DNA of 64,000 bases, from contig NZ_LT629763.1 in the NCBI RefSeq assembly GCF_900105255.1, positions 558,001-622,000 on the forward strand, in the 5' to 3' direction. Made by a program: the position numbers and the translations under genes. Below the pieces are notes generated by a model. That model searched no databases. It was not told the origin of the DNA and saw only the letters and a program-made list of their open reading frames with translations. Every line of letters starts with the position of its first letter. The first letter of the stretch is position 1. Origin of the DNA: Halopseudomonas sabulinigri. Lineage in GTDB: Bacteria > Pseudomonadota > Gammaproteobacteria > Pseudomonadales > Pseudomonadaceae. Below, in pieces: positions 1-64,000 of the stretch.

Positions 1-2
1 AT

Positions 3-1307
<1,305 letters not shown>

Positions 1308-1309
1308 TG

Positions 1310-2095
1310 ATGCCGCACAGCATGACGGACCTTACCGGGCGGGTTGCCCTGGTCACGGGTGCGGGCAGCCCCGATGGTATTGGCTTTGCAACGGCCAAGA
1401 TGTTCTATGCCGCTGGTGCAGAGGTGGTGCTGACATCCACCACCAACCGTATCTTTCAGCGGCAAAATGAGCTGGACCCGGAGCGCGCGCACAGTATGGC
1501 GTTAGTGGCGGACCTGACCCACCCGGAGCAGGCCGCCGAATTGATCGATCAGATCACGGCACGCTTTGGTCGGGTCGACATTCTGGTCAATAACGCCGGT
1601 ATGACGCAGTCCGGCGTTGAAGAGCCGATTGGTGAGTTGTTCCACCAGATGCCGTTTCAGCACTGGCAGCGCGAGATCGATCTGAACCTCAACACCTGTG
1701 TGCACATAAGCCAGTTGGTCTTACGGCATATGCTGCAGGCGGGGTTTGGCCGCGTCATCAATATTGCGTCGGTCACCGGCCCGCTGGTGACCTTTCCGGG
1801 TACTGCGGGTTACAGCGCCGCCAAGTCAGCGATGGTCGGGCTGACCCGCTCCATCGCCCACGAGGTGGCGGGGCAGGGGATCACGGTCAACGCCATTGCG
1901 CCGGGCTGGATTGAAACGCCCTCAAGCATGCCGGCCGAACTGGAAGCAGGACGCCGCACGCCGGTGGGTCGGCCAGGGCGACCCGAGGAGGTCGCGCGGG
2001 TCGCGTTGTTTCTTGCCAGTGAGGGCTGCAGCTACATGACCGGTCAGATGCTGGTCGTTGATGGCGGCAATGCCCTGCAGGAAATGAAAGGCTGA
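1310..2095 (+). CDS. Short-chain dehydrogenase/reductase (SDR)
   Basis: NAD(P)-dependent oxidoreductase of the classical SDR fold, 261 residues from ATG 1310. The cofactor-binding glycine motif TGAGSPDGIG (residues 16-25) has two extra residues compared with the usual TGxxxGIG. NNAG is at 94-97 and the catalytic triad is Ser154, Tyr168, Lys172. The C-terminal MTGQMLVVDGGN is typical of FabG-like enzymes. The substrate cannot be told. The start is uncertain: a GTG at 1307 overlaps the cysS stop, ATG 1310 follows directly, and ATG 1322 (MTDLTGRVALVTG) best fits the family's usual N-terminus; none has a clear Shine-Dalgarno. It is probably translationally coupled to cysS and is followed by a terminator. 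Confidence 0.85.
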   Translation: MPHSMTDLTGRVALVTGAGSPDGIGFATAKMFYAAGAEVVLTSTTNRIFQRQNELDPERAHSMALVADLTHPEQAAELIDQITARFGRVDILVNNAGMTQSGVEEPIGELFHQMPFQHWQREIDLNLNTCVHISQLVLRHMLQAGFGRVINIASVTGPLVTFPGTAGYSAAKSAMVGLTRSIAHEVAGQGITVNAIAPGWIETPSSMPAELEAGRRTPVGRPGRPEEVARVALFLASEGCSYMTGQMLVVDGGNALQEMKG

Positions 2096-2121
2096 TACAG
2101 CTGTATAAAGGTGCTGCTGAA

Positions 2122-2155
2122 GGCCAACCCGCGCTGCGCGCGGGTTGGCCTTTTT
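2122..2155 (+). terminator. Intrinsic terminator after the SDR gene
   Basis: GC-rich inverted repeat (GGCCAACCCGCG ... CGCGGGTTGGCC) with a short loop followed by five T residues. It ends the cysS-SDR unit and abuts the stop codon of the converging symporter gene. Confidence 0.85.
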
Positions 2156-2156
2156 G

Positions 2157-3569
2157 TTAGTACCAGATGTCCGAGCTGATCTTTTCCTTCAGTTCGGGGT
2201 AGTCGGCCGCTTTGAAGGTCGGCTCCTCACCCGCCTTACGCTGGGCCATATAGTCCTTGGTCAGCTTCACCACAGTGCCCGACAGCATCAAAATGGCGAT
2301 CAGGTTGATGGTTGCCATCAGCCCCATGGACGCATCGGCCGCATTAAAGACGGTTCCGACCGCCTGATAGGCGCCCCAGATCACCATGGCCAGTGCGGCG
2401 CAGCGCAAGATAAGCATGCCCGCCTTATTGCCCACGCCGAGAAAGACCATGGCGTTTTCCGCGTAAGAGTAATTCGCCACGATGGAGGTGAAGGCAAAAA
2501 ACAGGATGGCAACGGCAATGAAGTATTTACCGGCTACCCCGATGTGCGCCTCCATGGCCAGCTGCGTCAGCTGGGTGCCGGTCACGCCGTTACCGGGTTC
2601 GAGCACACCGGAAAGCAGAATCATCACGGCGGTGGCGGTACAGATCACCAGGGTGTCGATGAAAACCCCCATTGCCTGCACAAAGCCTTGGGACGAGGGG
2701 TGGTGCGGCGCGGGCGTGGCTGTGGCAGCCACGTTGGGCGCCGAGCCCATGCCTGCTTCGTTGGAAAACAGCCCGCGCTTGATGCCGTTGAGCATGGCGG
2801 CGGTCACCGAGCCGGCAACCCCGCCGGCGGCCTCCTCAAGGCCGAAGGCGCTCTTGAATATCAGCGCGAGTACACCAGGAACCTCGCTGATATTCATGGC
2901 CAGCACGTATAACGCCATCAACACATAGGCTGCGGCCATGAAGGGAACGATGATTTCGGCAAAGCGAGCAATGGAACGCAACCCACCGAAGATCACCATC
3001 CCCGCCAGTACTGCGATGACTATCCCAACCGCTAGCTTGGAGAAGCCAAAGGCCCCCTCCATGGCGTCAGCGATCGAATTGGCCTGCACGGCATTGAACA
3101 CCAGCCCGAAGGAAATGATCAGGCACACCGAAAAGATGCTGCCTGCCCAGGGCGCTTTCAGACCCTTGGAAATGTAAAACGCCGGACCGCCGCGGTACTG
3201 CCCCTCACCATCGCGCACCTTATACAGTTGCGCCAGGCTGCTTTCAGAGTATGCGGTTGCCATGCCCACGAGGGCGACCATCCACATCCAGAAGATGGCC
3301 CCGGCGCCGCCCAGATACAGCGCCACAGCCACCCCGGCGAGATTGCCGGTGCCAACCCGTGACGCCAGGCTGGTGCAAAGGGCCTGAAAGGGTGAAATAC
3401 CGGCCTTGTCGCTTTTGCGTGAGCCCAGAATAGAGCGAACCATCTCGCCAAAGTGCAGAAATTGAAGAAAGCCCAGCCTGACGGTGAAGAAGATACCTAC
3501 GGCCAGTAGTCCGTAGATGAGTACATAGCCCCAGAAAATCGTATTTAAATAGCCGATTACCGCATCCAT
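2157..3569 (-). CDS. Alanine/glycine:cation symporter (AGCS family)
   Basis: Sodium-coupled importer of alanine or glycine in the inner membrane, 470 residues with about ten hydrophobic helices. Family hallmarks are the N-terminal YLNTIFWGYVLIYGLL segment, the region FQALCTSLASRVGTGNLAGVA, GPAFYISKGL, and GIKRGLFSNEAGMGSAPNVAA. The frame stays open upstream to 3767, but the family begins at MDAVIGYLNTIFW, so the ATG at 3569 is chosen; a G-rich GGGGG lies about 8 bases before it. It faces the hydrolase gene divergently across 188 bases and ends at the SDR terminator. Confidence 0.9.
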   Translation of the reverse strand: MDAVIGYLNTIFWGYVLIYGLLAVGIFFTVRLGFLQFLHFGEMVRSILGSRKSDKAGISPFQALCTSLASRVGTGNLAGVAVALYLGGAGAIFWMWMVALVGMATAYSESSLAQLYKVRDGEGQYRGGPAFYISKGLKAPWAGSIFSVCLIISFGLVFNAVQANSIADAMEGAFGFSKLAVGIVIAVLAGMVIFGGLRSIARFAEIIVPFMAAAYVLMALYVLAMNISEVPGVLALIFKSAFGLEEAAGGVAGSVTAAMLNGIKRGLFSNEAGMGSAPNVAATATPAPHHPSSQGFVQAMGVFIDTLVICTATAVMILLSGVLEPGNGVTGTQLTQLAMEAHIGVAGKYFIAVAILFFAFTSIVANYSYAENAMVFLGVGNKAGMLILRCAALAMVIWGAYQAVGTVFNAADASMGLMATINLIAILMLSGTVVKLTKDYMAQRKAGEEPTFKAADYPELKEKISSDIWY

Positions 3570-3757
3570 GGAGGACCCCCGTGCGTGAGTGGCAAATGCC
3601 GAAATGTTTAGTAACAGTAGATGTTTGCAGAGAATGTGCCAGTTGTAAGACGAATGAAACAGGCTTGTGTTTCGTTCTGGCTGGGCAGAGGATAGGACAC
3701 TTGATGACTCTCGTTGCATCCTAAGAATAATGACAGCAGACCAGTACGAGGTGACCC

Positions 3758-4597
3758 ATGACAGCACTGCAGCCGGCGGATCTGGCTATCAAGCCGCGGC
3801 GTATCGACTTTGCCTTGCCTGAATCATTGCCCAGGCATTGGCACGGCGGTGATCCGTTCAAGACCCACTTTTTCAACTCGATGTCGATTCTATTCCCAGA
3901 CGGAGAGCGCTTTTTTATAGATTCCGTGCGCCATTTTCGGCCGCAGATAGACGACGCCGAGCAACTCGCGCTGATCAAGGGGTTTATTGGGCAGGAAGGG
4001 CATCACAGTCGTGAGCACATCGAATACAACCAGCGCCTGAGCGATCTGGGCTATGACGTGGACAAACTGATGCAGCCGGTCAAGCGGCGCATTCGCTATG
4101 TGCAGAAGCACTTTTCGCCTGAGCGTCAGCTGGCCGGCACCGTGGCGATGGAGCATTTCACTGCAATCATGGCTGACTCGGTACTGCGCGAGCGGCGCTG
4201 GTTCGATGGCGCCATAGAGCCGATGCAGCGAATCTGGCGCTGGCATGCGCTCGAAGAGACAGAGCACAAGGCCGTGGCCTTTGACGTCTACATGCAGGTG
4301 TGCGGCGACCGCAAGCTGTTGCGTGCGGCGATGCGCCAGTCCACCTTCTTCTTTCTCAAGGACGTCACCCTGGGCATGTGGCACATGCTGCGGCATGACG
4401 GCGAATTGACCAATTTGCGCATGTGGCGCAAGGGTCTGGCCTGGTTATGGGGCCGCGGCGGGTTTCTATCCAGCCTCTGGGGCGTCTGCCGCGACTTTTA
4501 CCGCGAAGACTTTCACCCCTGGCAGCACGATAACCAGCAGCTGATGCGCGAGTACCAGCGCGAGTTTGAGGCCGATGGCGTCATTTCGCCCGCCTGA
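3758..4597 (+). CDS. Predicted metal-dependent hydrolase (PF10118-type)
   Basis: 279-residue protein of the predicted metal-dependent hydrolase family. Likely metal ligands are visible in GQEGHHSREHIEYN (Glu80, His82, His83, His87), in VAMEHFTAIMADSVL and in WHALEETEHKAVAFDVY, the His/Glu helices expected of a ferritin-like or related all-helical metal site. There is no signal peptide. The start ATG is preceded by GAGGTG. It stands alone between a divergent symporter and the transhydrogenase operon. The substrate is unknown for the family; the call is from motif pattern only. Confidence 0.75.
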   Translation: MTALQPADLAIKPRRIDFALPESLPRHWHGGDPFKTHFFNSMSILFPDGERFFIDSVRHFRPQIDDAEQLALIKGFIGQEGHHSREHIEYNQRLSDLGYDVDKLMQPVKRRIRYVQKHFSPERQLAGTVAMEHFTAIMADSVLRERRWFDGAIEPMQRIWRWHALEETEHKAVAFDVYMQVCGDRKLLRAAMRQSTFFFLKDVTLGMWHMLRHDGELTNLRMWRKGLAWLWGRGGFLSSLWGVCRDFYREDFHPWQHDNQQLMREYQREFEADGVISPA

Positions 4598-4694
4598 TTC
4601 ATTTGGTATATCTGTCGCTTATGTGCAACCTTTTGTCGCGTTTGGTCGAGTGGCTGCGCTATCATATGCGCCTTTTCGCCGATGAGGAGTCATT

Positions 4695-5816
4695 ATGTCC
4701 ATTCCTTTGTACATTCCCAGAGAGACTAGGGAGCACGAAAAACGTGTCGCTCTGGTTCCCTCTGTTGCAGCCAAGCTGCAGAAGCTGGGGCTTGATATCA
4801 GTCTCGAATCCGGTGCCGGCAATGCCGCGCGGATTCCCGACACTGCCTATACCGATGCGGGTGTAACCCTGGGAACAGGTGAGGGCGCCAAGCTCATCTT
4901 CCGGGTTCAGCCGCCAAGCGTGGAAGATGTTGCACAGATGGCCGAAGGGTCAATTCTGTTCAGCTTCATTTACGCACAGCGTGAGCCTGCTGTGGTCAAG
5001 GCGCTGCAAGAGCGCAAGATCACCTGTTTCGCCATGGAGCTGGTGCCGCGCATCACTCGCGCCCAGGCAATGGATGCATTGTCTTCGCAAGCGGCGTTGG
5101 CGGGTTACTACGCTGCATTGCTGGCAGCGACCAACCTCAACCGCATTTTGCCGATGATGACGACTGCCGTTGGCTCGTTGCGCCCGGCGAAAGTACTGGT
5201 CATGGGGGCTGGTGTTGCCGGTCTGCAGGCACTGGCAACCGCCAAACGTCTGGGTGCCATGATTGAAGGTTATGACGTGCGTCCTGAGGTTAAGGAGCAG
5301 GTTCAGTCGGTAGGTGGCAAGTTTGTCGATACCGGTGTGAACGCGGTAGGTGAGGGCGGCTACGCCCGTGAGCTGACCGACGAAGAGAAGCAGCAAGTTG
5401 AGGCGGTTCTGACTCGCCACATCCAGCAGGCTGACGCGGTCATCACTACTGCATCCATTCCTGGCAAGCCGAGTCCGAAGATCATCACCGAGTCCCAGAT
5501 CATGGGCATGAAGAGCGGTGCCATCATCATCGATCTGGCCGCCGAGGGCGGCGGCAACACGCCGCTGACCAAGCCCGGTGAGACAGTTGAAGCCGGTCCG
5601 GCAACCATCGTTGCACCTTTGAACATCACCAGTAACCTGGCCGAGCACGCGTCCGAGCTGTACTCGCGCAACCTGCTCGCACTGGTTTCGCTGATGGTTG
5701 AAGAAGGCGAGTTGAAGCTCGACTGGGAAGACGAAGTGCTGGCCAAGAGCGTACTGACCCACGAGGGTGAAATTCGCAACGAGGCGGCACGTGCTGCCGT
5801 CGCAGAGCAGGCATAA
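4695..5816 (+). CDS. pntAA: NAD(P) transhydrogenase subunit alpha part 1
   Basis: NAD(H)-binding domain I of the proton-translocating transhydrogenase, 373 residues, cytoplasmic. The N-terminus MSIPLYIPRETREHEKRVALVPS and the GAGVAGLQALATAKRLGA Rossmann glycine motif are diagnostic of the alanine dehydrogenase/PntA family. GGNTPLTKPG and the final domain are complete. GAGGAG stands 7 bases before the start. Together with the next two genes it forms the three-subunit form of the enzyme, which uses the proton gradient to make NADPH from NADH. pntAA is a known target of the carbon regulator RccR in Pseudomonas fluorescens, but I find no TGTAGT/ACTACA element upstream here. Confidence 0.96.
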   Translation: MSIPLYIPRETREHEKRVALVPSVAAKLQKLGLDISLESGAGNAARIPDTAYTDAGVTLGTGEGAKLIFRVQPPSVEDVAQMAEGSILFSFIYAQREPAVVKALQERKITCFAMELVPRITRAQAMDALSSQAALAGYYAALLAATNLNRILPMMTTAVGSLRPAKVLVMGAGVAGLQALATAKRLGAMIEGYDVRPEVKEQVQSVGGKFVDTGVNAVGEGGYARELTDEEKQQVEAVLTRHIQQADAVITTASIPGKPSPKIITESQIMGMKSGAIIIDLAAEGGGNTPLTKPGETVEAGPATIVAPLNITSNLAEHASELYSRNLLALVSLMVEEGELKLDWEDEVLAKSVLTHEGEIRNEAARAAVAEQA

Positions 5817-5826
5817 GGAGCCCATT

Positions 5827-6147
5827 ATGGATATGTCAGTCACCATCACAGGCTTTGTAGCCCTGTATATTTTCTTGCTGGCGGCTTTCGCTGGTTACGA
5901 AATCATCGGCCGCGTTCCGGCCATTCTGCACACGCCGCTGATGTCCGGCTCCAACTTCATCCACGGTATCGTCGTGGTTGGCGCCATGTGGGCACTGCTG
6001 AACGCGGGTTCCACTCTTGAGCAGGTCATTGGCTTCGTTGGCGTACTGCTGGGTGCGGGTAACGCCGCCGGTGGTTACGTGGTTACCGAACGCATGCTGG
6101 AAATGTTCAAACCGACCAACAAAGCGCCTGGCGCAGACAAGGAGTAA
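5827..6147 (+). CDS. pntAB: NAD(P) transhydrogenase subunit alpha part 2
   Basis: Membrane domain II (first part) of the transhydrogenase, 106 residues with three to four hydrophobic helices: VALYIFLLAAFAGYEIIG, then HTPLMSGSNFIHGIVVVGAM, then the GAGNAAGGYVVTERML segment that is conserved in the family. Ten bases separate it from pntAA and AAGGAG precedes ATG 5827. The frame stays open further upstream inside pntAA, but those starts have no family support. Forms part of the proton channel with PntB. Confidence 0.95.
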   Translation: MDMSVTITGFVALYIFLLAAFAGYEIIGRVPAILHTPLMSGSNFIHGIVVVGAMWALLNAGSTLEQVIGFVGVLLGAGNAAGGYVVTERMLEMFKPTNKAPGADKE

Positions 6148-6154
6148 GTAGACC

Positions 6155-7582
6155 ATGTTCAGTGCTTTTCTGATTGACGCGGCCTACTTTGTCGCAGCCT
6201 TCCTGTTCCTCTATGGCCTCAAGCGCATGGCCAGCCCGGTTACCGCCCGCTCCGGTATTGTTGTTGCCGGTGGTGGTATGGTCCTGGCTGTAGCCGCGGC
6301 CTTCCTGTATGGCTTTGATGTGGCGCCGCGCGCCGAGCCTTACCTGGGCACCAACCTGCTGTTGCTGGTTATTGCTCTGGGTCTGGGTGTGACCTGGGCC
6401 TGGTTCAGTGGCAAGCGCGTTGCCATGACCGATATGCCGCAGATGGTTGCCCTCTACAACGGCATGGGTGGTGGCGCCGCAGCTGCCATTGCAGCGACCG
6501 AGCTGTTTTCCGGCAACGCCCTGGCGCATGGCCCGGTAGTGACACTGCTGGCGATTCTGGGTGGTCTGATTGGTGCGGTTGCGCTGTCTGGCTCGCTGAT
6601 TGCCTGGGCCAAGCTGGATGGCCGCATGAACAAGTCCTGGCGCTTGCCCAAGCAGCAGTACGTCAACCTCGGCCTGTTCTGCGCCGCGTTGGCACTGGGT
6701 GCTGCGGTCGTGGTCATGGGTCTGATGGATGTGGTGCAGGTGCCGGTCTTTGTGGTCGCGCTGTTCTTCATCATCGCGCTGGTGCTGGGTGTCATGCTGA
6801 CAACGCCGATCGGCGGTGCCGACATGCCGGTGGTTATCTCGCTGTACAACGCCTTTACCGGTCTGGCTGTTGCCTTTGAAGGTTTTGTGCTGCAGAACCC
6901 GGCGATGATCATTGCCGGTACCGTGGTAGGTTCTGCCGGTACGCTGCTGACGCTGATGATGGCCAAGGCCATGAACCGCCAGGTCAGCAACATTATCTTC
7001 AGTGACTTCGGTGGCGAAGACGACGGCAGCGATGGCGAGATTCAAGGCACCATGAAGTCGGCTGACGCTTCCGACGCCGCTATCGCCATGTACTATGCCA
7101 GCAAGGTAATCATCGTTCCGGGCTACGGTCTGGCGGTTGCCCAGGCGCAGCACAAACTGTACGAGTTCGTGAAGTTGCTGCAAAAGCAGGGCGTTGAGGT
7201 GAACTTCGCGATTCATCCGGTTGCCGGGCGTATGCCGGGCCACATGAACGTACTGCTGGCCGAAGCGGGTGTTCCTTACGACATCATCTACGATCTGGAA
7301 GATATCAACGAGGACTTTGCCCAGGCAGACGTGGCTATCGTACTGGGTGCCAACGACGTGGTTAACCCCGCGGCACGTACCCGTAAATCCAGCCCGATCT
7401 ACGGCATGCCGATTCTGAACGTAGATATGGCGCGCCAGGCTTACGTGGTCAAGCGTGGTCAGGGCAAGGGGTATTCCGGCGTGGAGAACGAGCTGTTCTT
7501 CCTGGATAACACCTCTATGGTCTACGGCGATGCGCAGAAGGTCATGGTACAGATGATCGAAGCGGTCAAGTCGCTGGGTTAA
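6155..7582 (+). CDS. pntB: NAD(P) transhydrogenase subunit beta
   Basis: 475-residue PntB. Residues 1 to about 260 form a bundle of membrane helices (proton-translocating domain II), and the soluble C-terminal half is the NADP(H)-binding domain III, with VPGYGLAVAQAQ, the conserved HPVAGRMPGHMNVLLAEA and VLGANDVVNPAA. Length matches the E. coli protein. It starts seven bases after pntAB and ends the operon; a strong terminator lies 40 bases downstream. Confidence 0.97.
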   Translation: MFSAFLIDAAYFVAAFLFLYGLKRMASPVTARSGIVVAGGGMVLAVAAAFLYGFDVAPRAEPYLGTNLLLLVIALGLGVTWAWFSGKRVAMTDMPQMVALYNGMGGGAAAAIAATELFSGNALAHGPVVTLLAILGGLIGAVALSGSLIAWAKLDGRMNKSWRLPKQQYVNLGLFCAALALGAAVVVMGLMDVVQVPVFVVALFFIIALVLGVMLTTPIGGADMPVVISLYNAFTGLAVAFEGFVLQNPAMIIAGTVVGSAGTLLTLMMAKAMNRQVSNIIFSDFGGEDDGSDGEIQGTMKSADASDAAIAMYYASKVIIVPGYGLAVAQAQHKLYEFVKLLQKQGVEVNFAIHPVAGRMPGHMNVLLAEAGVPYDIIYDLEDINEDFAQADVAIVLGANDVVNPAARTRKSSPIYGMPILNVDMARQAYVVKRGQGKGYSGVENELFFLDNTSMVYGDAQKVMVQMIEAVKSLG

Positions 7583-7593
7583 ACCCAGCGGCT

Positions 7594-7696
7594 AGCTTCA
7601 AGCCGCAAGCTGCAAGCAAATAAAAACCCCGGCCTGAGCCGGGGTTTTTATTGTGTACCTCAGGGTTTACTTGCAGCGTGAAGCTTCGCGCTTGCA
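7594..7696. repeat. REP-like inverted repeat around the pntB terminator
   Basis: Two imperfect copies of a Pseudomonas-style palindromic element lie in opposite orientation on either side of the terminator: AGCTTCAAGCCGCAAGCTGC onwards (7594-7617) and CTTGCAGCGTGAAGCTTCGC onwards (7670-7696). Shared words are GCTTCAAGC/GCTTGCAG. They resemble REP/BIME extragenic palindromes in composition and in placement between convergent genes. The match was made by eye and is partial. Confidence 0.45.
7622..7650. terminator. Bidirectional intrinsic terminator between pntB and aldehyde dehydrogenase
   Basis: AAAAACCCCGGC, a three-base loop, then GCCGGGGTTTTT: a near-perfect stem with A/T tracts on both sides, able to stop pntB on the plus strand and the aldehyde dehydrogenase transcript on the minus strand. 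Confidence 0.92.
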
Positions 7697-7709
7697 CCTG
7701 CTTTCAACC

Positions 7710-9140
7710 TTACTTGGCGTGATAGCCAAAGATCGACTTGATCTCGAGGAAGTCCTCAAAACCGTAGTGACCCCATTCGCGGCCGTTACCGGATTCCTTG
7801 TAGCCACCAAATGGCGCCTTGTTGTCCAGCGGGGCACCGTTGAGGTGGACCATGCCGGTGCGGATGCGACGAGCGACCTTACGCGCACGCTCGAGGTCGC
7901 TGGATGACACGTAACCGGAGAGACCATAGTTGGTGTCGTTGGCGATGCGCACGGCGTCGTCTTCGTCTTCGTAACCAATGATCGACAGTACCGGCCCGAA
8001 GATCTCTTCACGGGCGATGGTCATCTCATTGGTAACGTGGCTGAACACGGTGGGCTTGACGTAGTACCCCTTGTCGATCCCATCTGGGCGGCCAGGACCG
8101 CCGCCAACGACCTTGGCACCTTCTTCGATACCGGCGGTGATCAGATCCTGGATCTTGTTCCACTGTGCCTTGGAAACAACCGGGCCGATGACAGTGTCTT
8201 CTGCGTTCGGGTCGCCGGCCTTGACCTTGGCAACGGCGGCTTGAGCGATGGCGGCAACCTCATCCATGCGGCTGTTGGGTACCAGCATACGGGTGGGTGC
8301 GTTGCATGACTGACCGCTGTTGTTCATGCAGGACATCACGCCGTGGGCAACCATTTTCTCGAAGTTCACATCGTCCAGCAGGATGTTGGCTGACTTGCCA
8401 CCCAGCTCGAGGGCTACGCGCTTGATGGTCTGTGCGCCGTTCTGCATGACCTGACGGCCGGCACCGGTAGACCCGGTGAAGGACATCATGTCGATATCCG
8501 GGTGGGCAGACATGGCCGCGCCGACAGTGGGGCCGTCGCCATTGACCAGGTTGAACACGCCCGCGGGTACGCCAGCTTCATCCAGGATTTCTGCCAGCAG
8601 CAGGGCGGACAGCGGCGCGACTTCGGACGGCTTGAGTACCATAGTGCAGCCAGTTGCCAGTGCCGGTGCGATCTTGCAGGTAAGCTGGTTCATCGGCCAG
8701 TTCCAGGGCGTGATCAGGCCGCAAACGCCGATCGGCTCCTTGACCACCTGGGTTTTGCCAATCTGCTCTTCAAACTCGAATTCTTTCAGGGCCTCCAGCG
8801 CCGCGGCAAAATGACCGAGACCGGAGGGGGCCTGGGCAACCTTGGACAGCTTGGCCGGTGCGCCCATCTCGATTGAAATCGCCTCAGCTACCTCGCCCAT
8901 GCGTTTCTGGAACACTGCCATGACGCGTTCGAGTAGTGCGATGCGCTCTTCACGGCTGGTGTTGGCGTAACTATCGAAGGCGCTTTTGGCGGCGGCGACA
9001 GCCAAGTCGACGTCTTCCTTGTTGCCAAGCGCAATGGTAGCGACAGCTTCTTCGGTGGCCGGGTTGATCACGTCCAGCGTCTTGTCGCCTTTGGGTTCGA
9101 CCCACTTACCATTGATGTAGAACTGCTTGTGATGGCTCAT
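7710..9140 (-). CDS. NAD(P)-dependent aldehyde dehydrogenase
   Basis: 476-residue soluble aldehyde dehydrogenase that oxidises an aldehyde to the acid. The active-site set is complete: Asn147 in TPWNWP, Glu245 in ALELGGKS, nucleophile Cys279 in NNSGQSCNAPTR, and the FTGSTGAGR cofactor loop. The tail KAPFGGYKESGNGREWGHYG is typical of the broad ALDH family. The substrate cannot be read from sequence. GGAG lies ten bases before ATG 9140. It is divergent from iscR across about 230 bases and stands alone. Confidence 0.9.
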   Translation of the reverse strand: MSHHKQFYINGKWVEPKGDKTLDVINPATEEAVATIALGNKEDVDLAVAAAKSAFDSYANTSREERIALLERVMAVFQKRMGEVAEAISIEMGAPAKLSKVAQAPSGLGHFAAALEALKEFEFEEQIGKTQVVKEPIGVCGLITPWNWPMNQLTCKIAPALATGCTMVLKPSEVAPLSALLLAEILDEAGVPAGVFNLVNGDGPTVGAAMSAHPDIDMMSFTGSTGAGRQVMQNGAQTIKRVALELGGKSANILLDDVNFEKMVAHGVMSCMNNSGQSCNAPTRMLVPNSRMDEVAAIAQAAVAKVKAGDPNAEDTVIGPVVSKAQWNKIQDLITAGIEEGAKVVGGGPGRPDGIDKGYYVKPTVFSHVTNEMTIAREEIFGPVLSIIGYEDEDDAVRIANDTNYGLSGYVSSSDLERARKVARRIRTGMVHLNGAPLDNKAPFGGYKESGNGREWGHYGFEDFLEIKSIFGYHAK

Positions 9141-9254
9141 TCTGAGGTGGCTCCTTGTTATGGGTGTTCAAAACCTTCAAACCTTAGCATTGTCTCAGCC
9201 TAGGTATTAACGGTTTTGTGTTTAATCAATGTAAATGTTCCGGCGTCATCAGCC

Positions 9255-9283
9255 TTTCGACAGTGCTATCGACTCTTTATAAT
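9255..9283 (+). promoter_or_regulatory. Candidate upstream sigma-70 promoter of iscR
   Basis: A perfect TATAAT (9278-9283) lies 17 bases after TTTCGA (9255-9260), which matches the -35 consensus at only three positions. It would start transcription near 9290, about 80 bases before iscR. It sits 22 bases upstream of the IscR operator, so it may be a second, less controlled promoter. Confidence 0.45.
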
Positions 9284-9304
9284 GCGCGCGGCAGGCCGTG
9301 CCGA

Positions 9305-9329
9305 ATACTTGACTGTTTTGCTTGGATAT
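9305..9329 (+). promoter_or_regulatory. IscR type-1 operator
   Basis: A 25-base element starting ATACTTGACTGTTTTG and ending CTTGGATAT agrees with the E. coli type-1 IscR consensus (ATASYYGACT-RWWWY-AGTCRRSTAT) at 21 of 25 positions by my count. The first 15 positions are all matched; the mismatches are in the right half. Holo-IscR with its 2Fe-2S cluster binds such sites to repress its own operon. It overlaps the -35 element of the proximal promoter. Confidence 0.75.
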
Positions 9330-9337
9330 TGCATAGT
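9309..9337 (+). promoter_or_regulatory. Proximal iscR-suf promoter
   Basis: TTGACT (9309-9314, five of six matches) and CATAGT (9332-9337, four of six) are separated by 17 bases. The -35 lies inside the IscR operator, the same arrangement as in the E. coli iscR promoter, which supports autorepression. Predicted start near 9344, a leader of about 26 bases. Confidence 0.6.
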
Positions 9338-9369
9338 GGCACGCAGATTTCCACCGTCCGAGAGCGCCT

Positions 9370-9852
9370 ATGCGACTGACCACAAAGGGTCGTTACGCCG
9401 TCACAGCCATGCTGGATCTGGCACTGCACGAAGATCAGGGACCCATTACGCTAGCTGATATTTCAATGCGTCAGGGTGTGTCCATTTCCTATCTGGAACA
9501 GCTGTTTGCGAAACTACGGCGCAGCAAGCTGGTTGAGAGTGTGCGGGGGCCGGGTGGTGGCTATCGGTTGTCTGGTGGCCCCGGGGCGATCAGTGTGGCG
9601 CAGATTGTCGAGGCGGTTAACGACTCCATGGATGCAACGCGCTGCCTGGGTAAAGGTGACTGCCAACACGGTGAAGTCTGTCTTACCCATCATCTGTGGT
9701 CGGACCTGAGTGCCCGGCTGCGTCAGTTTCTGAATGACATCACGTTGGCCGATCTGGTCTCGCGCGACGACATTCAGCGTGTCAAAACCCGTCAGGACAA
9801 CTGTCCTGCATCGGCTCGGCAGACGGTAAACGAGCTGGAACGCATTATCTGA
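9370..9852 (+). CDS. iscR: Rrf2-family Fe-S regulator IscR
   Basis: 160-residue transcription regulator with an N-terminal winged helix ([19 protein letters not shown]; recognition region [18 protein letters not shown]). The 2Fe-2S ligands known from E. coli IscR fall at identical numbers here: Cys92, Cys98, Cys104 and His107. It therefore probably senses cluster status and represses its own promoter when loaded. It heads a suf operon rather than the isc operon usual in Pseudomonas. A SufR or NsrR identity is less likely given the Cys/His spacing. No isc genes occur in the window. Confidence 0.93.
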
Positions 9853-9922
9853 AGAGGCCGTAGAGCCTTCCATCGATGCATTGCCGGCTAGGCGGTGCAA
9901 TGCCTGAACTATGAAAGTGGCG

Positions 9923-9939
9923 GCCCGATTCCATCGGGC
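9923..9939 (+). promoter_or_regulatory. Hairpin in the iscR-sufB spacer
   Basis: Perfect inverted repeat GCCCGAT-TCC-ATCGGGC ending ten bases before the sufB Shine-Dalgarno (GAGGTG). A second, weaker stem GCATTGC/GCAATGC (9878-9903) lies just upstream. Neither is followed by a T tract, so these are not terminators; they may mark RNA processing or set the iscR to sufB ratio. Confidence 0.4.
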
Positions 9940-9959
9940 GGCAGGATTGAGGTGATACC

Positions 9960-11396
9960 GTGACTGAACAAGTCGAAAGCCTGATCAAGAAGGATTACGC
10001 GGCAGGATTCCACTCTGCCATTGAGTCTGAGACGCTGCCACCAGGTCTGGACGAAGACGTTGTCCGCTTTATCTCCGCCAAGAAGGAAGAGCCCGAGTGG
10101 CTGCTGGAATGGCGTCTGAAGGCGTTTCGCGCCTGGCAGGAAATGGAAGAGCCGACCTGGGCCCACGTGCATTACCCGGAAATCGACTTCCAGGCGGTTT
10201 CCTACTATTCCGCTCCCAAGAGCATGGACAGCAAGCCGAAGAGCCTCGATGAGGTTGATCCAGAGCTGCTGGCGACCTACGAAAAGCTGGGTATTCCGCT
10301 GCACGAGCAGGAAATGCTCGCCGGTGTTGCGGTTGATGCGGTATTTGACTCGGTTTCGGTGGTCACCACTTTCCGCGAGAAGCTGTACGAGGCTGGTGTC
10401 ATTTTCTGCCCGATCAGCGAAGCGGTGCACAAATACCCTGAACTGCTGAAAAAGTACCTGGGTAGCGTGGTGCCGCAGAAGGACAACTATTACGCGGCGT
10501 TGAACTCTGCCGTGTTCTCCGATGGCTCTTTTGTATACATACCCAAGGGCGTGCGTTGCCCGATGGAGCTGTCTACCTATTTCCGCATCAACGAAATGAA
10601 CACCGGGCAGTTCGAGCGCACGCTGATCGTCGCCGATGAGGGCTCTTATGTGAGCTACCTCGAAGGTTGCACCGCGCCCATGCGTGACGAGAACCAGCTG
10701 CACGCTGCTGTGGTGGAACTGGTTGCCCTGGACGATGCGCAAATCAAGTATTCGACCGTGCAGAATTGGTACCCGGGTAACGCCGAAGGCAAGGGCGGCA
10801 TTTACAACTTCGTGACCAAGCGCGGCATCGCCCATACCAACGCGAAGATCTCCTGGACGCAGGTGGAAACCGGCTCTGCGGTGACCTGGAAGTATCCTAG
10901 CTGTGTGCTGAAAGGTGACAACAGTGTTGGCGAGTTCTACTCGGTTGCCCTGACCAATAATTTCCAGCAGGCCGACACTGGCACCAAGATGATCCACCTG
11001 GGCAAGAACACGCGCTCAACGATCATCGCCAAGGGGATTTCCGCCGGGCGCAGCGACAGCGCGTACCGCGGTCTGGTGCGCATCAACCCGGGCGCTGAGG
11101 GCGCGCGTAACTTTACCCAGTGCGATTCGCTGTTGATCGGCGATCGCTGTGGTGCGCACACCTTCCCCTATATCGAGAGCAAGAATCCCAGTGCCGTAGT
11201 AGAGCACGAGGCGACGACGTCCAAGGTCAGCGATGATCAGCTGTTCCTGTGCCAGCAGCGCGGGCTGGACGCTGAGAAGGCCGTGTCGATGATCGTTAAC
11301 GGCTTCTGCCGCGAGGTATTCAAGGAGCTGCCGATGGAGTTTGCCGTTGAAGCAGGCAAGCTGCTGGAAGTCAGCCTTGAGGGCTCGGTGGGCTAA
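9960..11396 (+). CDS. sufB: Fe-S scaffold complex protein SufB
   Basis: 478-residue core subunit of the SufBCD scaffold that assembles Fe-S clusters in the cytoplasm. The C-terminal region [21 protein letters not shown] carries the cysteine (about Cys397) that corresponds to the cluster/sulfur-accepting residue of E. coli SufB. It starts with GTG 9960 after GAGGTGATACC; no nearby ATG is in frame. It lies 107 bases after iscR across two hairpins and 84 bases before sufC. Confidence 0.96.
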
Positions 11397-11480
11397 GGTT
11401 CGCTCAGGCAGGTTCAGTTAAGTACGCTGGCGCGATATCCGCGCAGCGCTGACAGTTAAAGTAATTTATTGGGCATCAAT

Positions 11481-12230
11481 ATGTTAAATATCAGTGACTT
11501 GTACGGTAAAGTTGAAGAGAAAGAGATCCTCAAGGGTCTGTCCATTGAGGTGAAGCCGGGCGAAGTGCACGCCATCATGGGGCCGAACGGCTCGGGCAAA
11601 AGCACCCTGGGCAACGTTCTCTCCGGGCGGCCGGGCTATGAAGCCACCGCCGGCAGCGTTACCTTCAAGGGACACGACCTGCTGGAAATGGATACCGAAG
11701 AGCGCGCCCGCGAAGGCTTGTTTCTGGCGTTTCAGTACCCGGTGGAGATTCCCGGCGTCAGCAACATGGAATTCCTGAAAGCGGCTGTAGATGCCAAGCG
11801 CAAGCACCACAACCAGAGCGAGTTGTCTTCGGTCGACTTTCTCAAGCTCGCTCGCGAAACCTGCAAGCGCGTCAACTTGGATGCCAGCTTCCTCAAGCGC
11901 GGCGTCAATGAAGGTTTTTCCGGCGGTGAAAAGAAGCGCAACGAGATCATGCAGATGATGTTGCTTGAGCCGGACCTGTGCATTCTGGATGAAACCGATT
12001 CGGGTCTGGATATCGATGCATTGCAGGTCGTTGCCGATGGCGTTAACGCCATGCGCGACGGGAAGCGCAGCTTCCTGGTAGTGACTCACTACCAGCGCCT
12101 GCTGGATTACATCATCCCGGATTATGTTCACGTGCTGGCCGGCGGCCGCATCGTCAAGTCTGGCGACAAGAGCTTGGCGCTCGAGTTGGAAGCCAAGGGC
12201 TACGGCTGGCTGGAAAACGAGGTTGCCTGA
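11481..12230 (+). CDS. sufC: Fe-S assembly ATPase SufC
   Basis: ABC-type ATPase of SufBCD, 249 residues. Walker A GPNGSGKST at 34-42, signature FSGGEKKRNEI and Walker B LCILDETDSGLD are intact. ATP turnover drives the conformational change of the scaffold. ATG 11481 (MLNISDLYG) is preferred to the TTG four codons upstream because family members begin at this point. The Shine-Dalgarno is weak, which fits coupling or processing of a long transcript. Confidence 0.96.
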   Translation: MLNISDLYGKVEEKEILKGLSIEVKPGEVHAIMGPNGSGKSTLGNVLSGRPGYEATAGSVTFKGHDLLEMDTEERAREGLFLAFQYPVEIPGVSNMEFLKAAVDAKRKHHNQSELSSVDFLKLARETCKRVNLDASFLKRGVNEGFSGGEKKRNEIMQMMLLEPDLCILDETDSGLDIDALQVVADGVNAMRDGKRSFLVVTHYQRLLDYIIPDYVHVLAGGRIVKSGDKSLALELEAKGYGWLENEVA

Positions 12231-12234
12231 ACCT

Positions 12235-13542
12235 ATGACTGATTTCCAACAAAGTGCATTGCAGTTGGCCGCTCGCCAACAGACGCCCGCTTGGTTGCAG
12301 CCGCTGCGTGAGCAGGGCGCGGCCAACTGGTCGGCCGCCAGCTGGCCTGGCCGCAAGACCGAGCTGTGGAAATACATCTCGCTGGCACCTTTGCAGCAGC
12401 AGGGTGATCTGCGCTGGGGTGGCGAAGCAGACGACAGCGCCATTGATGCGGTAGAGCGTGTTGAACTCGACGCGACCTGTCTGGTGTTCGTCAATGGCCG
12501 CTTCAACGCGGCGCGCTCCAGTGCGTTGCCTGCCGGGATCGTACGTTTTGCCGATGCCGATACGGCGCAGCAGCAGCTGATCGCCCAGCACCTGGGGCAG
12601 GTGGTGGATAGCCAGCGTCACCTCTTTGCCGCCTTGAGCAACGCCTGGGTAGATGACGGCATACTGCTGCACGTGCCGCGCAATCAGACGCTCGACAAGC
12701 CGGTTTACATCCTCAATGTGGCCACGCCAGAAGCGCAGCCAGCGGTGGCCAGTCAGCGTTTGCTGGTGGTGCTGGAGGAGGGCAGTGAGGCAGAGGTGAT
12801 TGAGCATTTCGCTTCCGATGCACGTGAGCAGAACGGCTTCGTCAACAGTCTGACCGAAGTCGTGGTTAGTGCTAACGCACGCTTGCAGCATTACCGCATC
12901 AACCTGGAAGAAGAGAACCTGTTGCACGTGGGCGGGGTGCACGCCGACCTGCACCGCGACGCACGCTTTCATGGCTTTACCCTGGCCCAGGGCAGCCGTC
13001 TCAAGCGCATTGACTACCAGGTCAACATGCGTGGCGAAGGCGCACACATGGATCTCAACGGCGTCTACCTGCCGCGCAACAAGCAGGTGATCGACTACCA
13101 CACCAACGTTGAACATTGCGTGCCGCATTGCACCAGCAATGAAGTGTTCCGCGGCATCATCGGCGATTCGGCCAAGGCCGTGTTCAATGGCCGTATTCAT
13201 ATTCATCCGCAGGCGCAGAAAACTCTGGCCGAGCTTAGCAATAAAAACCTGCTGACCTCGCGCACGGCTGAAATCAACACCAAGCCTGAACTGGAAATCT
13301 ATGCTGATGATGTGCGTTGCGCCCACGGCGCGACCATTGCACAGCTGGATGAGACCTCGCTGTACTACCTGCAAAGTCGCGGTATCTCCGCTGCTGATGC
13401 CACCACCATGCTGAGCTTCGGTTTCATCAACGAGCTGCTGACGCAGGTGCCCGAGCAGGCCATTCAGGATTATCTGCGCCCGCGTCTGGCCTCGCTGTTT
13501 GGTCAGGGTAGCGAGCAGGTGGGGCACCTCAGCTATGAGTGA
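12235..13542 (+). CDS. sufD: Fe-S scaffold complex protein SufD
   Basis: 435-residue partner of SufB, sharing its beta-helix core. The segment NVEHCVPHCTSNEVFRGI and the motif FNGRIHIHPQAQKT with its conserved histidines are typical of SufD. The start is set at ATG 12235 (MTDFQQSALQL), four bases after the sufC stop; the frame is open further upstream inside sufC but that part is sufC in another frame. The 3' end overlaps sufS by eight bases. Confidence 0.94.
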   Translation: MTDFQQSALQLAARQQTPAWLQPLREQGAANWSAASWPGRKTELWKYISLAPLQQQGDLRWGGEADDSAIDAVERVELDATCLVFVNGRFNAARSSALPAGIVRFADADTAQQQLIAQHLGQVVDSQRHLFAALSNAWVDDGILLHVPRNQTLDKPVYILNVATPEAQPAVASQRLLVVLEEGSEAEVIEHFASDAREQNGFVNSLTEVVVSANARLQHYRINLEEENLLHVGGVHADLHRDARFHGFTLAQGSRLKRIDYQVNMRGEGAHMDLNGVYLPRNKQVIDYHTNVEHCVPHCTSNEVFRGIIGDSAKAVFNGRIHIHPQAQKTLAELSNKNLLTSRTAEINTKPELEIYADDVRCAHGATIAQLDETSLYYLQSRGISAADATTMLSFGFINELLTQVPEQAIQDYLRPRLASLFGQGSEQVGHLSYE

Positions 13543-14776
13543 GCAGAGCCACACCCCGGCGTTTGACGCCGAGCGGGTACGCGCCGACTTTCCGATCCTG
13601 CAACAGCAGGTGAACGGCCACCCGCTGGTGTATCTGGATAATGCCGCGACCACGCAGAAGCCGCGTGCGGTGATCCAGGCCATTGTCGATTACTACGAGC
13701 AGGACAACAGCAATGTGCACCGTGGCGCGCACGCCCTGGCTGATCGCGCTACCGAAAAGTTCGAGGCAGCGCGGGTCAAGGTAGCCGATTTCATCAACGC
13801 CGCGCAGGCGCGTCAGGTGATCTGGACGCGCGGTACCACGGAAGGCGTCAACCTAGTTGCCAGCAGTTGGGGGCGTAGCACGCTGCAGGCCGGTGACCGT
13901 ATCCTGGTCTCGGCAATGGAGCACCACTCCAACATAGTGCCTTGGCAGCTGATAGCGCAGGAGAAGGGCGCCACCGTAGAGCCTATTCCGGTACTGGACG
14001 ATGGCTCCATCGACCTGGATGCCTTCGCCGGCCTTCTGGACGACCGCGTGCGCATGGTGGCCTGCGGTCACGTTTCAAATGCGCTGGGCACCGTCAATCC
14101 AGTACAAGAGATCGTGCGTATGGCGCACGCCGCAGGCGCCCTCGCGCTGATCGATGGCGCGCAGGCCGTTAGCCATTGGCCCGTCGATGTGCAGGCGCTG
14201 GATTGCGATTTTTACGTTTTCTCGTCGCACAAGCTGTTCGGTCCAACCGGTCTGGGCGTGCTCTACGGTAAGGCGGCGCTGCTTGAGGCTATGCCTCCCT
14301 ATCAGGGTGGCGGCGAGATGATCGAGACCGTGAGCTTCGGCGGTACGCGTTTCAATCAGTTGCCCTACAAGTTTGAGGCGGGCACGCCGGATATTGCCGG
14401 TGTGATTGGACTGGGCGCTGCGGTTGATTATCTGCAGACACTGGACCGCGCCGGCGCTGCGGCACACGAAGCGGCGCTGTTGGCGTACGCTGAAGAGCGC
14501 GCGCGGGCCACGCCGGGTATTCGTTTGGTGGGCACCGCTCAGCAAAAGACCAGCGTGCTGAGCTTCTTGCTGGAGGGCGCGCACCCAAATGACGTAGGGC
14601 TGTTGCTCGATCAGCAAGGTGTCGCAGTCCGTACCGGCAACCACTGTGCACAGCCGATCATGGAGCAGTTTGGTATTGCCGGCACGGTGCGCGCCAGTTT
14701 CAGTTTCTACAATACTCGGGCAGACGTTGATCGTTTGTTCGAAGCGTTGGACAAGGCAAGGCAATTCCTGGTTTAG
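13535..14776 (+). CDS. sufS: Cysteine desulfurase SufS
   Basis: PLP-dependent enzyme (413 residues) that takes sulfur from cysteine for cluster assembly. The PLP lysine is Lys233 in SSHKLFGPTG, His130 stacks the cofactor, and the persulfide cysteine is Cys371 in RTGNHCAQPIM, the group II desulfurase form that depends on SufE. The start MSEQSHTPAFDAERVR lies within the last codons of sufD, so translation is coupled. Confidence 0.96.
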   Translation: MSEQSHTPAFDAERVRADFPILQQQVNGHPLVYLDNAATTQKPRAVIQAIVDYYEQDNSNVHRGAHALADRATEKFEAARVKVADFINAAQARQVIWTRGTTEGVNLVASSWGRSTLQAGDRILVSAMEHHSNIVPWQLIAQEKGATVEPIPVLDDGSIDLDAFAGLLDDRVRMVACGHVSNALGTVNPVQEIVRMAHAAGALALIDGAQAVSHWPVDVQALDCDFYVFSSHKLFGPTGLGVLYGKAALLEAMPPYQGGGEMIETVSFGGTRFNQLPYKFEAGTPDIAGVIGLGAAVDYLQTLDRAGAAAHEAALLAYAEERARATPGIRLVGTAQQKTSVLSFLLEGAHPNDVGLLLDQQGVAVRTGNHCAQPIMEQFGIAGTVRASFSFYNTRADVDRLFEALDKARQFLV

Positions 14777-14787
14777 GAGTGCATGAA

Positions 14788-15144
14788 ATGAGTGTTGAAT
14801 CCTTTGACCCTAGCAGTCAGGTGGTAACCGTCAGTCCTGCAGCAGTGGCGCATTTTCGTCGCCAGCTGAGCAGTGCGCAGGGCAAGTCCGTGCGTCTGAG
14901 CGTAAAGAAAAGCGGCTGTACCGGCTTCATGTATGCCATTGATCTGGTTGAGCAAGCCAGCGCCAGCGACTTGCATTATCAGTTGGATGAGCAGGTTGAA
15001 CTGCTGGTCGATAGCAATAGCCTGGAAGTACTGTCCGGCACCCAGATTGATCTGGTGCGTGAGGGCGTCAACCAGCAGATCAAGTTCATCAACCCCAACG
15101 TCAAGGACGAGTGCGGTTGTGGCGAGAGCTTCAGTGTCAACTAG
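14788..15144 (+). CDS. sufA: A-type Fe-S carrier SufA/HesB
   Basis: 118-residue carrier with the three conserved cysteines Cys44 (KKSGCTGFMY), Cys109 and Cys111 (DECGCGESF) that hold a cluster during transfer to apo-targets. AGGAG lies about eight bases before ATG 14788; a GTG at 14779 is in frame but lacks a Shine-Dalgarno. Here sufA comes after sufS, while in E. coli it is first. IscA would be the alternative name; context favours SufA. Confidence 0.9.
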   Translation: MSVESFDPSSQVVTVSPAAVAHFRRQLSSAQGKSVRLSVKKSGCTGFMYAIDLVEQASASDLHYQLDEQVELLVDSNSLEVLSGTQIDLVREGVNQQIKFINPNVKDECGCGESFSVN

Positions 15145-15159
15145 CGGGGCAGCGCGCGG

Positions 15160-15699
15160 ATGAGTATGGAAAGACGCATGGTCGTAGCGCAGGCAGATTG
15201 TCCTGCACGGCGGGTACCCGATGGCACCCCACTGACCATCCCGAAAGACACCTTTGTGACCATCACCCAGGCATTGGGCGGCAACTATACGGTGACCTAC
15301 CACGGCCAGATGGTACGGGTTGACGGCACCGATGCGGCGGCACTGGGCCTTGAACCGGAGCTGCTATCGTTTCCTGAGCCGAGCGACGACCAGATCAGCG
15401 AAGAGCAGGTCTGGGAAGCGCTGAAAACCGTTTATGACCCGGAGATACCGGTCGACCTGGTTAATCTGGGTTTGATCTATTCGCTGGACATTGATCAGGC
15501 AAGCCGTAGCGTTACCATCAATATGACCCTGACCGCACCCGGTTGTGGCATGGGGCCGGTGCTGGTCGGTGATGTGGAGTACCGCGTGCGGCTGGTACCC
15601 AATGTTGAGACCGTCAAGGTAGATTTGGTGTTTGACCCGCCGTGGCAACGCGAGATGATGAGCGAAGAAGCGCAGCTGGAAACCGGGATGTTTTTTTAA
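15160..15699 (+). CDS. sufT: SufT-type Fe-S maturation protein
   Basis: 179-residue protein with an N-terminal extension (residues 1-80, with TITQALGGNYTVTYHGQMVRVDG) followed by a MIP18/DUF59 domain: VWEALKTVYDPEIPVDLVNLGLIYSL and TAPGCGMGPVL. This architecture matches the SufT group found in suf operons, thought to help maturation of certain Fe-S proteins. ATG 15160 is the first of three possible starts. It lies 15 bases after sufA. Confidence 0.9.
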   Translation: MSMERRMVVAQADCPARRVPDGTPLTIPKDTFVTITQALGGNYTVTYHGQMVRVDGTDAAALGLEPELLSFPEPSDDQISEEQVWEALKTVYDPEIPVDLVNLGLIYSLDIDQASRSVTINMTLTAPGCGMGPVLVGDVEYRVRLVPNVETVKVDLVFDPPWQREMMSEEAQLETGMFF

Positions 15700-15779
15700 C
15701 CCCCGGCCTTTCACCCTGTTTTGCCGGTAAGTGAGTTGGTTGCAGCTCGCTGTTAACTGAACCCACCAAGGGCTTGCAC

Positions 15780-16199
15780 ATGAGCGAATTTGGTACCGAT
15801 ATCACCAGCGATGACATTATCGACACCCTGTCGTTTTTCGATAACTGGGAAGACCGTTACAAGTACATCATCGACCTGGGTAAGGAACTACCCGAACTGG
15901 ACGCGGCGCTACGCAGCGAAGAGCACCTGGTGCGCGGCTGCCAAAGCCAGGTATGGCTGGTCAGCGAGGCCCGCGATGGCAAGCTGTTCTTTGCGGCCGA
16001 TAGCGATGCCTTTATCGTCAAGGGTCTGCTGGCTGTAGTGCTGGCTGCCTACAATGGCAAAACGCCGGAGCAGATCAGTGCGTTCGACGTCGAGGCCTAC
16101 TTTGCTCAACTCAATCTGTTGAAACACCTGAGTGTGACCCGCGGTAACGGTCTGCGCGCCATGGTAAAACGAATCCAGGCGACGGCGGCCGCCGCCTGA
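15780..16199 (+). CDS. sufE: Cysteine desulfuration protein SufE
   Basis: 139-residue sulfur acceptor that takes persulfide from SufS and passes it to SufB. The receiving cysteine is Cys54 in HLVRGCQSQVWL. The start ATG 15780 has AAGGG upstream. An 80-base spacer separates it from sufT and holds no clear terminator. It is the last gene of the suf run; the next 200 bases carry only a stem without a T tract. Confidence 0.93.
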   Translation: MSEFGTDITSDDIIDTLSFFDNWEDRYKYIIDLGKELPELDAALRSEEHLVRGCQSQVWLVSEARDGKLFFAADSDAFIVKGLLAVVLAAYNGKTPEQISAFDVEAYFAQLNLLKHLSVTRGNGLRAMVKRIQATAAAA

Positions 16200-16401
16200 G
16201 CAGGGCGAAATCGCAGCGCAACAGGGCATATGTGTCACTTTGCCAGTAGCTGGTTGTTATTGCTTCGTGCAATCGTTAATGTTGTGCGCGCTTGCCTTGG
16301 CAAGGCTGAAAACGAAATAGGCGGTGCGCGTGTGAGCACACCGCCAAGCGGCAGATAGAATAGAAACTACAATAATAAGAAGTTATCCAGGGTAGCCCGT
16401 G

Positions 16402-17406
16402 ATGTCAGGTGTGTGGGGAAGGCTGAAGAGCGATTTTCAGCTATCTATAGTGACACTGGTGGGAATCTGCTCCGTGTTCGGCGTTACGCCCTACGCGGTG
16501 TACCGTTTACACCAAGGTAACTGGATCGTCGGCTTCACCGACACCTTTCTGGTGCTGGGTACCTCCTTCGCGGTTTTCTACGCCTGGCGCACCGGCAACA
16601 CCGTCAGGCCCGGGCAGTTTCTCGCAATCATCTACTCACTGGGTGGCTTTCTGGTCACCATCAAACTGGGCATCAATGGCCTGTTCTGGCTTTATTGTCT
16701 GGTTTTATTCAACTTCTTTGTTGTACCTCCGCTGCAGAGCCTGATCGCCACGGTGACAACGCTGGTGGCTGTGTGTGTCTACGGCTGGATGCGACCGCAG
16801 GACATATTCGAAAGTCACTACCAGATGATGTCCTTTGTAGTCACTTACCTGTTGGCCAGCCTGTTTGCCTTTGTGTTCGCTTACCGGGCGCGCGTGCAGC
16901 GAGTTCAGTTAGCGTTACTGGCAACACTGGACCCGCTTACGGGTATCGGCAATCGGCGGACTATGGACGAGGAACTGGATATCGCCATTGCCGACAGTCA
17001 GCGCTACGGCATGAGCTTTGGATTACTGGTACTGGATCTCGACCACTTCAAGTCAGTTAACGACCGTTACGGGCACAGCGTCGGGGACCAGGTGTTGGTT
17101 GATTTTGTGCGGGTGATCAGGAGCGCATCCCGCGCCTCGGATCGGGTCTTTCGTCTGGGCGGGGAAGAGTTCGTGCTATTGGTGCCCAAGGTGGACAAGG
17201 CCGGCTTGGCCGGTGCCGCCCAGCATGTTCAGCGCAGCGTGGCGAACCAACTACGCTCACCGGGTGGGCCGGTGACGGTCTCGATAGGTGGTTGCGTACT
17301 GGCCGACCACGAAAACCGGGACGATTGGCTGAGAGACGCGGATATATGTCTTTACCAGGCCAAGGATGCAGGCCGTAACTGCACCGTGATCAAGGGACTG
17401 GCCTAG
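16402..17406 (+). CDS. Membrane-anchored diguanylate cyclase
   Basis: 334-residue protein with five to six hydrophobic helices in residues 15-162 followed by a GGDEF domain. The catalytic motif GGEEF is at 253-257, so the enzyme can be expected to make cyclic di-GMP from GTP. An inhibitory I-site (R244-A-S-D247) lies exactly five residues before it, so feedback inhibition by product is likely. The membrane part has no motif I recognise and would be the sensor. ATG 16402 is chosen over the GTG immediately before it. Single gene, with a free 200-base spacer upstream. Confidence 0.9.
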   Translation: MSGVWGRLKSDFQLSIVTLVGICSVFGVTPYAVYRLHQGNWIVGFTDTFLVLGTSFAVFYAWRTGNTVRPGQFLAIIYSLGGFLVTIKLGINGLFWLYCLVLFNFFVVPPLQSLIATVTTLVAVCVYGWMRPQDIFESHYQMMSFVVTYLLASLFAFVFAYRARVQRVQLALLATLDPLTGIGNRRTMDEELDIAIADSQRYGMSFGLLVLDLDHFKSVNDRYGHSVGDQVLVDFVRVIRSASRASDRVFRLGGEEFVLLVPKVDKAGLAGAAQHVQRSVANQLRSPGGPVTVSIGGCVLADHENRDDWLRDADICLYQAKDAGRNCTVIKGLA

Positions 17407-17418
17407 CCGCTGGCCTGA

Positions 17419-17700
17419 TCAGTCACGATCGCGCCCGCGCGCCCTGTCATGCTCACGTTCAAGGTCTGGCAGGTTGCCTTTTGCATCATCCACGTGGTCA
17501 TTCACGTTGTCGCGTACATCATGCCTGGCATTATCAGTGGCCTTGCCCATGTCGCAGCCACCGCTGACGCCTACGGTTGCCTGCATAGCGGCGTTACGGG
17601 TGGCGCGCTTGGCATCGCATTCAAGCACGTCGGGCTTGAGGTCGGCGTGTGCGGCCAGGGTGAAAACACAGCCTATGAGTACAGTCAGTTGCTTCAACAT
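17419..17700 (-). CDS. Small secreted Asp/Arg/His-rich protein of unknown function
   Basis: 93 residues. It starts with a signal peptide (MLKQLTVLIGCVFTLAAHA, cut after AHA), then two cysteines (LECDAK and GGCDMG) that may pair in the periplasm, then a very polar tail rich in Asp, Arg, His and Asn ending DRARGRDRD. AGGGAG lies upstream of ATG 17700. I do not recognise the family. It converges with the diguanylate cyclase, 12 bases away, with no terminator in between. Confidence 0.6.
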   Translation of the reverse strand: MLKQLTVLIGCVFTLAAHADLKPDVLECDAKRATRNAAMQATVGVSGGCDMGKATDNARHDVRDNVNDHVDDAKGNLPDLEREHDRARGRDRD

Positions 17701-17833
17701 GGCTCGGTTGCTCCCTAGAGGCTTTGTCTCTGCGTTGTAAAACACGGCGTTTTGTCTCATTCTAGTCAGCAATCCAGAATTTACCCATCAACAGTGAGTG
17801 CCGTTAGTGCGGGCAATCAGCGAGGTGACGCTC

Positions 17834-18184
17834 ATGGAACATCAATTCAGCGATAAGGCGTTTTGGCAGAAGTTGGCGCAGCACGCGCGTGCGGCTGGCC
17901 GCGAGGTTGTCGAGAAAGCGCTGTGGCTCTATTACGCGGCCCGCCGCCCGGAGACGCCGAGCTGGGCGAAGGCGGTGATTATCAGCGTACTGGCGTACTT
18001 TATTGCACCTATCGACGCCTTGCCTGACTTCACCCCCTTTGTCGGTTTTACCGACGATCTTGGCGTGTTTGCCGGCGCGTTGGCCATGGTTTCCATGTAC
18101 ATCGATGACGAGGTGAAGAGCCGGGCAGCGACGACCGCGGAGCGTTGGTTTGGCCGCTCTGGAGCGACTGAACCGGTTGTTTGA
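17834..18184 (+). CDS. YkvA/DUF1232 small membrane protein
   Basis: 116 residues. The DUF1232 core is clear: AVIISVLAYFIAPIDALPDFTPFVGFTDDLGVFAGAL, with the conserved PIDALPD and DD of the family. One or two hydrophobic helices predict an inner-membrane protein. The function is unknown in the family. GAGGTG precedes ATG 17834. Confidence 0.85.
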   Translation: MEHQFSDKAFWQKLAQHARAAGREVVEKALWLYYAARRPETPSWAKAVIISVLAYFIAPIDALPDFTPFVGFTDDLGVFAGALAMVSMYIDDEVKSRAATTAERWFGRSGATEPVV

Positions 18185-18231
18185 TCAGTTCCTTTGCAAC
18201 GCGCTATCAGCGCGTATGCAGAGCAGACACG

Positions 18232-18270
18232 AAAAGGCCGTGCCCAGTGTTTCTCCGGGCACGGCCTTTT
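18232..18270. terminator. Bidirectional terminator between DUF1232 and YqaE genes
   Basis: AAAAGGCCGTGCCC, an 11-base loop, then GGGCACGGCCTTTT: a perfect 14-base inverted repeat with A and T ends, serving both converging genes. Confidence 0.92.
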
Positions 18271-18289
18271 CCGTTCAGGCGAGCTGAGC

Positions 18290-18448
18290 TCAGCGTTTTG
18301 CGATAATCCAGACGGCGTGCACTATGCCTGGAATATAGCCGCAGATAGTCAGCAGGATGTTCAGCCAGAAGGCGCCGCCGAAGCCTACCTGCAGGAACAC
18401 CCCAAGCGGCGGCAGCAGTATGGCAATCAGTATGCGAAGAAGATCCAT
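18290..18448 (-). CDS. YqaE/Pmp3 family membrane peptide
   Basis: A 52-residue protein read directly from the minus strand. It begins MDLLRILIAILLPPLGVFLQ, followed by VGFGGAFWLNILLTICGYIPG and ending VHAVWIIAKR. The LLPPLGVFLQ turn between two hydrophobic helices and ILLTICGYIPGIVHA are the hallmarks of the Pmp3/YqaE family, linked to membrane potential and salt or cold stress. Too short for many gene finders but very clear. It follows phoX by 93 bases on the same strand and ends at a terminator. Confidence 0.92.
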   Translation of the reverse strand: MDLLRILIAILLPPLGVFLQVGFGGAFWLNILLTICGYIPGIVHAVWIIAKR

Positions 18449-18541
18449 GGCGTTAAGTCCTTGTCTTGATAAATGAAAAAGGTTCCAAGCTTAGGACTGT
18501 CACGGCGCCTGATCGTTCACTCTAGCGGGCTGCTGTGCGCC

Positions 18542-20515
18542 TTAGCTGCCGATCACGCCGCCGTCTTCACGGGTAATCAATACGGTTGTTGAACGGGGGC
18601 GACTGCGGCCATCACTGGCGGGATAACTGATGCCGGGGTGCTGCACATTGATCCACATGGCGGTTTCATCCGGCGACCAGGTAATGCCGGTAATTTCGGC
18701 GCCCCAGGGCCCGACAAGAAAGCGCCGCACCTCGCGGGTCAGTGGGTCGGCACAGAGCATCTGATTGGAGCCGATTGTGCTCATGTAGGGCGCCGTTTCG
18801 TCGGCGTCGGTGAGTATCCACAGGCGTCCTGCGCTGTCAAAGGCCATGCCGTCTGGCGAAGAGAACAGGTCTCCGCTGATGTTGCCCACCCGGTTGGTGG
18901 GAATACTTTGCTCGGCATTCTGCCGTTCACCGGCTATGACAAAGATATCCCACTCAAACTCCTCGGCGGTCGGGTTCGCGCCTGCTTCTCGCCAACGCAG
19001 GATCTGCCCGTGCACGTTCTCTGCTCGCGGGTTCGCGGCGTCGGTCGGCTGTACTCTGCCACGGTCGGTGTTGTTGGTCAGCGAGACATAGGCTTCGCGG
19101 GTCTGCGGATGCACCGCGACCCATTCCGGGCGGTCCATTGGCGTCGCGCCTGCGGCGTCGGCGGCGCCGCGTGAGTTGAGCAATACCGCTTGCTGATCAG
19201 CAAATCCGTCTTGTGTGGTCAGCCCCGGCTCACCAAAGCGCAGTGGCAGCCAACGGCCGCTGCCATCAGCGTTGAATTGAGCGGCGTAAAGCGTACCACT
19301 GTCCAGCACGCTGGCGTTGTGTTCAGGTTCATCCGGGCGATAAGCCCCGGCGGGTACAAACTTGTACACGTATTCACCGCGAGCATCATCGCCAGAGTAA
19401 AACGCCATCCGACCATCGTCGCCCAGCGAACACACGGCGCATTCACGGCCCAGACGCCCCATTGCCGTTCGCTTGGTGGGCGTACTGCCCGGCGCAAAGG
19501 GATCCAGCTCAACCACCCAGCCAAACCGATTGGGCTCGTTCACATGCCCCAGATGAGGCTGATCGGCTTGCGGCGTCGCATTGAAGCGTGGCTCTGCAGA
19601 CTCCCAGGCGTAGTAGCGACTGCTGCCACCCAGTCCGATGCCGTAACGTTGGTGCTCTGGCCGCCGGGCGTAGTCCTGCTCGTCCCGGTTCACAAAATAG
19701 TTGTGGAAGTTCTCTTCGCAGGCCAGGTAGGTGCCCCAGGGCGTGACACCCATCGAGCAATTATTGAGGGTGCCAAGAATCTCGTCGCCGTCGGGGTTGC
19801 TGGCGGTCTTCATGCGCGGGTCACCGGCCAGCGGCCCGCTGATGCGAAAGGGAGTGAAGCCCGTGACGCGGCGATTGAAGGGTGATTTTGCTACGCGTTG
19901 CCATTGGCCGTCAGGGTCCTTGGCAATTTCGATCACACTCAGGCCGTGCGCCGCCAACTCCTTGTGTACCTGTTCGGCAGGGCGCGTGCGGGTGCCGTTC
20001 GGGCCATCAACGAAGGTCATTCCGCCGGTGTGCAGGGTCGGGTTTACATATTCGTGGTTGATTACCAACAGGCCGTGCCGGTTGGGGTTCTCGGCAAAGG
20101 GGAAAAAGTGCATGCCGTCGTGATTGTCGCCGGCTTGCAGCAATTGGTCTTGCCAGCTGTTGCTGGCGTCATCGCGCCAGGCGGGGGCCTCCGGCATGAC
20201 CGCGTCGCCCCAGCTGAAAAACGGCTGAGCTCGGTAGCCCGGCGGCACCCTCACTGAATCGAAAGAAGATGAGGAAATTATTTCAACTGATTGAAAATTA
20301 AGAAGTGTGCTCTTTCTATTAGTGGCTGAGACGGCTTTCGCTAGCGGGCTGAGCAGCGCTGGAAAAAGGCCACACAGGGCTAACGCTGCGCCGCCCTTGA
20401 GCAGGCTTCTTCTACTTTGGCTGATGACCTGATCAAGGCTCGGTTGCTGACTTGGGTTGATAATCCGATCATCCAGCGACTCTAGCGCGTGATGAAACTG
20501 CTGATCCTGCTTCAT
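18542..20515 (-). CDS. phoX: Tat-exported PhoX-family phosphatase
   Basis: 657-residue alkaline phosphatase of the PhoX/DUF839 family, a Ca/Fe metalloenzyme with a beta-propeller that removes phosphate from many monoesters in the periplasm. A twin-arginine signal is seen (SRRSLLK, Arg35-Arg36, then a hydrophobic stretch to about residue 60). Family segments include NHEYVNPTLH, GTLNNCSMGVTPWGTYLACEEN and FSSPDGMAFDSAGRLWI. The start MKQDQQFHHALESLDD overlaps the tonB stop by four bases (ATGA), so it is the last gene of the phytase operon. Upstream in-frame codons belong to tonB. Not PhoA or PhoD by sequence. Confidence 0.92.
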   Translation of the reverse strand: MKQDQQFHHALESLDDRIINPSQQPSLDQVISQSRRSLLKGGAALALCGLFPALLSPLAKAVSATNRKSTLLNFQSVEIISSSSFDSVRVPPGYRAQPFFSWGDAVMPEAPAWRDDASNSWQDQLLQAGDNHDGMHFFPFAENPNRHGLLVINHEYVNPTLHTGGMTFVDGPNGTRTRPAEQVHKELAAHGLSVIEIAKDPDGQWQRVAKSPFNRRVTGFTPFRISGPLAGDPRMKTASNPDGDEILGTLNNCSMGVTPWGTYLACEENFHNYFVNRDEQDYARRPEHQRYGIGLGGSSRYYAWESAEPRFNATPQADQPHLGHVNEPNRFGWVVELDPFAPGSTPTKRTAMGRLGRECAVCSLGDDGRMAFYSGDDARGEYVYKFVPAGAYRPDEPEHNASVLDSGTLYAAQFNADGSGRWLPLRFGEPGLTTQDGFADQQAVLLNSRGAADAAGATPMDRPEWVAVHPQTREAYVSLTNNTDRGRVQPTDAANPRAENVHGQILRWREAGANPTAEEFEWDIFVIAGERQNAEQSIPTNRVGNISGDLFSSPDGMAFDSAGRLWILTDADETAPYMSTIGSNQMLCADPLTREVRRFLVGPWGAEITGITWSPDETAMWINVQHPGISYPASDGRSRPRSTTVLITREDGGVIGS

Positions 20516-21369
20516 GGTCGACTCACTGTTTCCAGGCGATAACGGAAGGTATTGCGGACGCCGGGGACGGCGACTGGCTGTCCGTTGATCATCCGGGGTT
20601 GATAGACAAAATCCTTGGCTGCGGCCAAGGAGGGGCGCACGAAGATCTGTTCTTCGCAGGCACCGGGCACGATTTGCGGGTCGCTTACCCGGCCATCGGG
20701 CAACACCGTGTACTCGACCGTGCAATCTCCCTCCAGACGCCGGCTGAGCGCGCGTCTCGGGTAATCCGGTGCGGCCTTGGTGAGCGGTGTGTAACTACTC
20801 ACATCCGCCGCTTTGGCGGCCGCCGCCGCGGCGCGCTGCCGGGCTGCTTCGCGCTCGGCGGCTTGTTGCCGCGCCTGGGCTAGCGCCTCGGCCGCCTGGT
20901 GAGCCTGGGCTGCCGCCTCTTGCTGCTGCGCCAGCTCGCGTTGCCGCTGCTGCTCGGCCTGCTTGCGCGCGATGGCCGTAGCGTCAGGCGGCGTGGCGAC
21001 CGACGTTTGCTGGCTGGGCGTTTTCGCCGGTGGTGCTGCGACGGGAGCCGTTACTGGCGGTGTCACGGGTTCAGATTCGGCTACAGGCTCCGGCACCGCG
21101 GCAGGCACAGCCTTGGGTTCCGGCTCAGGGCGCTCAGGCATCGGCGGTTGCGCGGCGGATGACGGCATGACCACCAGCTGCGTCTTGATGCTCCGGGCCG
21201 CCTCGGGCGGTGGCGGCGGTTGCGGCTGCCAGCCGAGGTAGATCAGTCCCGCGGCACTGGCGTGCAAGGTCAACGTGGCGATCAGCGGCAAGCACCAGAC
21301 ACGGGGACTGGATGACACCGCTCGCTCAGCCGTCAGCAGCGGGGCGTTCAGGGTGTTATCGGGCAACAT
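20512..21369 (-). CDS. tonB: Energy transducer TonB with TolA-like middle
   Basis: 285 residues. One membrane helix (about 25-47) contains His36, in the place of the TonB His20. A proline-rich stretch (50-120) is followed by a Gln/Ala/Arg/Glu-rich probable coiled coil (131-188) resembling TolA domain II. The C-terminus (199-280) is a TonB domain: APDYPRRALSRRLEGDCTVEY with DFVYQPRMINGQPVAVPGV. Cys216 and Cys238 could form a periplasmic disulfide. Nine bases separate it from exbD. It transmits energy from ExbBD to outer-membrane receptors, most likely the one in this operon. Confidence 0.9.
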   Translation of the reverse strand: MLPDNTLNAPLLTAERAVSSSPRVWCLPLIATLTLHASAAGLIYLGWQPQPPPPPEAARSIKTQLVVMPSSAAQPPMPERPEPEPKAVPAAVPEPVAESEPVTPPVTAPVAAPPAKTPSQQTSVATPPDATAIARKQAEQQRQRELAQQQEAAAQAHQAAEALAQARQQAAEREAARQRAAAAAAKAADVSSYTPLTKAAPDYPRRALSRRLEGDCTVEYTVLPDGRVSDPQIVPGACEEQIFVRPSLAAAKDFVYQPRMINGQPVAVPGVRNTFRYRLETVSRP

Positions 21370-21378
21370 GGCGTTCTC

Positions 21379-21816
21379 TCATGGTGCTTCAGTGATCAGG
21401 CCGAGACTGGTGACGCCAGCCTGTTGCAGTGCGGCCATGCCGGTGACCACCCGGCCATAGTCGACGCCGGCGTCGGCGCGAATCATCACCTGCGTATCGG
21501 GCTTGCGCTGCAGGAGCTCGCCAAGCGCTGTAGTCAGGCCTTCCGGTGCATTGGCGCTGTACTGGTAGCGTTCGGTTTGTACGCTGTCACCCTGGTTCCA
21601 GTGGTAGCGACCAGCGTTGTCGATAGACAGCGTCACTATCGAGGGCGCCTCGCCAGGTAGCGCCTCGCTGGCCACCTTGGGCAGCTCGATCTGCACGCCC
21701 TGCGTCAGCATGGGCGCGGTGACCATGAAAATAACCAGCAGCACCAGCATCACGTCGATGTAAGGCACCACGTTCATTTCGGCCTTGGGTTTACGTTTCA
21801 GGCGGGCAGGGCGCAT
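21379..21816 (-). CDS. exbD: ExbD/TolR-family motor subunit
   Basis: 145 residues with one N-terminal membrane helix, VVPYIDVMLVLLVIFMVTAP, in which Asp21 corresponds to the proton-path aspartate of ExbD (Asp25) and TolR (Asp23). The segment MLTQGVQIELPKVASEAL is closer to TolR than to E. coli ExbD. The periplasmic part reads as a normal family domain. Start and the exbB stop share ATGA. Its neighbour TonB, rather than TolA plus Pal, argues for an ExbD role; a TolR origin is likely. Confidence 0.88.
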   Translation of the reverse strand: MRPARLKRKPKAEMNVVPYIDVMLVLLVIFMVTAPMLTQGVQIELPKVASEALPGEAPSIVTLSIDNAGRYHWNQGDSVQTERYQYSANAPEGLTTALGELLQRKPDTQVMIRADAGVDYGRVVTGMAALQQAGVTSLGLITEAP

Positions 21817-22505
21817 CAGGCTGCCACCTGCGCCCGGTTGTGCACGCGGCGATGCAGAATCGCGCTGAACTCTTCGGCAAAGTTGTAGTACTGGCCCAGC
21901 AGACTCTCGCTCCGCGTGCTGAAGCGGTTATAGGCCACCACGGCGGGAATCGCGGCGAACAAACCGATGGCCGTGGCGATCAGGGCCTCGGCAATGCCCG
22001 GTGCCACTGTGGCCAGCGTGGCCTGCTGCACCTGCGACAGGCCGATGAAGGAATTCATGATGCCCCAGACGGTGCCAAACAGACCGACATAGGGACTGAC
22101 CGAACCAACGGTCGCGAGGAACGGCAGGTGCTGCTCCAGCCGTTCTTCCTCACGGGCGATGGCCACGCGCATGGCGCGCTGCACGCCCTGCATGACCGCG
22201 TCGGGGTCGCCCTGGTTGTGACGATTCAGTTGGGCAAACTCGCCATAGCCTGCGCGGAATATCTGTTCAACGCCGGCACGGTCCTGGCTGCTGCTGTACA
22301 ACTGGCTCAGCTCCAGACCAGACCAGAACTGATCTTCGAATGCCTTGAGGGCGCGCTTGGCCTGGTTGAACAGGTTGCTGCGCTGGGCAATCAAAAACCA
22401 GGTGGCCAGTGATGCCAGCAGCAGAATCAGCATGACGCCCTTTACCAGTACGCTGGCTTCGAGCACCAGTGACCAGATGGTGTGTGTTTGAGTGGTAGGT
22501 ACCAT
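21816..22505 (-). CDS. exbB: ExbB/TolQ-family motor subunit
   Basis: 229 residues with three membrane helices (about 10-40, 130-160, 170-195). [22 protein letters not shown] and [15 protein letters not shown] match the TolQ pattern more than ExbB. The conserved [13 protein letters not shown] and [19 protein letters not shown] helices line the proton path. GAGGAACCT precedes the ATG. With ExbD it forms the stator that powers TonB. Encoded between the phytase and exbD. Confidence 0.9.
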
Positions 22506-22518
22506 AGGTTCCTCGCTG

Positions 22519-22539
22519 GCGGGCCGTTAGCGGGCCCGC
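22519..22539 (-). promoter_or_regulatory. GC-rich hairpin between phytase and exbB
   Basis: Perfect seven-base stem GCGGGCC/GGCCCGC with a seven-base loop, placed 14 bases before exbB in the 82-base spacer. No T tract follows, so a partial attenuator or an RNA-stability element is more likely than a terminator. Confidence 0.35.
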
Positions 22540-22587
22540 TTGTGTATTGGATGACAAAAAGATGCAGGTTTGATGACGGCGGTGATA

Positions 22588-24549
22588 TCAGGGCAGCTTT
22601 AGCGCATCGGCGATCTGTTCCCAGGCCACCAACTTGAAGTTCTGCCTGCCCTGCGGCATGCGCTTGCGACCGTCCTGTACTACCAGCATGCCGCTGGCCC
22701 AGATCCCACCAAAATCAACCGAACTGACTTCCAGCCCATCGGTTTCGGAAACGCCGTCGATGCCGGCGGCGGTATTGATGCCAATCCGGAATGCGCCGCG
22801 CAGTTGGTAGGGCGGTTCGGCATCGAGCACCAGATAGCTGTCGTTGCCCTGGCTCGAAATCACCAGATATGGCTGCTCGGCCTGATACACCGCCAGACCC
22901 TCGACATCGGCGTGCAACGGGCCTTCGGCGCGGATAACTTCAACCAGCTCGCCGCTAGCGGCTGGATCGCTACTCAGCGCCCAGACGGCAACGCCTTCTT
23001 CACCAATAAACAGACGTTGGCGTGCGTCATCCGCTACGCAGCCTTCCGGCTGGGTTTGCGTGCTGAATTCGCGCACCAGGCTGCCCTTGACGCTGCCCTG
23101 ATCGTCTTCCAGGCGGTATTGCAGGAAGCGGCCGCTCTTGTCGTTGGCAATGGCGTAGATATCGCCGCGCGGGCCTTTCGCCATGCACAGGCCATAAATA
23201 TCGTCGAGGGGCAGGGCTATGCCTCCCAGGCCTGTCACTTCGCCGTTGACGGGGTCGATCGCGAACAGCTCCAGGCTGTTAGTGTCACGGTTGCTGGCAA
23301 CCGCGATATCCGCTGGTTTGCCGGCCAGGGTGAATCCACTGCGCACATCGACATTGTTGATGCGCCCGACCGGCAGGTATTGCAGCTGCTCACCCGTAAG
23401 GTCGTACACGCCCAGGCCGCCGCGTTTGTCGGTGCCGAGGATGCGTGACTGGCTGGCATCGACGGGGTTGACCCAGATCGCCGGGTCATCCGCTGCATCG
23501 CCGCCGTGCGGTACTGGTGTGGTCTGCGCCTGCGCGGGCACCTCCACCAGAGCCGCAGCTGTGGTGGGGCTGTCGCCGCCAGGCAGCTCGGCCATGCGCA
23601 ACGCTTGATCCGTGGCATCCGCTATCAGCAGCTCCAGTGCCGCGCCACTGCGGCTATACAGGCGCTCGGCGGCCTGTACAGCCGGTAAGGTCAGGGCGCT
23701 GTCGGCAGCCCAGCCATCGGCGAGTGCGCGGTAGCGATACAGCGCTGCGTTGCCATCGACCGCCAGTACCCCGTCGGTGCTCGCCGCCAGGCCTTGGGGG
23801 CTGTCCTGCAATTGGCCGTAAGGCGTGAGCAGATCGACCATCTCACGTTCGCCGTTGGTTTCAGGGTTGGCCGGGTAGGCCCAGATGCCAATGTCTTCTT
23901 CGCTGATGAACAGCGTCTGCAGCGCATCATTGACGGCGCAGTACTTGGCGCCCACCGGCAGATGGAGGTCTCGCATCAGCCTGGGTTCAGTCAGCTGTTG
24001 CTGCTGCTCCGCCAGTAGCCATTGCTGACCCAGGCCTTCTTCGCCAATCAGAAACAGGTACAGGTAGTCGTGTGGGTCGCGGTAGAAGCACAGGCTTTCA
24101 ATCGGGTAGTTGGCGGCTGGCAGCCAGCTCGGCTTGGTGAAAGCTCGCTGCGCGCTATTCCAGTTCAGCAGCAGGGTCTGGTCGCGTACCTCGTCCAACG
24201 TGGCGCTGAGTATGTTGTCACCCAGTGGCCGCGCATCCAGAGCGGAAAAGCGACCCTGGTAGGGCTGGCTGACCGCGTCGCCGGCAGCATTGAGCAGCCA
24301 AAGGCCGCTAGCTCCCACGGCGACCCGGTCGACCTTGGCGTTGTTGCCCTTGGGCAGCAGCGCCCAGCTATCAACAGGGCGGGGCGGCTGCTCGCTGGAC
24401 CAGATGGACAGCGAAAGATTGGTCGCGCTCGTTGCTTGAGCAGGAGCGGCCGCGCTGGATAATGGCTGCGCCGCGTCGTTATCGCCGCAGCCGCTCAAGG
24501 CTAAACAGGCCGGCAGCAGGGCGCCGGCGATCAAAAGTGTCAATCGCAT
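22588..24549 (-). CDS. Two-domain beta-propeller phytase lipoprotein
   Basis: 653 residues. A lipoprotein signal ends in LALSGC (Cys21 lipidated). Residues 345-650 form a full beta-propeller (3-)phytase domain with the family signature DDPAIWVNP (from 354), LGTDKRGGLGVYDL, NNVDVRSGF, GLCMAKGPRGDIYAIANDKSGRF, HADVEGLAVY and QGNDSY, whose acidic residues bind Ca. Residues 45-335 look like a diverged propeller with repeats such as YLYLFLIGEEGLGQQW and TLFISEEDIGIW, but without the DDPAIW motif; tandem phytases with an incomplete first domain are known. It would cleave phytate to lower inositol phosphates at the cell envelope. Confidence 0.92.
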   Translation of the reverse strand: MRLTLLIAGALLPACLALSGCGDNDAAQPLSSAAAPAQATSATNLSLSIWSSEQPPRPVDSWALLPKGNNAKVDRVAVGASGLWLLNAAGDAVSQPYQGRFSALDARPLGDNILSATLDEVRDQTLLLNWNSAQRAFTKPSWLPAANYPIESLCFYRDPHDYLYLFLIGEEGLGQQWLLAEQQQQLTEPRLMRDLHLPVGAKYCAVNDALQTLFISEEDIGIWAYPANPETNGEREMVDLLTPYGQLQDSPQGLAASTDGVLAVDGNAALYRYRALADGWAADSALTLPAVQAAERLYSRSGAALELLIADATDQALRMAELPGGDSPTTAAALVEVPAQAQTTPVPHGGDAADDPAIWVNPVDASQSRILGTDKRGGLGVYDLTGEQLQYLPVGRINNVDVRSGFTLAGKPADIAVASNRDTNSLELFAIDPVNGEVTGLGGIALPLDDIYGLCMAKGPRGDIYAIANDKSGRFLQYRLEDDQGSVKGSLVREFSTQTQPEGCVADDARQRLFIGEEGVAVWALSSDPAASGELVEVIRAEGPLHADVEGLAVYQAEQPYLVISSQGNDSYLVLDAEPPYQLRGAFRIGINTAAGIDGVSETDGLEVSSVDFGGIWASGMLVVQDGRKRMPQGRQNFKLVAWEQIADALKLP

Positions 24550-24600
24550 TCAGGTTCTCGCATCAAATCGGTAAGCCGGGCGCGGTGGCGCCCGCAGGAT

Positions 24601-27111
24601 TCAAAAGTGGGTCAACGACAGGCCTACCTTGTAGGTCGGGCCGTACTCTTCGTACTGGGCGTTGTAATCACGTTCGCCGGTGTAGACGTAGTAGCTCTCG
24701 TCGGTAATGTTTTGCGCCTCGGCAAACAGTTGCAGATGCTCGGTGAGGTTGTAATGCGCGCTCAGGTCGATAAACAGTTGATCGTCCACGCGATAGTCGT
24801 AGCGCTTGTCGAGCACATCGCCCACTTCGCTGAGATAGTCGGACTGATAGTTGGCCGCAATGCGCATGCCGAACCTGCTGTTTTCCCACCCCAGGGTCAG
24901 GTTACCGGTGGTGTCGGACTGACCGGGCAGGCTGATGCTGCGTTTGGCGCGCGTGCCGCTGTTGGTGTCGAACTGTTCGATATCGGCGTCGGATTTACTG
25001 AAGGTACCGTTGGCGCTCATCAGTAAGCCGTTCCAGGGCGACGGCAGCCAGCTGAACTGCTGCGAATACGCCAGTTCCAGGCCGTAGACACTGGCCTGGT
25101 CGCCGTTAACGTAGGTGTAGGCCTCATCGAACGCGGCGTATTCGGCGGTGCCCGCGAGATTGGCGTTGTAGACGAAGTTTTCGATGTCTTTGTAGAACAC
25201 AAAGGCAGACACCGCTCCAGCCTTGCCCATGTAATGCTCTATACCGATATCAAGGTTGCTCGACTCCAGCGCCTTGAGTTGCGGATTACCGAACTCGGCT
25301 TCGTCACCGTCAATAACAAACCCCGGAAACAGTTGGCCAAAGGTCGGCCGCACCACGGTATTGGTCCAGGCGGCGCGCATTTGGCTGTTGCTGCCGAGCT
25401 GATAGATGGCGTGCAGGCCTGGCAACCAGTGGTGGTAGTCGTTGCGTTCGTCAACGGCTTCAAAAGCACCTTCATTCAGGCCGGTGCCCTTGGCTTTCAG
25501 GCGCGTGCCCTCGTAACGCAGGCCAGCAATGATGCGCAGGTCGTCGATATCGACGGTGTTCATCATGTAGGCAGCGTTGATGTTCTCCTGGATCTCGAAG
25601 TCATTGATCCGCGATTGCTCGTCATCATAGAAGTCAGCGGCGTCCAGCCCGGCCATCAGGCGCTCCAAAGCGCTGGCGGAGATCTGCGGGCCGAGACTAC
25701 CGTTGCCGTTAATAAAGTTGGCCATGTTCAGCTGGGCATCGGTGAAGCCATAGCTATCCAGGTCTTCATAGGCCCAGACTTCAAGGTCGTTATCCTTGGT
25801 GCGCGTGCTGAATTTGGTGCCGAATTTGATCTGGGACGGTAGCCCCTGCCAGAAGTAGTCTCGGGCCAAGTCAACGCGGATATTCTGTTCGGTATCGGTG
25901 GTGAGCTGTTTCTCGCGTTCGATTTCATCCAGGGTAAAGTTGCTCGCCTGGTAAAAAGCATCGTTGATTTGGAGGTTGGGCTCCTTGCTGCTGTCGTACC
26001 CGGCGTCGATGAAATCATCGTTACCCGCAAAGCTGGCGCCGGGGATGTGCAGCGGGCTGTCTTCGCTGGCTTCGCTATAGCCATATTGACTGCTGAGGGT
26101 CCAGTCACCCAGGCGTCGCTCGCCGCCCAGAACCAGGCTTTTGACTTCCTGGGTTTCCGAGCGATCCTTGATTTCGCGGGTACCTTCAGCATCGCCGCGC
26201 TCGCCGGGCAATTGCGCGTCGGCAAACTCGATCACGTTGGCCTGCCGCGTTTCGCTGTCCTGGTAGCGGCTGTAGAGGGTGCGCAGATACAGCTCGGTGT
26301 CGTCATCGGGGCGGTAATCGAAGTTCAGACCGGCGCCGGTGCGCTCACGCTCAATGTCGTAGCGCCGCTCTTCCAGCTCCTCCAGCCGGGCACCTGCGGC
26401 ATCGTCAAAGTCCCAGGCGCCACCCGTTTCGACGTTGTCTGAACCAAAGCTGCGGTTCTCCCAGCTGAGGGCGGCGGCTACGGCGAAATTGTCGACCCCT
26501 TGGCCCAGGCTGAAACGATTGCTGAGCGCGCCAGAGACCTTGGGGCTGGTATCACCGGTGTTGTCGTCATAACTGGCTTCGCTGGTCACGCTGTAAAAGG
26601 CCGCCGGGTGGTCGAAGCCCGATAGGCTTTCTACCTCGACGGTGCCGCCCAGGGAGTTGGCATCCATATCGGGAGTGAGCGTCTTGACCACGGATAGTGA
26701 CTGGATCAGCTCGCTGGGCAATACATCCATGGCCACCGCGCGGCGGTCATCCTCCGGCGCGGGTACCAGGGTACCGTTGATGGTAACCGAGTTGAGGTCG
26801 GCGCCCAGGCCGCGCACCCGTACAAACCGGCCTTCACCCTGATCGCGCTCTACCGAGACCCCAGGCACGCGCTGCAGCGCTTCAGCGGCGTTGTCGTCAG
26901 GTAACTGCCCAATGGCATCCGCGTGCACCACGCTCTCTACACTGTCGGACAGACGCTGCTCTTCCAGCGCTTGCTGCATCTGCGCCGCCTGGCCAATGAC
27001 GTTGACCACTTCGGGTTGCGATTGTGCTGCGGCGTAACTGGCGCCGGCAATCGACAGTGCCAATGCACTGCAACGAAAACCGGCACGAAACAAGGAATGG
27101 GTGACTGACAT
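24601..27111 (-). CDS. TonB-dependent receptor (TonB-Xanth-Caul type)
   Basis: 836-residue outer-membrane receptor. Signal peptide to about residue 30 (SIAGASYAAAQ). A TonB-box-like PEVVNVIG follows, then a plug domain with LSDSVESVVHADAIGQLPDD, NAAEALQRVPGVSVERDQGE and VTINGT, the pattern of the TonB-Xanth-Caul receptor subfamily, which often takes up organic substrates rather than siderophores. The beta-barrel runs to the final aromatic Phe. First gene of the operon with phytase, exbB, exbD, tonB and phoX; inositol phosphates or their metal complexes are the inferred ligand. Confidence 0.93.
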   Translation of the reverse strand: MSVTHSLFRAGFRCSALALSIAGASYAAAQSQPEVVNVIGQAAQMQQALEEQRLSDSVESVVHADAIGQLPDDNAAEALQRVPGVSVERDQGEGRFVRVRGLGADLNSVTINGTLVPAPEDDRRAVAMDVLPSELIQSLSVVKTLTPDMDANSLGGTVEVESLSGFDHPAAFYSVTSEASYDDNTGDTSPKVSGALSNRFSLGQGVDNFAVAAALSWENRSFGSDNVETGGAWDFDDAAGARLEELEERRYDIERERTGAGLNFDYRPDDDTELYLRTLYSRYQDSETRQANVIEFADAQLPGERGDAEGTREIKDRSETQEVKSLVLGGERRLGDWTLSSQYGYSEASEDSPLHIPGASFAGNDDFIDAGYDSSKEPNLQINDAFYQASNFTLDEIEREKQLTTDTEQNIRVDLARDYFWQGLPSQIKFGTKFSTRTKDNDLEVWAYEDLDSYGFTDAQLNMANFINGNGSLGPQISASALERLMAGLDAADFYDDEQSRINDFEIQENINAAYMMNTVDIDDLRIIAGLRYEGTRLKAKGTGLNEGAFEAVDERNDYHHWLPGLHAIYQLGSNSQMRAAWTNTVVRPTFGQLFPGFVIDGDEAEFGNPQLKALESSNLDIGIEHYMGKAGAVSAFVFYKDIENFVYNANLAGTAEYAAFDEAYTYVNGDQASVYGLELAYSQQFSWLPSPWNGLLMSANGTFSKSDADIEQFDTNSGTRAKRSISLPGQSDTTGNLTLGWENSRFGMRIAANYQSDYLSEVGDVLDKRYDYRVDDQLFIDLSAHYNLTEHLQLFAEAQNITDESYYVYTGERDYNAQYEEYGPTYKVGLSLTHF

Positions 27112-27443
27112 CTACAAAGTCCTCTGTTGGCGAGTGGGCATCTACCCTGATCTGGGGAGGACCTTAGGCTGGCTTTGTGTCTGTTCTGTGACATCCATCC
27201 GCTGCAGCCGCAAGGATCGCGGTTTTTACGTGAACATCAGCGCAGGTTGAGCTATTAACACCCCCATTCGCGCTGCTTGGCTGGCTTGAAACGCCGTGTT
27301 TATGGCCCGTTACCAATTCTGGACGAGCAATATCCAGCCGTCGCCGCATTCAGGCTGAGCTGAAATGACCCCCGGCGCTGAAACCTCGCTGTCATGTTCT
27401 TCTGCTGAGCTTGCCTGCAGTTACCCCAAGGAACGCTGGCCCT
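27112..27443. other. Divergent spacer between receptor operon and GGDEF gene
   Basis: About 330 bases without a gene that I can support. Apart from the candidate Pho box, I see no Fur-type 19-base palindrome and no strong sigma-70 hexamer pair. Short open frames here lack ribosome sites and family resemblance. Confidence 0.5.
27177..27194 (-). promoter_or_regulatory. Candidate Pho box before the receptor operon
   Basis: Read on the minus strand, ATGTCACAGAACAGACAC matches the Pho-box consensus (two CTGTCA-type repeats 11 bases apart) at 13 of 18 positions by my count. The first repeat is good and the second is degraded. Ten bases further a weak -10 (TAAGGT) appears, the usual Pho-promoter spacing, about 50 bases before the start codon. 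Control by PhoB would make sense for phytase and PhoX. Confidence 0.35.
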
Positions 27444-28367
27444 ATGTCGACCATGTTTGCGCTTCACCGATTCAAACTGCTGGCGCTGTTGCTGCTGGCC
27501 AATGGCGGTGCGCTGCTCTACCTGAGCCTCGGCGACCTAAAGCCAATGGCGATCTGGTCCTGGACCGATATTGCCGGGGAGGGCGGATCGGCCTTGCTGG
27601 TGCTGGTGTGGGCAGGCTTGTTACTCAAGGGGAGGCCGGCAGGGCGCGTTACCAATCTGCTGTTTTTTGGCCTGGCCTGCTTGTTCTTTTCGCTGTGGAT
27701 GGACAGTCTGGACGAGTTCATCGCCTTGCCCGAAAGCCTGACCCTGGATCACTGGCTGGAGTCGGCGCCGATGCCGCTGGGCTTTGCATTGCTCACGCTG
27801 GGGATCTACCACTGGCATTGTGAACAACTGGCGATCAGCGCGCAGATGATCAACCGCGAACGCCATTTCCGAGAACATCGGCTGTTCGATAAGGTGACTC
27901 CGCTCGGCGATGCCGGGTATTTCCGCCGGCAATTGCAGCAGGCGCTACCGGCTGCGCAGGCCAACAGTGAGCCGCTGTCGCTGGTCATGCTGGATATCGA
28001 CGATTTCAGTGCAATCAATCGCTCCTATGGCCACCGTGAGGGGGACCGTGTACTGCAGTTGGTCGCGCAACAGATACTGCTCAACCTGCGCAGCCACGAT
28101 CTGTTATGCCGTCTGGCCGGGGACAGGTTTATTGTATTGCTGCCGGCTACACTGGAAGCGCAAGCGCTGACCCTGGCGCAGGAGCTGCAGCAGTCGATTG
28201 CGCATCTGGCGTTGAAAAGCGCGGGGCAGGGCGAACGATTGCAGCTGCGGGCGACCACGGTCGCGCTGATGGCGCGGCAGGAAGAGGCCGACGCCTTGCT
28301 CAAGCGCTTGAACATTGTCATGGCGCGGGCCAAACAGGCGCCTCAGTTGCGGCAAGCGCAGGTATGA
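27444..28367 (+). CDS. Membrane GGDEF-domain protein with degenerate active site
   Basis: 307 residues. Hydrophobic helices at about 11-30, 49-62, 71-86 and 110-122 precede a GGDEF domain (about 145-305). The motif that should read GG(D/E)EF is AGDRF (225-229), with the catalytic glutamate replaced by Arg228, so cyclase activity is unlikely. The substrate-side motif LDIDDFSAINRSYGHREGDRVL is preserved, so it may still bind nucleotide or act as a signalling partner. AAGGA lies 11 bases before ATG 27444. The stop overlaps the start of the AraC gene (ATGA). Confidence 0.85.
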   Translation: MSTMFALHRFKLLALLLLANGGALLYLSLGDLKPMAIWSWTDIAGEGGSALLVLVWAGLLLKGRPAGRVTNLLFFGLACLFFSLWMDSLDEFIALPESLTLDHWLESAPMPLGFALLTLGIYHWHCEQLAISAQMINRERHFREHRLFDKVTPLGDAGYFRRQLQQALPAAQANSEPLSLVMLDIDDFSAINRSYGHREGDRVLQLVAQQILLNLRSHDLLCRLAGDRFIVLLPATLEAQALTLAQELQQSIAHLALKSAGQGERLQLRATTVALMARQEEADALLKRLNIVMARAKQAPQLRQAQV

Positions 28368-29395
28368 GCACGGCTGTCTGGCTGGACAGCGAAGCGCGCT
28401 TCATTGCCGCGCGCGGGCAGCCGGCCTGTCTGATCGATCTGGCGCTGTCGCGTGGCATCGACAGCCACCGCTTGCTCAAGGGCACCGGGCTATTCTACGA
28501 GGATCTCCTGGAGCATGACCCGCTGATCACTGCGCGTCAGTTTCACCGCCTGATCGACAACGCCCGGCAACTACTGGCGGCGGATGACAGCGCTTTTCTG
28601 TTCGGTCAGCAATTGCTCCCCGGACACTATGGCGCGACCAGCAACCTGTTGTTGCAGGCCGATACAGTGCTGCAAGCGCTGCAACAGCTGCAGCGCTTCA
28701 AGGCGCTGTTGAGCCCGCTGTGCGCGCCGGTGATAAGGATCGACGAACAATCGTTGTATCTGTATTGGCTGGACAGTTTTGATAGCGGCAAGAACCGGCA
28801 GTTTATGGTGGACGCCAGCATGACTGCTGTGACGGCGCTGTGCCGCCAGGTCTGCGGCCACGCGTTGCCCTGGCAATACCATCTGATGCAGGCCGAGCCG
28901 GTCTACGTAGAGCAGTATTGGGTGCATCTGGGCGAGCACCTGCACTTCAACAGCCCTACCAGCTTCATGCGCTTGCCGCGAGAGCATCTGATTACGCGCG
29001 CCGGTCAGGCTTCAGCTGTATTGGGGCGCATTGCCGAACAGCAAAGCCTGCAACAGCTAAGCGCGCTAACCGCGCCGCAGAGTTTGACCGACGGCCTGTT
29101 CGACTACTTGTGCGAGCACATTTCCGGGCTGGCCGGGTTGGAGCAGGTAGCGGCGGACTTTGCTATGAGCGCTGCGACCTTCAAGCGCAGGCTGCAACGG
29201 GAGGGGACGCACTTCCAGGCGCAGCTTGACCGGGCACGCACGCTTATAGCGACAGATCTGTATTTGCGACGGGGGTTCAGCAACGAGGCGGTGGCGAGCT
29301 ATTTACACTTCAATGATCGCACCAACTTCAGGCGCTTTCTCAAGCGCCTGACGGGCAGGTCACCCAATGATCTCAGACAATTTCTTGGCCACTGA
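28364..29395 (+). CDS. AraC-family transcription regulator
   Basis: 343 residues. The N-terminal part (about 20-200) resembles the arabinose-binding-like domain of large AraC regulators (ITARQFHRLIDNARQL, LPGHYGATSNLLLQADTVLQALQQLQRF). The C-terminal 90 residues are the double helix-turn-helix: LEQVAADFAMSAATFKRRLQ and NEAVASYLHFNDRTNFRRFL followed by KRLTGRSPNDLR. It overlaps the degenerate GGDEF gene by four bases, so the two are co-translated and probably act together. Targets are unknown; the phytase operon is the nearest divergent unit. Confidence 0.9.
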   Translation: MSTAVWLDSEARFIAARGQPACLIDLALSRGIDSHRLLKGTGLFYEDLLEHDPLITARQFHRLIDNARQLLAADDSAFLFGQQLLPGHYGATSNLLLQADTVLQALQQLQRFKALLSPLCAPVIRIDEQSLYLYWLDSFDSGKNRQFMVDASMTAVTALCRQVCGHALPWQYHLMQAEPVYVEQYWVHLGEHLHFNSPTSFMRLPREHLITRAGQASAVLGRIAEQQSLQQLSALTAPQSLTDGLFDYLCEHISGLAGLEQVAADFAMSAATFKRRLQREGTHFQAQLDRARTLIATDLYLRRGFSNEAVASYLHFNDRTNFRRFLKRLTGRSPNDLRQFLGH

Positions 29396-29423
29396 AGCTT
29401 TTAAAATCAAAGCCTTGCGGCGG

Positions 29424-30242
29424 TTACTTCAAGCGCCTTTCAATGCCCATTTGCATCAGGATCTTGGCAGAAATTTCTTCTACGGAGAAATGGGTGGAGT
29501 TGATATAGGGGATGTTTTCCTTGCGGAACAGGTTCTCGACCTCGCGCACTTCAAACTCGCACTGGGCAAAGCTGGAATAGCGACTATTGGGGCGGCGCTC
29601 GTTGCGAATGCCGGCCAACCGCTCCGCGTCGATGGTCAGGCCAAACAGTTTGGCCTTGTTCTGCTTGAGCGCCTTGGGCAGCTGCAGGCTTTCCATATCG
29701 TCTTCGGTCAGCGGGTAATTGGCCGCGCGAATACCATACTGCAGAGCCATATACAGGCAGCTGGGCGTCTTGCCGCAGCGCGATACGCCAACCAGAATGA
29801 TATCCGCCTGGGCATAGTGGTGGGTGCGGGCGCCGTCATCGTTGTCCATGGCGTAATGCACCGCATCAATACGGTCCTTGTAGTGGGTGTTGTGCTGGAT
29901 GGAATGGGTTTTGCCCACCGAGTACGAGGAGCCGTCACCCAGTTCCTGCTCCAGCGGCGCCAGAAAGGTCGAGAAGATATCAATCATATAGCCGCTGGAC
30001 TTGGCCAGTTCCTGGCGGATTTCATTGTTGACGACGGTATCAAAAATGATCGGCCGCGCCGCATCCTTCTCGGCAGCGGCATTGATTTGTTGTACCATGT
30101 CTCGCGCTTTTTCCACGGTATCGACGTAGGGTCGCAGCAGCTTGATAAACTGAATGTTTTCAAACTGTGCCAGCAGGCTCTGACCCAGAGTTTCGGCGGT
30201 GATGCCGGTGCCATCAGAAATGAAAAAAGCAGTGCGTTTCAT
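29424..30242 (-). CDS. ppsR: PEP synthase regulatory kinase/pyrophosphorylase
   Basis: 272-residue bifunctional regulator (DUF299/PSRP family) that inactivates PEP synthase by ADP-dependent phosphorylation of a threonine and restores it by Pi-dependent removal. The N-terminal [15 protein letters not shown] and the P-loop GVSRCGKTP (152-160) are diagnostic. It is transcribed divergently from ppsA, its substrate, across about 155 bases. Its 3' end converges with the AraC gene. Confidence 0.94.
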
Positions 30243-30399
30243 TCGCGAAGCCTTAAGATGTCGTATTCCATGGAGAGCGTGGTTGTGAGCTCAGGCCCGG
30301 CACACTCGTAAAAGACGGCATTGTGGCGCATTTGTTTCGGGCAAACCAGTCGTGCCCGTGCGGTCGCCGACTAATTCATTGATTGACGGAGAGATCACC

Positions 30400-32769
<2,370 letters not shown>

Positions 32770-32802
32770 GATCTATCGCAATCCCGGTTCAAGGAGAACG
32801 CC

Positions 32803-33288
32803 ATGCATTATGTAACGCCCGATCTGTGTGATGCCTATCCGGACGTCGACGTAGTCGAGCCCATTTTCAGCAATTTTGGCGGCCACGATTCCTTTGGCGG
32901 CGAGATTGTCACCGTGAAATGTCACGAGGACAACTCGATCGTCAAGGAGCAGGTTGACCAGGATGGCACAGGCAAGGTCATGGTGGTAGACGGCGGCGGT
33001 TCCTTCCGTCGTGCGCTGCTCGGTGACATGCTGGCCGAGAAAGCGGCCAAGAATGGCTGGGAAGGCATTATCGTGTACGGCTGTGTGCGTGATGTGGATG
33101 TTCTGGCGCAAACGCCGCTGGGGATCCAGGCGCTGGCAAGTCACCCAATGAAAACCGACAAGCGCGGCATTGGTGATTTGAATGTGGTGGTAACCTTCGG
33201 CGGCGTGACCTTCCGGCCAGGCGAATACGTCTATGCTGATAATAACGGCATTATCGTATCGCCCACCGCGTTGAGCATGCCTGAGTAA
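32803..33288 (+). CDS. rraA: RraA-family protein (RNase E inhibitor/aldolase-like)
   Basis: 161 residues matching RraA from end to end: [18 protein letters not shown], the core [24 protein letters not shown] and [10 protein letters not shown]. Family members either bind and inhibit RNase E or act as HMG/oxaloacetate aldolases; the sequence alone does not decide. AAGGAG precedes ATG. It follows ppsA by 33 bases, so is probably co-transcribed. Confidence 0.9.
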
Positions 33289-33316
33289 GTTGTAAGTCAG
33301 GCAGGCAGCACACAAT

Positions 33317-33374
33317 CGAGGGGGAAGGCCGATGTCTTCCCCCTCGGTGCATCTGCAACGCGACTTCCCCGAGG
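33317..33374 (+). promoter_or_regulatory. Structured leader before crfX
   Basis: A perfect 11-base stem CGAGGGGGAAG/CTTCCCCCTCG with an eight-base loop (33317-33346). A competing pairing joins CCTCGG (33342-33347) with CCGAGG (33369-33374), which contains the crfX Shine-Dalgarno GAGG. The two structures exclude each other. No T tract follows the first stem, so it is not a standard terminator. Confidence 0.45.
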
Positions 33375-33382
33375 AACTGTAC

Positions 33383-33640
33383 ATGTCTGAAGACCCCCTA
33401 GAAAGTCGATTGCGTGATCTCCTGCAGGGTGAGCCCAGCGACTTTGGCTCACAGCGTGATGACCGCCGGCTGGATCGCGTTCTGCACAAGGCGCATGTGC
33501 GCGGTGGGTTGTTTGATCTGGTCAATCTCTTTGCTCGTTGGGGATGGGTCCTTTCTGAAGGCGGTGCGCGTGGCGCCCGTCACCTCAAGCCGGTGAGTCG
33601 AGACGCTACAAAGACCTCACCCCAAGACATCAACCAATAA
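33383..33640 (+). CDS. crfX: CrfX-like small protein
   Basis: 85 residues, no signal peptide: MSEDPLESRLRDLLQ, then a basic middle (DDRRLDRVLHKAHVRGGLFDLVNLFARWGWVL). The name rests on position: in P. aeruginosa crfX lies directly before cmpX-sigX-oprF, as here. Function unknown. GAGGAA lies six bases before ATG 33383. The frame is open upstream to 33332, but that part lies in the leader hairpin. The magnesium-transport gene cmaX expected between rraA and crfX is absent here. Confidence 0.7.
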   Translation: MSEDPLESRLRDLLQGEPSDFGSQRDDRRLDRVLHKAHVRGGLFDLVNLFARWGWVLSEGGARGARHLKPVSRDATKTSPQDINQ

Positions 33641-33651
33641 TAGAGACGACC

Positions 33652-34473
33652 ATGGAATTCAACGTCTGGAGTCAGAGCTTCGTTGCAGCCATGACCACTT
33701 TGTGGAGCAAGGTTGCTTCCTTTGTGCCTGATTTGATAGCAGCGCTGTTCATTATTCTGCTGGGCTTTGTAATCGCCAAGCTGGTAGATGCCGTACTGAG
33801 CAAGGGGCTCGCCAAGATTGGGCTGGACCGCTTGATGGGCGGCGCTGGCGTGAACAAGATGTTGGCGCGGGTCAGCATTACTGCCTCGGTGTCTTCTATT
33901 ATTGGCAAGATTGCCTACTGGTTCGTTGTGCTTACCTTTCTGGTCTCGGCCGCCGAGTCGCTGGGGCTGGCGCGGGTATCGTCCACGTTGGACGTGTTTA
34001 CCCTATACCTGCCCAAGGTATTTGGTGCAGCGCTGATTCTGCTTGCCGGCTTACTGTTATCGCATCTGGTCAATGGGGTGGTAAAAGGTGCGGCAGAAAG
34101 CATGGGGGTCGATTACGCCAGCGGGCTGGGTCGTTTTGTGCAGGGCCTGCTGGTCATCATCACGGTCTCGTTGGCTATCGGCCAGCTGCAGATAGAAACC
34201 GCCTTGCTGAACATGGTCATAGCCATCGTTCTAATCACCTTCGGCACTGCGGCCGCGTTGGCGCTGGGGCTGGGCAGCCGCCATACGGTGAGCCAGATTA
34301 TTGCGGGTATCTATGTTCGAGAGTTGTACCAGGTCGGGGATCAGATCAAGGTTGGCGAAGTCGAAGGCAGTATTGAAGAAATAGGGACTGTCAAAACCTC
34401 GATTTTGACCGATGACGGCCAACTGGTCTCGGTGGCCAATAGCGTTCTGACCACTGAAAATGTGTCACGTTAA
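33652..34473 (+). CDS. cmpX: CmpX, MscS-like small membrane channel protein
   Basis: 273 residues with five predicted helices (about 20-45, 80-105, 120-150, 160-185, 190-215). The last helix, TFGTAAALALGLGSRHTVSQIIAGIYVRELY, and the following beta segment YQVGDQIKVGEVEGSIEEIG are the MscS-like channel pore and beta domain. Conserved cytoplasmic-membrane protein X of pseudomonads, linked to envelope stress through SigX. Eleven bases separate it from crfX and 40 from sigX. Confidence 0.88.
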   Translation: MEFNVWSQSFVAAMTTLWSKVASFVPDLIAALFIILLGFVIAKLVDAVLSKGLAKIGLDRLMGGAGVNKMLARVSITASVSSIIGKIAYWFVVLTFLVSAAESLGLARVSSTLDVFTLYLPKVFGAALILLAGLLLSHLVNGVVKGAAESMGVDYASGLGRFVQGLLVIITVSLAIGQLQIETALLNMVIAIVLITFGTAAALALGLGSRHTVSQIIAGIYVRELYQVGDQIKVGEVEGSIEEIGTVKTSILTDDGQLVSVANSVLTTENVSR

Positions 34474-34513
34474 CCGTGATTGATCCAGCCTCCGAAGCAA
34501 AGACGCCCAAGCC

Positions 34514-35098
34514 TTGACCCCTCGTAAAGAACCTCGCCGGCGTTATAACCCGGCTACGCTGAGTGATGAAGACCTGGTCATCGCGGCAAAAGGTGAACTA
34601 CTTCACACTACAACTGCGTATGAAGAGCTGATGCGCCGCTACCAGCGTACGTTGTTTAACGTGTGTGCCCGTTACCTGGGGAATGAACGTGACGCGGACG
34701 ATGTGTGCCAAGAGGTGATGCTCAAAGTTTTACACGGCTTGAAGCAATTTGAGGGGAAAGCCAAATTTAAAACATGGCTTTATAGTATTACCTATAACGA
34801 ATGCATCACTCAGTACCGCAAAGAGAAACGCAAAAGGCGCCTGCTAGACGCTCTCAGCCTGGACGAGCAAGAAGAGCTCGTCGAGCCAGAATCACCGCTA
34901 GCAGAATCACAGGGCCTCAATAAAATGCTGTCGCACGTCAACCCGATTGACCGCGAAATACTAGTTTTGCGATTTATTGCGGAACTTGAGTTCCAAGAAA
35001 TTGCCAATATTATGCACATGGGCTTAAGTGCGACTAAAATGCGCTACAAGCGTGCCTTGGAAAAATTACGCGATCAGATTGACAGCCCTTTCATATAA
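34514..35098 (+). CDS. sigX: ECF sigma factor SigX
   Basis: 194 residues. Region 2 reads AYEELMRRYQRTLFNVCARYLGNERDADDVCQEVMLKV with the DADDVCQE core, then KFKTWLYSITYNECITQYRKEKRKRR. Region 4 reads NPIDREILVLRFIAELEFQEIANIMHMGLSATKMRYKRALEKLR. SigX controls oprF and membrane-lipid genes in pseudomonads. The start is TTG 34514: a stop lies at 34481 in frame and no other start codon lies between it and region 2. The Shine-Dalgarno is poor, which may keep levels low. No anti-sigma gene is adjacent. Confidence 0.95.
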   Translation: MTPRKEPRRRYNPATLSDEDLVIAAKGELLHTTTAYEELMRRYQRTLFNVCARYLGNERDADDVCQEVMLKVLHGLKQFEGKAKFKTWLYSITYNECITQYRKEKRKRRLLDALSLDEQEELVEPESPLAESQGLNKMLSHVNPIDREILVLRFIAELEFQEIANIMHMGLSATKMRYKRALEKLRDQIDSPFI

Positions 35099-35127
35099 GG
35101 CTTGTATAGTTATTAGCGTGATTCAGT

Positions 35128-35133
35128 TATACT
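35128..35133 (+). promoter_or_regulatory. Candidate -10 element of oprF
   Basis: TATACT matches the sigma-70 -10 hexamer at five of six positions and lies 55 bases before the oprF start. No good -35 is found at 16-18 bases; TTGTAT sits 20 bases upstream, so another activator or an ECF sigma may take part. Confidence 0.35.
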
Positions 35134-35188
35134 GCGTGCGAGTTTTGCGTAAGCTTAACGTCTTAATGGATTTGATGGGGATTCAATG

Positions 35189-36145
35189 ATGAAATTGAAA
35201 AACACTGTGGGTCTCGTTGTTGGTTCTGCGATTGCTGCGTCCAGCATTCCTGCTATGGCCATGAGCCAGCAGGGTTCTGTGGAAGTCGAAGCCTTTGCGG
35301 ATCGTTATTTCACTGACAGCAAGTACGACATGAACGACGGCACCCTGGTGGGTGGTAGCATCGGTTACTTCCTGACCGATGACGTGCTGCTGAATGTCGG
35401 CCTGGGTAAGTACAAAAACCTGGAATTTGATGACACCAAAAATGAAGTTGATGGCAGCCTGTTTCAAGTTGAAGCTGTTCACCACTTTGGCGAAAGCAAC
35501 GTCCGTCCGTATATCTCGGCTGGTTTGGCTCATCAAGAGTTGGAGCCTGAAGGCACCAACATCAATGACCGTACGACCATGGCGATGGCTGGCGTTGGTA
35601 TCAAAAACTATCTGAACGAAAACTTCTTCGTGAAGGCCGGTGTTGATGCTCTGTACGGTTTTGACCACGGTAACACCGAGTGGCAGGCTGGCGTAGGTCT
35701 GGGTATCAACTTTGGCTCCAAGAAAGAAGAAGCCGTAGTTGCAGCTGCCCCGGCACCAATGCCGCAGCCAGAGCCGGCTCCGGAAATGCAGTCAGTTCGC
35801 GTTGAGCTTGACGTGCTGTTTGACTTCGACAAGGACACTATTCGTCCTGAGTACCGCCAAGACATCCAGAGCCTGGCTGAGTTCATGAAAACCTACCCAT
35901 CGGTTACCACTACCGTTGAAGGTCACACTGACTCCGTCGGTAGCGATGCCTACAACCAGAACCTGTCCGAGCGTCGCGCTAATGCAGTTCGCGAAGCGCT
36001 GATCGGTGAAGGCGTTGACGGCTCTCGCGTAAGCTCTGCCGGTTATGGCGAATCTCGTCCGATTGCTGACAACTCTACCGACGAAGGCCGTTCCATGAAC
36101 CGCCGCGTTGAAGCTGAAGTTGAAGCTGAAGTCGAAGTGCGTTAA
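35189..36145 (+). CDS. oprF: Major outer-membrane porin OprF (OmpA family)
   Basis: 318 residues. Signal peptide (cut after SIPAMA), an eight-stranded barrel (about 25-165) rich in alternating aromatic residues, a Pro/Ala linker (APAPMPQPEPAPEMQ), then the OmpA peptidoglycan-binding domain: DFDKDTIRPEYRQDIQSLAE, VEGHTDSVGSDAYNQNLSERRANAV, and GYGESRPIADNST. It anchors the outer membrane and acts as a slow porin. Unlike the P. aeruginosa protein it has no cysteines and is about 30 residues shorter. The second of two adjacent ATGs is chosen since family members begin MKLKNT. Ends in the repeat VEAEVEAEVEV. Confidence 0.96.
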   Translation: MKLKNTVGLVVGSAIAASSIPAMAMSQQGSVEVEAFADRYFTDSKYDMNDGTLVGGSIGYFLTDDVLLNVGLGKYKNLEFDDTKNEVDGSLFQVEAVHHFGESNVRPYISAGLAHQELEPEGTNINDRTTMAMAGVGIKNYLNENFFVKAGVDALYGFDHGNTEWQAGVGLGINFGSKKEEAVVAAAPAPMPQPEPAPEMQSVRVELDVLFDFDKDTIRPEYRQDIQSLAEFMKTYPSVTTTVEGHTDSVGSDAYNQNLSERRANAVREALIGEGVDGSRVSSAGYGESRPIADNSTDEGRSMNRRVEAEVEAEVEVR

Positions 36146-36157
36146 CACCGTGCTTTA

Positions 36158-36189
36158 ATAAAAAACCCGGCTCAGGCCGGGTTTTTTAT
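36158..36189. terminator. Intrinsic terminator of oprF
   Basis: AAAAAACCCGGC, loop, GCCGGGTTTTTT: short perfect stem with long A and T ends, also able to stop the converging thioesterase gene. Confidence 0.93.
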
Positions 36190-36208
36190 TGCTTATAAAT
36201 TAAAGCGC

Positions 36209-36655
36209 TTAATCGTCTACGGAGTTTACGCCGGGAAAGCGCAGGCGGAAGTCTTCCGGCATAGGGCATACCTTGGACGTGCTGAAGTGATAAAAAACGA
36301 AGCCTGACTTCGCCAGGGCCACCAGTTCACCGTCGGCCGCCTTGGTGATCCTGAAGATAATGTCTCCGCCGTAACGGTTAAGGTCCATCAAGCCCACTTC
36401 GAAGATCAGAGCATCGCGGGCGAAGGCTTCCCGGCGGTAGGTCGTGGCCAGATCGGTCACGATGATACCAATATCGTTCACGCTGACTTCTTCAATGCCA
36501 AACTGGTAGAGAAAGCGAGCCCGAGCCTCCGAAATCATGGATATCATCGAATCATTGGCCAGGTGCTTGCCTGAGTTGATGTCGGTGATGCGTACCGTCA
36601 ACTGGGTAGTGAAGTAGAACTGGTTTTCGGGGAACTCGAGGTGCAGACGTGCCAT
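36209..36655 (-). CDS. Acyl-CoA thioesterase (4HBT hotdog fold)
   Basis: 148 residues of the 4-hydroxybenzoyl-CoA thioesterase/YbgC-like group: FYFTTQLTVRITDINSGKHLANDSMISMISEARARFL, then YRREAFARDALIFEVGLMDL. The expected catalytic acidic residue aligns with the DINSGKHLAND segment. Cytoplasmic; substrate unknown. ATG 36655 (MARLHLEFPENQFYF) is chosen; upstream in-frame codons (24 residues) have no family support. Confidence 0.82.
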   Translation of the reverse strand: MARLHLEFPENQFYFTTQLTVRITDINSGKHLANDSMISMISEARARFLYQFGIEEVSVNDIGIIVTDLATTYRREAFARDALIFEVGLMDLNRYGGDIIFRITKAADGELVALAKSGFVFYHFSTSKVCPMPEDFRLRFPGVNSVDD

Positions 36656-36734
36656 AGCGAATAAAGCCTTGTTACTTGGGAGGGGAGGTGCAGGAGTCGC
36701 GCATTCTACCCGAGGTAAAACCCGCACGATAGAT

Positions 36735-36766
36735 AAAAAAAGACCGCCGGTTAGGCGGTCTTTTTC
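36735..36766 (-). terminator. Intrinsic terminator of aceA
   Basis: AAAAAAAGACCGCC, short loop, GGCGGTCTTTTT. It is 40 bases past the aceA stop, has A/T ends on both sides and lies upstream of the thioesterase gene. Confidence 0.9.
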
Positions 36767-36804
36767 ACACCAAGGATGCCAGGCATCCGAGGAATCAGCG
36801 GCTA

Positions 36805-38403
36805 TTAACCAAACTGGTTCATGGTGTTGTCTTTGCCACCCGCTTTCAGGGCAGCTTCACCAGCGAAGTACTCTTTATGGTTGTCACCGATGTCGGAGCC
36901 AGCCATGTTCTGGTGCTTGACGCAGGCGATACCCTGACGGATTTCCTGACGCTGAACGCCCTTGACGTATGCCAGCATGCCTTCCTTGTCGAAGTAACCT
37001 TTTGCCAGGTTGTCGGTAGACAGCGCAGCAGTGTGGTAAGTCGGCAGGGTGATCAGGTGGTGGAAGATACCGGCTTCGCGGGCTGCATCAGCCTGGAAGG
37101 TACGGATCTTCTCGTCAGCAACCTGAGCCAGTTCGGTTTCGTCATACTCAACGCTCATCAGCTTGGCGCGGTCGTAGGCAGAAACATCCTTGCCTTCTTC
37201 AACCATGGCATCAAATACTTGCTGACGGAAGTTCAGTGTCCAGTTGAAGGACGGGCTGTTGTTGTAAACCAGCTTGGCGTTGGGAACCACTTCGCGGATA
37301 CGGTTAACCATGTCAGCGATCTGGCCAACGTGTGGCTTTTCGGTTTCGATCCACAGCAGGTCAGCACCGTTCTGCAGGCTGGTGATACAGTCCAGAACTA
37401 CGCGGTCAACGCCGGTGTCCTTGCGGAACTGGAACAGACCAGAAGCCAGACGCTTGGGCTTCAGCAGCTTGCCGTTGGACTTGATCACAACGTCGCCGTT
37501 CTGGATGTCGTCAGCGCTGGTGATGTAGTCGCCGTCCAGGAAGCTGTTGTACTGGTCGCCCAGGTCGCCTGGCTCGTTGGTCACAGCGATTTGCTTGGTC
37601 AGACCGGCACCCAGGGAGTCGGTACGCGCAACGATAACGCCGTCATCAACGCCCAGTTCAAGGAACGCGTAACGAACAGCGTTGATCTTGGCGAGGAAGT
37701 CGGAGTGAGGAACGGTTACTTTACCGTCCTGGTGACCGCACTGCTTCTCATCGGAAACCTGGTTTTCGATCTGGATGCAGCAAGCACCAGCTTCGATCAT
37801 TTGCTTGGCCAGCAGGTAAGTAGCTTCGGCGTTACCGAAACCAGCGTCGATGTCAGCGATGATCGGCACAACGTGAGTTTCGTAGTTATCGATCTGAGCC
37901 TGGATTTCAGCAGCCTTGGCGTTGTCGCCGGCATTGCGGGCGTCGTCCAGGGCAACAAACAGCAGGTCCAGTTCACGGGCATCAGCTTGGCGCAGGAAGG
38001 TGTACAGCTCCTCGATCAGCGCAGACACGGAGGTTTTCTCGTGCATGGACTGGTCAGGCAGCGGGCCGAACTCGGAGCGCAGGGCAGCAACCATCCAGCC
38101 GGACAGGTACAGGTAGCGCTTGTTGGTGGTTTTCAGGTGCTTCTTGATGGAGATCAGCTTCTGCTGACCGATGAAGCCGTGCCAGCAACCCAGGGACTGG
38201 GTGTAGACAGAGGAGTCGGCGTCGTATTCGGCCATGTCCTTGCGCATGATGGCCGCGGTGTACTTGGCAACGTCCAGACCGGTTTTGAAACGGTTCTGCG
38301 CACGCATGCGAGCGACGGATTCCGGGTTGATAGCGCTCCAGCCACTACCTGCTTGTTCTTTCAGCTCGGCAGCTGCTTTGATGTCGTTTTGATAAGCTGA
38401 CAT
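36805..38403 (-). CDS. aceA: Isocitrate lyase, long form
   Basis: 532-residue glyoxylate-shunt enzyme splitting isocitrate to succinate and glyoxylate. The catalytic motif is KQCGHQ (220-225) with Cys222; metal and substrate residues are in IADIDAGFGNAEATYLLAKQMIEAGA and in NNSPSFNW. The length and the K-Q-C-G-H form fit the long pseudomonad type (531 residues in P. aeruginosa), not the 434-residue E. coli enzyme. GAAGGA lies eight bases before ATG. A 26-base palindrome about 400 bases upstream is a probable RccR-type operator. Confidence 0.96.
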   Translation of the reverse strand: MSAYQNDIKAAAELKEQAGSGWSAINPESVARMRAQNRFKTGLDVAKYTAAIMRKDMAEYDADSSVYTQSLGCWHGFIGQQKLISIKKHLKTTNKRYLYLSGWMVAALRSEFGPLPDQSMHEKTSVSALIEELYTFLRQADARELDLLFVALDDARNAGDNAKAAEIQAQIDNYETHVVPIIADIDAGFGNAEATYLLAKQMIEAGACCIQIENQVSDEKQCGHQDGKVTVPHSDFLAKINAVRYAFLELGVDDGVIVARTDSLGAGLTKQIAVTNEPGDLGDQYNSFLDGDYITSADDIQNGDVVIKSNGKLLKPKRLASGLFQFRKDTGVDRVVLDCITSLQNGADLLWIETEKPHVGQIADMVNRIREVVPNAKLVYNNSPSFNWTLNFRQQVFDAMVEEGKDVSAYDRAKLMSVEYDETELAQVADEKIRTFQADAAREAGIFHHLITLPTYHTAALSTDNLAKGYFDKEGMLAYVKGVQRQEIRQGIACVKHQNMAGSDIGDNHKEYFAGEAALKAGGKDNTMNQFG

Positions 38404-38800
38404 GGTCCATCCTTCAAAGTTTGCGTTAGGTTCAGCACGATTTGTCGACCCATGCTCCGCTGGCCGTAAAACCGCTTAAGCAACGTTTGACTAGTAAAGG
38501 AGGAAACTGGAGAAATGCCAAGGAGGAGGGGTGACAAGCGCGACGAGCGGCTGAAATCCTGAGCATGGCGTTGCCGCCACGGCAGGGTCAGGCTGCTGAC
38601 CACTGATTGTCTACGTTAAATCGCTTCCCCGTCCCTCAGGACAACTTTCGTTCCAGTCGCCACCTCGTCAAACAGCTTTGTGAGCGGTAAAGACACGTGT
38701 CGGGCCGTTGGTTTTGGCGTCGACTCGGAGACCTTCTTGAGATCTCTGGCTAGCGGGAGCGTCGCAATGATGAGACTTCGGGTCTTATAAGTCAATCAAG
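38404..38800 (-). promoter_or_regulatory. Long untranslated leader of aceA
   Basis: About 400 bases without a gene. Short palindromes such as GACACGTGTC (38692-38701) and GAGATCTC occur, but I see no convincing RNA family. If transcription begins near 38777 the mRNA leader would be about 370 bases, unusual for a metabolic gene. Confidence 0.4.
38784..38789 (-). promoter_or_regulatory. Candidate -10 of the aceA promoter
   Basis: TATAAG on the minus strand, five of six matches. Its upstream region, where the -35 would lie, is covered by the palindrome at 38801-38826, so binding there would block RNA polymerase. Confidence 0.45.
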
Positions 38801-38826
38801 TGTAGTGTTTTTTTTAATTCACTACA
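38801..38826. promoter_or_regulatory. RccR-like long-linker operator of aceA
   Basis: TGTAGTG, 12 A/T-rich bases, CACTACA: perfect seven-base arms, 26 bases overall. RccR of Pseudomonas is reported to bind pseudo-palindromes differing only in linker length, a 28-base one at aceA and a 15-base one at aceE. The arms agree with my memory of that motif; the length here is two bases shorter. Confidence 0.55.
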
Positions 38827-38851
38827 TAAGGCGTGTGACAGGGGAAACGCC

Positions 38852-39673
38852 CTAGTTAAGGCGCTCTACCATAAGTCGAACGGTGCCGCTGGAGTTGCTC
38901 TGCGTCGAGATACGACGGCCAATATCGGCATTGTTACCCGAGCCAGATTCGTTGAGCCCGCCCACGGTAACCCATTGACCGAGACGCGCGGTCACCACGG
39001 TGTCGGTGCGCTGCACATCAATCACGTCCTGACGGTTGCGGTTCAGGCGATTGTTGTTGGCGCTAAGGGTGATGGTGGCCATATCTCCATTCAGGCGAAC
39101 CGTGGCGTAAAAGCCTTGGGTTACGTCCTGATACTGGGTCTGCTCCACCACACGCCCGTAAGCGTCTGTCGTGCGCGTGGTCAGGGGCACGCTTTGACCG
39201 CTCTGAATCAGCACTGGATAGCCTTCGTTGGCGGTTATCTGCCGCACTCCGTCGTTAGCGGAGCGAGTCTGGCGGTTGATGATCCTCGCCTGGTTGCCGT
39301 TTCGCGGGTTACCCACGATGATGTCTGCCGGTCCGGTGTCGATGCGCCCATCCACACGATAGCCTTGCTGTACGCCGCTGCTGCCGCCGCTATCGGATAC
39401 GCTAATCAGCAGTCGTGACGGCTGCTTGTCGATTTGATTGAGTAGCGCCTTTATTTCGACTATGCGAGCAGGCTCTGCACGAATCAACAACTGGTTGCCA
39501 TAGGCCGAGACACGCTCATCTGAGCGCAGCATGGGTTGCAGGGCGGGGATGACGTCCTCTGCCATGTTGTAACCCAGGGACACCACCTCGGTGGTCGGTG
39601 TTGCGTTGGCATAGAGCACGGCGAAGGACAGGCACAGCCAGCTAAGTAGCTTGATAATCAGGCGTGGTGTCAT
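38852..39673 (-). CDS. Secretin-domain lipid-free periplasmic protein, unknown role
   Basis: 273 residues with a signal peptide (LLSWLCLSFAVLYANA). After it comes an N-domain like those of secretins (VVSLGYNMAEDVIPALQPMLRSDERVSAYGNQLLIRAEPARIVEIKALLNQIDKQPSRLLISV). A C-terminal beta region follows (LGQWVTVGGLNES) that is much shorter than a full secretin core. It is therefore not a pore by itself. Similar proteins are encoded near purB in pseudomonads. The start overlaps the stop of the GNAT gene (ATGA); last gene of the roxA operon. Confidence 0.75.
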   Translation of the reverse strand: MTPRLIIKLLSWLCLSFAVLYANATPTTEVVSLGYNMAEDVIPALQPMLRSDERVSAYGNQLLIRAEPARIVEIKALLNQIDKQPSRLLISVSDSGGSSGVQQGYRVDGRIDTGPADIIVGNPRNGNQARIINRQTRSANDGVRQITANEGYPVLIQSGQSVPLTTRTTDAYGRVVEQTQYQDVTQGFYATVRLNGDMATITLSANNNRLNRNRQDVIDVQRTDTVVTARLGQWVTVGGLNESGSGNNADIGRRISTQSNSSGTVRLMVERLN

Positions 39674-40674
39674 AGCAGAAATCTCCGTATCGCGGGGTCG
39701 CTCTGGCTGCTGCCCCATAACTCATCGAACTGATCTGCCCAGCGTTTGACCTGGTCAGGCGAGTATTCACGCGCAAACGCCTGGCGTACACGGTGATCTG
39801 GCTGCATGAAAAAGCCTTGAGCATCGGTCATCAATTGCACGTACTTTTGCTTTTGCAGGTCGGGATGCTGGCAACGAATCTCGCACAGGCTGGGAAAGCG
39901 ATGAGTGAGGCTCAACAGGCTGCGACCCTGCAAGAAATCCCTGTCTACACTCTGCAGCAGGATCTGGATGCGCGCCAAGGGTTCGCGGGCAATCAGGCTT
40001 TCGCATGCGTTGATGAAGTCGAGTCGATTGAACAGCCAGCGCGCCTGTTCAGGAGAGTAGATGCGCAGCCTACGGCGACACTGGCTAACCAGCGTCGCGA
40101 CGTGGGGCAGCGCATTGTCGTCGTTCACGGCAATCATCCCTTCGGTCTCCCGCGCGTATTCCGACACTGGCTCGCGGGAGAGATCGGGGTTGTGTATCGC
40201 AAAGCGACCGGGTGAGTCGAATTCGATATCCGGCAGTTGCAAGGGGGATTGGTCGCTGGACTGCCAATACATATCCTGATGCGCGATCCCCGCATCCAGA
40301 TATTCGTCTGAAGTAATGCTGAACCCCAGCTTGCGATAAAACGCCGTGGCGTGAGTCTGCGCGGAAAGATGAAGCTCATGCATACCACTGGCCTGGGCGA
40401 AGGCAATCACCTGCTGCATGACCTCCGCACCCAGCCCTATGCCGCGGAAGTCGGGCAATACCGCCACGCGGCCGATGTGGCCATCATGCAGCAGCCGTGC
40501 AGTTGCCGCAGGTTGCTGCTGATAATACAGAAGGAAATGGGTGGCGTTGTCGTCTTCTGCGTCCCACTCAAGGTCTTCCGGTACCTGCTGTTCGTCGATA
40601 AACACCTGCTGGCGAATGTCGCGAACGGCCTTGCCGTTTATCCAGTCGACTGTGGTGACATGTATTTCATTCAT
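39670..40674 (-). CDS. GNAT acetyltransferase fused to a C-terminal DUF7931-like domain
   Basis: 334 residues. The N-terminal half is a GNAT domain of the ElaA type (IDEQQVPEDLEWDAEDDNATHFLL; acetyl-CoA loop RVAVLPDFRGIGLGAEVM; AQTHATAFYRKLGF). The C-terminal half (about 180-334: ALPHVATLVSQCRRRLRIYSPEQARWLFN and QSVDRDFLQGRSLLSLTHRFPSLCEIR) resembles a domain seen only behind such acetyltransferases, with a phospholipase-D-like look but no HKD motif. The start overlaps the roxA stop; ATG 40674 or 40677. Confidence 0.78.
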   Translation of the reverse strand: MNEIHVTTVDWINGKAVRDIRQQVFIDEQQVPEDLEWDAEDDNATHFLLYYQQQPAATARLLHDGHIGRVAVLPDFRGIGLGAEVMQQVIAFAQASGMHELHLSAQTHATAFYRKLGFSITSDEYLDAGIAHQDMYWQSSDQSPLQLPDIEFDSPGRFAIHNPDLSREPVSEYARETEGMIAVNDDNALPHVATLVSQCRRRLRIYSPEQARWLFNRLDFINACESLIAREPLARIQILLQSVDRDFLQGRSLLSLTHRFPSLCEIRCQHPDLQKQKYVQLMTDAQGFFMQPDHRVRQAFAREYSPDQVKRWADQFDELWGSSQSDPAIRRFLL

Positions 40675-41839
40675 CATCCCTCTCCAACAGGAGATACCCT
40701 TTCGCAAACAGCTGCTCCAGCAACTCTATGGCCTCCGCCTCCTGGTGCCATGGCTCCAGGGCCTCAGGGCTCAAGTAACGCTGATTGCAGATCAGTTGCA
40801 CCAGTGGCAACAAGGCGCCTGGCACCACGCAGTGTTCGCCACTGGCAAACAGCTGCACCTGATCGTTCTCAGCAAGACGGTAGGCCAAACGCACGCTTGG
40901 GTTGTGCAGCAGCGCGTAGCCGGCGTTCAGGCCTTCAAGCATATCGGCTTCTTCGTCGACATAACTCTGTGCCAGATCAGGGTAGCGTGCCTCGGTCATA
41001 TGACGCCCAAACCAGGTGGCCAATGCTTCCTTGTCTTCGACCAGACGAAGAATGCTTTGTTGCAACTGGTCAATAGTTTCCTGATCAATGGCGGCCGGGT
41101 CTTGTGGCTGTTTGCGACCTGCGTCACTGTAACGCGCGTCGTCCGTGAGTTGGTGCGCCAGATAGTCGGTGAAGTGCACCAGCACTTCCTGGTGACTGGG
41201 GGCGCGAAAGCCAATGGAAAATGTGAGGCAGTCGGTTTCCGCAACACCGTCATGCGCGACCCCTGGCGGGATGTACAGCATGTCTCCAGGCTCAAGAACC
41301 CACTCGTTCTGGCACTCAAAATCCTGCAGGATGCGCAGGTCAGGGTTGTTTTGCAGTGGGCTATCAATGCTGCAATGCTGGCCGACGCGCCAGCGGCGCT
41401 TGCCCTCGGCCTGTAGTAGGAATACGTCGTAATTGTCGAAGTGTGGGCCTACGCCGCCGCCGGGCGTGGCATAGCTGATCATCACGTCGTCCAGACGCCA
41501 GCTGGGCAGAAAGTGGAAGCGTTGCAGCAACTCGGCTATCTCGGGCACAAACTGGTCGACGGCCTGCACCAGCAGAGTCCAGTCGCGCTCCGGCAGCGTC
41601 TTGTAGTCATCGTCACCGAAGGGGCCGTTTAGCAACTGCCAGGGATGCGTACCGTTTTTCAGAATAATGCGCGACTCGACTTCCTCCTCCAGCGACAGGC
41701 CGGCCAGTTCGTTAGGTTCGATCGGGCTGGTATAGCCCGGTATGGCCTGGCGGATCAGCAGCGGTTTACGCTGCCAGTAATCGCGCAAAAATACCTCAAC
41801 ACCTACATCACCCAGCAGCGCGTCAAATTCGGATTTCAT
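40667..41839 (-). CDS. roxA: Ribosomal protein L16 arginine hydroxylase (JmjC)
   Basis: 390-residue Fe(II)/2-oxoglutarate oxygenase of the YcfD/RoxA family, which hydroxylates an arginine of ribosomal protein L16. The iron triad is His133, Asp135 (GPHFDNYDVF) and His196 (GVAHDGV). The N-terminal SEFDALLGDVGVEVFLRDYWQRKPLLIRQ and the C-terminal winged-helix dimer part are complete. First gene of a three-gene unit with the GNAT and secretin-domain proteins. Confidence 0.92.
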   Translation of the reverse strand: MKSEFDALLGDVGVEVFLRDYWQRKPLLIRQAIPGYTSPIEPNELAGLSLEEEVESRIILKNGTHPWQLLNGPFGDDDYKTLPERDWTLLVQAVDQFVPEIAELLQRFHFLPSWRLDDVMISYATPGGGVGPHFDNYDVFLLQAEGKRRWRVGQHCSIDSPLQNNPDLRILQDFECQNEWVLEPGDMLYIPPGVAHDGVAETDCLTFSIGFRAPSHQEVLVHFTDYLAHQLTDDARYSDAGRKQPQDPAAIDQETIDQLQQSILRLVEDKEALATWFGRHMTEARYPDLAQSYVDEEADMLEGLNAGYALLHNPSVRLAYRLAENDQVQLFASGEHCVVPGALLPLVQLICNQRYLSPEALEPWHQEAEAIELLEQLFAKGYLLLERDDE

Positions 41840-41861
41840 TGATTGGTCGTCCCCAATAGCA

Positions 41862-41884
41862 AACGCCCGGAAGATCCGGGCGTT
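41862..41884 (-). terminator. Terminator-like hairpin between purB and roxA
   Basis: AACGCCCGG, five-base loop, CCGGGCGTT: perfect nine-base stem 57 bases past the purB stop and 23 before roxA. The T tract is short, so it may only partly stop purB transcription. Confidence 0.6.
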
Positions 41885-41940
41885 GTGACTCGATACAGAA
41901 AAGCGGATCAGTAGCTAAAGACTAGCTGATTCGCCTGCGA

Positions 41941-43353
<1,413 letters not shown>

Positions 43354-43365
43354 TCATACACCAAT

Positions 43366-44244
43366 TCAGGTGGTTTTGGCCCGCGCCGGTGGCAGGGTGA
43401 TGCTCAGCAGGCTGGCGGCAAAAATCAACGCAGCCCCAACCCAGGATGACCAGCCGGGGACCTCACCCCAGAGGTACCAGGCAAAGGCGCCGGAAAACAC
43501 AATCGCCAGATAGCTGAGCGGACCGATTTTGCCCGGTGGCGCCAACGCATAGGCTTTAGACATAACCAGCTGACTGGTGGTCGCCACCAGGCCGATGGCC
43601 AGCAGCAGCATCAACTGATGTGTGGTGAGAGCCTGACGCGCCCAAAGCATCGGAATCGCCGACAGCAAGGTAGAAAAGGTCGCAAAGTAGAAAACGATGC
43701 GGCTGGCCGGCTCGCTGTTGCTCATGGCGCGTATCGAGACGAAGGCTGCCGCTGCAAGCAGGCTGGCTGCGACGCCGGCGAAGGCCTTGGGTTCGAACAG
43801 CGCGCCACTGGGCTTGGCCACCAGCAATACCCCGACAAAACCAATAAGCACCATGCCGACGATGCGCGGTGTGAGGCTTTCGCGCAGCCACCACCAGGCG
43901 AGCAGGGGGGTAAACACCGGCGCCGCGTAGGTGAACACCATGGCGTCAGCCAGCGGCAGGTGCGCAATGGCGTAAAAGAAGCAGTACATGGCGCCCAGGC
44001 CATAGAAGGTGCGCAAAAAGTGGCTGGTCAGGCGTTGGGTGCGAAAAGGCGCAAAGCCCTTGAGCAGCATCATCGGCAGAAAGAAGAACACACCGACCAG
44101 ATTGCGAAAGAACACCACAGTTTCGTTATTGACCCCGGATGAAACCTCGCGGATGAGTACACCCATTATGGCAAACAGCAGTGCCGAGAGGGCGAGCAGC
44201 AGGGCGCCCTGGCGTGGGTTGTCCTGGCGAACCAGTTCAACCAC
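43366..44244 (-). CDS. EamA/RhaT-family drug/metabolite transporter
   Basis: 292 residues with ten hydrophobic helices in two EamA repeats (ALLLALSALLFAIMGVLIREVSSG; second repeat from about residue 150). Inner-membrane exporter or permease of unknown substrate. No ATG is available near the family start, so GTG 44244 (reads [19 protein letters not shown]) is chosen; it overlaps the hflD stop by eight bases with AAGG upstream. The open frame further upstream is hflD sequence. Confidence 0.82.
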   Translation of the reverse strand: MVELVRQDNPRQGALLLALSALLFAIMGVLIREVSSGVNNETVVFFRNLVGVFFFLPMMLLKGFAPFRTQRLTSHFLRTFYGLGAMYCFFYAIAHLPLADAMVFTYAAPVFTPLLAWWWLRESLTPRIVGMVLIGFVGVLLVAKPSGALFEPKAFAGVAASLLAAAAFVSIRAMSNSEPASRIVFYFATFSTLLSAIPMLWARQALTTHQLMLLLAIGLVATTSQLVMSKAYALAPPGKIGPLSYLAIVFSGAFAWYLWGEVPGWSSWVGAALIFAASLLSITLPPARAKTT

Positions 44245-44857
44245 GTAGCAAGGCCTTGGTTGCGTCCAGCAATTTCTTACGCTGGAACAGCAACTGCCAA
44301 CGGTGCCCACCGACCTGCCGCCAGAGCGTAGCGCCACGAATGCCAGCCAGCAGCAGTGCACGAATGCGATTGGCAACATCAGGCTGTTGCAGGTGGCGCA
44401 TGTCGCCCTGTACCTGAATGCGTAGGCGCAGGGTGCTGAGCGTATCCTGGTAGGTCGCGCCGAGCGAGGCCGTCACGTTATCGTGCAGGATGCCGAAATG
44501 CTCCACCTGTTGGGCGGTCTGACCGATGCGCTGCCCCAGCTCCTGCAGCATATCGCTGCGCTTGGCCAACTGGCGCTCGAGTGTCAGCAGATTCATCACA
44601 TAGCGCAGCGCATCGCGCTGCAGCGCCGCGGTATCGCGCTCAAGCATGGCTTCCAGCGCTTGCAGGCCGGAGCGAATCTGATGCGTGCTGCCGCCGTAGA
44701 CGCTGAGCACATCGTCCGGCGACGTTATCAGGATGCTGTGGGCCAGGCAGGCGGCGGGGCCTTCAGCGGCAGACCCACTGCGCGCCAGTTTGTCGACCTG
44801 CAAGGCAGCCTCGAATATCGCGCCCAGCGCGATGGCCTGATCACGCAGGCCGCTCAT
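44237..44857 (-). CDS. hflD: HflD-like high-frequency lysogenization protein
   Basis: 206 residues, almost entirely helical: [25 protein letters not shown], a central [12 protein letters not shown], and [43 protein letters not shown]. HflD is a peripheral inner-membrane protein that binds phage lambda CII in E. coli; its housekeeping role is unclear. It is nearly always encoded between mnmA and purB, as here. Start overlaps the mnmA stop (ATGA). Confidence 0.93.
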
Positions 44858-45987
44858 GCTGCACGCTCGTCATAAGCCGGCTCGGCGCTTTCGATGACGC
44901 CACCGCCCAGGCAGATGTCGCCCTGATAAAGCACCACGGATTGGCCCGGTGTAACGGCGCGCTGCGGCTCGTCAAACACCAGCCGATATCCGTCAGGGGT
45001 TGCCTCCAGAGTGCAGCCTTGATCAGGCTGCCGATAACGAACCTTGGCCGTCAGCGGCAACGGGGTATCCAACGCGGGCTGCGGATTGACCCAGTAAATG
45101 CTGGAGCAGCTCAAGGCGCGGGAAAACAGCCAGGGGTGATCATTACCCTGGCCGACGACCAGCACATTATTGACCAGGTCTTTCTTCAGCACATACCAGG
45201 GCTCGTCGCCGGCGCCGGGCATGCCGCCAATGCCCAACCCCTGGCGCTGACCCATGGTGTGATACATCAGGCCATGGTGGCGACCGATCACCTTGCCTTC
45301 GGTGGTTTGGATGTCGCCAGGCTGCGCAGGCAGATACTGTTTCAAAAAATCGCTGAAGCGGCGCTCCCCGATAAAACAGATGCCGGTGGAGTCCTTTTTA
45401 CGGGCGGTAGCCAGTTCGTACTTTTCGGCAATGCGGCGAACCTCTGGCTTCTCCAGCTCGCCCACCGGGAACAGTGTGCGGGCGATCTGTTCGGCACCCA
45501 CCGCGTGCAGAAAGTAACTCTGGTCCTTGTTGCCATCCACGCCGCGCAGCAACACAGTCTGCCCATCGCGCTCGCCGCGGCGAACGTAATGGCCGGTGGC
45601 AATCAGATCGGCGCCCAGCGCCAGAGCGTAGTCGAGGAAGGCCTTGAACTTGATTTCGCGGTTGCACAGGATGTCGGGGTTGGGCGTACGCCCGGCCTGA
45701 TACTCTTCAAGAAAGTGCTCGAACACGTTGTCCCAGTACTCCGCCGCGAAATTCGCCGTGTGCAGTTTGATGCCGAGCTTGTCACTCACGGCCTGCGCAT
45801 CTGCGAGATCGTCCATGGCAGTGCAGTATTCCGTACCGTCATCCTCGTCCCAATTCTTCATGAACAGGCCTTCGACCTGATAACCCTGTTCCAGCAACAG
45901 TGCGGCGGAAACGGAGGAGTCCACGCCGCCGGACATGCCGACAATAACGCGGGTGTGCTCGGGGGCTTTGTCTGTGTAGGTGCTCAT
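44854..45987 (-). CDS. mnmA: tRNA-uridine 2-sulfurtransferase
   Basis: 377 residues; thiolates U34 of the tRNAs for Lys, Glu and Gln. PP-loop GMSGGVDSS (17-25) binds ATP, and the catalytic pair is Cys108 ([10 protein letters not shown]) and Cys204 ([11 protein letters not shown]). The GHYVRR and PYYVLKKD-type regions and the C-terminal beta barrel are complete. Co-directional with nudJ upstream, one base apart. Confidence 0.97.
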
Positions 45988-45988
45988 G

Positions 45989-46423
45989 TCAACGAATCAG
46001 ATCCAGTGAGTAATGCGGTTTGTTCAGATAATCCAGAATGCAGTCGAGTACCAGATGGCTGCGCAGGCGGTGCTGCTCCTGCTGTAGCTCATCCAGTGTC
46101 ATCCAGCGCGCTCTTACAATGCCGTCATCCAGCGCTTGCTGCGCGTCGTGCTCAAGCGCTTGTGCGCTGAAACAGGCGCGTTGGTAGGTCACACCATTGG
46201 CAGCGGTGAACAGATAAAGCCCAGTCACTGCCGTGAGTTCGACGCGCCAGCCGGTTTCTTCGCGGGTTTCACGCACCGCAGCCTGCAGCAGTGTTTCGCC
46301 TGCCTCAAGGTGGCCGGCGGGCTGATTCAGCACCAGTTTGCCGTCACGCTGTTCTTCGACAATAAGAAAGCGGCTCTGTCTTTCAACAATGCAGGCAACG
46401 GTCAGATGGGGAGTAAAGCGCAT
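45989..46423 (-). CDS. nudJ: Nudix phosphatase NudJ-like
   Basis: 144 residues. The Nudix box runs from Gly37 to Gly58: G-x5-E43-x7-R51-E52-T-x-E55-E56, giving all metal ligands. The N-terminus [14 protein letters not shown] and the position beside mnmA match NudJ (YmfB), a thiamine/nucleoside pyrophosphate phosphatase. Divergent from icd. Confidence 0.88.
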
Positions 46424-46548
46424 GGGGTACCCTCAGCAGGGAGCATAGGGTAGCGCAAAGCTGCCGTTGGGTGAAACATCACGCTGCTGTATAAAGGCAA
46501 GACTAGCATTGACAGGAAAAGCGACTAGGATTCTGATAGTCAAAGACT

Positions 46549-46575
46549 TGTAGTGCGTTTTGTAGTGTTACTACA
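46549..46575 (+). promoter_or_regulatory. Nested RccR-like operators of icd
   Basis: Three half sites: TGTAGT at 46549, TGTAGT at 46561 and ACTACA at 46570-46575. The inner pair is a perfect 15-base palindrome (TGTAGTGTTACTACA); the outer pair spans 27 bases. These equal or nearly equal the 15- and 28-base site lengths reported for RccR. They follow the TTGACA/GATAGT hexamers and would cover the transcription start. Confidence 0.55.
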
Positions 46576-46664
46576 AAATAGATGCGGTGCAGTCTAAGTG
46601 GCGTGCTGGCTTGCTGCTCAATGGGGTGTTATCCATTGGTCTAAGCAAAAAGTACGTGACATTA

Positions 46665-46679
46665 TGTAGGAAAACTACA
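46665..46679 (+). promoter_or_regulatory. Second 15-base RccR-like site before icd
   Basis: TGTAGGAAAACTACA, one mismatch in the left arm from the perfect palindrome at 46561-46575, with the same three-base linker. It lies 98 bases before the icd start. Confidence 0.5.
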
Positions 46680-46776
46680 ACAATACCGCAGCTCAAAATC
46701 CGTATTCTTATTCAGAGCCTTCGGGTTACCCGCCCGTAGGTTGCTAGTGACAACGACAACATACACGGAGTCAAAA

Positions 46777-48033
46777 ATGGGATACCAAAAGATCCAGGTG
46801 CCGGCTAGCGGCGACAAAATTTCCGTAAACGCCGACCTTTCCCTGAACGTGCCTAACAACCCAATCATCCCTTATATCGAAGGCGATGGCATCGGTGTTG
46901 ATATTTCCCCCGTCATGATCAAGGTTGTCGACGCTGCCGTCGAAAAAGCCTACGGCGGTGAGCGCAAGATTTCCTGGATGGAAGTCTATGCCGGTGAGAA
47001 AGCCACCCAGGTTTACGATCAGGACACCTGGCTGCCGAAAGAAACGCTCGAAGCGGTCAAGGACTACGTTGTATCTATCAAAGGCCCGCTGACCACGCCA
47101 GTTGGTGGTGGCATCCGCTCGCTGAACGTTGCGCTGCGTCAGGAGCTGGACCTGTATGTTTGCCAGCGCCCGGTTCGCTGGTTCACCGGTGTACCTAGCC
47201 CGGTCAAGAAGCCAGGCGACGTAGACATGATCATCTTCCGCGAGAATTCGGAAGATATCTATGCGGGCGTTGAGTTCAAGGCCGGCACGCCCGAAGCCGA
47301 AAAAGTCATCAAGTTCCTCACTGAAGAAATGGGCGCGACCAAGATCCGCTTCACCGACATGTGCGGTATCGGTATCAAGCCGGTTTCCGAGGAAGGTACC
47401 AAGCGTCTGGCACGCAAAGCGCTGCAGTATGCCGTCGACAACGATCGTGACTCAGTCACCATCGTGCACAAAGGCAACATCATGAAGTTCACCGAAGGTG
47501 CCTTCAAAGAATGGGGCTACGAAATTGCACGTGACGAGTTCGGTGCCGAGCTGTTGGATGGCGGTCCGTGGATGCAGTTCAAGAACCCCAAGACTGGCAA
47601 AAACATTGTCGTCAAGGACGTGATCGCTGACGCCATGCTGCAGCAGATCCTGCTGCGTCCGGCCGAGTACGACGTGATCGCCACCCTCAATCTGAACGGC
47701 GACTACCTGTCTGACGCACTGGCAGCAGAAGTGGGCGGCATCGGTATTGCTCCGGGTGCCAACCTGTCCGACTCGGTTGCCATGTTTGAGGCCACCCACG
47801 GTACTGCACCCAAGTATGCAGGCCAGGACAAGGTCAACCCTGGTTCACTGATCCTGTCTGCAGAAATGATGCTGCGTCACATGGGTTGGGTTGAAGCGGC
47901 TGACCTGATCATCAAAGGCACTGAGGGCGCAATCGCCAACAAGACAGTGACTTATGACTTCGAGCGACTGATGGACGGCGCCAAACTGCGCAAGTGCTCT
48001 GAGTTTGGTGACGATCTGATCGCCTCCATGTGA
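46777..48033 (+). CDS. icd: NADP-dependent isocitrate dehydrogenase (dimeric)
   Basis: 418-residue TCA-cycle enzyme converting isocitrate to 2-oxoglutarate with NADPH production. The loop [13 protein letters not shown] (Ser115, matching the AceK-phosphorylated Ser113 in E. coli) binds isocitrate. The metal site and the C-terminal [19 protein letters not shown] region follow. Length fits E. coli Icd (416). ATG 46777 with GGAG six bases upstream is preferred to a TTG twelve codons earlier. It competes with AceA for isocitrate, and both genes carry the same palindrome upstream. Confidence 0.97.
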
Positions 48034-48076
48034 GGTCGATGCGGGCCAGCCTGGCTGGCTCGCGTCAGGGCAGTAA

Positions 48077-48106
48077 CAACAAAGCCGGCGTGAGCCGGCT
48101 TTGTTA
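48077..48106. terminator. Bidirectional terminator between icd and cspD
   Basis: AACAAAGCCGGC, four-base loop, GCCGGCTTTGTT. Stem of 12 bases serving both converging genes; the T run is interrupted by G. Confidence 0.85.
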
Positions 48107-48131
48107 TTTGCACTGGAAACAGGTAAGAGCG

Positions 48132-48401
48132 TTAATGGTGCGCGGCCGCTTCGGCTGAAACGCCTTCATTTTCCAGTTGTTTCTTGCTAGCTTGTTCAGC
48201 CGGAGACTGAATATTGATCGCATGCAATCCCTTTGGGCCCTGGATGATGTCAAATTGTACCGGTTGCCCGGCCTTCAGCGTCTTGTACCCGTCCATCTGG
48301 ATGGCCGAATAATGCGCAAATAGGTCTTCTTCCCGGCCGTCGGCTACAATGAATCCGTAACCTTTAGCGTTGTTGAACCATTTGACCTTACCGTTCTCCA
48401 T
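48132..48401 (-). CDS. cspD: Cold-shock-like protein CspD
   Basis: 89 residues. The CSD core carries RNP1 (KGYGFIVADG) and RNP2 (EDLFAHYSAI) RNA/DNA-binding motifs, followed by a C-terminal tail of about 20 residues (EQASKKQLENEGVSAEAAAHH), longer than CspA, which marks CspD. E. coli CspD inhibits DNA replication in stationary phase and is degraded by Lon. GAGGGATG precedes ATG. It is divergent from clpS. Confidence 0.92.
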   Translation of the reverse strand: MENGKVKWFNNAKGYGFIVADGREEDLFAHYSAIQMDGYKTLKAGQPVQFDIIQGPKGLHAINIQSPAEQASKKQLENEGVSAEAAAHH

Positions 48402-48620
48402 ACTGCATCCCTCTGATAACTTGTCACGTCATGTGAATGTGCATCGTCTGGTGCTGACCGAAAGCCGGTGGGAAATCTAAATGGTGACTGATCAGTCGAG
48501 CACACTTACACTTTTTAACAGCTAATCGAGGTAAGTCAAGCCAGCCTCGGACAAGCTGTGTGCCAGTACGCACTTTTACGATGAGCGGCCCCGTTATCAA
48601 TGCAACCAGCCAAACGACAG

Positions 48621-48983
48621 ATGTTTTCAATGACAGAATTTCAACTAACCTTAAATCAGGGATCAGGCGCGCCAGAGCACGAGGATGATCACGGCCTTGC
48701 GGTCGAGACGAGCAAGCCCGAACTCAAGCCGCCATCGCGCTACAAGGTGGTCATGATGAACGATGACTACACGCCGATGGACTTTGTCGTTGAGGTGCTT
48801 GAGCGTTTTTTCTCGCACAACCGCGAAAGTGCTACGCAGATCATGCTGAAGGTGCATACTGAGGGTAGGGCGGTGTGCGGTATCTACACCCGGGATATCG
48901 CGGAAACCAAGGCGGCAGAAGTGAACGACTATGCGAAGGAATGCCAGCACCCGTTGATGTGTCAGATTGAACGGGAAGCGTAA
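48621..48983 (+). CDS. clpS: ClpS adaptor of ClpAP
   Basis: 120 residues. The adaptor delivers N-end-rule substrates to ClpA. Core motifs [24 protein letters not shown] and [29 protein letters not shown] are complete. The start is uncertain: ATG 48600, 48621 and 48630 are all in frame without good ribosome sites. 48621 ([13 protein letters not shown]) best matches the length and N-terminus of pseudomonad ClpS. Confidence 0.93.
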
Positions 48984-49019
48984 CAAAGCGATTTTTATCG
49001 CGTGAGATGAGGTGGCAAC

Positions 49020-51287
49020 ATGCTCAATAGAGATCTCGAGATCACCCTGAACCTGGCGTTCAAGGAAGCGCGCAACAAACGCCACGAATTCATGACCGTA
49101 GAACACCTGCTGCTGGCCTTGCTGGACAATCAGGCAGCGGTCAATGTGTTGAACGCCTGTGGTGCCGATATGGACCGGTTGCGCCGCGAGCTGACCGAGT
49201 TTATCGACTCCACCACCCCCCTGATTCCGAAACAGGACCATGAACGCGAAACGCAGCCGACGCTGGGTTTTCAGCGCGTTTTGCAGCGTGCGGTTTTCCA
49301 CGTGCAGAGCTCCGGCAAGGGCGAAGTCAGCGGTGCAAATGTGCTGGTCGCGATTTTCAGCGAGCAGGAAAGCCAGGCTGTGTTTTTCCTCAAACAGCAG
49401 CAAATAGCGCGCATCGATATCGTCAACTTCATCTCCCATGGCATCTCCAAGGTGCAAAGCGGCGAGGAGCCGTTGAGCGACGATCAGGAAGCGATGGACG
49501 ACGAGGGTGGTGAAGGCGGTACCGCCAGCAACCCGCTGGAGTCGTACGCCAGCAACCTGAACGAGCAGGCGCGCAAGGGGCGCATCGACCCCCTGGTTGG
49601 CCGCGCCTCAGAAGTGGAGCGGGTGGCGCAGATTCTGATGCGCCGGCGCAAGAACAATCCCTTGCTGGTAGGTGAGGCCGGGGTTGGCAAGACCGCCATT
49701 GCTGAAGGCCTGGCCAAGCGTATTGTCGATGGCGAAGTGCCCGACATTCTGTCCGAGGCCGTAGTTTACTCATTGGACCTTGGCGCCTTGCTGGCCGGTA
49801 CCAAATACCGCGGCGACTTTGAAAAACGCTTCAAGGCGTTGCTCAAAGCCCTGCGCAAGCGCCCGCACGCAATCCTCTTTATCGATGAAATTCACACCAT
49901 CATCGGTGCAGGTGCTGCCTCTGGCGGCGTTATGGACGCGTCCAATCTGCTCAAGCCGTTGCTGTCGTCCGGCGAAATTCGCTGCATTGGCTCCACGACT
50001 TTCCAGGAGTTCCGCGGCATCTTCGAGAAGGATCGTGCTCTGGCACGACGCTTCCAGAAGGTAGACGTGGTCGAGCCTTCGGTCGCCGATACCATCCAGA
50101 TTCTCAAGGGGCTGAAAAGCCGCTTTGAAGATCACCACAGCATTCGCTATACCGACGAGGCGTTGAAAGCCGCGGCAGAGCTGGCCGACCGCTATATCAA
50201 CGATCGGCACATGCCTGACAAGGCAATCGATGTCATTGATGAGGCGGGTGCCTATCAACGCTTGCAGCTGCCGGAAAACCGCCCCGACTTTATCGACGTG
50301 GCGGAAGTCGAAGCGATTGTGGCCAAGATCGCGCGTATTCCGCCCAAGCACGTGTCGTCCAGCGACAAGGAGCTGTTGAAGAATCTGGAGCGCGACCTCA
50401 AGCTGGTGGTTTTCGGTCAGGATACGGCGATCGACGCCCTGTCTACCGCCATCAAGCTGTCCCGTGCGGGTTTGAAGTCCGCGGATAAACCCGTGGGCTC
50501 TTTCCTGTTTTCCGGCCCCACCGGGGTCGGCAAGACCGAGGTTACCCGCCAGTTGGCCAAGAGCCTGGGCGTAGAGTTGCTGCGCTTTGATATGTCGGAG
50601 TACATGGAACGGCACACCGTGTCGCGGCTGATCGGCGCGCCTCCGGGTTATGTTGGCTTCGATCAGGGCGGTCTGCTGACCGAGGCAGTGACCAAGAATC
50701 CACACTGCGTGCTGCTGCTGGACGAGATCGAGAAGGCGCACCCGGAAGTCTTCAACCTGCTGCTGCAGGTGATGGATCACGGCACCTTGACCGACAACAA
50801 CGGGCGCAAGGCGGATTTCCGCAACGTGATTATCGTGCTGACCACCAACGCCGGTGCCGAAACCATGACCCGTGCCTCCATTGGGTTTACCCACCAGGAC
50901 CACACCAGCGATGGCATGGAGGTGATCAAGAAATCTTTCACCCCCGAGTTCCGCAACCGCCTGGATGCCATCATCCAGTTTGGCCGTTTGACCCACGAAA
51001 GCATCAAGTTCGTGGTCGACAAGTTCCTCACCGAACTGCAGGCCCAGTTGGAAGACAAGCACGTGCTGTTGGAAGTGGACGAAAGCGCCCGAAACTGGCT
51101 GGCCGAACACGGCTACGACCCGCTGATGGGCGCGCGACCCATGGCGCGTTTGATCCAGGATAAGATCAAACGCCCGCTGGCCGAGCAGATTTTGTTTGGT
51201 GAGCTGGCAGAGCAGGGCGGGACGGTGCACATCACCTTGCGTGACGGTGAACTGGAAATTGAAGTGCCCGAGCCCGAAATGGCCTGA
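49020..51287 (+). CDS. clpA: ClpA ATPase subunit of the ClpAP protease
   Basis: 755 residues. N-terminal substrate domain (LEITLNLAFKEARNKRHEFMTVEHLLLALL), first AAA module with Walker A GEAGVGKT and Walker B ILFIDEIHTIIGAG, second with GPTGVGKT, LLLDEIEKAHPEVFN and the sensor region GARPMARLIQDKIKRPLAEQIL. It unfolds proteins for ClpP; clpP itself is not in the window. GAGGTGG precedes ATG; 36 bases after clpS. Confidence 0.97.
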   Translation: MLNRDLEITLNLAFKEARNKRHEFMTVEHLLLALLDNQAAVNVLNACGADMDRLRRELTEFIDSTTPLIPKQDHERETQPTLGFQRVLQRAVFHVQSSGKGEVSGANVLVAIFSEQESQAVFFLKQQQIARIDIVNFISHGISKVQSGEEPLSDDQEAMDDEGGEGGTASNPLESYASNLNEQARKGRIDPLVGRASEVERVAQILMRRRKNNPLLVGEAGVGKTAIAEGLAKRIVDGEVPDILSEAVVYSLDLGALLAGTKYRGDFEKRFKALLKALRKRPHAILFIDEIHTIIGAGAASGGVMDASNLLKPLLSSGEIRCIGSTTFQEFRGIFEKDRALARRFQKVDVVEPSVADTIQILKGLKSRFEDHHSIRYTDEALKAAAELADRYINDRHMPDKAIDVIDEAGAYQRLQLPENRPDFIDVAEVEAIVAKIARIPPKHVSSSDKELLKNLERDLKLVVFGQDTAIDALSTAIKLSRAGLKSADKPVGSFLFSGPTGVGKTEVTRQLAKSLGVELLRFDMSEYMERHTVSRLIGAPPGYVGFDQGGLLTEAVTKNPHCVLLLDEIEKAHPEVFNLLLQVMDHGTLTDNNGRKADFRNVIIVLTTNAGAETMTRASIGFTHQDHTSDGMEVIKKSFTPEFRNRLDAIIQFGRLTHESIKFVVDKFLTELQAQLEDKHVLLEVDESARNWLAEHGYDPLMGARPMARLIQDKIKRPLAEQILFGELAEQGGTVHITLRDGELEIEVPEPEMA

Positions 51288-51297
51288 TTCAAAGGCT

Positions 51298-51337
51298 AAA
51301 AAACGCCCGACAGCTTTGCTGTTCGGGCGTTTTTTTA
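51298..51337. terminator. Bidirectional terminator between clpA and xthA
   Basis: AAAAAACGCCCGACAGC, short loop, GCTGTTCGGGCGTTTTTTT: long stem with strong A and T tails. Confidence 0.94.
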
Positions 51338-51356
51338 TCAGTGCTGTTTGTGCGCC

Positions 51357-52172
51357 TCAGAGGTCGAATCGACTCCAGATCGGCGCGTGGTCCGAGGGCT
51401 TTTCCATACCGCGAATGGTGTAATCGATATCGCTCTCTACGCAGCGCTCGACCAGAGCGCGACTGGCCATGACCATGTCGATACGCAGGCCGCGCTTGGG
51501 GGTGTCCTCAAAGCCGCGACTGCGGTAATCGAACCAGCTGAAGCGGTCGTTAACGTCCGGATTGAGGTGGCGGAAGGTATCGACCATGCCCCAGTCCTTC
51601 AAGCGCTGCATCCAGGCGCGTTCTTCCGGCAAAAAACTGCACTTGCCGGTACGCAGCCAGCGCTTGGCGTTGTCGGCGCCGATGCCCACATCCGCATCGG
51701 TATCGGAAATGTTCACGTCACCCATGATCACGATGCGCTGGTCGGCCGTGAAGTCCTGCTCCAGGTGTGCCTGCAGGTCGGCGTAGAACTTCTCCTTGGC
51801 GGGAAATTTGGTCGGGTGGTCGCGGCTTTCGCCCTGCGGAAAGTAGCCATTGAATACAATCAGTGGCTCGCCGTCGGCACAGGGGATTGCGGCGCTGATC
51901 ATACGGCGCTGCGCTTCCTCGTTATCCTTGGGTAGCCCCTTGCGCACCCACAGTGGCTCATTGCGGCAGAGCAGGGCAACGCCGTAATGGCCCTTCTGAC
52001 CGTGGAAAAACACGTGGTAGCCAAGCTCCTGCACCATCTCAATGGGGAACTGCGGGTCGTCCACCTTGGTTTCCTGCAAGCCGATGACCTCAGGCGAGTG
52101 GCGTGAAACCAGTTCGCTGAGCTGGTGCGGGCGGGCGCGCAGGCCGTTGATGTTGAAGGAGACTAATTTCAT
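51357..52172 (-). CDS. xthA: Exodeoxyribonuclease III
   Basis: 271-residue AP endonuclease/3'-5' exonuclease for base-excision repair. [18 protein letters not shown], metal ligand Glu34 in GLQETKVDD, the [13 protein letters not shown] motif and the final PSDHAPIW with its catalytic histidine are present, matching E. coli XthA (268) closely. Single gene, divergent from tamA. Confidence 0.95.
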
Positions 52173-52316
52173 GACTATTTCCTGAATGCGTGAACTGGCG
52201 CCAGTTGCCAGCCTTCGATAGCGAGATGAAAGATTACAATAAAATCAGGCACAAAGGCCCGGTTAGACACTGCCAGCATGTTAGCATTGCTCGGCTGCAA
52301 AGTTCAGGAAGGACGC

Positions 52317-54023
52317 ATGGTTCGATTCACTCCACCGCTAGCGCTGCTTTTGCTCGCACCCACCGCCTGGGCCGACCTGGAGGTGCAGGTGGAGCCGGCG
52401 AAGCGCGCGGTCAAGGAAAACATCGAAGCCTACATTGGCCCGGTGGAAGCCGGCAGCCGTGAAGAGCTGCGTCGGCTGTTCGATCACGCGGACGAGCAGG
52501 CCACGCTGGCGGCGCAGGCGCTGGGTTATTACCACACCCGTAACTACCTGCATTTCGCCGGCACCGAGGATGATCCGACGCTGATTATCAAGGTCGATCT
52601 GGGCTCACCAGTGCGGTTGAACGACATCAGTATCGATATCCAGGGTGAGGGCAAGGGCACCGACGCTTTTGCGCTGACCCTGCCCGAGAATTTCGCGCCC
52701 GGCAAGCGTCTCAATCATGGTGACTACGAGAGCATCAAGACCCAGATAAGCAACCGTGCGCTGCAATACGGCTACTTTTCCGGTCAATATCTACAGCACC
52801 AGTTGCGCGTCAACCCTGACGCCAACCAGGCGGATGTCGATATCGCCTATCTCACCGGCCCGCGTTACAAGCTGGGCGAAGTGACCTACTCGCAAACCCT
52901 GTTCAGCGAGGACCTGCTAGATCGCTTCATACCCTTTGAACCCGGCGTGCCCTACGACGCTGAGCTGATCGGCCAATTCAATCAGGATCTTCTATCCAGC
53001 GGCTACTTCAACGGCGTGCAGGTGCTGGCACCGGCGGATAAAGCCGTGGAGAACGTGATCCCGGTCGAGGTTACCCTGAGCGAGCGCGATCCGCACTCGC
53101 TGGGTTTTGGTGGCGGTTTCTCTACCGACGTGGGGGTACGTACCAAGGCGACCTGGGATCAGCACTGGCTTAATCCTCAGGGCCACAGCCGGGGCGCAAG
53201 CGCCGAGCTATCCAAGCCACGGCAGGAAGTCAGTGCCTTTTATCAGGTGCCGCTGGATCCACCGCTGACCAGCAGCTTGCGCTATTTCCTCGGATGGCAA
53301 CACGAGGACATAGACGATGTTGAAACCCGCAGTCTGGCGGCGGGCGCAGAGCTGCGCAAGCGTCTGGACAGTGGTTGGGAGCGCACGCTGGGGCTGCGCG
53401 TGCAGAATGAGATCTTCTCGCTGGGCGACGACTCAGGCACCAGCACCTTGCTGATTCCGAGCCTGGCAATGCAACGTACCAAGACCTCAGGTGGCGTTGA
53501 TCCGGCCAAGGGCTACAGCCTGTTGTTCGACGTGCAAGGCGCCAAAAAGGGGCTGATCTCGACCGTCGACTTTGCCCGGGTAATGGGCCAGGCCAAGGGC
53601 TTGTATACGCTGTTTGATCGACACCGTCTGTTGGGTCGTCTGCAACTGGGCGCGCTGGCAACCAATGATTTCAGCAATATCCCGCCCTCGCTCCGGTTCT
53701 TTGCCGGTGGCGACCAGAGCATACGCGGCTACGCATACCAGACGCTATCGCCCGTCGATAGCACTGGCGAAACCGTGGGCGCGCGTTATCTGATGACCAG
53801 CACCGCCGAATACCAGTACGAGTTCATTGACCGCTGGCGGGCAGCCACCTTTGTCGACTACGGCAACGCGGTAGACTCGCCAACCGACCCGCTGAAAACC
53901 AGCGTGGGCCTGGGCGTTCGCTGGGTATCGCCTATCGGCCCGCTGCGCGTAGACGTGGCCCGCTCCCTATCCGATCCGGACGAAGGCTTTCGCATCCACT
54001 TTTCCATGGGGCCTGATCTCTGA
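52317..54023 (+). CDS. tamA: TamA, Omp85-family outer-membrane assembly protein
   Basis: 568 residues. Signal peptide (LALLLLAPTAWA), three POTRA domains (about 20-270), then an Omp85 barrel with the conserved GFGGGFSTDVGVRTKATWDQHWLNPQGH and RFFAGGDQSIRGYAYQTLSP (the VRGF/IRGY motif of loop 6). With TamB it spans the envelope and helps insert autotransporters or move phospholipids. ATG 52317 follows AGGAAGGACGC. The stop overlaps the tamB start by one base. Confidence 0.94.
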   Translation: MVRFTPPLALLLLAPTAWADLEVQVEPAKRAVKENIEAYIGPVEAGSREELRRLFDHADEQATLAAQALGYYHTRNYLHFAGTEDDPTLIIKVDLGSPVRLNDISIDIQGEGKGTDAFALTLPENFAPGKRLNHGDYESIKTQISNRALQYGYFSGQYLQHQLRVNPDANQADVDIAYLTGPRYKLGEVTYSQTLFSEDLLDRFIPFEPGVPYDAELIGQFNQDLLSSGYFNGVQVLAPADKAVENVIPVEVTLSERDPHSLGFGGGFSTDVGVRTKATWDQHWLNPQGHSRGASAELSKPRQEVSAFYQVPLDPPLTSSLRYFLGWQHEDIDDVETRSLAAGAELRKRLDSGWERTLGLRVQNEIFSLGDDSGTSTLLIPSLAMQRTKTSGGVDPAKGYSLLFDVQGAKKGLISTVDFARVMGQAKGLYTLFDRHRLLGRLQLGALATNDFSNIPPSLRFFAGGDQSIRGYAYQTLSPVDSTGETVGARYLMTSTAEYQYEFIDRWRAATFVDYGNAVDSPTDPLKTSVGLGVRWVSPIGPLRVDVARSLSDPDEGFRIHFSMGPDL

Positions 54024-57000
54024 TGCGTCTGGCGCTGAAAATCCTGTTCCGCAGCCTGCTGGTGCTGATCGCGCTGCCCTTGCTGCTGTTAGCGTTGCTG
54101 GCCAGTGAAACCGTCAACGAGTGGCTGTTTGCCAAAGCGCAATCGCTGGAGCCCCGGCTGCAGCTGGAGTACGTCAGTGGGGATTTGTGGCAAGGCTGGC
54201 AATTTGCGCATATCAGCTGGCAGGACACCACGCTGGAACTGCAAATAGAGCAGCTGGATTTTGCCTGGTCGCCGGCCTGCCTGTTTGGCATGAAGCTGTG
54301 TATCGATCGCTTGTACAGCGAGAGTATTACCGTGGTGTCACAACCGACGGAGCCCAGTGAGCCCGGCGAGCCTTTCAGCTTGCCGGACTTGCAACTGCCA
54401 CTGGCCATCGAGCTGGGCGATATTCGCATCGACCGCATCTCGCTTGATGGCGAGAACGCGTTGCTTCGTGACCTGGTGCTGCGTGCCGATGCCGATGGTG
54501 ACCGGGTTACCATTACGCAGTTTTCCGGTATAGGCCCTGACCTTGACTGGCAGCTGCAAGGTGACCTGCACATGCAGCAGGACTGGCCGCTGAATCTCAA
54601 GGGCCGGGTCAATCTGCCGCCGGTGGATGAGCGCGACTGGCACCTTGATCTGGCGGTAGGCGGTGAACTCAAGCAGCAGCTCAGCCTGCAGCTGCAAAGC
54701 AGCGGTTACTTGACCGGCCAGTTGAATGGCGAGGTGGCCGTGCTCGCCCCCGAACTACCCGCTTCCATCCACTGGCAGGGCGAGTCGTTTCTGGCGCTGA
54801 ACAGCCTGCCGCCAAGCCTGACGTTGAATAACCTCAAGCTGGACGCGCAGGGTAATCTGGATGACGGCTTCAAGCTCATTGGCAGCTCGAGCCTGCCGGG
54901 GCAGGGTGGCGAGGTGCAGCTGCAACTCGAGGCTTTGGCCAGCTTGACGGGGGTTAGCGACGCGCAGTTACTGCTGTATGTCAGCGAGCAACCAGAGCGC
55001 AAGCTGGAACTCAAGGCGCAGGCTAACTGGTCAGATCAGCTCAGCGCCGATGCGCAGGCTAGCCTGCAGCAGGCTTTTCCCTGGTACTGGCTCTACCCGC
55101 AGGACTTGGGTGAGGTGGTCTTGCAGCAGCTTGACTTGCAGGCCAGTTTGCGTGGCGAAGAAATCGACAGCGACCTGACGGCGCAGCTCAGCGGCGTTGC
55201 CGGGCAGACCATTGATCTGCAGCTGCGCGCGCAGGGTGATCAGCAAGCGCTCAAGGTGGCGCCGCTCAAACTCAGTACCGAGGCTGGCAACCTTGAAGGC
55301 CAGGTGGACCTGAAGCTAGCGCCTGACGTTGCCTGGGATGGTCGCTTCCAATTGCATGACTTGAACCCCGGCCTCTTTGTAGCCCAATTGCCCGGCAAAC
55401 TCAGCGGCGAACTTGCCAGTCAGGGCGCGCTGGCGCAGGACGTACTGCAATTGCAGGCGCAATGGGATATCGACGGAACGCTGCGGCAGCAGCCGCTAGC
55501 CCTGGCGGGTAAGCTCAACAAGGCAACTGAAGCCTGGCAGGTGCGTGAACTGCTGGTACGCCAGGGTGAAAATCGCATCAGCGGCGAGGGCGAGTGGGGC
55601 CCCCAGGTGAAAGGCTACCTGGATGTTCAGTTGACGCAGTTGGCGACGCTGTGGCCGGAGCTGCGCGGGGCGTTGACCGGGCGTGCAGACTTCAGCGGCA
55701 CCGATCAAGCGCCGGGGTTAAGGCTGACGTTAGCTGGCGAAACACTCGGCTATGCGGAAAATCAGGCTGAGAGTCTTAGCCTTGATGGCCGCATCAGGCT
55801 ATCCGAGGCCACGCCCGGTAACCTGATGCTCAAGGCCAGCGGAATACGCAGCAGCGACAACCAGCTGGGCGATCTCACCGCCAGTGCGCAAGGTGATCGA
55901 GCCAACCATAGCCTGGCGGTGGATCTGTCTGGTGGGCTGGCCAGTGCGAGTCTGCAGCTGCGTGGCAATCTTAACGATACGCGCTGGCAGGGGCGCCTGA
56001 CCCAAAGTGAGTTGGCCTACCAGACGTTCGACTGGCAGCTAAACGAAGGTGCAGACCTGCAGTACCAACTGGCCGCAGGCCGCCTCCAACTGAGCGAACA
56101 CTGCTGGCAGCACGATAGCGCACGCCTGTGCTTCAACGGTCAGCAGACGCTGATGCCCGAGCGGAAGGTGGATATTACCCTGGACGATTTCGATCTTGCC
56201 GCACTCAAGCCCTGGATGCCGGATGACATCGAGTGGCAGGCGCAGTTGAGCGCCAGGCTGGCGTTCAATCAAGCGGTGGGTAAGGCTCCCACCGCCGACA
56301 TACGCATCGCCAGCGAAGACGGCGTGATTCGCGTTTCAGAGGAAGAGCAAACCCTCGATTTCCCTTACCAATTGCTCGAATTTACCACCCTGCTGCAGGA
56401 GCGTAAGGCGGACGCCGCGCTACGCCTGAGCAGTGAGAGCCTCGGTCGCCTGGATGTGCAGGCCATGGTGCAAGAGCCAGGCGGCAAGCAGGCGCTTAGC
56501 GGGGCCTATCAGATTTCCGGCTTCAAGCTGGATTTTCTGCGTCCCTTTGTTGCTCAGGTGCAACGCCTGGAGGGCGAGGTGAACGGGCAGGGCAACCTGA
56601 GCGGTGTGCTGCGTGAGCCTATCATCGACGGCGAATTGCGCTTGCGTGACGGGCACGCCAGTGGCCCGGCGCTGCCGATCAGTCTGGAGGCGCTCAGCGC
56701 CGATATTCTGGTACAGGGCCAGCGCGCAAGTATTGACGGCAACTGGACCAGCGGCGAGCGCGGGACCGGGCGACTGAACGGCACCGTCGGTTGGGCGCCT
56801 GTGGATGTTGACCTGGAGCTGACCGGCGATGCCCTGCCAGTGACGGTGGAGCCATACGCTGATCTGCTGGTCAGCCCGCAGCTGGACATCGGCCTGCGCG
56901 ACAATGCATTGCACGTTTCGGGCAAGATTGCCGTGCCCGAGGGCGACATTCGGGTCAGGGAGCTGCCAGCGCAGGCAGTGAGAGTATCGCCCGATACCGT

Positions 57001-57724
57001 GATCGTCGGGCAGCAGACAGAGGAAGAAGAGTCAGCGCTGGCAATTACCGCACGGGTGCAGTTGGTGATCGGTGATCAGTTGCGTCTGTCTGCCTTCGGT
57101 CTGACTGGCCGGCTAAAAGGGCAGTTGGCGGTGCAGGAGAATATGACCGCCAACGGAGATCTGCGCATTCTGGACGGCCGTATCAAGCGGCTGGGGCAGG
57201 AGCTCAAGTTACGCCGCGCCATTTTGCTGTTCTCCGGCCCCATCAGTCAGCCCTACATGAACATCGAGGCCGTTCGTGAAGTGGACGATGTGGTTGCTGG
57301 CCTGCGGTTGACCGGCAACGCCACCAGCCCGACCTCCGAAGTGTTTTCCGAACCTGGCATGTCGCAACAGGAAGCCATGTCTTACCTGGTTCTGGGGCGT
57401 CCGCTGGATGACGAGGGCGACAGCAACGTAGTAGGGCAGGCGGCGCTGGCTCTTGGCCTGGCCGGCGCGGCGCCAGTTACCCAGAAGATTGGCGACACCC
57501 TGGGCTTGAACGACTTTGCGGTTGAATCTGAAGGCACAGGGACCGATACCCAAGTGGTGGCCAGTGGCAGCATTACAGATAAGCTCAGCGTGCGTTATGG
57601 GGTAGGGGTGTTCGAGCCTGCCAACCAATTGGCGCTGCGCTACGACCTGACCAAGCGGCTGTATCTGGAGGCCATCAGCGGCTTTGCCAGCTCACTGGAT
57701 TTCTTCTATCGTATCGACTTCTGA
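54023..57724 (+). CDS. tamB: TamB, AsmA-like inner-membrane-anchored envelope protein
   Basis: 1233 residues. One N-terminal membrane anchor (FRSLLVLIALPLLLLALLA), then a very long beta-rich region of repeated Gln/Leu strands forming the expected lipid-conducting groove, and a C-terminal DUF490 domain (VRELPAQAVRVSPDTVIVG; GLRLTGNATSPTSEVFSEPGMSQQEAMSYLVLGRPLD; GTDTQVVASGSITDKLSVRYGVGVF). It interacts with TamA in the outer membrane. TGATG overlap with tamA means coupled translation. Confidence 0.94.
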   Translation: MRLALKILFRSLLVLIALPLLLLALLASETVNEWLFAKAQSLEPRLQLEYVSGDLWQGWQFAHISWQDTTLELQIEQLDFAWSPACLFGMKLCIDRLYSESITVVSQPTEPSEPGEPFSLPDLQLPLAIELGDIRIDRISLDGENALLRDLVLRADADGDRVTITQFSGIGPDLDWQLQGDLHMQQDWPLNLKGRVNLPPVDERDWHLDLAVGGELKQQLSLQLQSSGYLTGQLNGEVAVLAPELPASIHWQGESFLALNSLPPSLTLNNLKLDAQGNLDDGFKLIGSSSLPGQGGEVQLQLEALASLTGVSDAQLLLYVSEQPERKLELKAQANWSDQLSADAQASLQQAFPWYWLYPQDLGEVVLQQLDLQASLRGEEIDSDLTAQLSGVAGQTIDLQLRAQGDQQALKVAPLKLSTEAGNLEGQVDLKLAPDVAWDGRFQLHDLNPGLFVAQLPGKLSGELASQGALAQDVLQLQAQWDIDGTLRQQPLALAGKLNKATEAWQVRELLVRQGENRISGEGEWGPQVKGYLDVQLTQLATLWPELRGALTGRADFSGTDQAPGLRLTLAGETLGYAENQAESLSLDGRIRLSEATPGNLMLKASGIRSSDNQLGDLTASAQGDRANHSLAVDLSGGLASASLQLRGNLNDTRWQGRLTQSELAYQTFDWQLNEGADLQYQLAAGRLQLSEHCWQHDSARLCFNGQQTLMPERKVDITLDDFDLAALKPWMPDDIEWQAQLSARLAFNQAVGKAPTADIRIASEDGVIRVSEEEQTLDFPYQLLEFTTLLQERKADAALRLSSESLGRLDVQAMVQEPGGKQALSGAYQISGFKLDFLRPFVAQVQRLEGEVNGQGNLSGVLREPIIDGELRLRDGHASGPALPISLEALSADILVQGQRASIDGNWTSGERGTGRLNGTVGWAPVDVDLELTGDALPVTVEPYADLLVSPQLDIGLRDNALHVSGKIAVPEGDIRVRELPAQAVRVSPDTVIVGQQTEEEESALAITARVQLVIGDQLRLSAFGLTGRLKGQLAVQENMTANGDLRILDGRIKRLGQELKLRRAILLFSGPISQPYMNIEAVREVDDVVAGLRLTGNATSPTSEVFSEPGMSQQEAMSYLVLGRPLDDEGDSNVVGQAALALGLAGAAPVTQKIGDTLGLNDFAVESEGTGTDTQVVASGSITDKLSVRYGVGVFEPANQLALRYDLTKRLYLEAISGFASSLDFFYRIDF

Positions 57725-57823
57725 ACGACGTACTGCTCATCATCACGGTAGCCCGTTGCGGGCTGCCGGTTCGCCCAGAGCGACAACACCATCCTGTGCC
57801 AAAGGCACATAAAAGGAGTCATC

Positions 57824-58321
57824 ATGTCTAGCGTCACAATGCGCGGTAACCCGATTTCCGTTGGCGGCCAATTCCCGGCCACAGGTGACAAGGCGCCGGC
57901 TTTCAGCCTGGTGGCCAAGGATCTGTCCGATGTCAGCCTCGCGAGCCTGACCGGTAAGCGCAAAATTCTCAACATCTTCCCCAGCGTGGATACGCCCACC
58001 TGCGCTACCTCAGTGCGCACGTTCAACACCAAGGCCAGTGCACTGGAAAACACCGTAGTGCTCTGCATCTCTGCGGATTTGCCTTTTGCGCAAGCGCGCT
58101 TCTGTGGCGCTGAAGGGTTGGACAACGTGGTAAACCTGTCGACCATGCGCGGCAGCGAGTTCATCCGCAACTACGGCGTCGACATCGAGAACGGTCCGCT
58201 GGCCGGCCTGACTGCCCGGGCGGTGGTAGTCCTGGATGAGGATGACAAGGTGTTGCACAGCGAGCTGGTCAGTGAAATCGGCAATGAGCCTAATTACGAC
58301 GCTGCCCTGGCGGCGCTGTAA
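57824..58321 (+). CDS. tpx: Thiol peroxidase Tpx
   Basis: 165-residue atypical two-cysteine peroxiredoxin reducing hydroperoxides with thioredoxin. Peroxidatic Cys60 sits in [11 protein letters not shown] and resolving Cys94 in QARFCGAEG. An 81-residue spacing region with [17 protein letters not shown] follows the standard form. AAAGGAG precedes ATG. Single gene with its own terminator. Confidence 0.96.
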
Positions 58322-58330
58322 CCAAGGCAT

Positions 58331-58361
58331 AAAAAACGGCGCCTCGTTGGCGCCGTTTTTT
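58331..58361. terminator. Bidirectional terminator between tpx and the sensor kinase
   Basis: AAAAAACGGCGCC, short loop, GGCGCCGTTTTTT with long A and T ends, serving both converging genes. Confidence 0.94.
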
Positions 58362-58376
58362 GTACTTAGCTGTTTA

Positions 58377-60962
58377 TCACGTTCCGCTTTGAGTTGATTG
58401 CGCATTGGCGCGCTTTATTAAGTCTGCCAGCACCGGTAGCACTTTAAACTCTTCGACCGGCTTGTCTAACCAGGCAACGCCCTCTACCCGCCCATCCAGC
58501 AGTCGCTGCCCCTCATCGCAGTAGGCTGAAACCACCAGCACCGGCAGGTGCCGTGTGGCATTTTGTAGGCGCAGCTCCCTGATCAGGCTGAGGCCGTGGC
58601 CATCCGGCAAGCGCAGATCGGTCACCAGGGCATCTGGTGGCTCGTTAAACAATATCGGGCGTGCTTCTCGCATACTGTGGATGATAACCGGCTGGTAGCC
58701 AGCGCGGCGCAGCATCAGCCCCATGAACTGTGCGTAAGTCTCGTCGTCATCCAGCACCAGCACCCGGGTTGCATGCTCGGCTGGCGCCTCAGAGACCTCC
58801 TCTATATCGGTAGCGGCCAGGGGCAATTCCAGCCAGAAGGTCGCGCCCTGGCCAGGCTCTGAGTGAAAGCCTACTTCGCCGCCCATCTTCTCCATCAGGT
58901 CGCGGCTGATCGCCAAACCCAGGCCGGTTCCCGGCTTCTGCCGATTATCGGCGCTATCAGCCTGGGCAAACTTGCTGAAAATCATGGGCTGGAAGGAGGC
59001 CGGTATGCCCTCGCCCTGATCCGATACGCTGATACGCAAGCGGCCGGCGGACCGCTCCAATGTGACCTTTACCAGGCCTGCGGGTGGCGAGAACTTGATC
59101 GCGTTGGAGAGAAAGTTGCTGAGCACCTGATGCAGGCGGATGCCGTCCACATTGGCCCAATACTCGTTACTCGGTGCGCACTGCAAGGTCACCTGATGCT
59201 TGTCGGCGTAGCCCTGGTTGGCGGCAATCGCATCGCTTACCAGCACATCTACCCGCTGTACGCGGATATCGAAAGTCATTTTACCAGCGGCCAGCTTTTC
59301 CATATCCAGCAGGTCATTGATCAGGTGGTTCAGGCGCAGGCTGTTGGTATGCGCGATCTCCAGCATTTTTTGCATGGGCTCTGGGACCGCGCCGAGCGAC
59401 CCACTATTGACGATGCCCAGCGCGCCGGAGATGGATGTCAGCGGGGTGCGCAACTCATGACTGACGGTCGAGACAAACTCGTTCTTCATGGCCTCGACCT
59501 GCTTTTGCTCGGTCAGGTCAAGCATGGTACCGCTGGCGCGCAGCGCCTTGCCGGCATCATCGCGTTGCAGTGCGCCGCGCAGTAACAGGCAGACCTCGCT
59601 GCCATTCTTGTGCAGGAAGCGTGTTTCGCAGGCGAACGACATGGTGTCTGATGCAAGCGCCTGCTGCAGTTGCTTCAACAAAGTATGTCGCGCCGCGGGC
59701 GCGATAACCGCCTGCCACCGGTGCAGGGATTGAAACCCACGATGTTGTGGATAACCGAGCATTTCCCAGGCGCGCGCAGACGCCACAAAGCGCCATTGCT
59801 CGATGTCGACATCCCACCAGCCATCGTTGCTGCCCTTGAGTACCAGCCGTTGTCGCTCCTCACTTTGTCTCAGGGCATCGTTGCTGGCACGCATCTTTTC
59901 GGTCATACGCGCGGCCAGCGCTTCGGCCTGATCGCGACGCAAATTAAGCAGGGACGCCAGCAAGAACAGCATCAAGGCGATGCCCACACCGGCAATCAGT
60001 ACCAGCGCGTGGGAGGGTATGCTCTGATCGAACTCCGCTGTGCTGCTGAATGATAACTGCCAGTCGCGACCGTACAGCGGCACCAGGATCTGGCGGCTAA
60101 ACAGCGGCGCCTTGGCGCCTTTGGATTGTTCAGTTGCAAACAGCAGCTGGGGCACGGCGCTGTCGGTTACATCGCGCAGCTCGTAACTGATCCGCGGATT
60201 GGCGTAACCAAGAATACCGCGCAGCAAATCGCCCATCCGATAGGGGCTATAGACAAAGCCCTTGAGTGCCGTCTGGCGCTGTTCTGCGGTGCCCAGAGGC
60301 ATGCCGCTCGCATACACCGGCACATACATGAGAATGCCAGCCTGCACCTTGCCATGGGTTTCCTGTAACAGCGTTACCGCTCCAGTGACACTGGTCTTGC
60401 CGCTGTCTACGGCATTTTGCATTGCCTGCCGGCGGGTGCTTTCGGAGTACATGTCGAAGCCGAACGCCGCCAGGTTACGGCCGGAAAAAGGCTCAAGAAA
60501 CAAAATGGAGGTATAGAAGGGGCGTTCGCCCTCGGGATGTACGCGAAAGGCCGGGAAGCCCTCCGCGCGAACCTGCGACTCAAAAGCTGTCAGCTGCTCA
60601 GGCGCAATAGCCGCGGCAAAACCCACGCCCATGATCCCGGGATAATGCTCAGACAGCCGTAATCGTTCGATCTGCTGCTTCCATTCCTGCCGGGTAACCT
60701 GCTCGCTGGCATCGATCAGGCCGGCCGCGCCAAGCAAAATCTGTTCATGGTCGACCATGCGTTTGCGAATAGCTGCAGACATGTCGGTGGCCAGCAGCTC
60801 AAACTGGCGTTCAGCCAGCACCACCTCACGTTGTCGGAGGTATTGCCAGGCCAGCAGCGAGGTAAGTAACGCGATAGCCAGAACAAACCATGCCAGCACG
60901 TTCTTTTGGCTGAAGATGGCGCGCCTCAGATTGAAGGGCGACTCGCGGCGGTTAAAAGGCAT
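58377..60962 (-). CDS. CHASE-domain hybrid sensor histidine kinase
   Basis: 861 residues from ATG 60962 (a GTG three codons upstream is an alternative; neither has a good ribosome site). An N-terminal helix (about 22-42) and a second at 320-340 bracket a periplasmic CHASE domain. A PAS domain (about 370-485) is followed by HisKA with phospho-acceptor His502 in STVSHELRTP. The ATPase domain has HQVLSNFLSNAIKFSP, DQGEGIP and GTGLGLAIS. A receiver domain follows with phospho-acceptor Asp in DALVTDLRLPDGHGLS. No separate response regulator lies beside it. Signal unknown; cytokinin-like or other small molecules bind CHASE domains in general. Confidence 0.9.
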   Translation of the reverse strand: MPFNRRESPFNLRRAIFSQKNVLAWFVLAIALLTSLLAWQYLRQREVVLAERQFELLATDMSAAIRKRMVDHEQILLGAAGLIDASEQVTRQEWKQQIERLRLSEHYPGIMGVGFAAAIAPEQLTAFESQVRAEGFPAFRVHPEGERPFYTSILFLEPFSGRNLAAFGFDMYSESTRRQAMQNAVDSGKTSVTGAVTLLQETHGKVQAGILMYVPVYASGMPLGTAEQRQTALKGFVYSPYRMGDLLRGILGYANPRISYELRDVTDSAVPQLLFATEQSKGAKAPLFSRQILVPLYGRDWQLSFSSTAEFDQSIPSHALVLIAGVGIALMLFLLASLLNLRRDQAEALAARMTEKMRASNDALRQSEERQRLVLKGSNDGWWDVDIEQWRFVASARAWEMLGYPQHRGFQSLHRWQAVIAPAARHTLLKQLQQALASDTMSFACETRFLHKNGSEVCLLLRGALQRDDAGKALRASGTMLDLTEQKQVEAMKNEFVSTVSHELRTPLTSISGALGIVNSGSLGAVPEPMQKMLEIAHTNSLRLNHLINDLLDMEKLAAGKMTFDIRVQRVDVLVSDAIAANQGYADKHQVTLQCAPSNEYWANVDGIRLHQVLSNFLSNAIKFSPPAGLVKVTLERSAGRLRISVSDQGEGIPASFQPMIFSKFAQADSADNRQKPGTGLGLAISRDLMEKMGGEVGFHSEPGQGATFWLELPLAATDIEEVSEAPAEHATRVLVLDDDETYAQFMGLMLRRAGYQPVIIHSMREARPILFNEPPDALVTDLRLPDGHGLSLIRELRLQNATRHLPVLVVSAYCDEGQRLLDGRVEGVAWLDKPVEEFKVLPVLADLIKRANAQSTQSGT

Positions 60963-61605
60963 GGGCGTCACTACGTATCATAACTATCTCGGCAAAAGCA
61001 CCTGTGCCTATGATAGTTGGCCAGCGCAATGATTGCAGGGCAATATCGCAGCGAGACGCGCTTTTCATGCGCGTTGCGCTAAATTCGTACGGTCGGGCTG
61101 TCAGCTTCTCATCACCTGGCGGCGTCTCTGGTTAACTCTGGCAGCCCTAGGGCCAGGTGCCCTCAGCGTCTCCAATAACCTGCCCTCCGGTAGGGTCCAC
61201 CGTCGCACACATGATCGCTGAGGCCCCTTGCTCAGGTGGCTGTGCGTTCAACCTCTCGGGCAGGGGCTGACGACGGGCGCCACCACCGGCCAGGTGCGGC
61301 TACGTAGTAGGGCAGGGTAGCACCTTGGAGTCTTGAAAGCGCTGATCTGCGATACGCCAAAATATTCAGCCCGTCGTAACACGCCCTACAGCACCCAGCG
61401 CTGATCGCGCCAAACCGCAGCTTCGCAAGGCCGTAAAGGGTTACGCAGCAGAAGCAGATCCAGTTGTTCGATATGTCTCGCCATACACAATAATGATTGG
61501 CTAACAACCAATGGAACAAATATCGAATATGTCCTATTAATGGCGGTATCTGATTTCTAAAAAAAGGCCCATACAAGGCGCCCACAACAACAATATGGAG
61601 TCATT
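60963..61605. other. 640-base region without a recognised gene
   Basis: Between the sensor kinase and the lipase I find no supported gene, tRNA or terminator. Open frames of about 60-117 codons exist on both strands but lack ribosome sites, family resemblance and the base use of the neighbours. The last 100 bases before the lipase are A/T-rich and probably hold its promoter; GGAG lies six bases before the lipase ATG. Confidence 0.6.
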
Positions 61606-63954
61606 ATGCGCAGTAACCCCTATATAAAACTCACCCCTTTGGCACTGGCAACCACCCTCGCACTCGGCGGCTGTCTTAGTAGTGGTGGGGGTGGCGATGA
61701 CGAAGCAGCAACGCGGTCCAGTTTTTATCCTCTGTTTGATCCCGCAGCGAGTCTGGTTGACCGGGCGCTGCCCATACCCAACAACTTGGCCATGCGCGGC
61801 ACCACGGACGGCACCCTGAATATCCTGCTGAACGATGTTGCAGAGGGGAGCTATACAACCCTGCTTGAGCAGGTAAACGACCTTGACGGCTGGTCTACAG
61901 TCGCGCCAGTGCAAGTACCGTTCAGTGAGGCGATTGACGGCGAATTCCTCGATGACAATGTTGTCGTGTTACGCACGACTCTGGTGTCGCCGGCGACTGC
62001 GCAGCTGCTGCAGGACGCGGCCAGTCTGTATTCTGAAGAGGGCGCGGCTGCGGCGGTTGAGGCGATCAACAACGCCGTTGCACTGAATGCACATGACGCG
62101 ATGAGTGGCCATCAAGTGCCGCTGGCCGACTTTACCTGTGCCGATGCGGTCACCGATCAGTTCAGCGTCAGCGTGGCGGCGACGGATGACCATCTGCTGC
62201 TGCTCAAGCCGCTCGTTCCGCTCGCCAGTGGCGATGATCTGGCCTGTCTGGAGCAGGGTGGTGCCTTCTATCAGAGCGTGATTGCTGCCTCGGACCTGGA
62301 GACAACGGCTTTTTCCAATGGCTATATTCCCCTGCTGCTCGACGGTTTGAACAGCGCCGAGGCGGTTGCGGTGGGCCGTGACGAACATTTTGATCAAGCC
62401 AACAGTGAGCCAGCCAGCGGCGAGTCGGCAGCAACCGGTGACCTGAAAGCACTGTACGGCGAAATTAGAGCGGTGATCGAAGGGGCAGGCATCGATCCCG
62501 ATGACGTGGTGCTCAGCTTTGCCTTCAGCACGCAAGCCATCAGTCCGGTGCTGGATTATCTGGCAGAGCACGCCCGTGCCCACAACAGCAGTTTTACCCT
62601 GGCTGCGCCGGCGGGCACCGTTTTGCCCAACGCAAACATTTACCGTGGCACCTTGCAGCAGGTGCATTATTACCTCAACAACAAACCGGCCAATATCGCG
62701 GCCGATGACGGCCTAACCAGCGCTGAAGACGCCAGTTCAGTGCTTGAAGGGCAGTGGGTCAGTGTGCTGGGTCATGGCGTCACGCGCTTTGATATTGCCG
62801 CCGGCCGCGCGCCGGTGACGGATCAGGCCGTCGACCTGCCCATGGTGGTTACGCTCCCCACTGGCACCGCTCCAGCAGCGGGTTGGCCGGTAGTTATCTA
62901 CCAACATGGCCAGGGAAGTGACCGCTCCGCTGCGGTCGGGCTGGCGGCGCACTTCGCAGCGCAGGGCTGGGCCGTCGTGGCCATCGATCACCCGCTGCAC
63001 GGCGTGACCTCCAGTAATGCGCTGGCGGGCCTGTTGATGGATCCGACCAACGAACGACACTTCTATATCGACATGGACGGTGATGGCGTGATGGATGCCT
63101 CTGGCGCGCACTCAATGAATGGCTCACCCGCTACCGTACGCGACATCCGCCGCCAGACAGTGGCTGACTTGCATCAATTGCTTGCCAGCCTGGACAGCAT
63201 GAATATTGGTGGGCAGAGACTGGACAACAACCGGGTAGGCTACGTGGGTATTTCGATGGGGGGTGTAATCGGCTCGATGTTTGCTGGCACCGTTGCCGAC
63301 GATCAGGTGCAGGCCTTCACGCTTGATGTGCCGGGCGGCGGCATGGCCAAGCTATTTGATGGTTCCGTCGTATTTGCCTCGCGCTTCCGGCCACAACTTG
63401 CGGCGCAGGGGCTGGACTATGGCACGTCCGAGTATGAGGCATATTTTGCTCTGGATCAGGCGGTACAGGACAGCGGCGACCCGATCAACTATGCCCGGGC
63501 CATCAATGCCGGTACGGCCGGCGTCCACATGGTTGAAATGGTAGGTTCAGAGAGTGGTAATCCGCCCGATCTGGTGCTGCCGAACAACTTGATGAATGCA
63601 GCTAACTACAACGCCATCTTCCGGACTGTCGGTCTGTCGGACACCCAGGTAGCAGAAACCGCGCCTTTGTCAGGAACTACCCCCTTGTGGCAAAGCAGTG
63701 ACCTGAGCCCGCTGACCAGCGGAGCGGCGGCTGAAAGCCCGGTTCGTCGGGTGGTTCGTTACACTGGCGGTAGTCACTTCTCACTGCACCTTGAGGATCG
63801 TCCGGCCAGCATGGCGCCGTTCAATGCTCTGTTCCCCGTGGCCAACGGGACCGCGACCATGAACGCCGTGCAGCGGCAGACGGTTGAGTTTCTTACCTCT
63901 GGTGGGGCGCTTTTGCGTGTTGCCTCGGAGGAGCAACCACTGGTCAGCCCATAA
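61606..63954 (+). CDS. VolA/Pla-1-type lipoprotein lipase
   Basis: 782 residues. Lipoprotein signal ends in LALGGC (Cys23), followed by a Ser/Gly-rich tether (SSGGGGDDE). The lipase fold has the nucleophile elbow GISMG (Ser550) and a likely catalytic histidine at His724 (GGSHFSLH); the family is the Pla-1/cef group of surface lysophospholipases and lipases in marine gammaproteobacteria. A stretch DMDGDGVMDASG (from about residue 489) looks like an EF-hand calcium loop inserted before the nucleophile region. Probably frees fatty acids outside the cell. Single gene; the 46 bases after it hold nothing clear. Confidence 0.88.
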   Translation: MRSNPYIKLTPLALATTLALGGCLSSGGGGDDEAATRSSFYPLFDPAASLVDRALPIPNNLAMRGTTDGTLNILLNDVAEGSYTTLLEQVNDLDGWSTVAPVQVPFSEAIDGEFLDDNVVVLRTTLVSPATAQLLQDAASLYSEEGAAAAVEAINNAVALNAHDAMSGHQVPLADFTCADAVTDQFSVSVAATDDHLLLLKPLVPLASGDDLACLEQGGAFYQSVIAASDLETTAFSNGYIPLLLDGLNSAEAVAVGRDEHFDQANSEPASGESAATGDLKALYGEIRAVIEGAGIDPDDVVLSFAFSTQAISPVLDYLAEHARAHNSSFTLAAPAGTVLPNANIYRGTLQQVHYYLNNKPANIAADDGLTSAEDASSVLEGQWVSVLGHGVTRFDIAAGRAPVTDQAVDLPMVVTLPTGTAPAAGWPVVIYQHGQGSDRSAAVGLAAHFAAQGWAVVAIDHPLHGVTSSNALAGLLMDPTNERHFYIDMDGDGVMDASGAHSMNGSPATVRDIRRQTVADLHQLLASLDSMNIGGQRLDNNRVGYVGISMGGVIGSMFAGTVADDQVQAFTLDVPGGGMAKLFDGSVVFASRFRPQLAAQGLDYGTSEYEAYFALDQAVQDSGDPINYARAINAGTAGVHMVEMVGSESGNPPDLVLPNNLMNAANYNAIFRTVGLSDTQVAETAPLSGTTPLWQSSDLSPLTSGAAAESPVRRVVRYTGGSHFSLHLEDRPASMAPFNALFPVANGTATMNAVQRQTVEFLTSGGALLRVASEEQPLVSP

Positions 63955-64000
63955 CACCACCACGTATCCCGGCGGCCAGGCGCGTTTCTCAGGTCTGACC

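Follow-up and report, generated by a model that had tools for sequence, protein, structure and literature searches.

A divergent eight-gene locus of Halopseudomonas sabulinigri predicted to capture inositol phosphates, with its own TonB and a TolQ-TolR-type motor

Introduction

Phytate is the phosphate store of plants and a large organic phosphorus reserve in soils and waters. The association of phytases with TonB-dependent receptors has been described in Citromicrobium JL354, where the phytase gene adjoins that of a TonB receptor (PMC3400609), and in Flavobacterium johnsoniae, in which a phytase and a TonB receptor (Fjoh_1367/1368) are both induced by phosphate depletion (PMC8115612). Also described are the PusCD phosphate utilisation systems of Bacteroidetes, i.e., clusters for the outer-membrane transport of organic phosphorus that carry phosphatases (PMC8115612). 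Here we describe a locus in a stretch of 64,000 nucleotides of Halopseudomonas sabulinigri (contig NZ_LT629763.1, positions 558,001 to 622,000), hereafter the window, to which all coordinates refer. An initial annotation of this DNA took its six-gene unit of receptor, phytase, motor, TonB and PhoX to be new. Receptor-phytase pairs had already been published; it is for the motor of TolQR type and the regulator pair that we found no description in the open-access literature searched.

Gene content and layout

The genes of the locus are the following:

18542..20515, minus strand: PhoX-type phosphatase with a twin-arginine signal (SRRSLLKG), 657 aa counted from the ATG (PF05787, structure 3zwu)
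20512..21369, minus strand: TonB-type force transducer with a TonB_C domain and an Ala/Gln-rich spacer (PF03544, 54.7 bits)
21379..21816, minus strand: TolR-type stator subunit, initially annotated as ExbD (TIGR02801)
21816..22505, minus strand: TolQ-type stator subunit, initially annotated as ExbB (TIGR02796, PDB scores, tree)
22588..24549, minus strand: beta-propeller phytase with two propellers and a lipobox, LSGC (PF02333)
24601..27111, minus strand: TonB-dependent receptor of the TonB-Xanth-Caul type, 836 aa (TIGR01782, barrel and plug Pfam matches)
27444..28367, plus strand: divergent membrane protein whose GGDEF domain is degenerate, AGDRF (PF00990, 113.8 bits)
28364..29395, plus strand: AraC-family regulator, 343 aa (PF12625 and PF12833)

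All six tandem minus-strand genes that had been claimed were found, between 18542 and 27111, and the limit of 82 bases given for their gaps is correct, since the spacing from receptor to PhoX is 51, 82, -1, 9 and -4 bases. Several ATGA overlaps had been reported; there are two overlaps, one of a single base between the motor subunits and one ATGA between TonB and PhoX. At the position taken as the end of the unit, 27194, a short ORF (26937-27194) begins in another frame than that of the receptor, which starts at 27111. The listed PhoX ORF starts at a TTG (20725), and an ATG further downstream, at 20515, is the likelier start. Two divergent genes of the same locus (27444-28367 and 28364-29395), which overlap by 4 bases, had been overlooked. 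The family names were right for receptor, phytase, TonB and PhoX (TIGR01782, PF02333, PF03544 and PF05787) and wrong for the two stator subunits, as detailed below.

Receptor, phytase and PhoX

The receptor scored 600 bits against TIGR01782 (cut-off 310). Its structure model has a mean pLDDT of 69 with a poorly modelled plug, and the substrate is unreadable from it. The phytase has the PF02333 domain, the DDPAIW motif and the propeller fold of beta-propeller phytases, from which its activity is predicted. The C-terminal domain is of the catalytic type (39% identity to the Bacillus subtilis phytase 3amr), and the N-terminal one, homologous to it, is degenerate and devoid of DDPAIW and NNVDVR. 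PhoX, also with predicted activity, matches PF05787 over its full length and the solved PhoX structure 3zwu with an E value of 1e-150. It had been presented as part of the full unit, and turned out to be optional, being found in 56 of the 111 distinct loci with sufficient downstream sequence among the matches listed.

The comparison covers 121 loci, i.e., 40 fetched from genomes of the family, 80 named loci and the window; six of them repeat genomes already present, leaving 115 distinct loci. The named loci are biased to close relatives because they are the best 80 of 370 confirmed matches. Counts over 121 loci, 104 promoter regions or 112 signatures include the repeats, which are dropped where we speak of distinct loci or regions. 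Alignment A1 was made after removal of L072, with its broken phytase, and alignment A2 after removal of L033 (cut), L036 (split frame) and L072. Crude regular expressions, applied to the matches listed, detected NN.D.R in 98/121 phytases, a lipobox in 77/121 and the twin-arginine motif in 41/61 PhoX; the misses were left unread because the start sites were placed only approximately and some of the genes are broken. The lipid anchor of the phytase may not be universal.

From the phytase alone, we infer that the receptor imports inositol phosphates. The likeliest alternative, to which we give a minor share of the probability, is that the substrate is some other phosphorylated compound (lower inositol phosphates, phosphorylated lipids or sugars), phytate being one of several. 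PhoX is a broad phosphatase and the substrate of a receptor is unreadable from sequence, which leaves room for such cargo, but the C-terminal domain of the phytase is well conserved, with the motif DDPA[ILV]W in 119 of the 121 loci, repeats included, among the matches listed.

Conservation and distribution

The locus is common and not rare, with the phytase in 112 of 248 genomes of the family. The receptor was present in 111 of these 112 and in none of the remaining family genomes. Genes for phytase, TolQ-type subunit, TolR-type subunit and TonB followed one another in identical order in all 40 fetched family loci (the phytase of L072 being broken), more than chance would give. The order is therefore not unique to this genome, and the idea of a private TonB energiser within a phosphate-related capture unit of conserved order is supported. 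Upstream, the AraC, pseudo-GGDEF and receptor genes were found in 102 of 103 distinct loci among the matches listed, making the AraC-family gene a conserved divergent neighbour. Of 121 loci (repeats included, among the matches listed), 112 have the pseudo-GGDEF gene as a divergent neighbour, and eight of the nine loci missing it were contigs that end early upstream. The locus is also present in other gamma- and betaproteobacteria, some copies lacking the motor; a class-wide draw of 321 genomes had the phytase in only 8, among them the source of the window. Of 111 distinct loci among the matches listed, 10 lacked the motor and 2 had only part of it, so that the receptor would be powered some other way there.

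The TolQ-TolR-type motor

The motor had been named ExbB and ExbD. Against TIGR02796 (tolQ) the larger subunit scored 288.4 bits, above the cut-off of 221, and against the exbB equivalog 169.8, below that of 206.2; the smaller one scored 139.7 against TIGR02801 (tolR, cut-off 127.3) and 76.7 against ExbD_1 (cut-off 152.95). The pair fell short of two narrower models (NF008066, 293.5 of 403; NF008248, 88.4 of 162). In the PDB the TolQ-type subunit matched TolQ with 263 bits vs. 131 for ExbB. A tree of TolQ, with TolR outside it, was built from 28 of 110 operon motors, hand-picked for spread, and a single ExbB row; the 28 operon copies formed a single clade (99/95) beside 20 TolQ of the family (95/93), and the ExbB row was distant on a long branch. 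By these scores the motor of the locus is of the TolQR and not of the ExbBD type, and its TolQ belongs by descent to the TolQ lineage. The Tol-Pal order tolQ-tolR-tolA-tolB-pal is not that of the locus, where the motor pair is followed by TonB and PhoX, and the housekeeping tol genes sit elsewhere in the genome.

The motor might not be private at all, being a spare TolQR, or one serving all the TonB receptors of the cell, that lies here by an accident of duplication. Cross-interaction of TolA and TonB with each other's motor is on record (PMC12204202), and speaks for this reading as it does for a TonB driven by a TolQR-type stator, but a second TolQ was found in 112/112 family genomes with the phytase and in 0/136 of the others, and in 40/40 fetched loci it adjoins the phytase and is followed by a TonB-type gene, so that we regard a shared or spare motor as unlikely.

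The force transducer combines a TonB_C domain with a histidine inside its membrane segment. A transmembrane histidine has a functional role in TonB. This residue is named for TonB in PMC12204202. The sole match found for the locus TonB in its own genome was another TonB, with 35–36% identity over the C-terminal domain; a further TonB of this genome (L246), compared in all frames, gave no match.

A TolA-TonB chimera was also considered and rejected. The N-terminal profile fits TolA at 94.8%, but the genome has a TonB linked to exbB that fits better (97.0%), two further TonBs of its own giving 0.7% and 52.8%. A TolA origin of the locus TonB is unsupported because the N-terminal stretches are short and proline-rich and the exbB-linked TonB scores higher.

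The shared promoter and the divergent regulators

Four candidate sites lie between the two operons:

27356..27370, minus strand: AraC-type site GGTCATTTCAGCTCA, exact
27248..27262, minus strand: second AraC-type site GGTGTTAATAGCTCA, 2 mismatches
27378..27395, plus strand: Pho-box-like site toward the GGDEF-AraC genes, 11 of 14
27177..27194, minus strand: weak receptor-directed Pho-box-like site, 9 of 14; most relatives have a stronger one

Pho boxes scoring 10 of 14 or better were found on the receptor side in 91 and on the regulator side in 88 of 99 distinct promoter regions among the matches listed, with about 10–11 per 104 regions expected from shuffles or random stretches of the same loci. 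The phosphate control that had been expected is predicted from Pho boxes in most relatives listed, the weak receptor-side site of the window counting against it. The AraC-type repeat, a motif picked by eye from the very regions later counted, occurred in 94 of the 99 (among the matches listed), with about 1–2 of 104 expected. We claim no AraC regulon because the motif had 9 exact matches in the own genome vs. 7 for the reversed control. Simple scans for promoters and terminators gave nothing beyond shuffles. Fur boxes reached at best 10 of 19 in the window and were not enriched over the 104 regions among the matches listed, scoring like shuffles except for three regions that reach 14 of 19 (shuffles, 1/520). 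Metal chelates are the classic cargo of TonB-dependent receptors and phytate is a metal chelator, but the Fur-box result, the strong enrichment of Pho boxes and the presence of PhoX in half of the distinct loci listed make it very improbable that the receptor imports phytate-complexed metal (e.g., iron-phytate), liberated by the phytase, and that the locus serves metal acquisition.

The divergent membrane protein retains a PF00990 domain and lacks the diguanylate cyclase signature GG(D/E)EF. Instead AGDRF was read in 105 of 112 loci among the matches listed, window included, the others having AGDKF (2), AGDCF (1), SGERF (1), AGDQF (1) or an unread signature (2).

In the part of the literature available to us, the Caulobacter PhoB regulon includes a phytase and TonB receptors (PMC11208175), and an exoproteome study reports no evidence for PhoBR control of Pseudomonas phytases (Lidbury 2016, PMC5082522), which cuts against simple low-phosphate induction. 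Bean leaf extract raised PSPPH_2990, a "phytase domain protein", 3.2-fold and PSPPH_2994, "AraC family", 2.3-fold (PMC2803797); the spacing of these two tags would fit the present locus. The accessible induction data of that paper contain no further gene of the locus.

Proposed function and origin

The sequences themselves show which genes are present and in what order, that they are conserved and co-occur, and that the motor is of TolQ ancestry. Beyond this, we consider it probable that this eight-gene divergent locus captures inositol phosphates, most likely phytate, for phosphorus, switched by PhoB and the AraC regulator and powered by a private TonB with a duplicated TolQR motor. Phosphate hunger would act through PhoB which, jointly with the AraC regulator, would activate both operons, the AraC regulator being assisted by the pseudo-GGDEF membrane protein and by an inducer. 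The outer-membrane receptor would import inositol phosphate, the phytase lipoprotein would cut off its phosphates, either ahead of entry or afterwards, and PhoX, when encoded, would complete the dephosphorylation of lower phosphomonoesters. The receptor would be energised by the private TonB, driven by the TolQ-TolR-type stator, itself the putative product of a duplication of the Tol-Pal stator, so that transport could do without the ExbBD-TonB system.

More tentatively, and with slightly more doubt than confidence, the motor might go back to a duplication of TolQR close to the base of the Pseudomonas family, with TonB replacing TolA to give a private importer motor, the cassette spreading sideways to other gamma- and betaproteobacteria under a gate that needs both PhoB and the pseudo-GGDEF/AraC pair, a new device of two proteins. 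Such a double gate would account for the phytase escaping notice under phosphate depletion alone. If true, the locus would provide an outer-membrane route, an energy source and a switch for phytate uptake in a common bacterial family, all of whose genes can be removed one by one. It would also be a naturally evolved example of a cell-division motor put to use in nutrient import, with bearing on the divergence of Tol and Ton.

Comparison with known systems

The locus resembles the Citromicrobium JL354 and F. johnsoniae pairs in having a phytase beside a TonB receptor; it adds a private TolQR-TonB motor, a pseudo-GGDEF protein and an AraC regulator, of which the accessible parts of the sources on those pairs make no mention. 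With PusCD, as far as the accessible part of its source goes, it shares being an outer-membrane cluster for organic phosphorus transport with phosphatases. However, PusCD relies on SusCD-type transporters capped by a SusD lipoprotein and our locus on a TIGR01782 receptor, no SusD-like protein being found by Pfam among its eight genes. Dual-domain beta-propeller phytases have a degenerate N-propeller and a catalytic-type C-propeller. The enzyme of the locus has the same two-propeller make-up, but is a lipoprotein within a receptor operon. The likeness to Tol-Pal (TolQRA) lies in TolQ and TolR by family score, and for TolQ by tree too, whereas here the stator is paired with TonB inside a phytase operon, with no tolA-tolB-pal after it. 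HasB is a TonB that serves a single substrate locus. It is named in PMC12204202, and the present locus is similar in having one TonB for one substrate locus; unlike in HasB-type systems, its stator would also be private, and of TolQR descent.

Gene content of the locus

The phytase locus is real, conserved and common. The genome of the window is a single contig of 4.03 Mb, and the six genes proposed in the initial annotation all exist there in the order proposed, with the bounds listed below. That gene list had overlooked two divergent genes, which code for a GGDEF-domain membrane protein and an AraC-family regulator.

Genes of the locus (window positions)
18542-20515, minus strand: PhoX (Pfam support)
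20512-21369, minus strand: TonB (Pfam and NCBIfam support)
21379-21816, minus strand: motor subunit, TolR type (NCBIfam)
21816-22505, minus strand: motor subunit, TolQ type (NCBIfam)
22588-24549, minus strand: phytase (Pfam support)
24601-27111, minus strand: TonB-dependent receptor (Pfam and NCBIfam support)
27444-28367, divergent from the receptor: membrane protein with GGDEF domain (PF00990, 113.8 bits)
28364-29395, divergent from the receptor: AraC-family regulator

The phytase consists of two propellers (mean pLDDT of the predicted structure 89.2). Its C-domain is 39% identical to the Bacillus phytase 3amr, and its N-domain is homologous to the C-domain (probability 98.3%) and lacks the DDPAIW and NNVDVR motifs. 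Dual-domain phytases are already known. The PhoX protein matches solved PhoX across most of its length, and a second PhoX is found elsewhere in the same genome. Judged from sequence, the role of the locus is most likely inositol-phosphate capture.

Three other features of the window were also recorded: a separate GGDEF protein downstream of the PhoX end (16399-17406, plus strand), also near the locus in several relatives; a 314-aa ORF lying between AraC and the gene for phosphoenolpyruvate synthase (29367-30311), with relatives in some loci and no match in Pfam and NCBIfam profile searches; and an SrbA-type small RNA gene (38545-38750, minus strand; Rfam RF02872, above the gathering score).

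The motor is of the TolQ-TolR type

The motor subunits had been named ExbB and ExbD, names that do not hold, the NCBIfam models for these proteins giving 169.8 and 76.7 bits, below their cut-offs of 206.2 and 152.95. By profile and homology the motor is instead of the TolQ-TolR type: the NCBIfam TolQ and TolR models reached 288.4 bits (cut-off 221) and 139.7 bits (cut-off 127.3), two narrower NCBIfam models for TolQ and TolR being missed. Solved TolQ structures matched the TolQ-type subunit with up to 263 bits, against 131 for ExbB, and within the genome the operon TolQ is ca. 69% identical to the housekeeping TolQ and ca. 38% to ExbB. A 78-row tree (28 operon copies, 20 same-family TolQ, 29 other TolQ-type and one ExbB) places all 28 operon copies in one clade (support 99/95) beside that of the 20 same-family TolQ (95/93), with the single ExbB distant, on a long branch. 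Interspersed among the Pseudomonas-family copies are those of Alcanivorax, Acinetobacter, Oxalobacteraceae, Salinicola and Methylophaga, some forks being weakly supported, which suggests lateral spread. Pseudomonas-type loci were also seen under the labels Pantoea sp. Ap-967 (L163) and Brenneria sp. 4F2 (L178). The L163 motor stands beside a Pseudomonas-family copy, which may reflect a wrong label on this record or transfer of the locus.

The transducer, which carries a TonB_C domain (Pfam), is a TonB. Among five relatives in its own genome, TolA included, it clearly matched only one TonB (35–36% over the C-domain). A TolA origin of its N-terminus, tested by comparison, was unsupported.

Distribution and modular structure

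The phytase is present in 112 of the 248 Pseudomonas-family genomes, and at E 1e-50 the motor query found two matches in exactly these 112 and never more than one in the remaining 136. The receptor (E 1e-180) occurs in 111 genomes, all among the 112; the one remaining, G234, has its phytase close to a contig start. Phytase, TolQ-type, TolR-type and TonB genes kept this order, with the motor adjoining the phytase, in all 40 family loci fetched, eight of which had no PhoX. Of the 111 distinct loci whose downstream sequence exceeds 4.6 kb, motor and PhoX are both present in 55, the motor alone in 44, neither in nine, PhoX without motor in one and a partial motor in two. Receptor, pseudo-GGDEF and AraC genes occur together in 102 of the 103 distinct loci that extend far enough upstream. 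The regulator pair, receptor and phytase are therefore the core, and motor and PhoX are modules. Away from close relatives the locus is thinly spread (phytase in 8 of 321 genomes of a class-wide draw).

In L072 the receptor, phytase and PhoX are all broken, consistent with joint decay. Both this locus and L200, which belong to the Stutzerimonas group, match in several separate pieces at receptor and PhoX, and L072 also at the phytase, which suggests locus decay.

Predicted regulation

The divergent membrane protein has AGDRF as its GGDEF signature. Its gene is in place at 112 of 121 loci (repeats included); eight of the other nine are contigs ending early upstream and one (L053) lacks it. As nearly all signatures are AGDRF (105) or AGDKF (2), AGDCF, SGERF and AGDQF (one each; two unread), the protein is probably not a cyclase.

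Across 104 promoter regions, a Pho box matching 10 or more of 14 positions points towards the receptor in 95 and towards the regulator pair in 92, against an expectation of about 11 on each side from shuffles and about 10 from stretches drawn at random within those loci. In most regions the spacing is alike, at about 80–103 and 57–75 bases from the starts, and a similarity-thinned set of 54 retained 48 and 48. The direct repeat GGTCA-N5-GCTCA (at most one mismatch) was found in 99 of the 104 regions, twice in 73 (shuffles, about 2), a count that is no independent test because the repeat was picked by eye in these regions. The 99 distinct regions gave 91 and 88 Pho boxes, and the repeat in 94, twice in 68. 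In the window, one copy of this AraC-type site is exact and another has two mismatches, and the Pho boxes score 11 of 14 on the regulator side and only 9 on the receptor side. Fur boxes resembled shuffles save in three regions at 14/19. PhoB would bind the Pho boxes and the AraC-family regulator the direct repeat.

Comparison with known systems

Lidbury 2016 (PMC5082522) saw no evidence that PhoBR controls Pseudomonas phytases and proposed that phytate itself induces them; the paper also mentions a distinctive PhoX made by strain DSM4166 upon phosphate depletion, which could not be matched to the present locus. In a microarray of P. syringae pv. phaseolicola with bean leaf extract, PSPPH_2990 (phytase domain) rose 3.2-fold and PSPPH_2994 (AraC family) 2.3-fold (PMC2803797); because of their tags, both would be members of the locus. 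No receptor or motor gene of the locus was noted alongside them.

TolA and TonB are able to interact with a heterologous motor (PMC12204202). In the open-access full texts searched, we found no description of a TolQR-TonB-phytase locus, and a single text, a Methylobacterium genome report, mentions phytase, TolQ and TonB together. Receptor-phytase pairs are in print for Citromicrobium (PMC3400609) and F. johnsoniae (PMC8115612), and the Caulobacter PhoB regulon includes a phytase and TonB receptors (PMC11208175). The receptor-phytase idea is already known; what appears new is the TolQR-derived, putatively private TonB motor and the putative pseudo-GGDEF/AraC switch.
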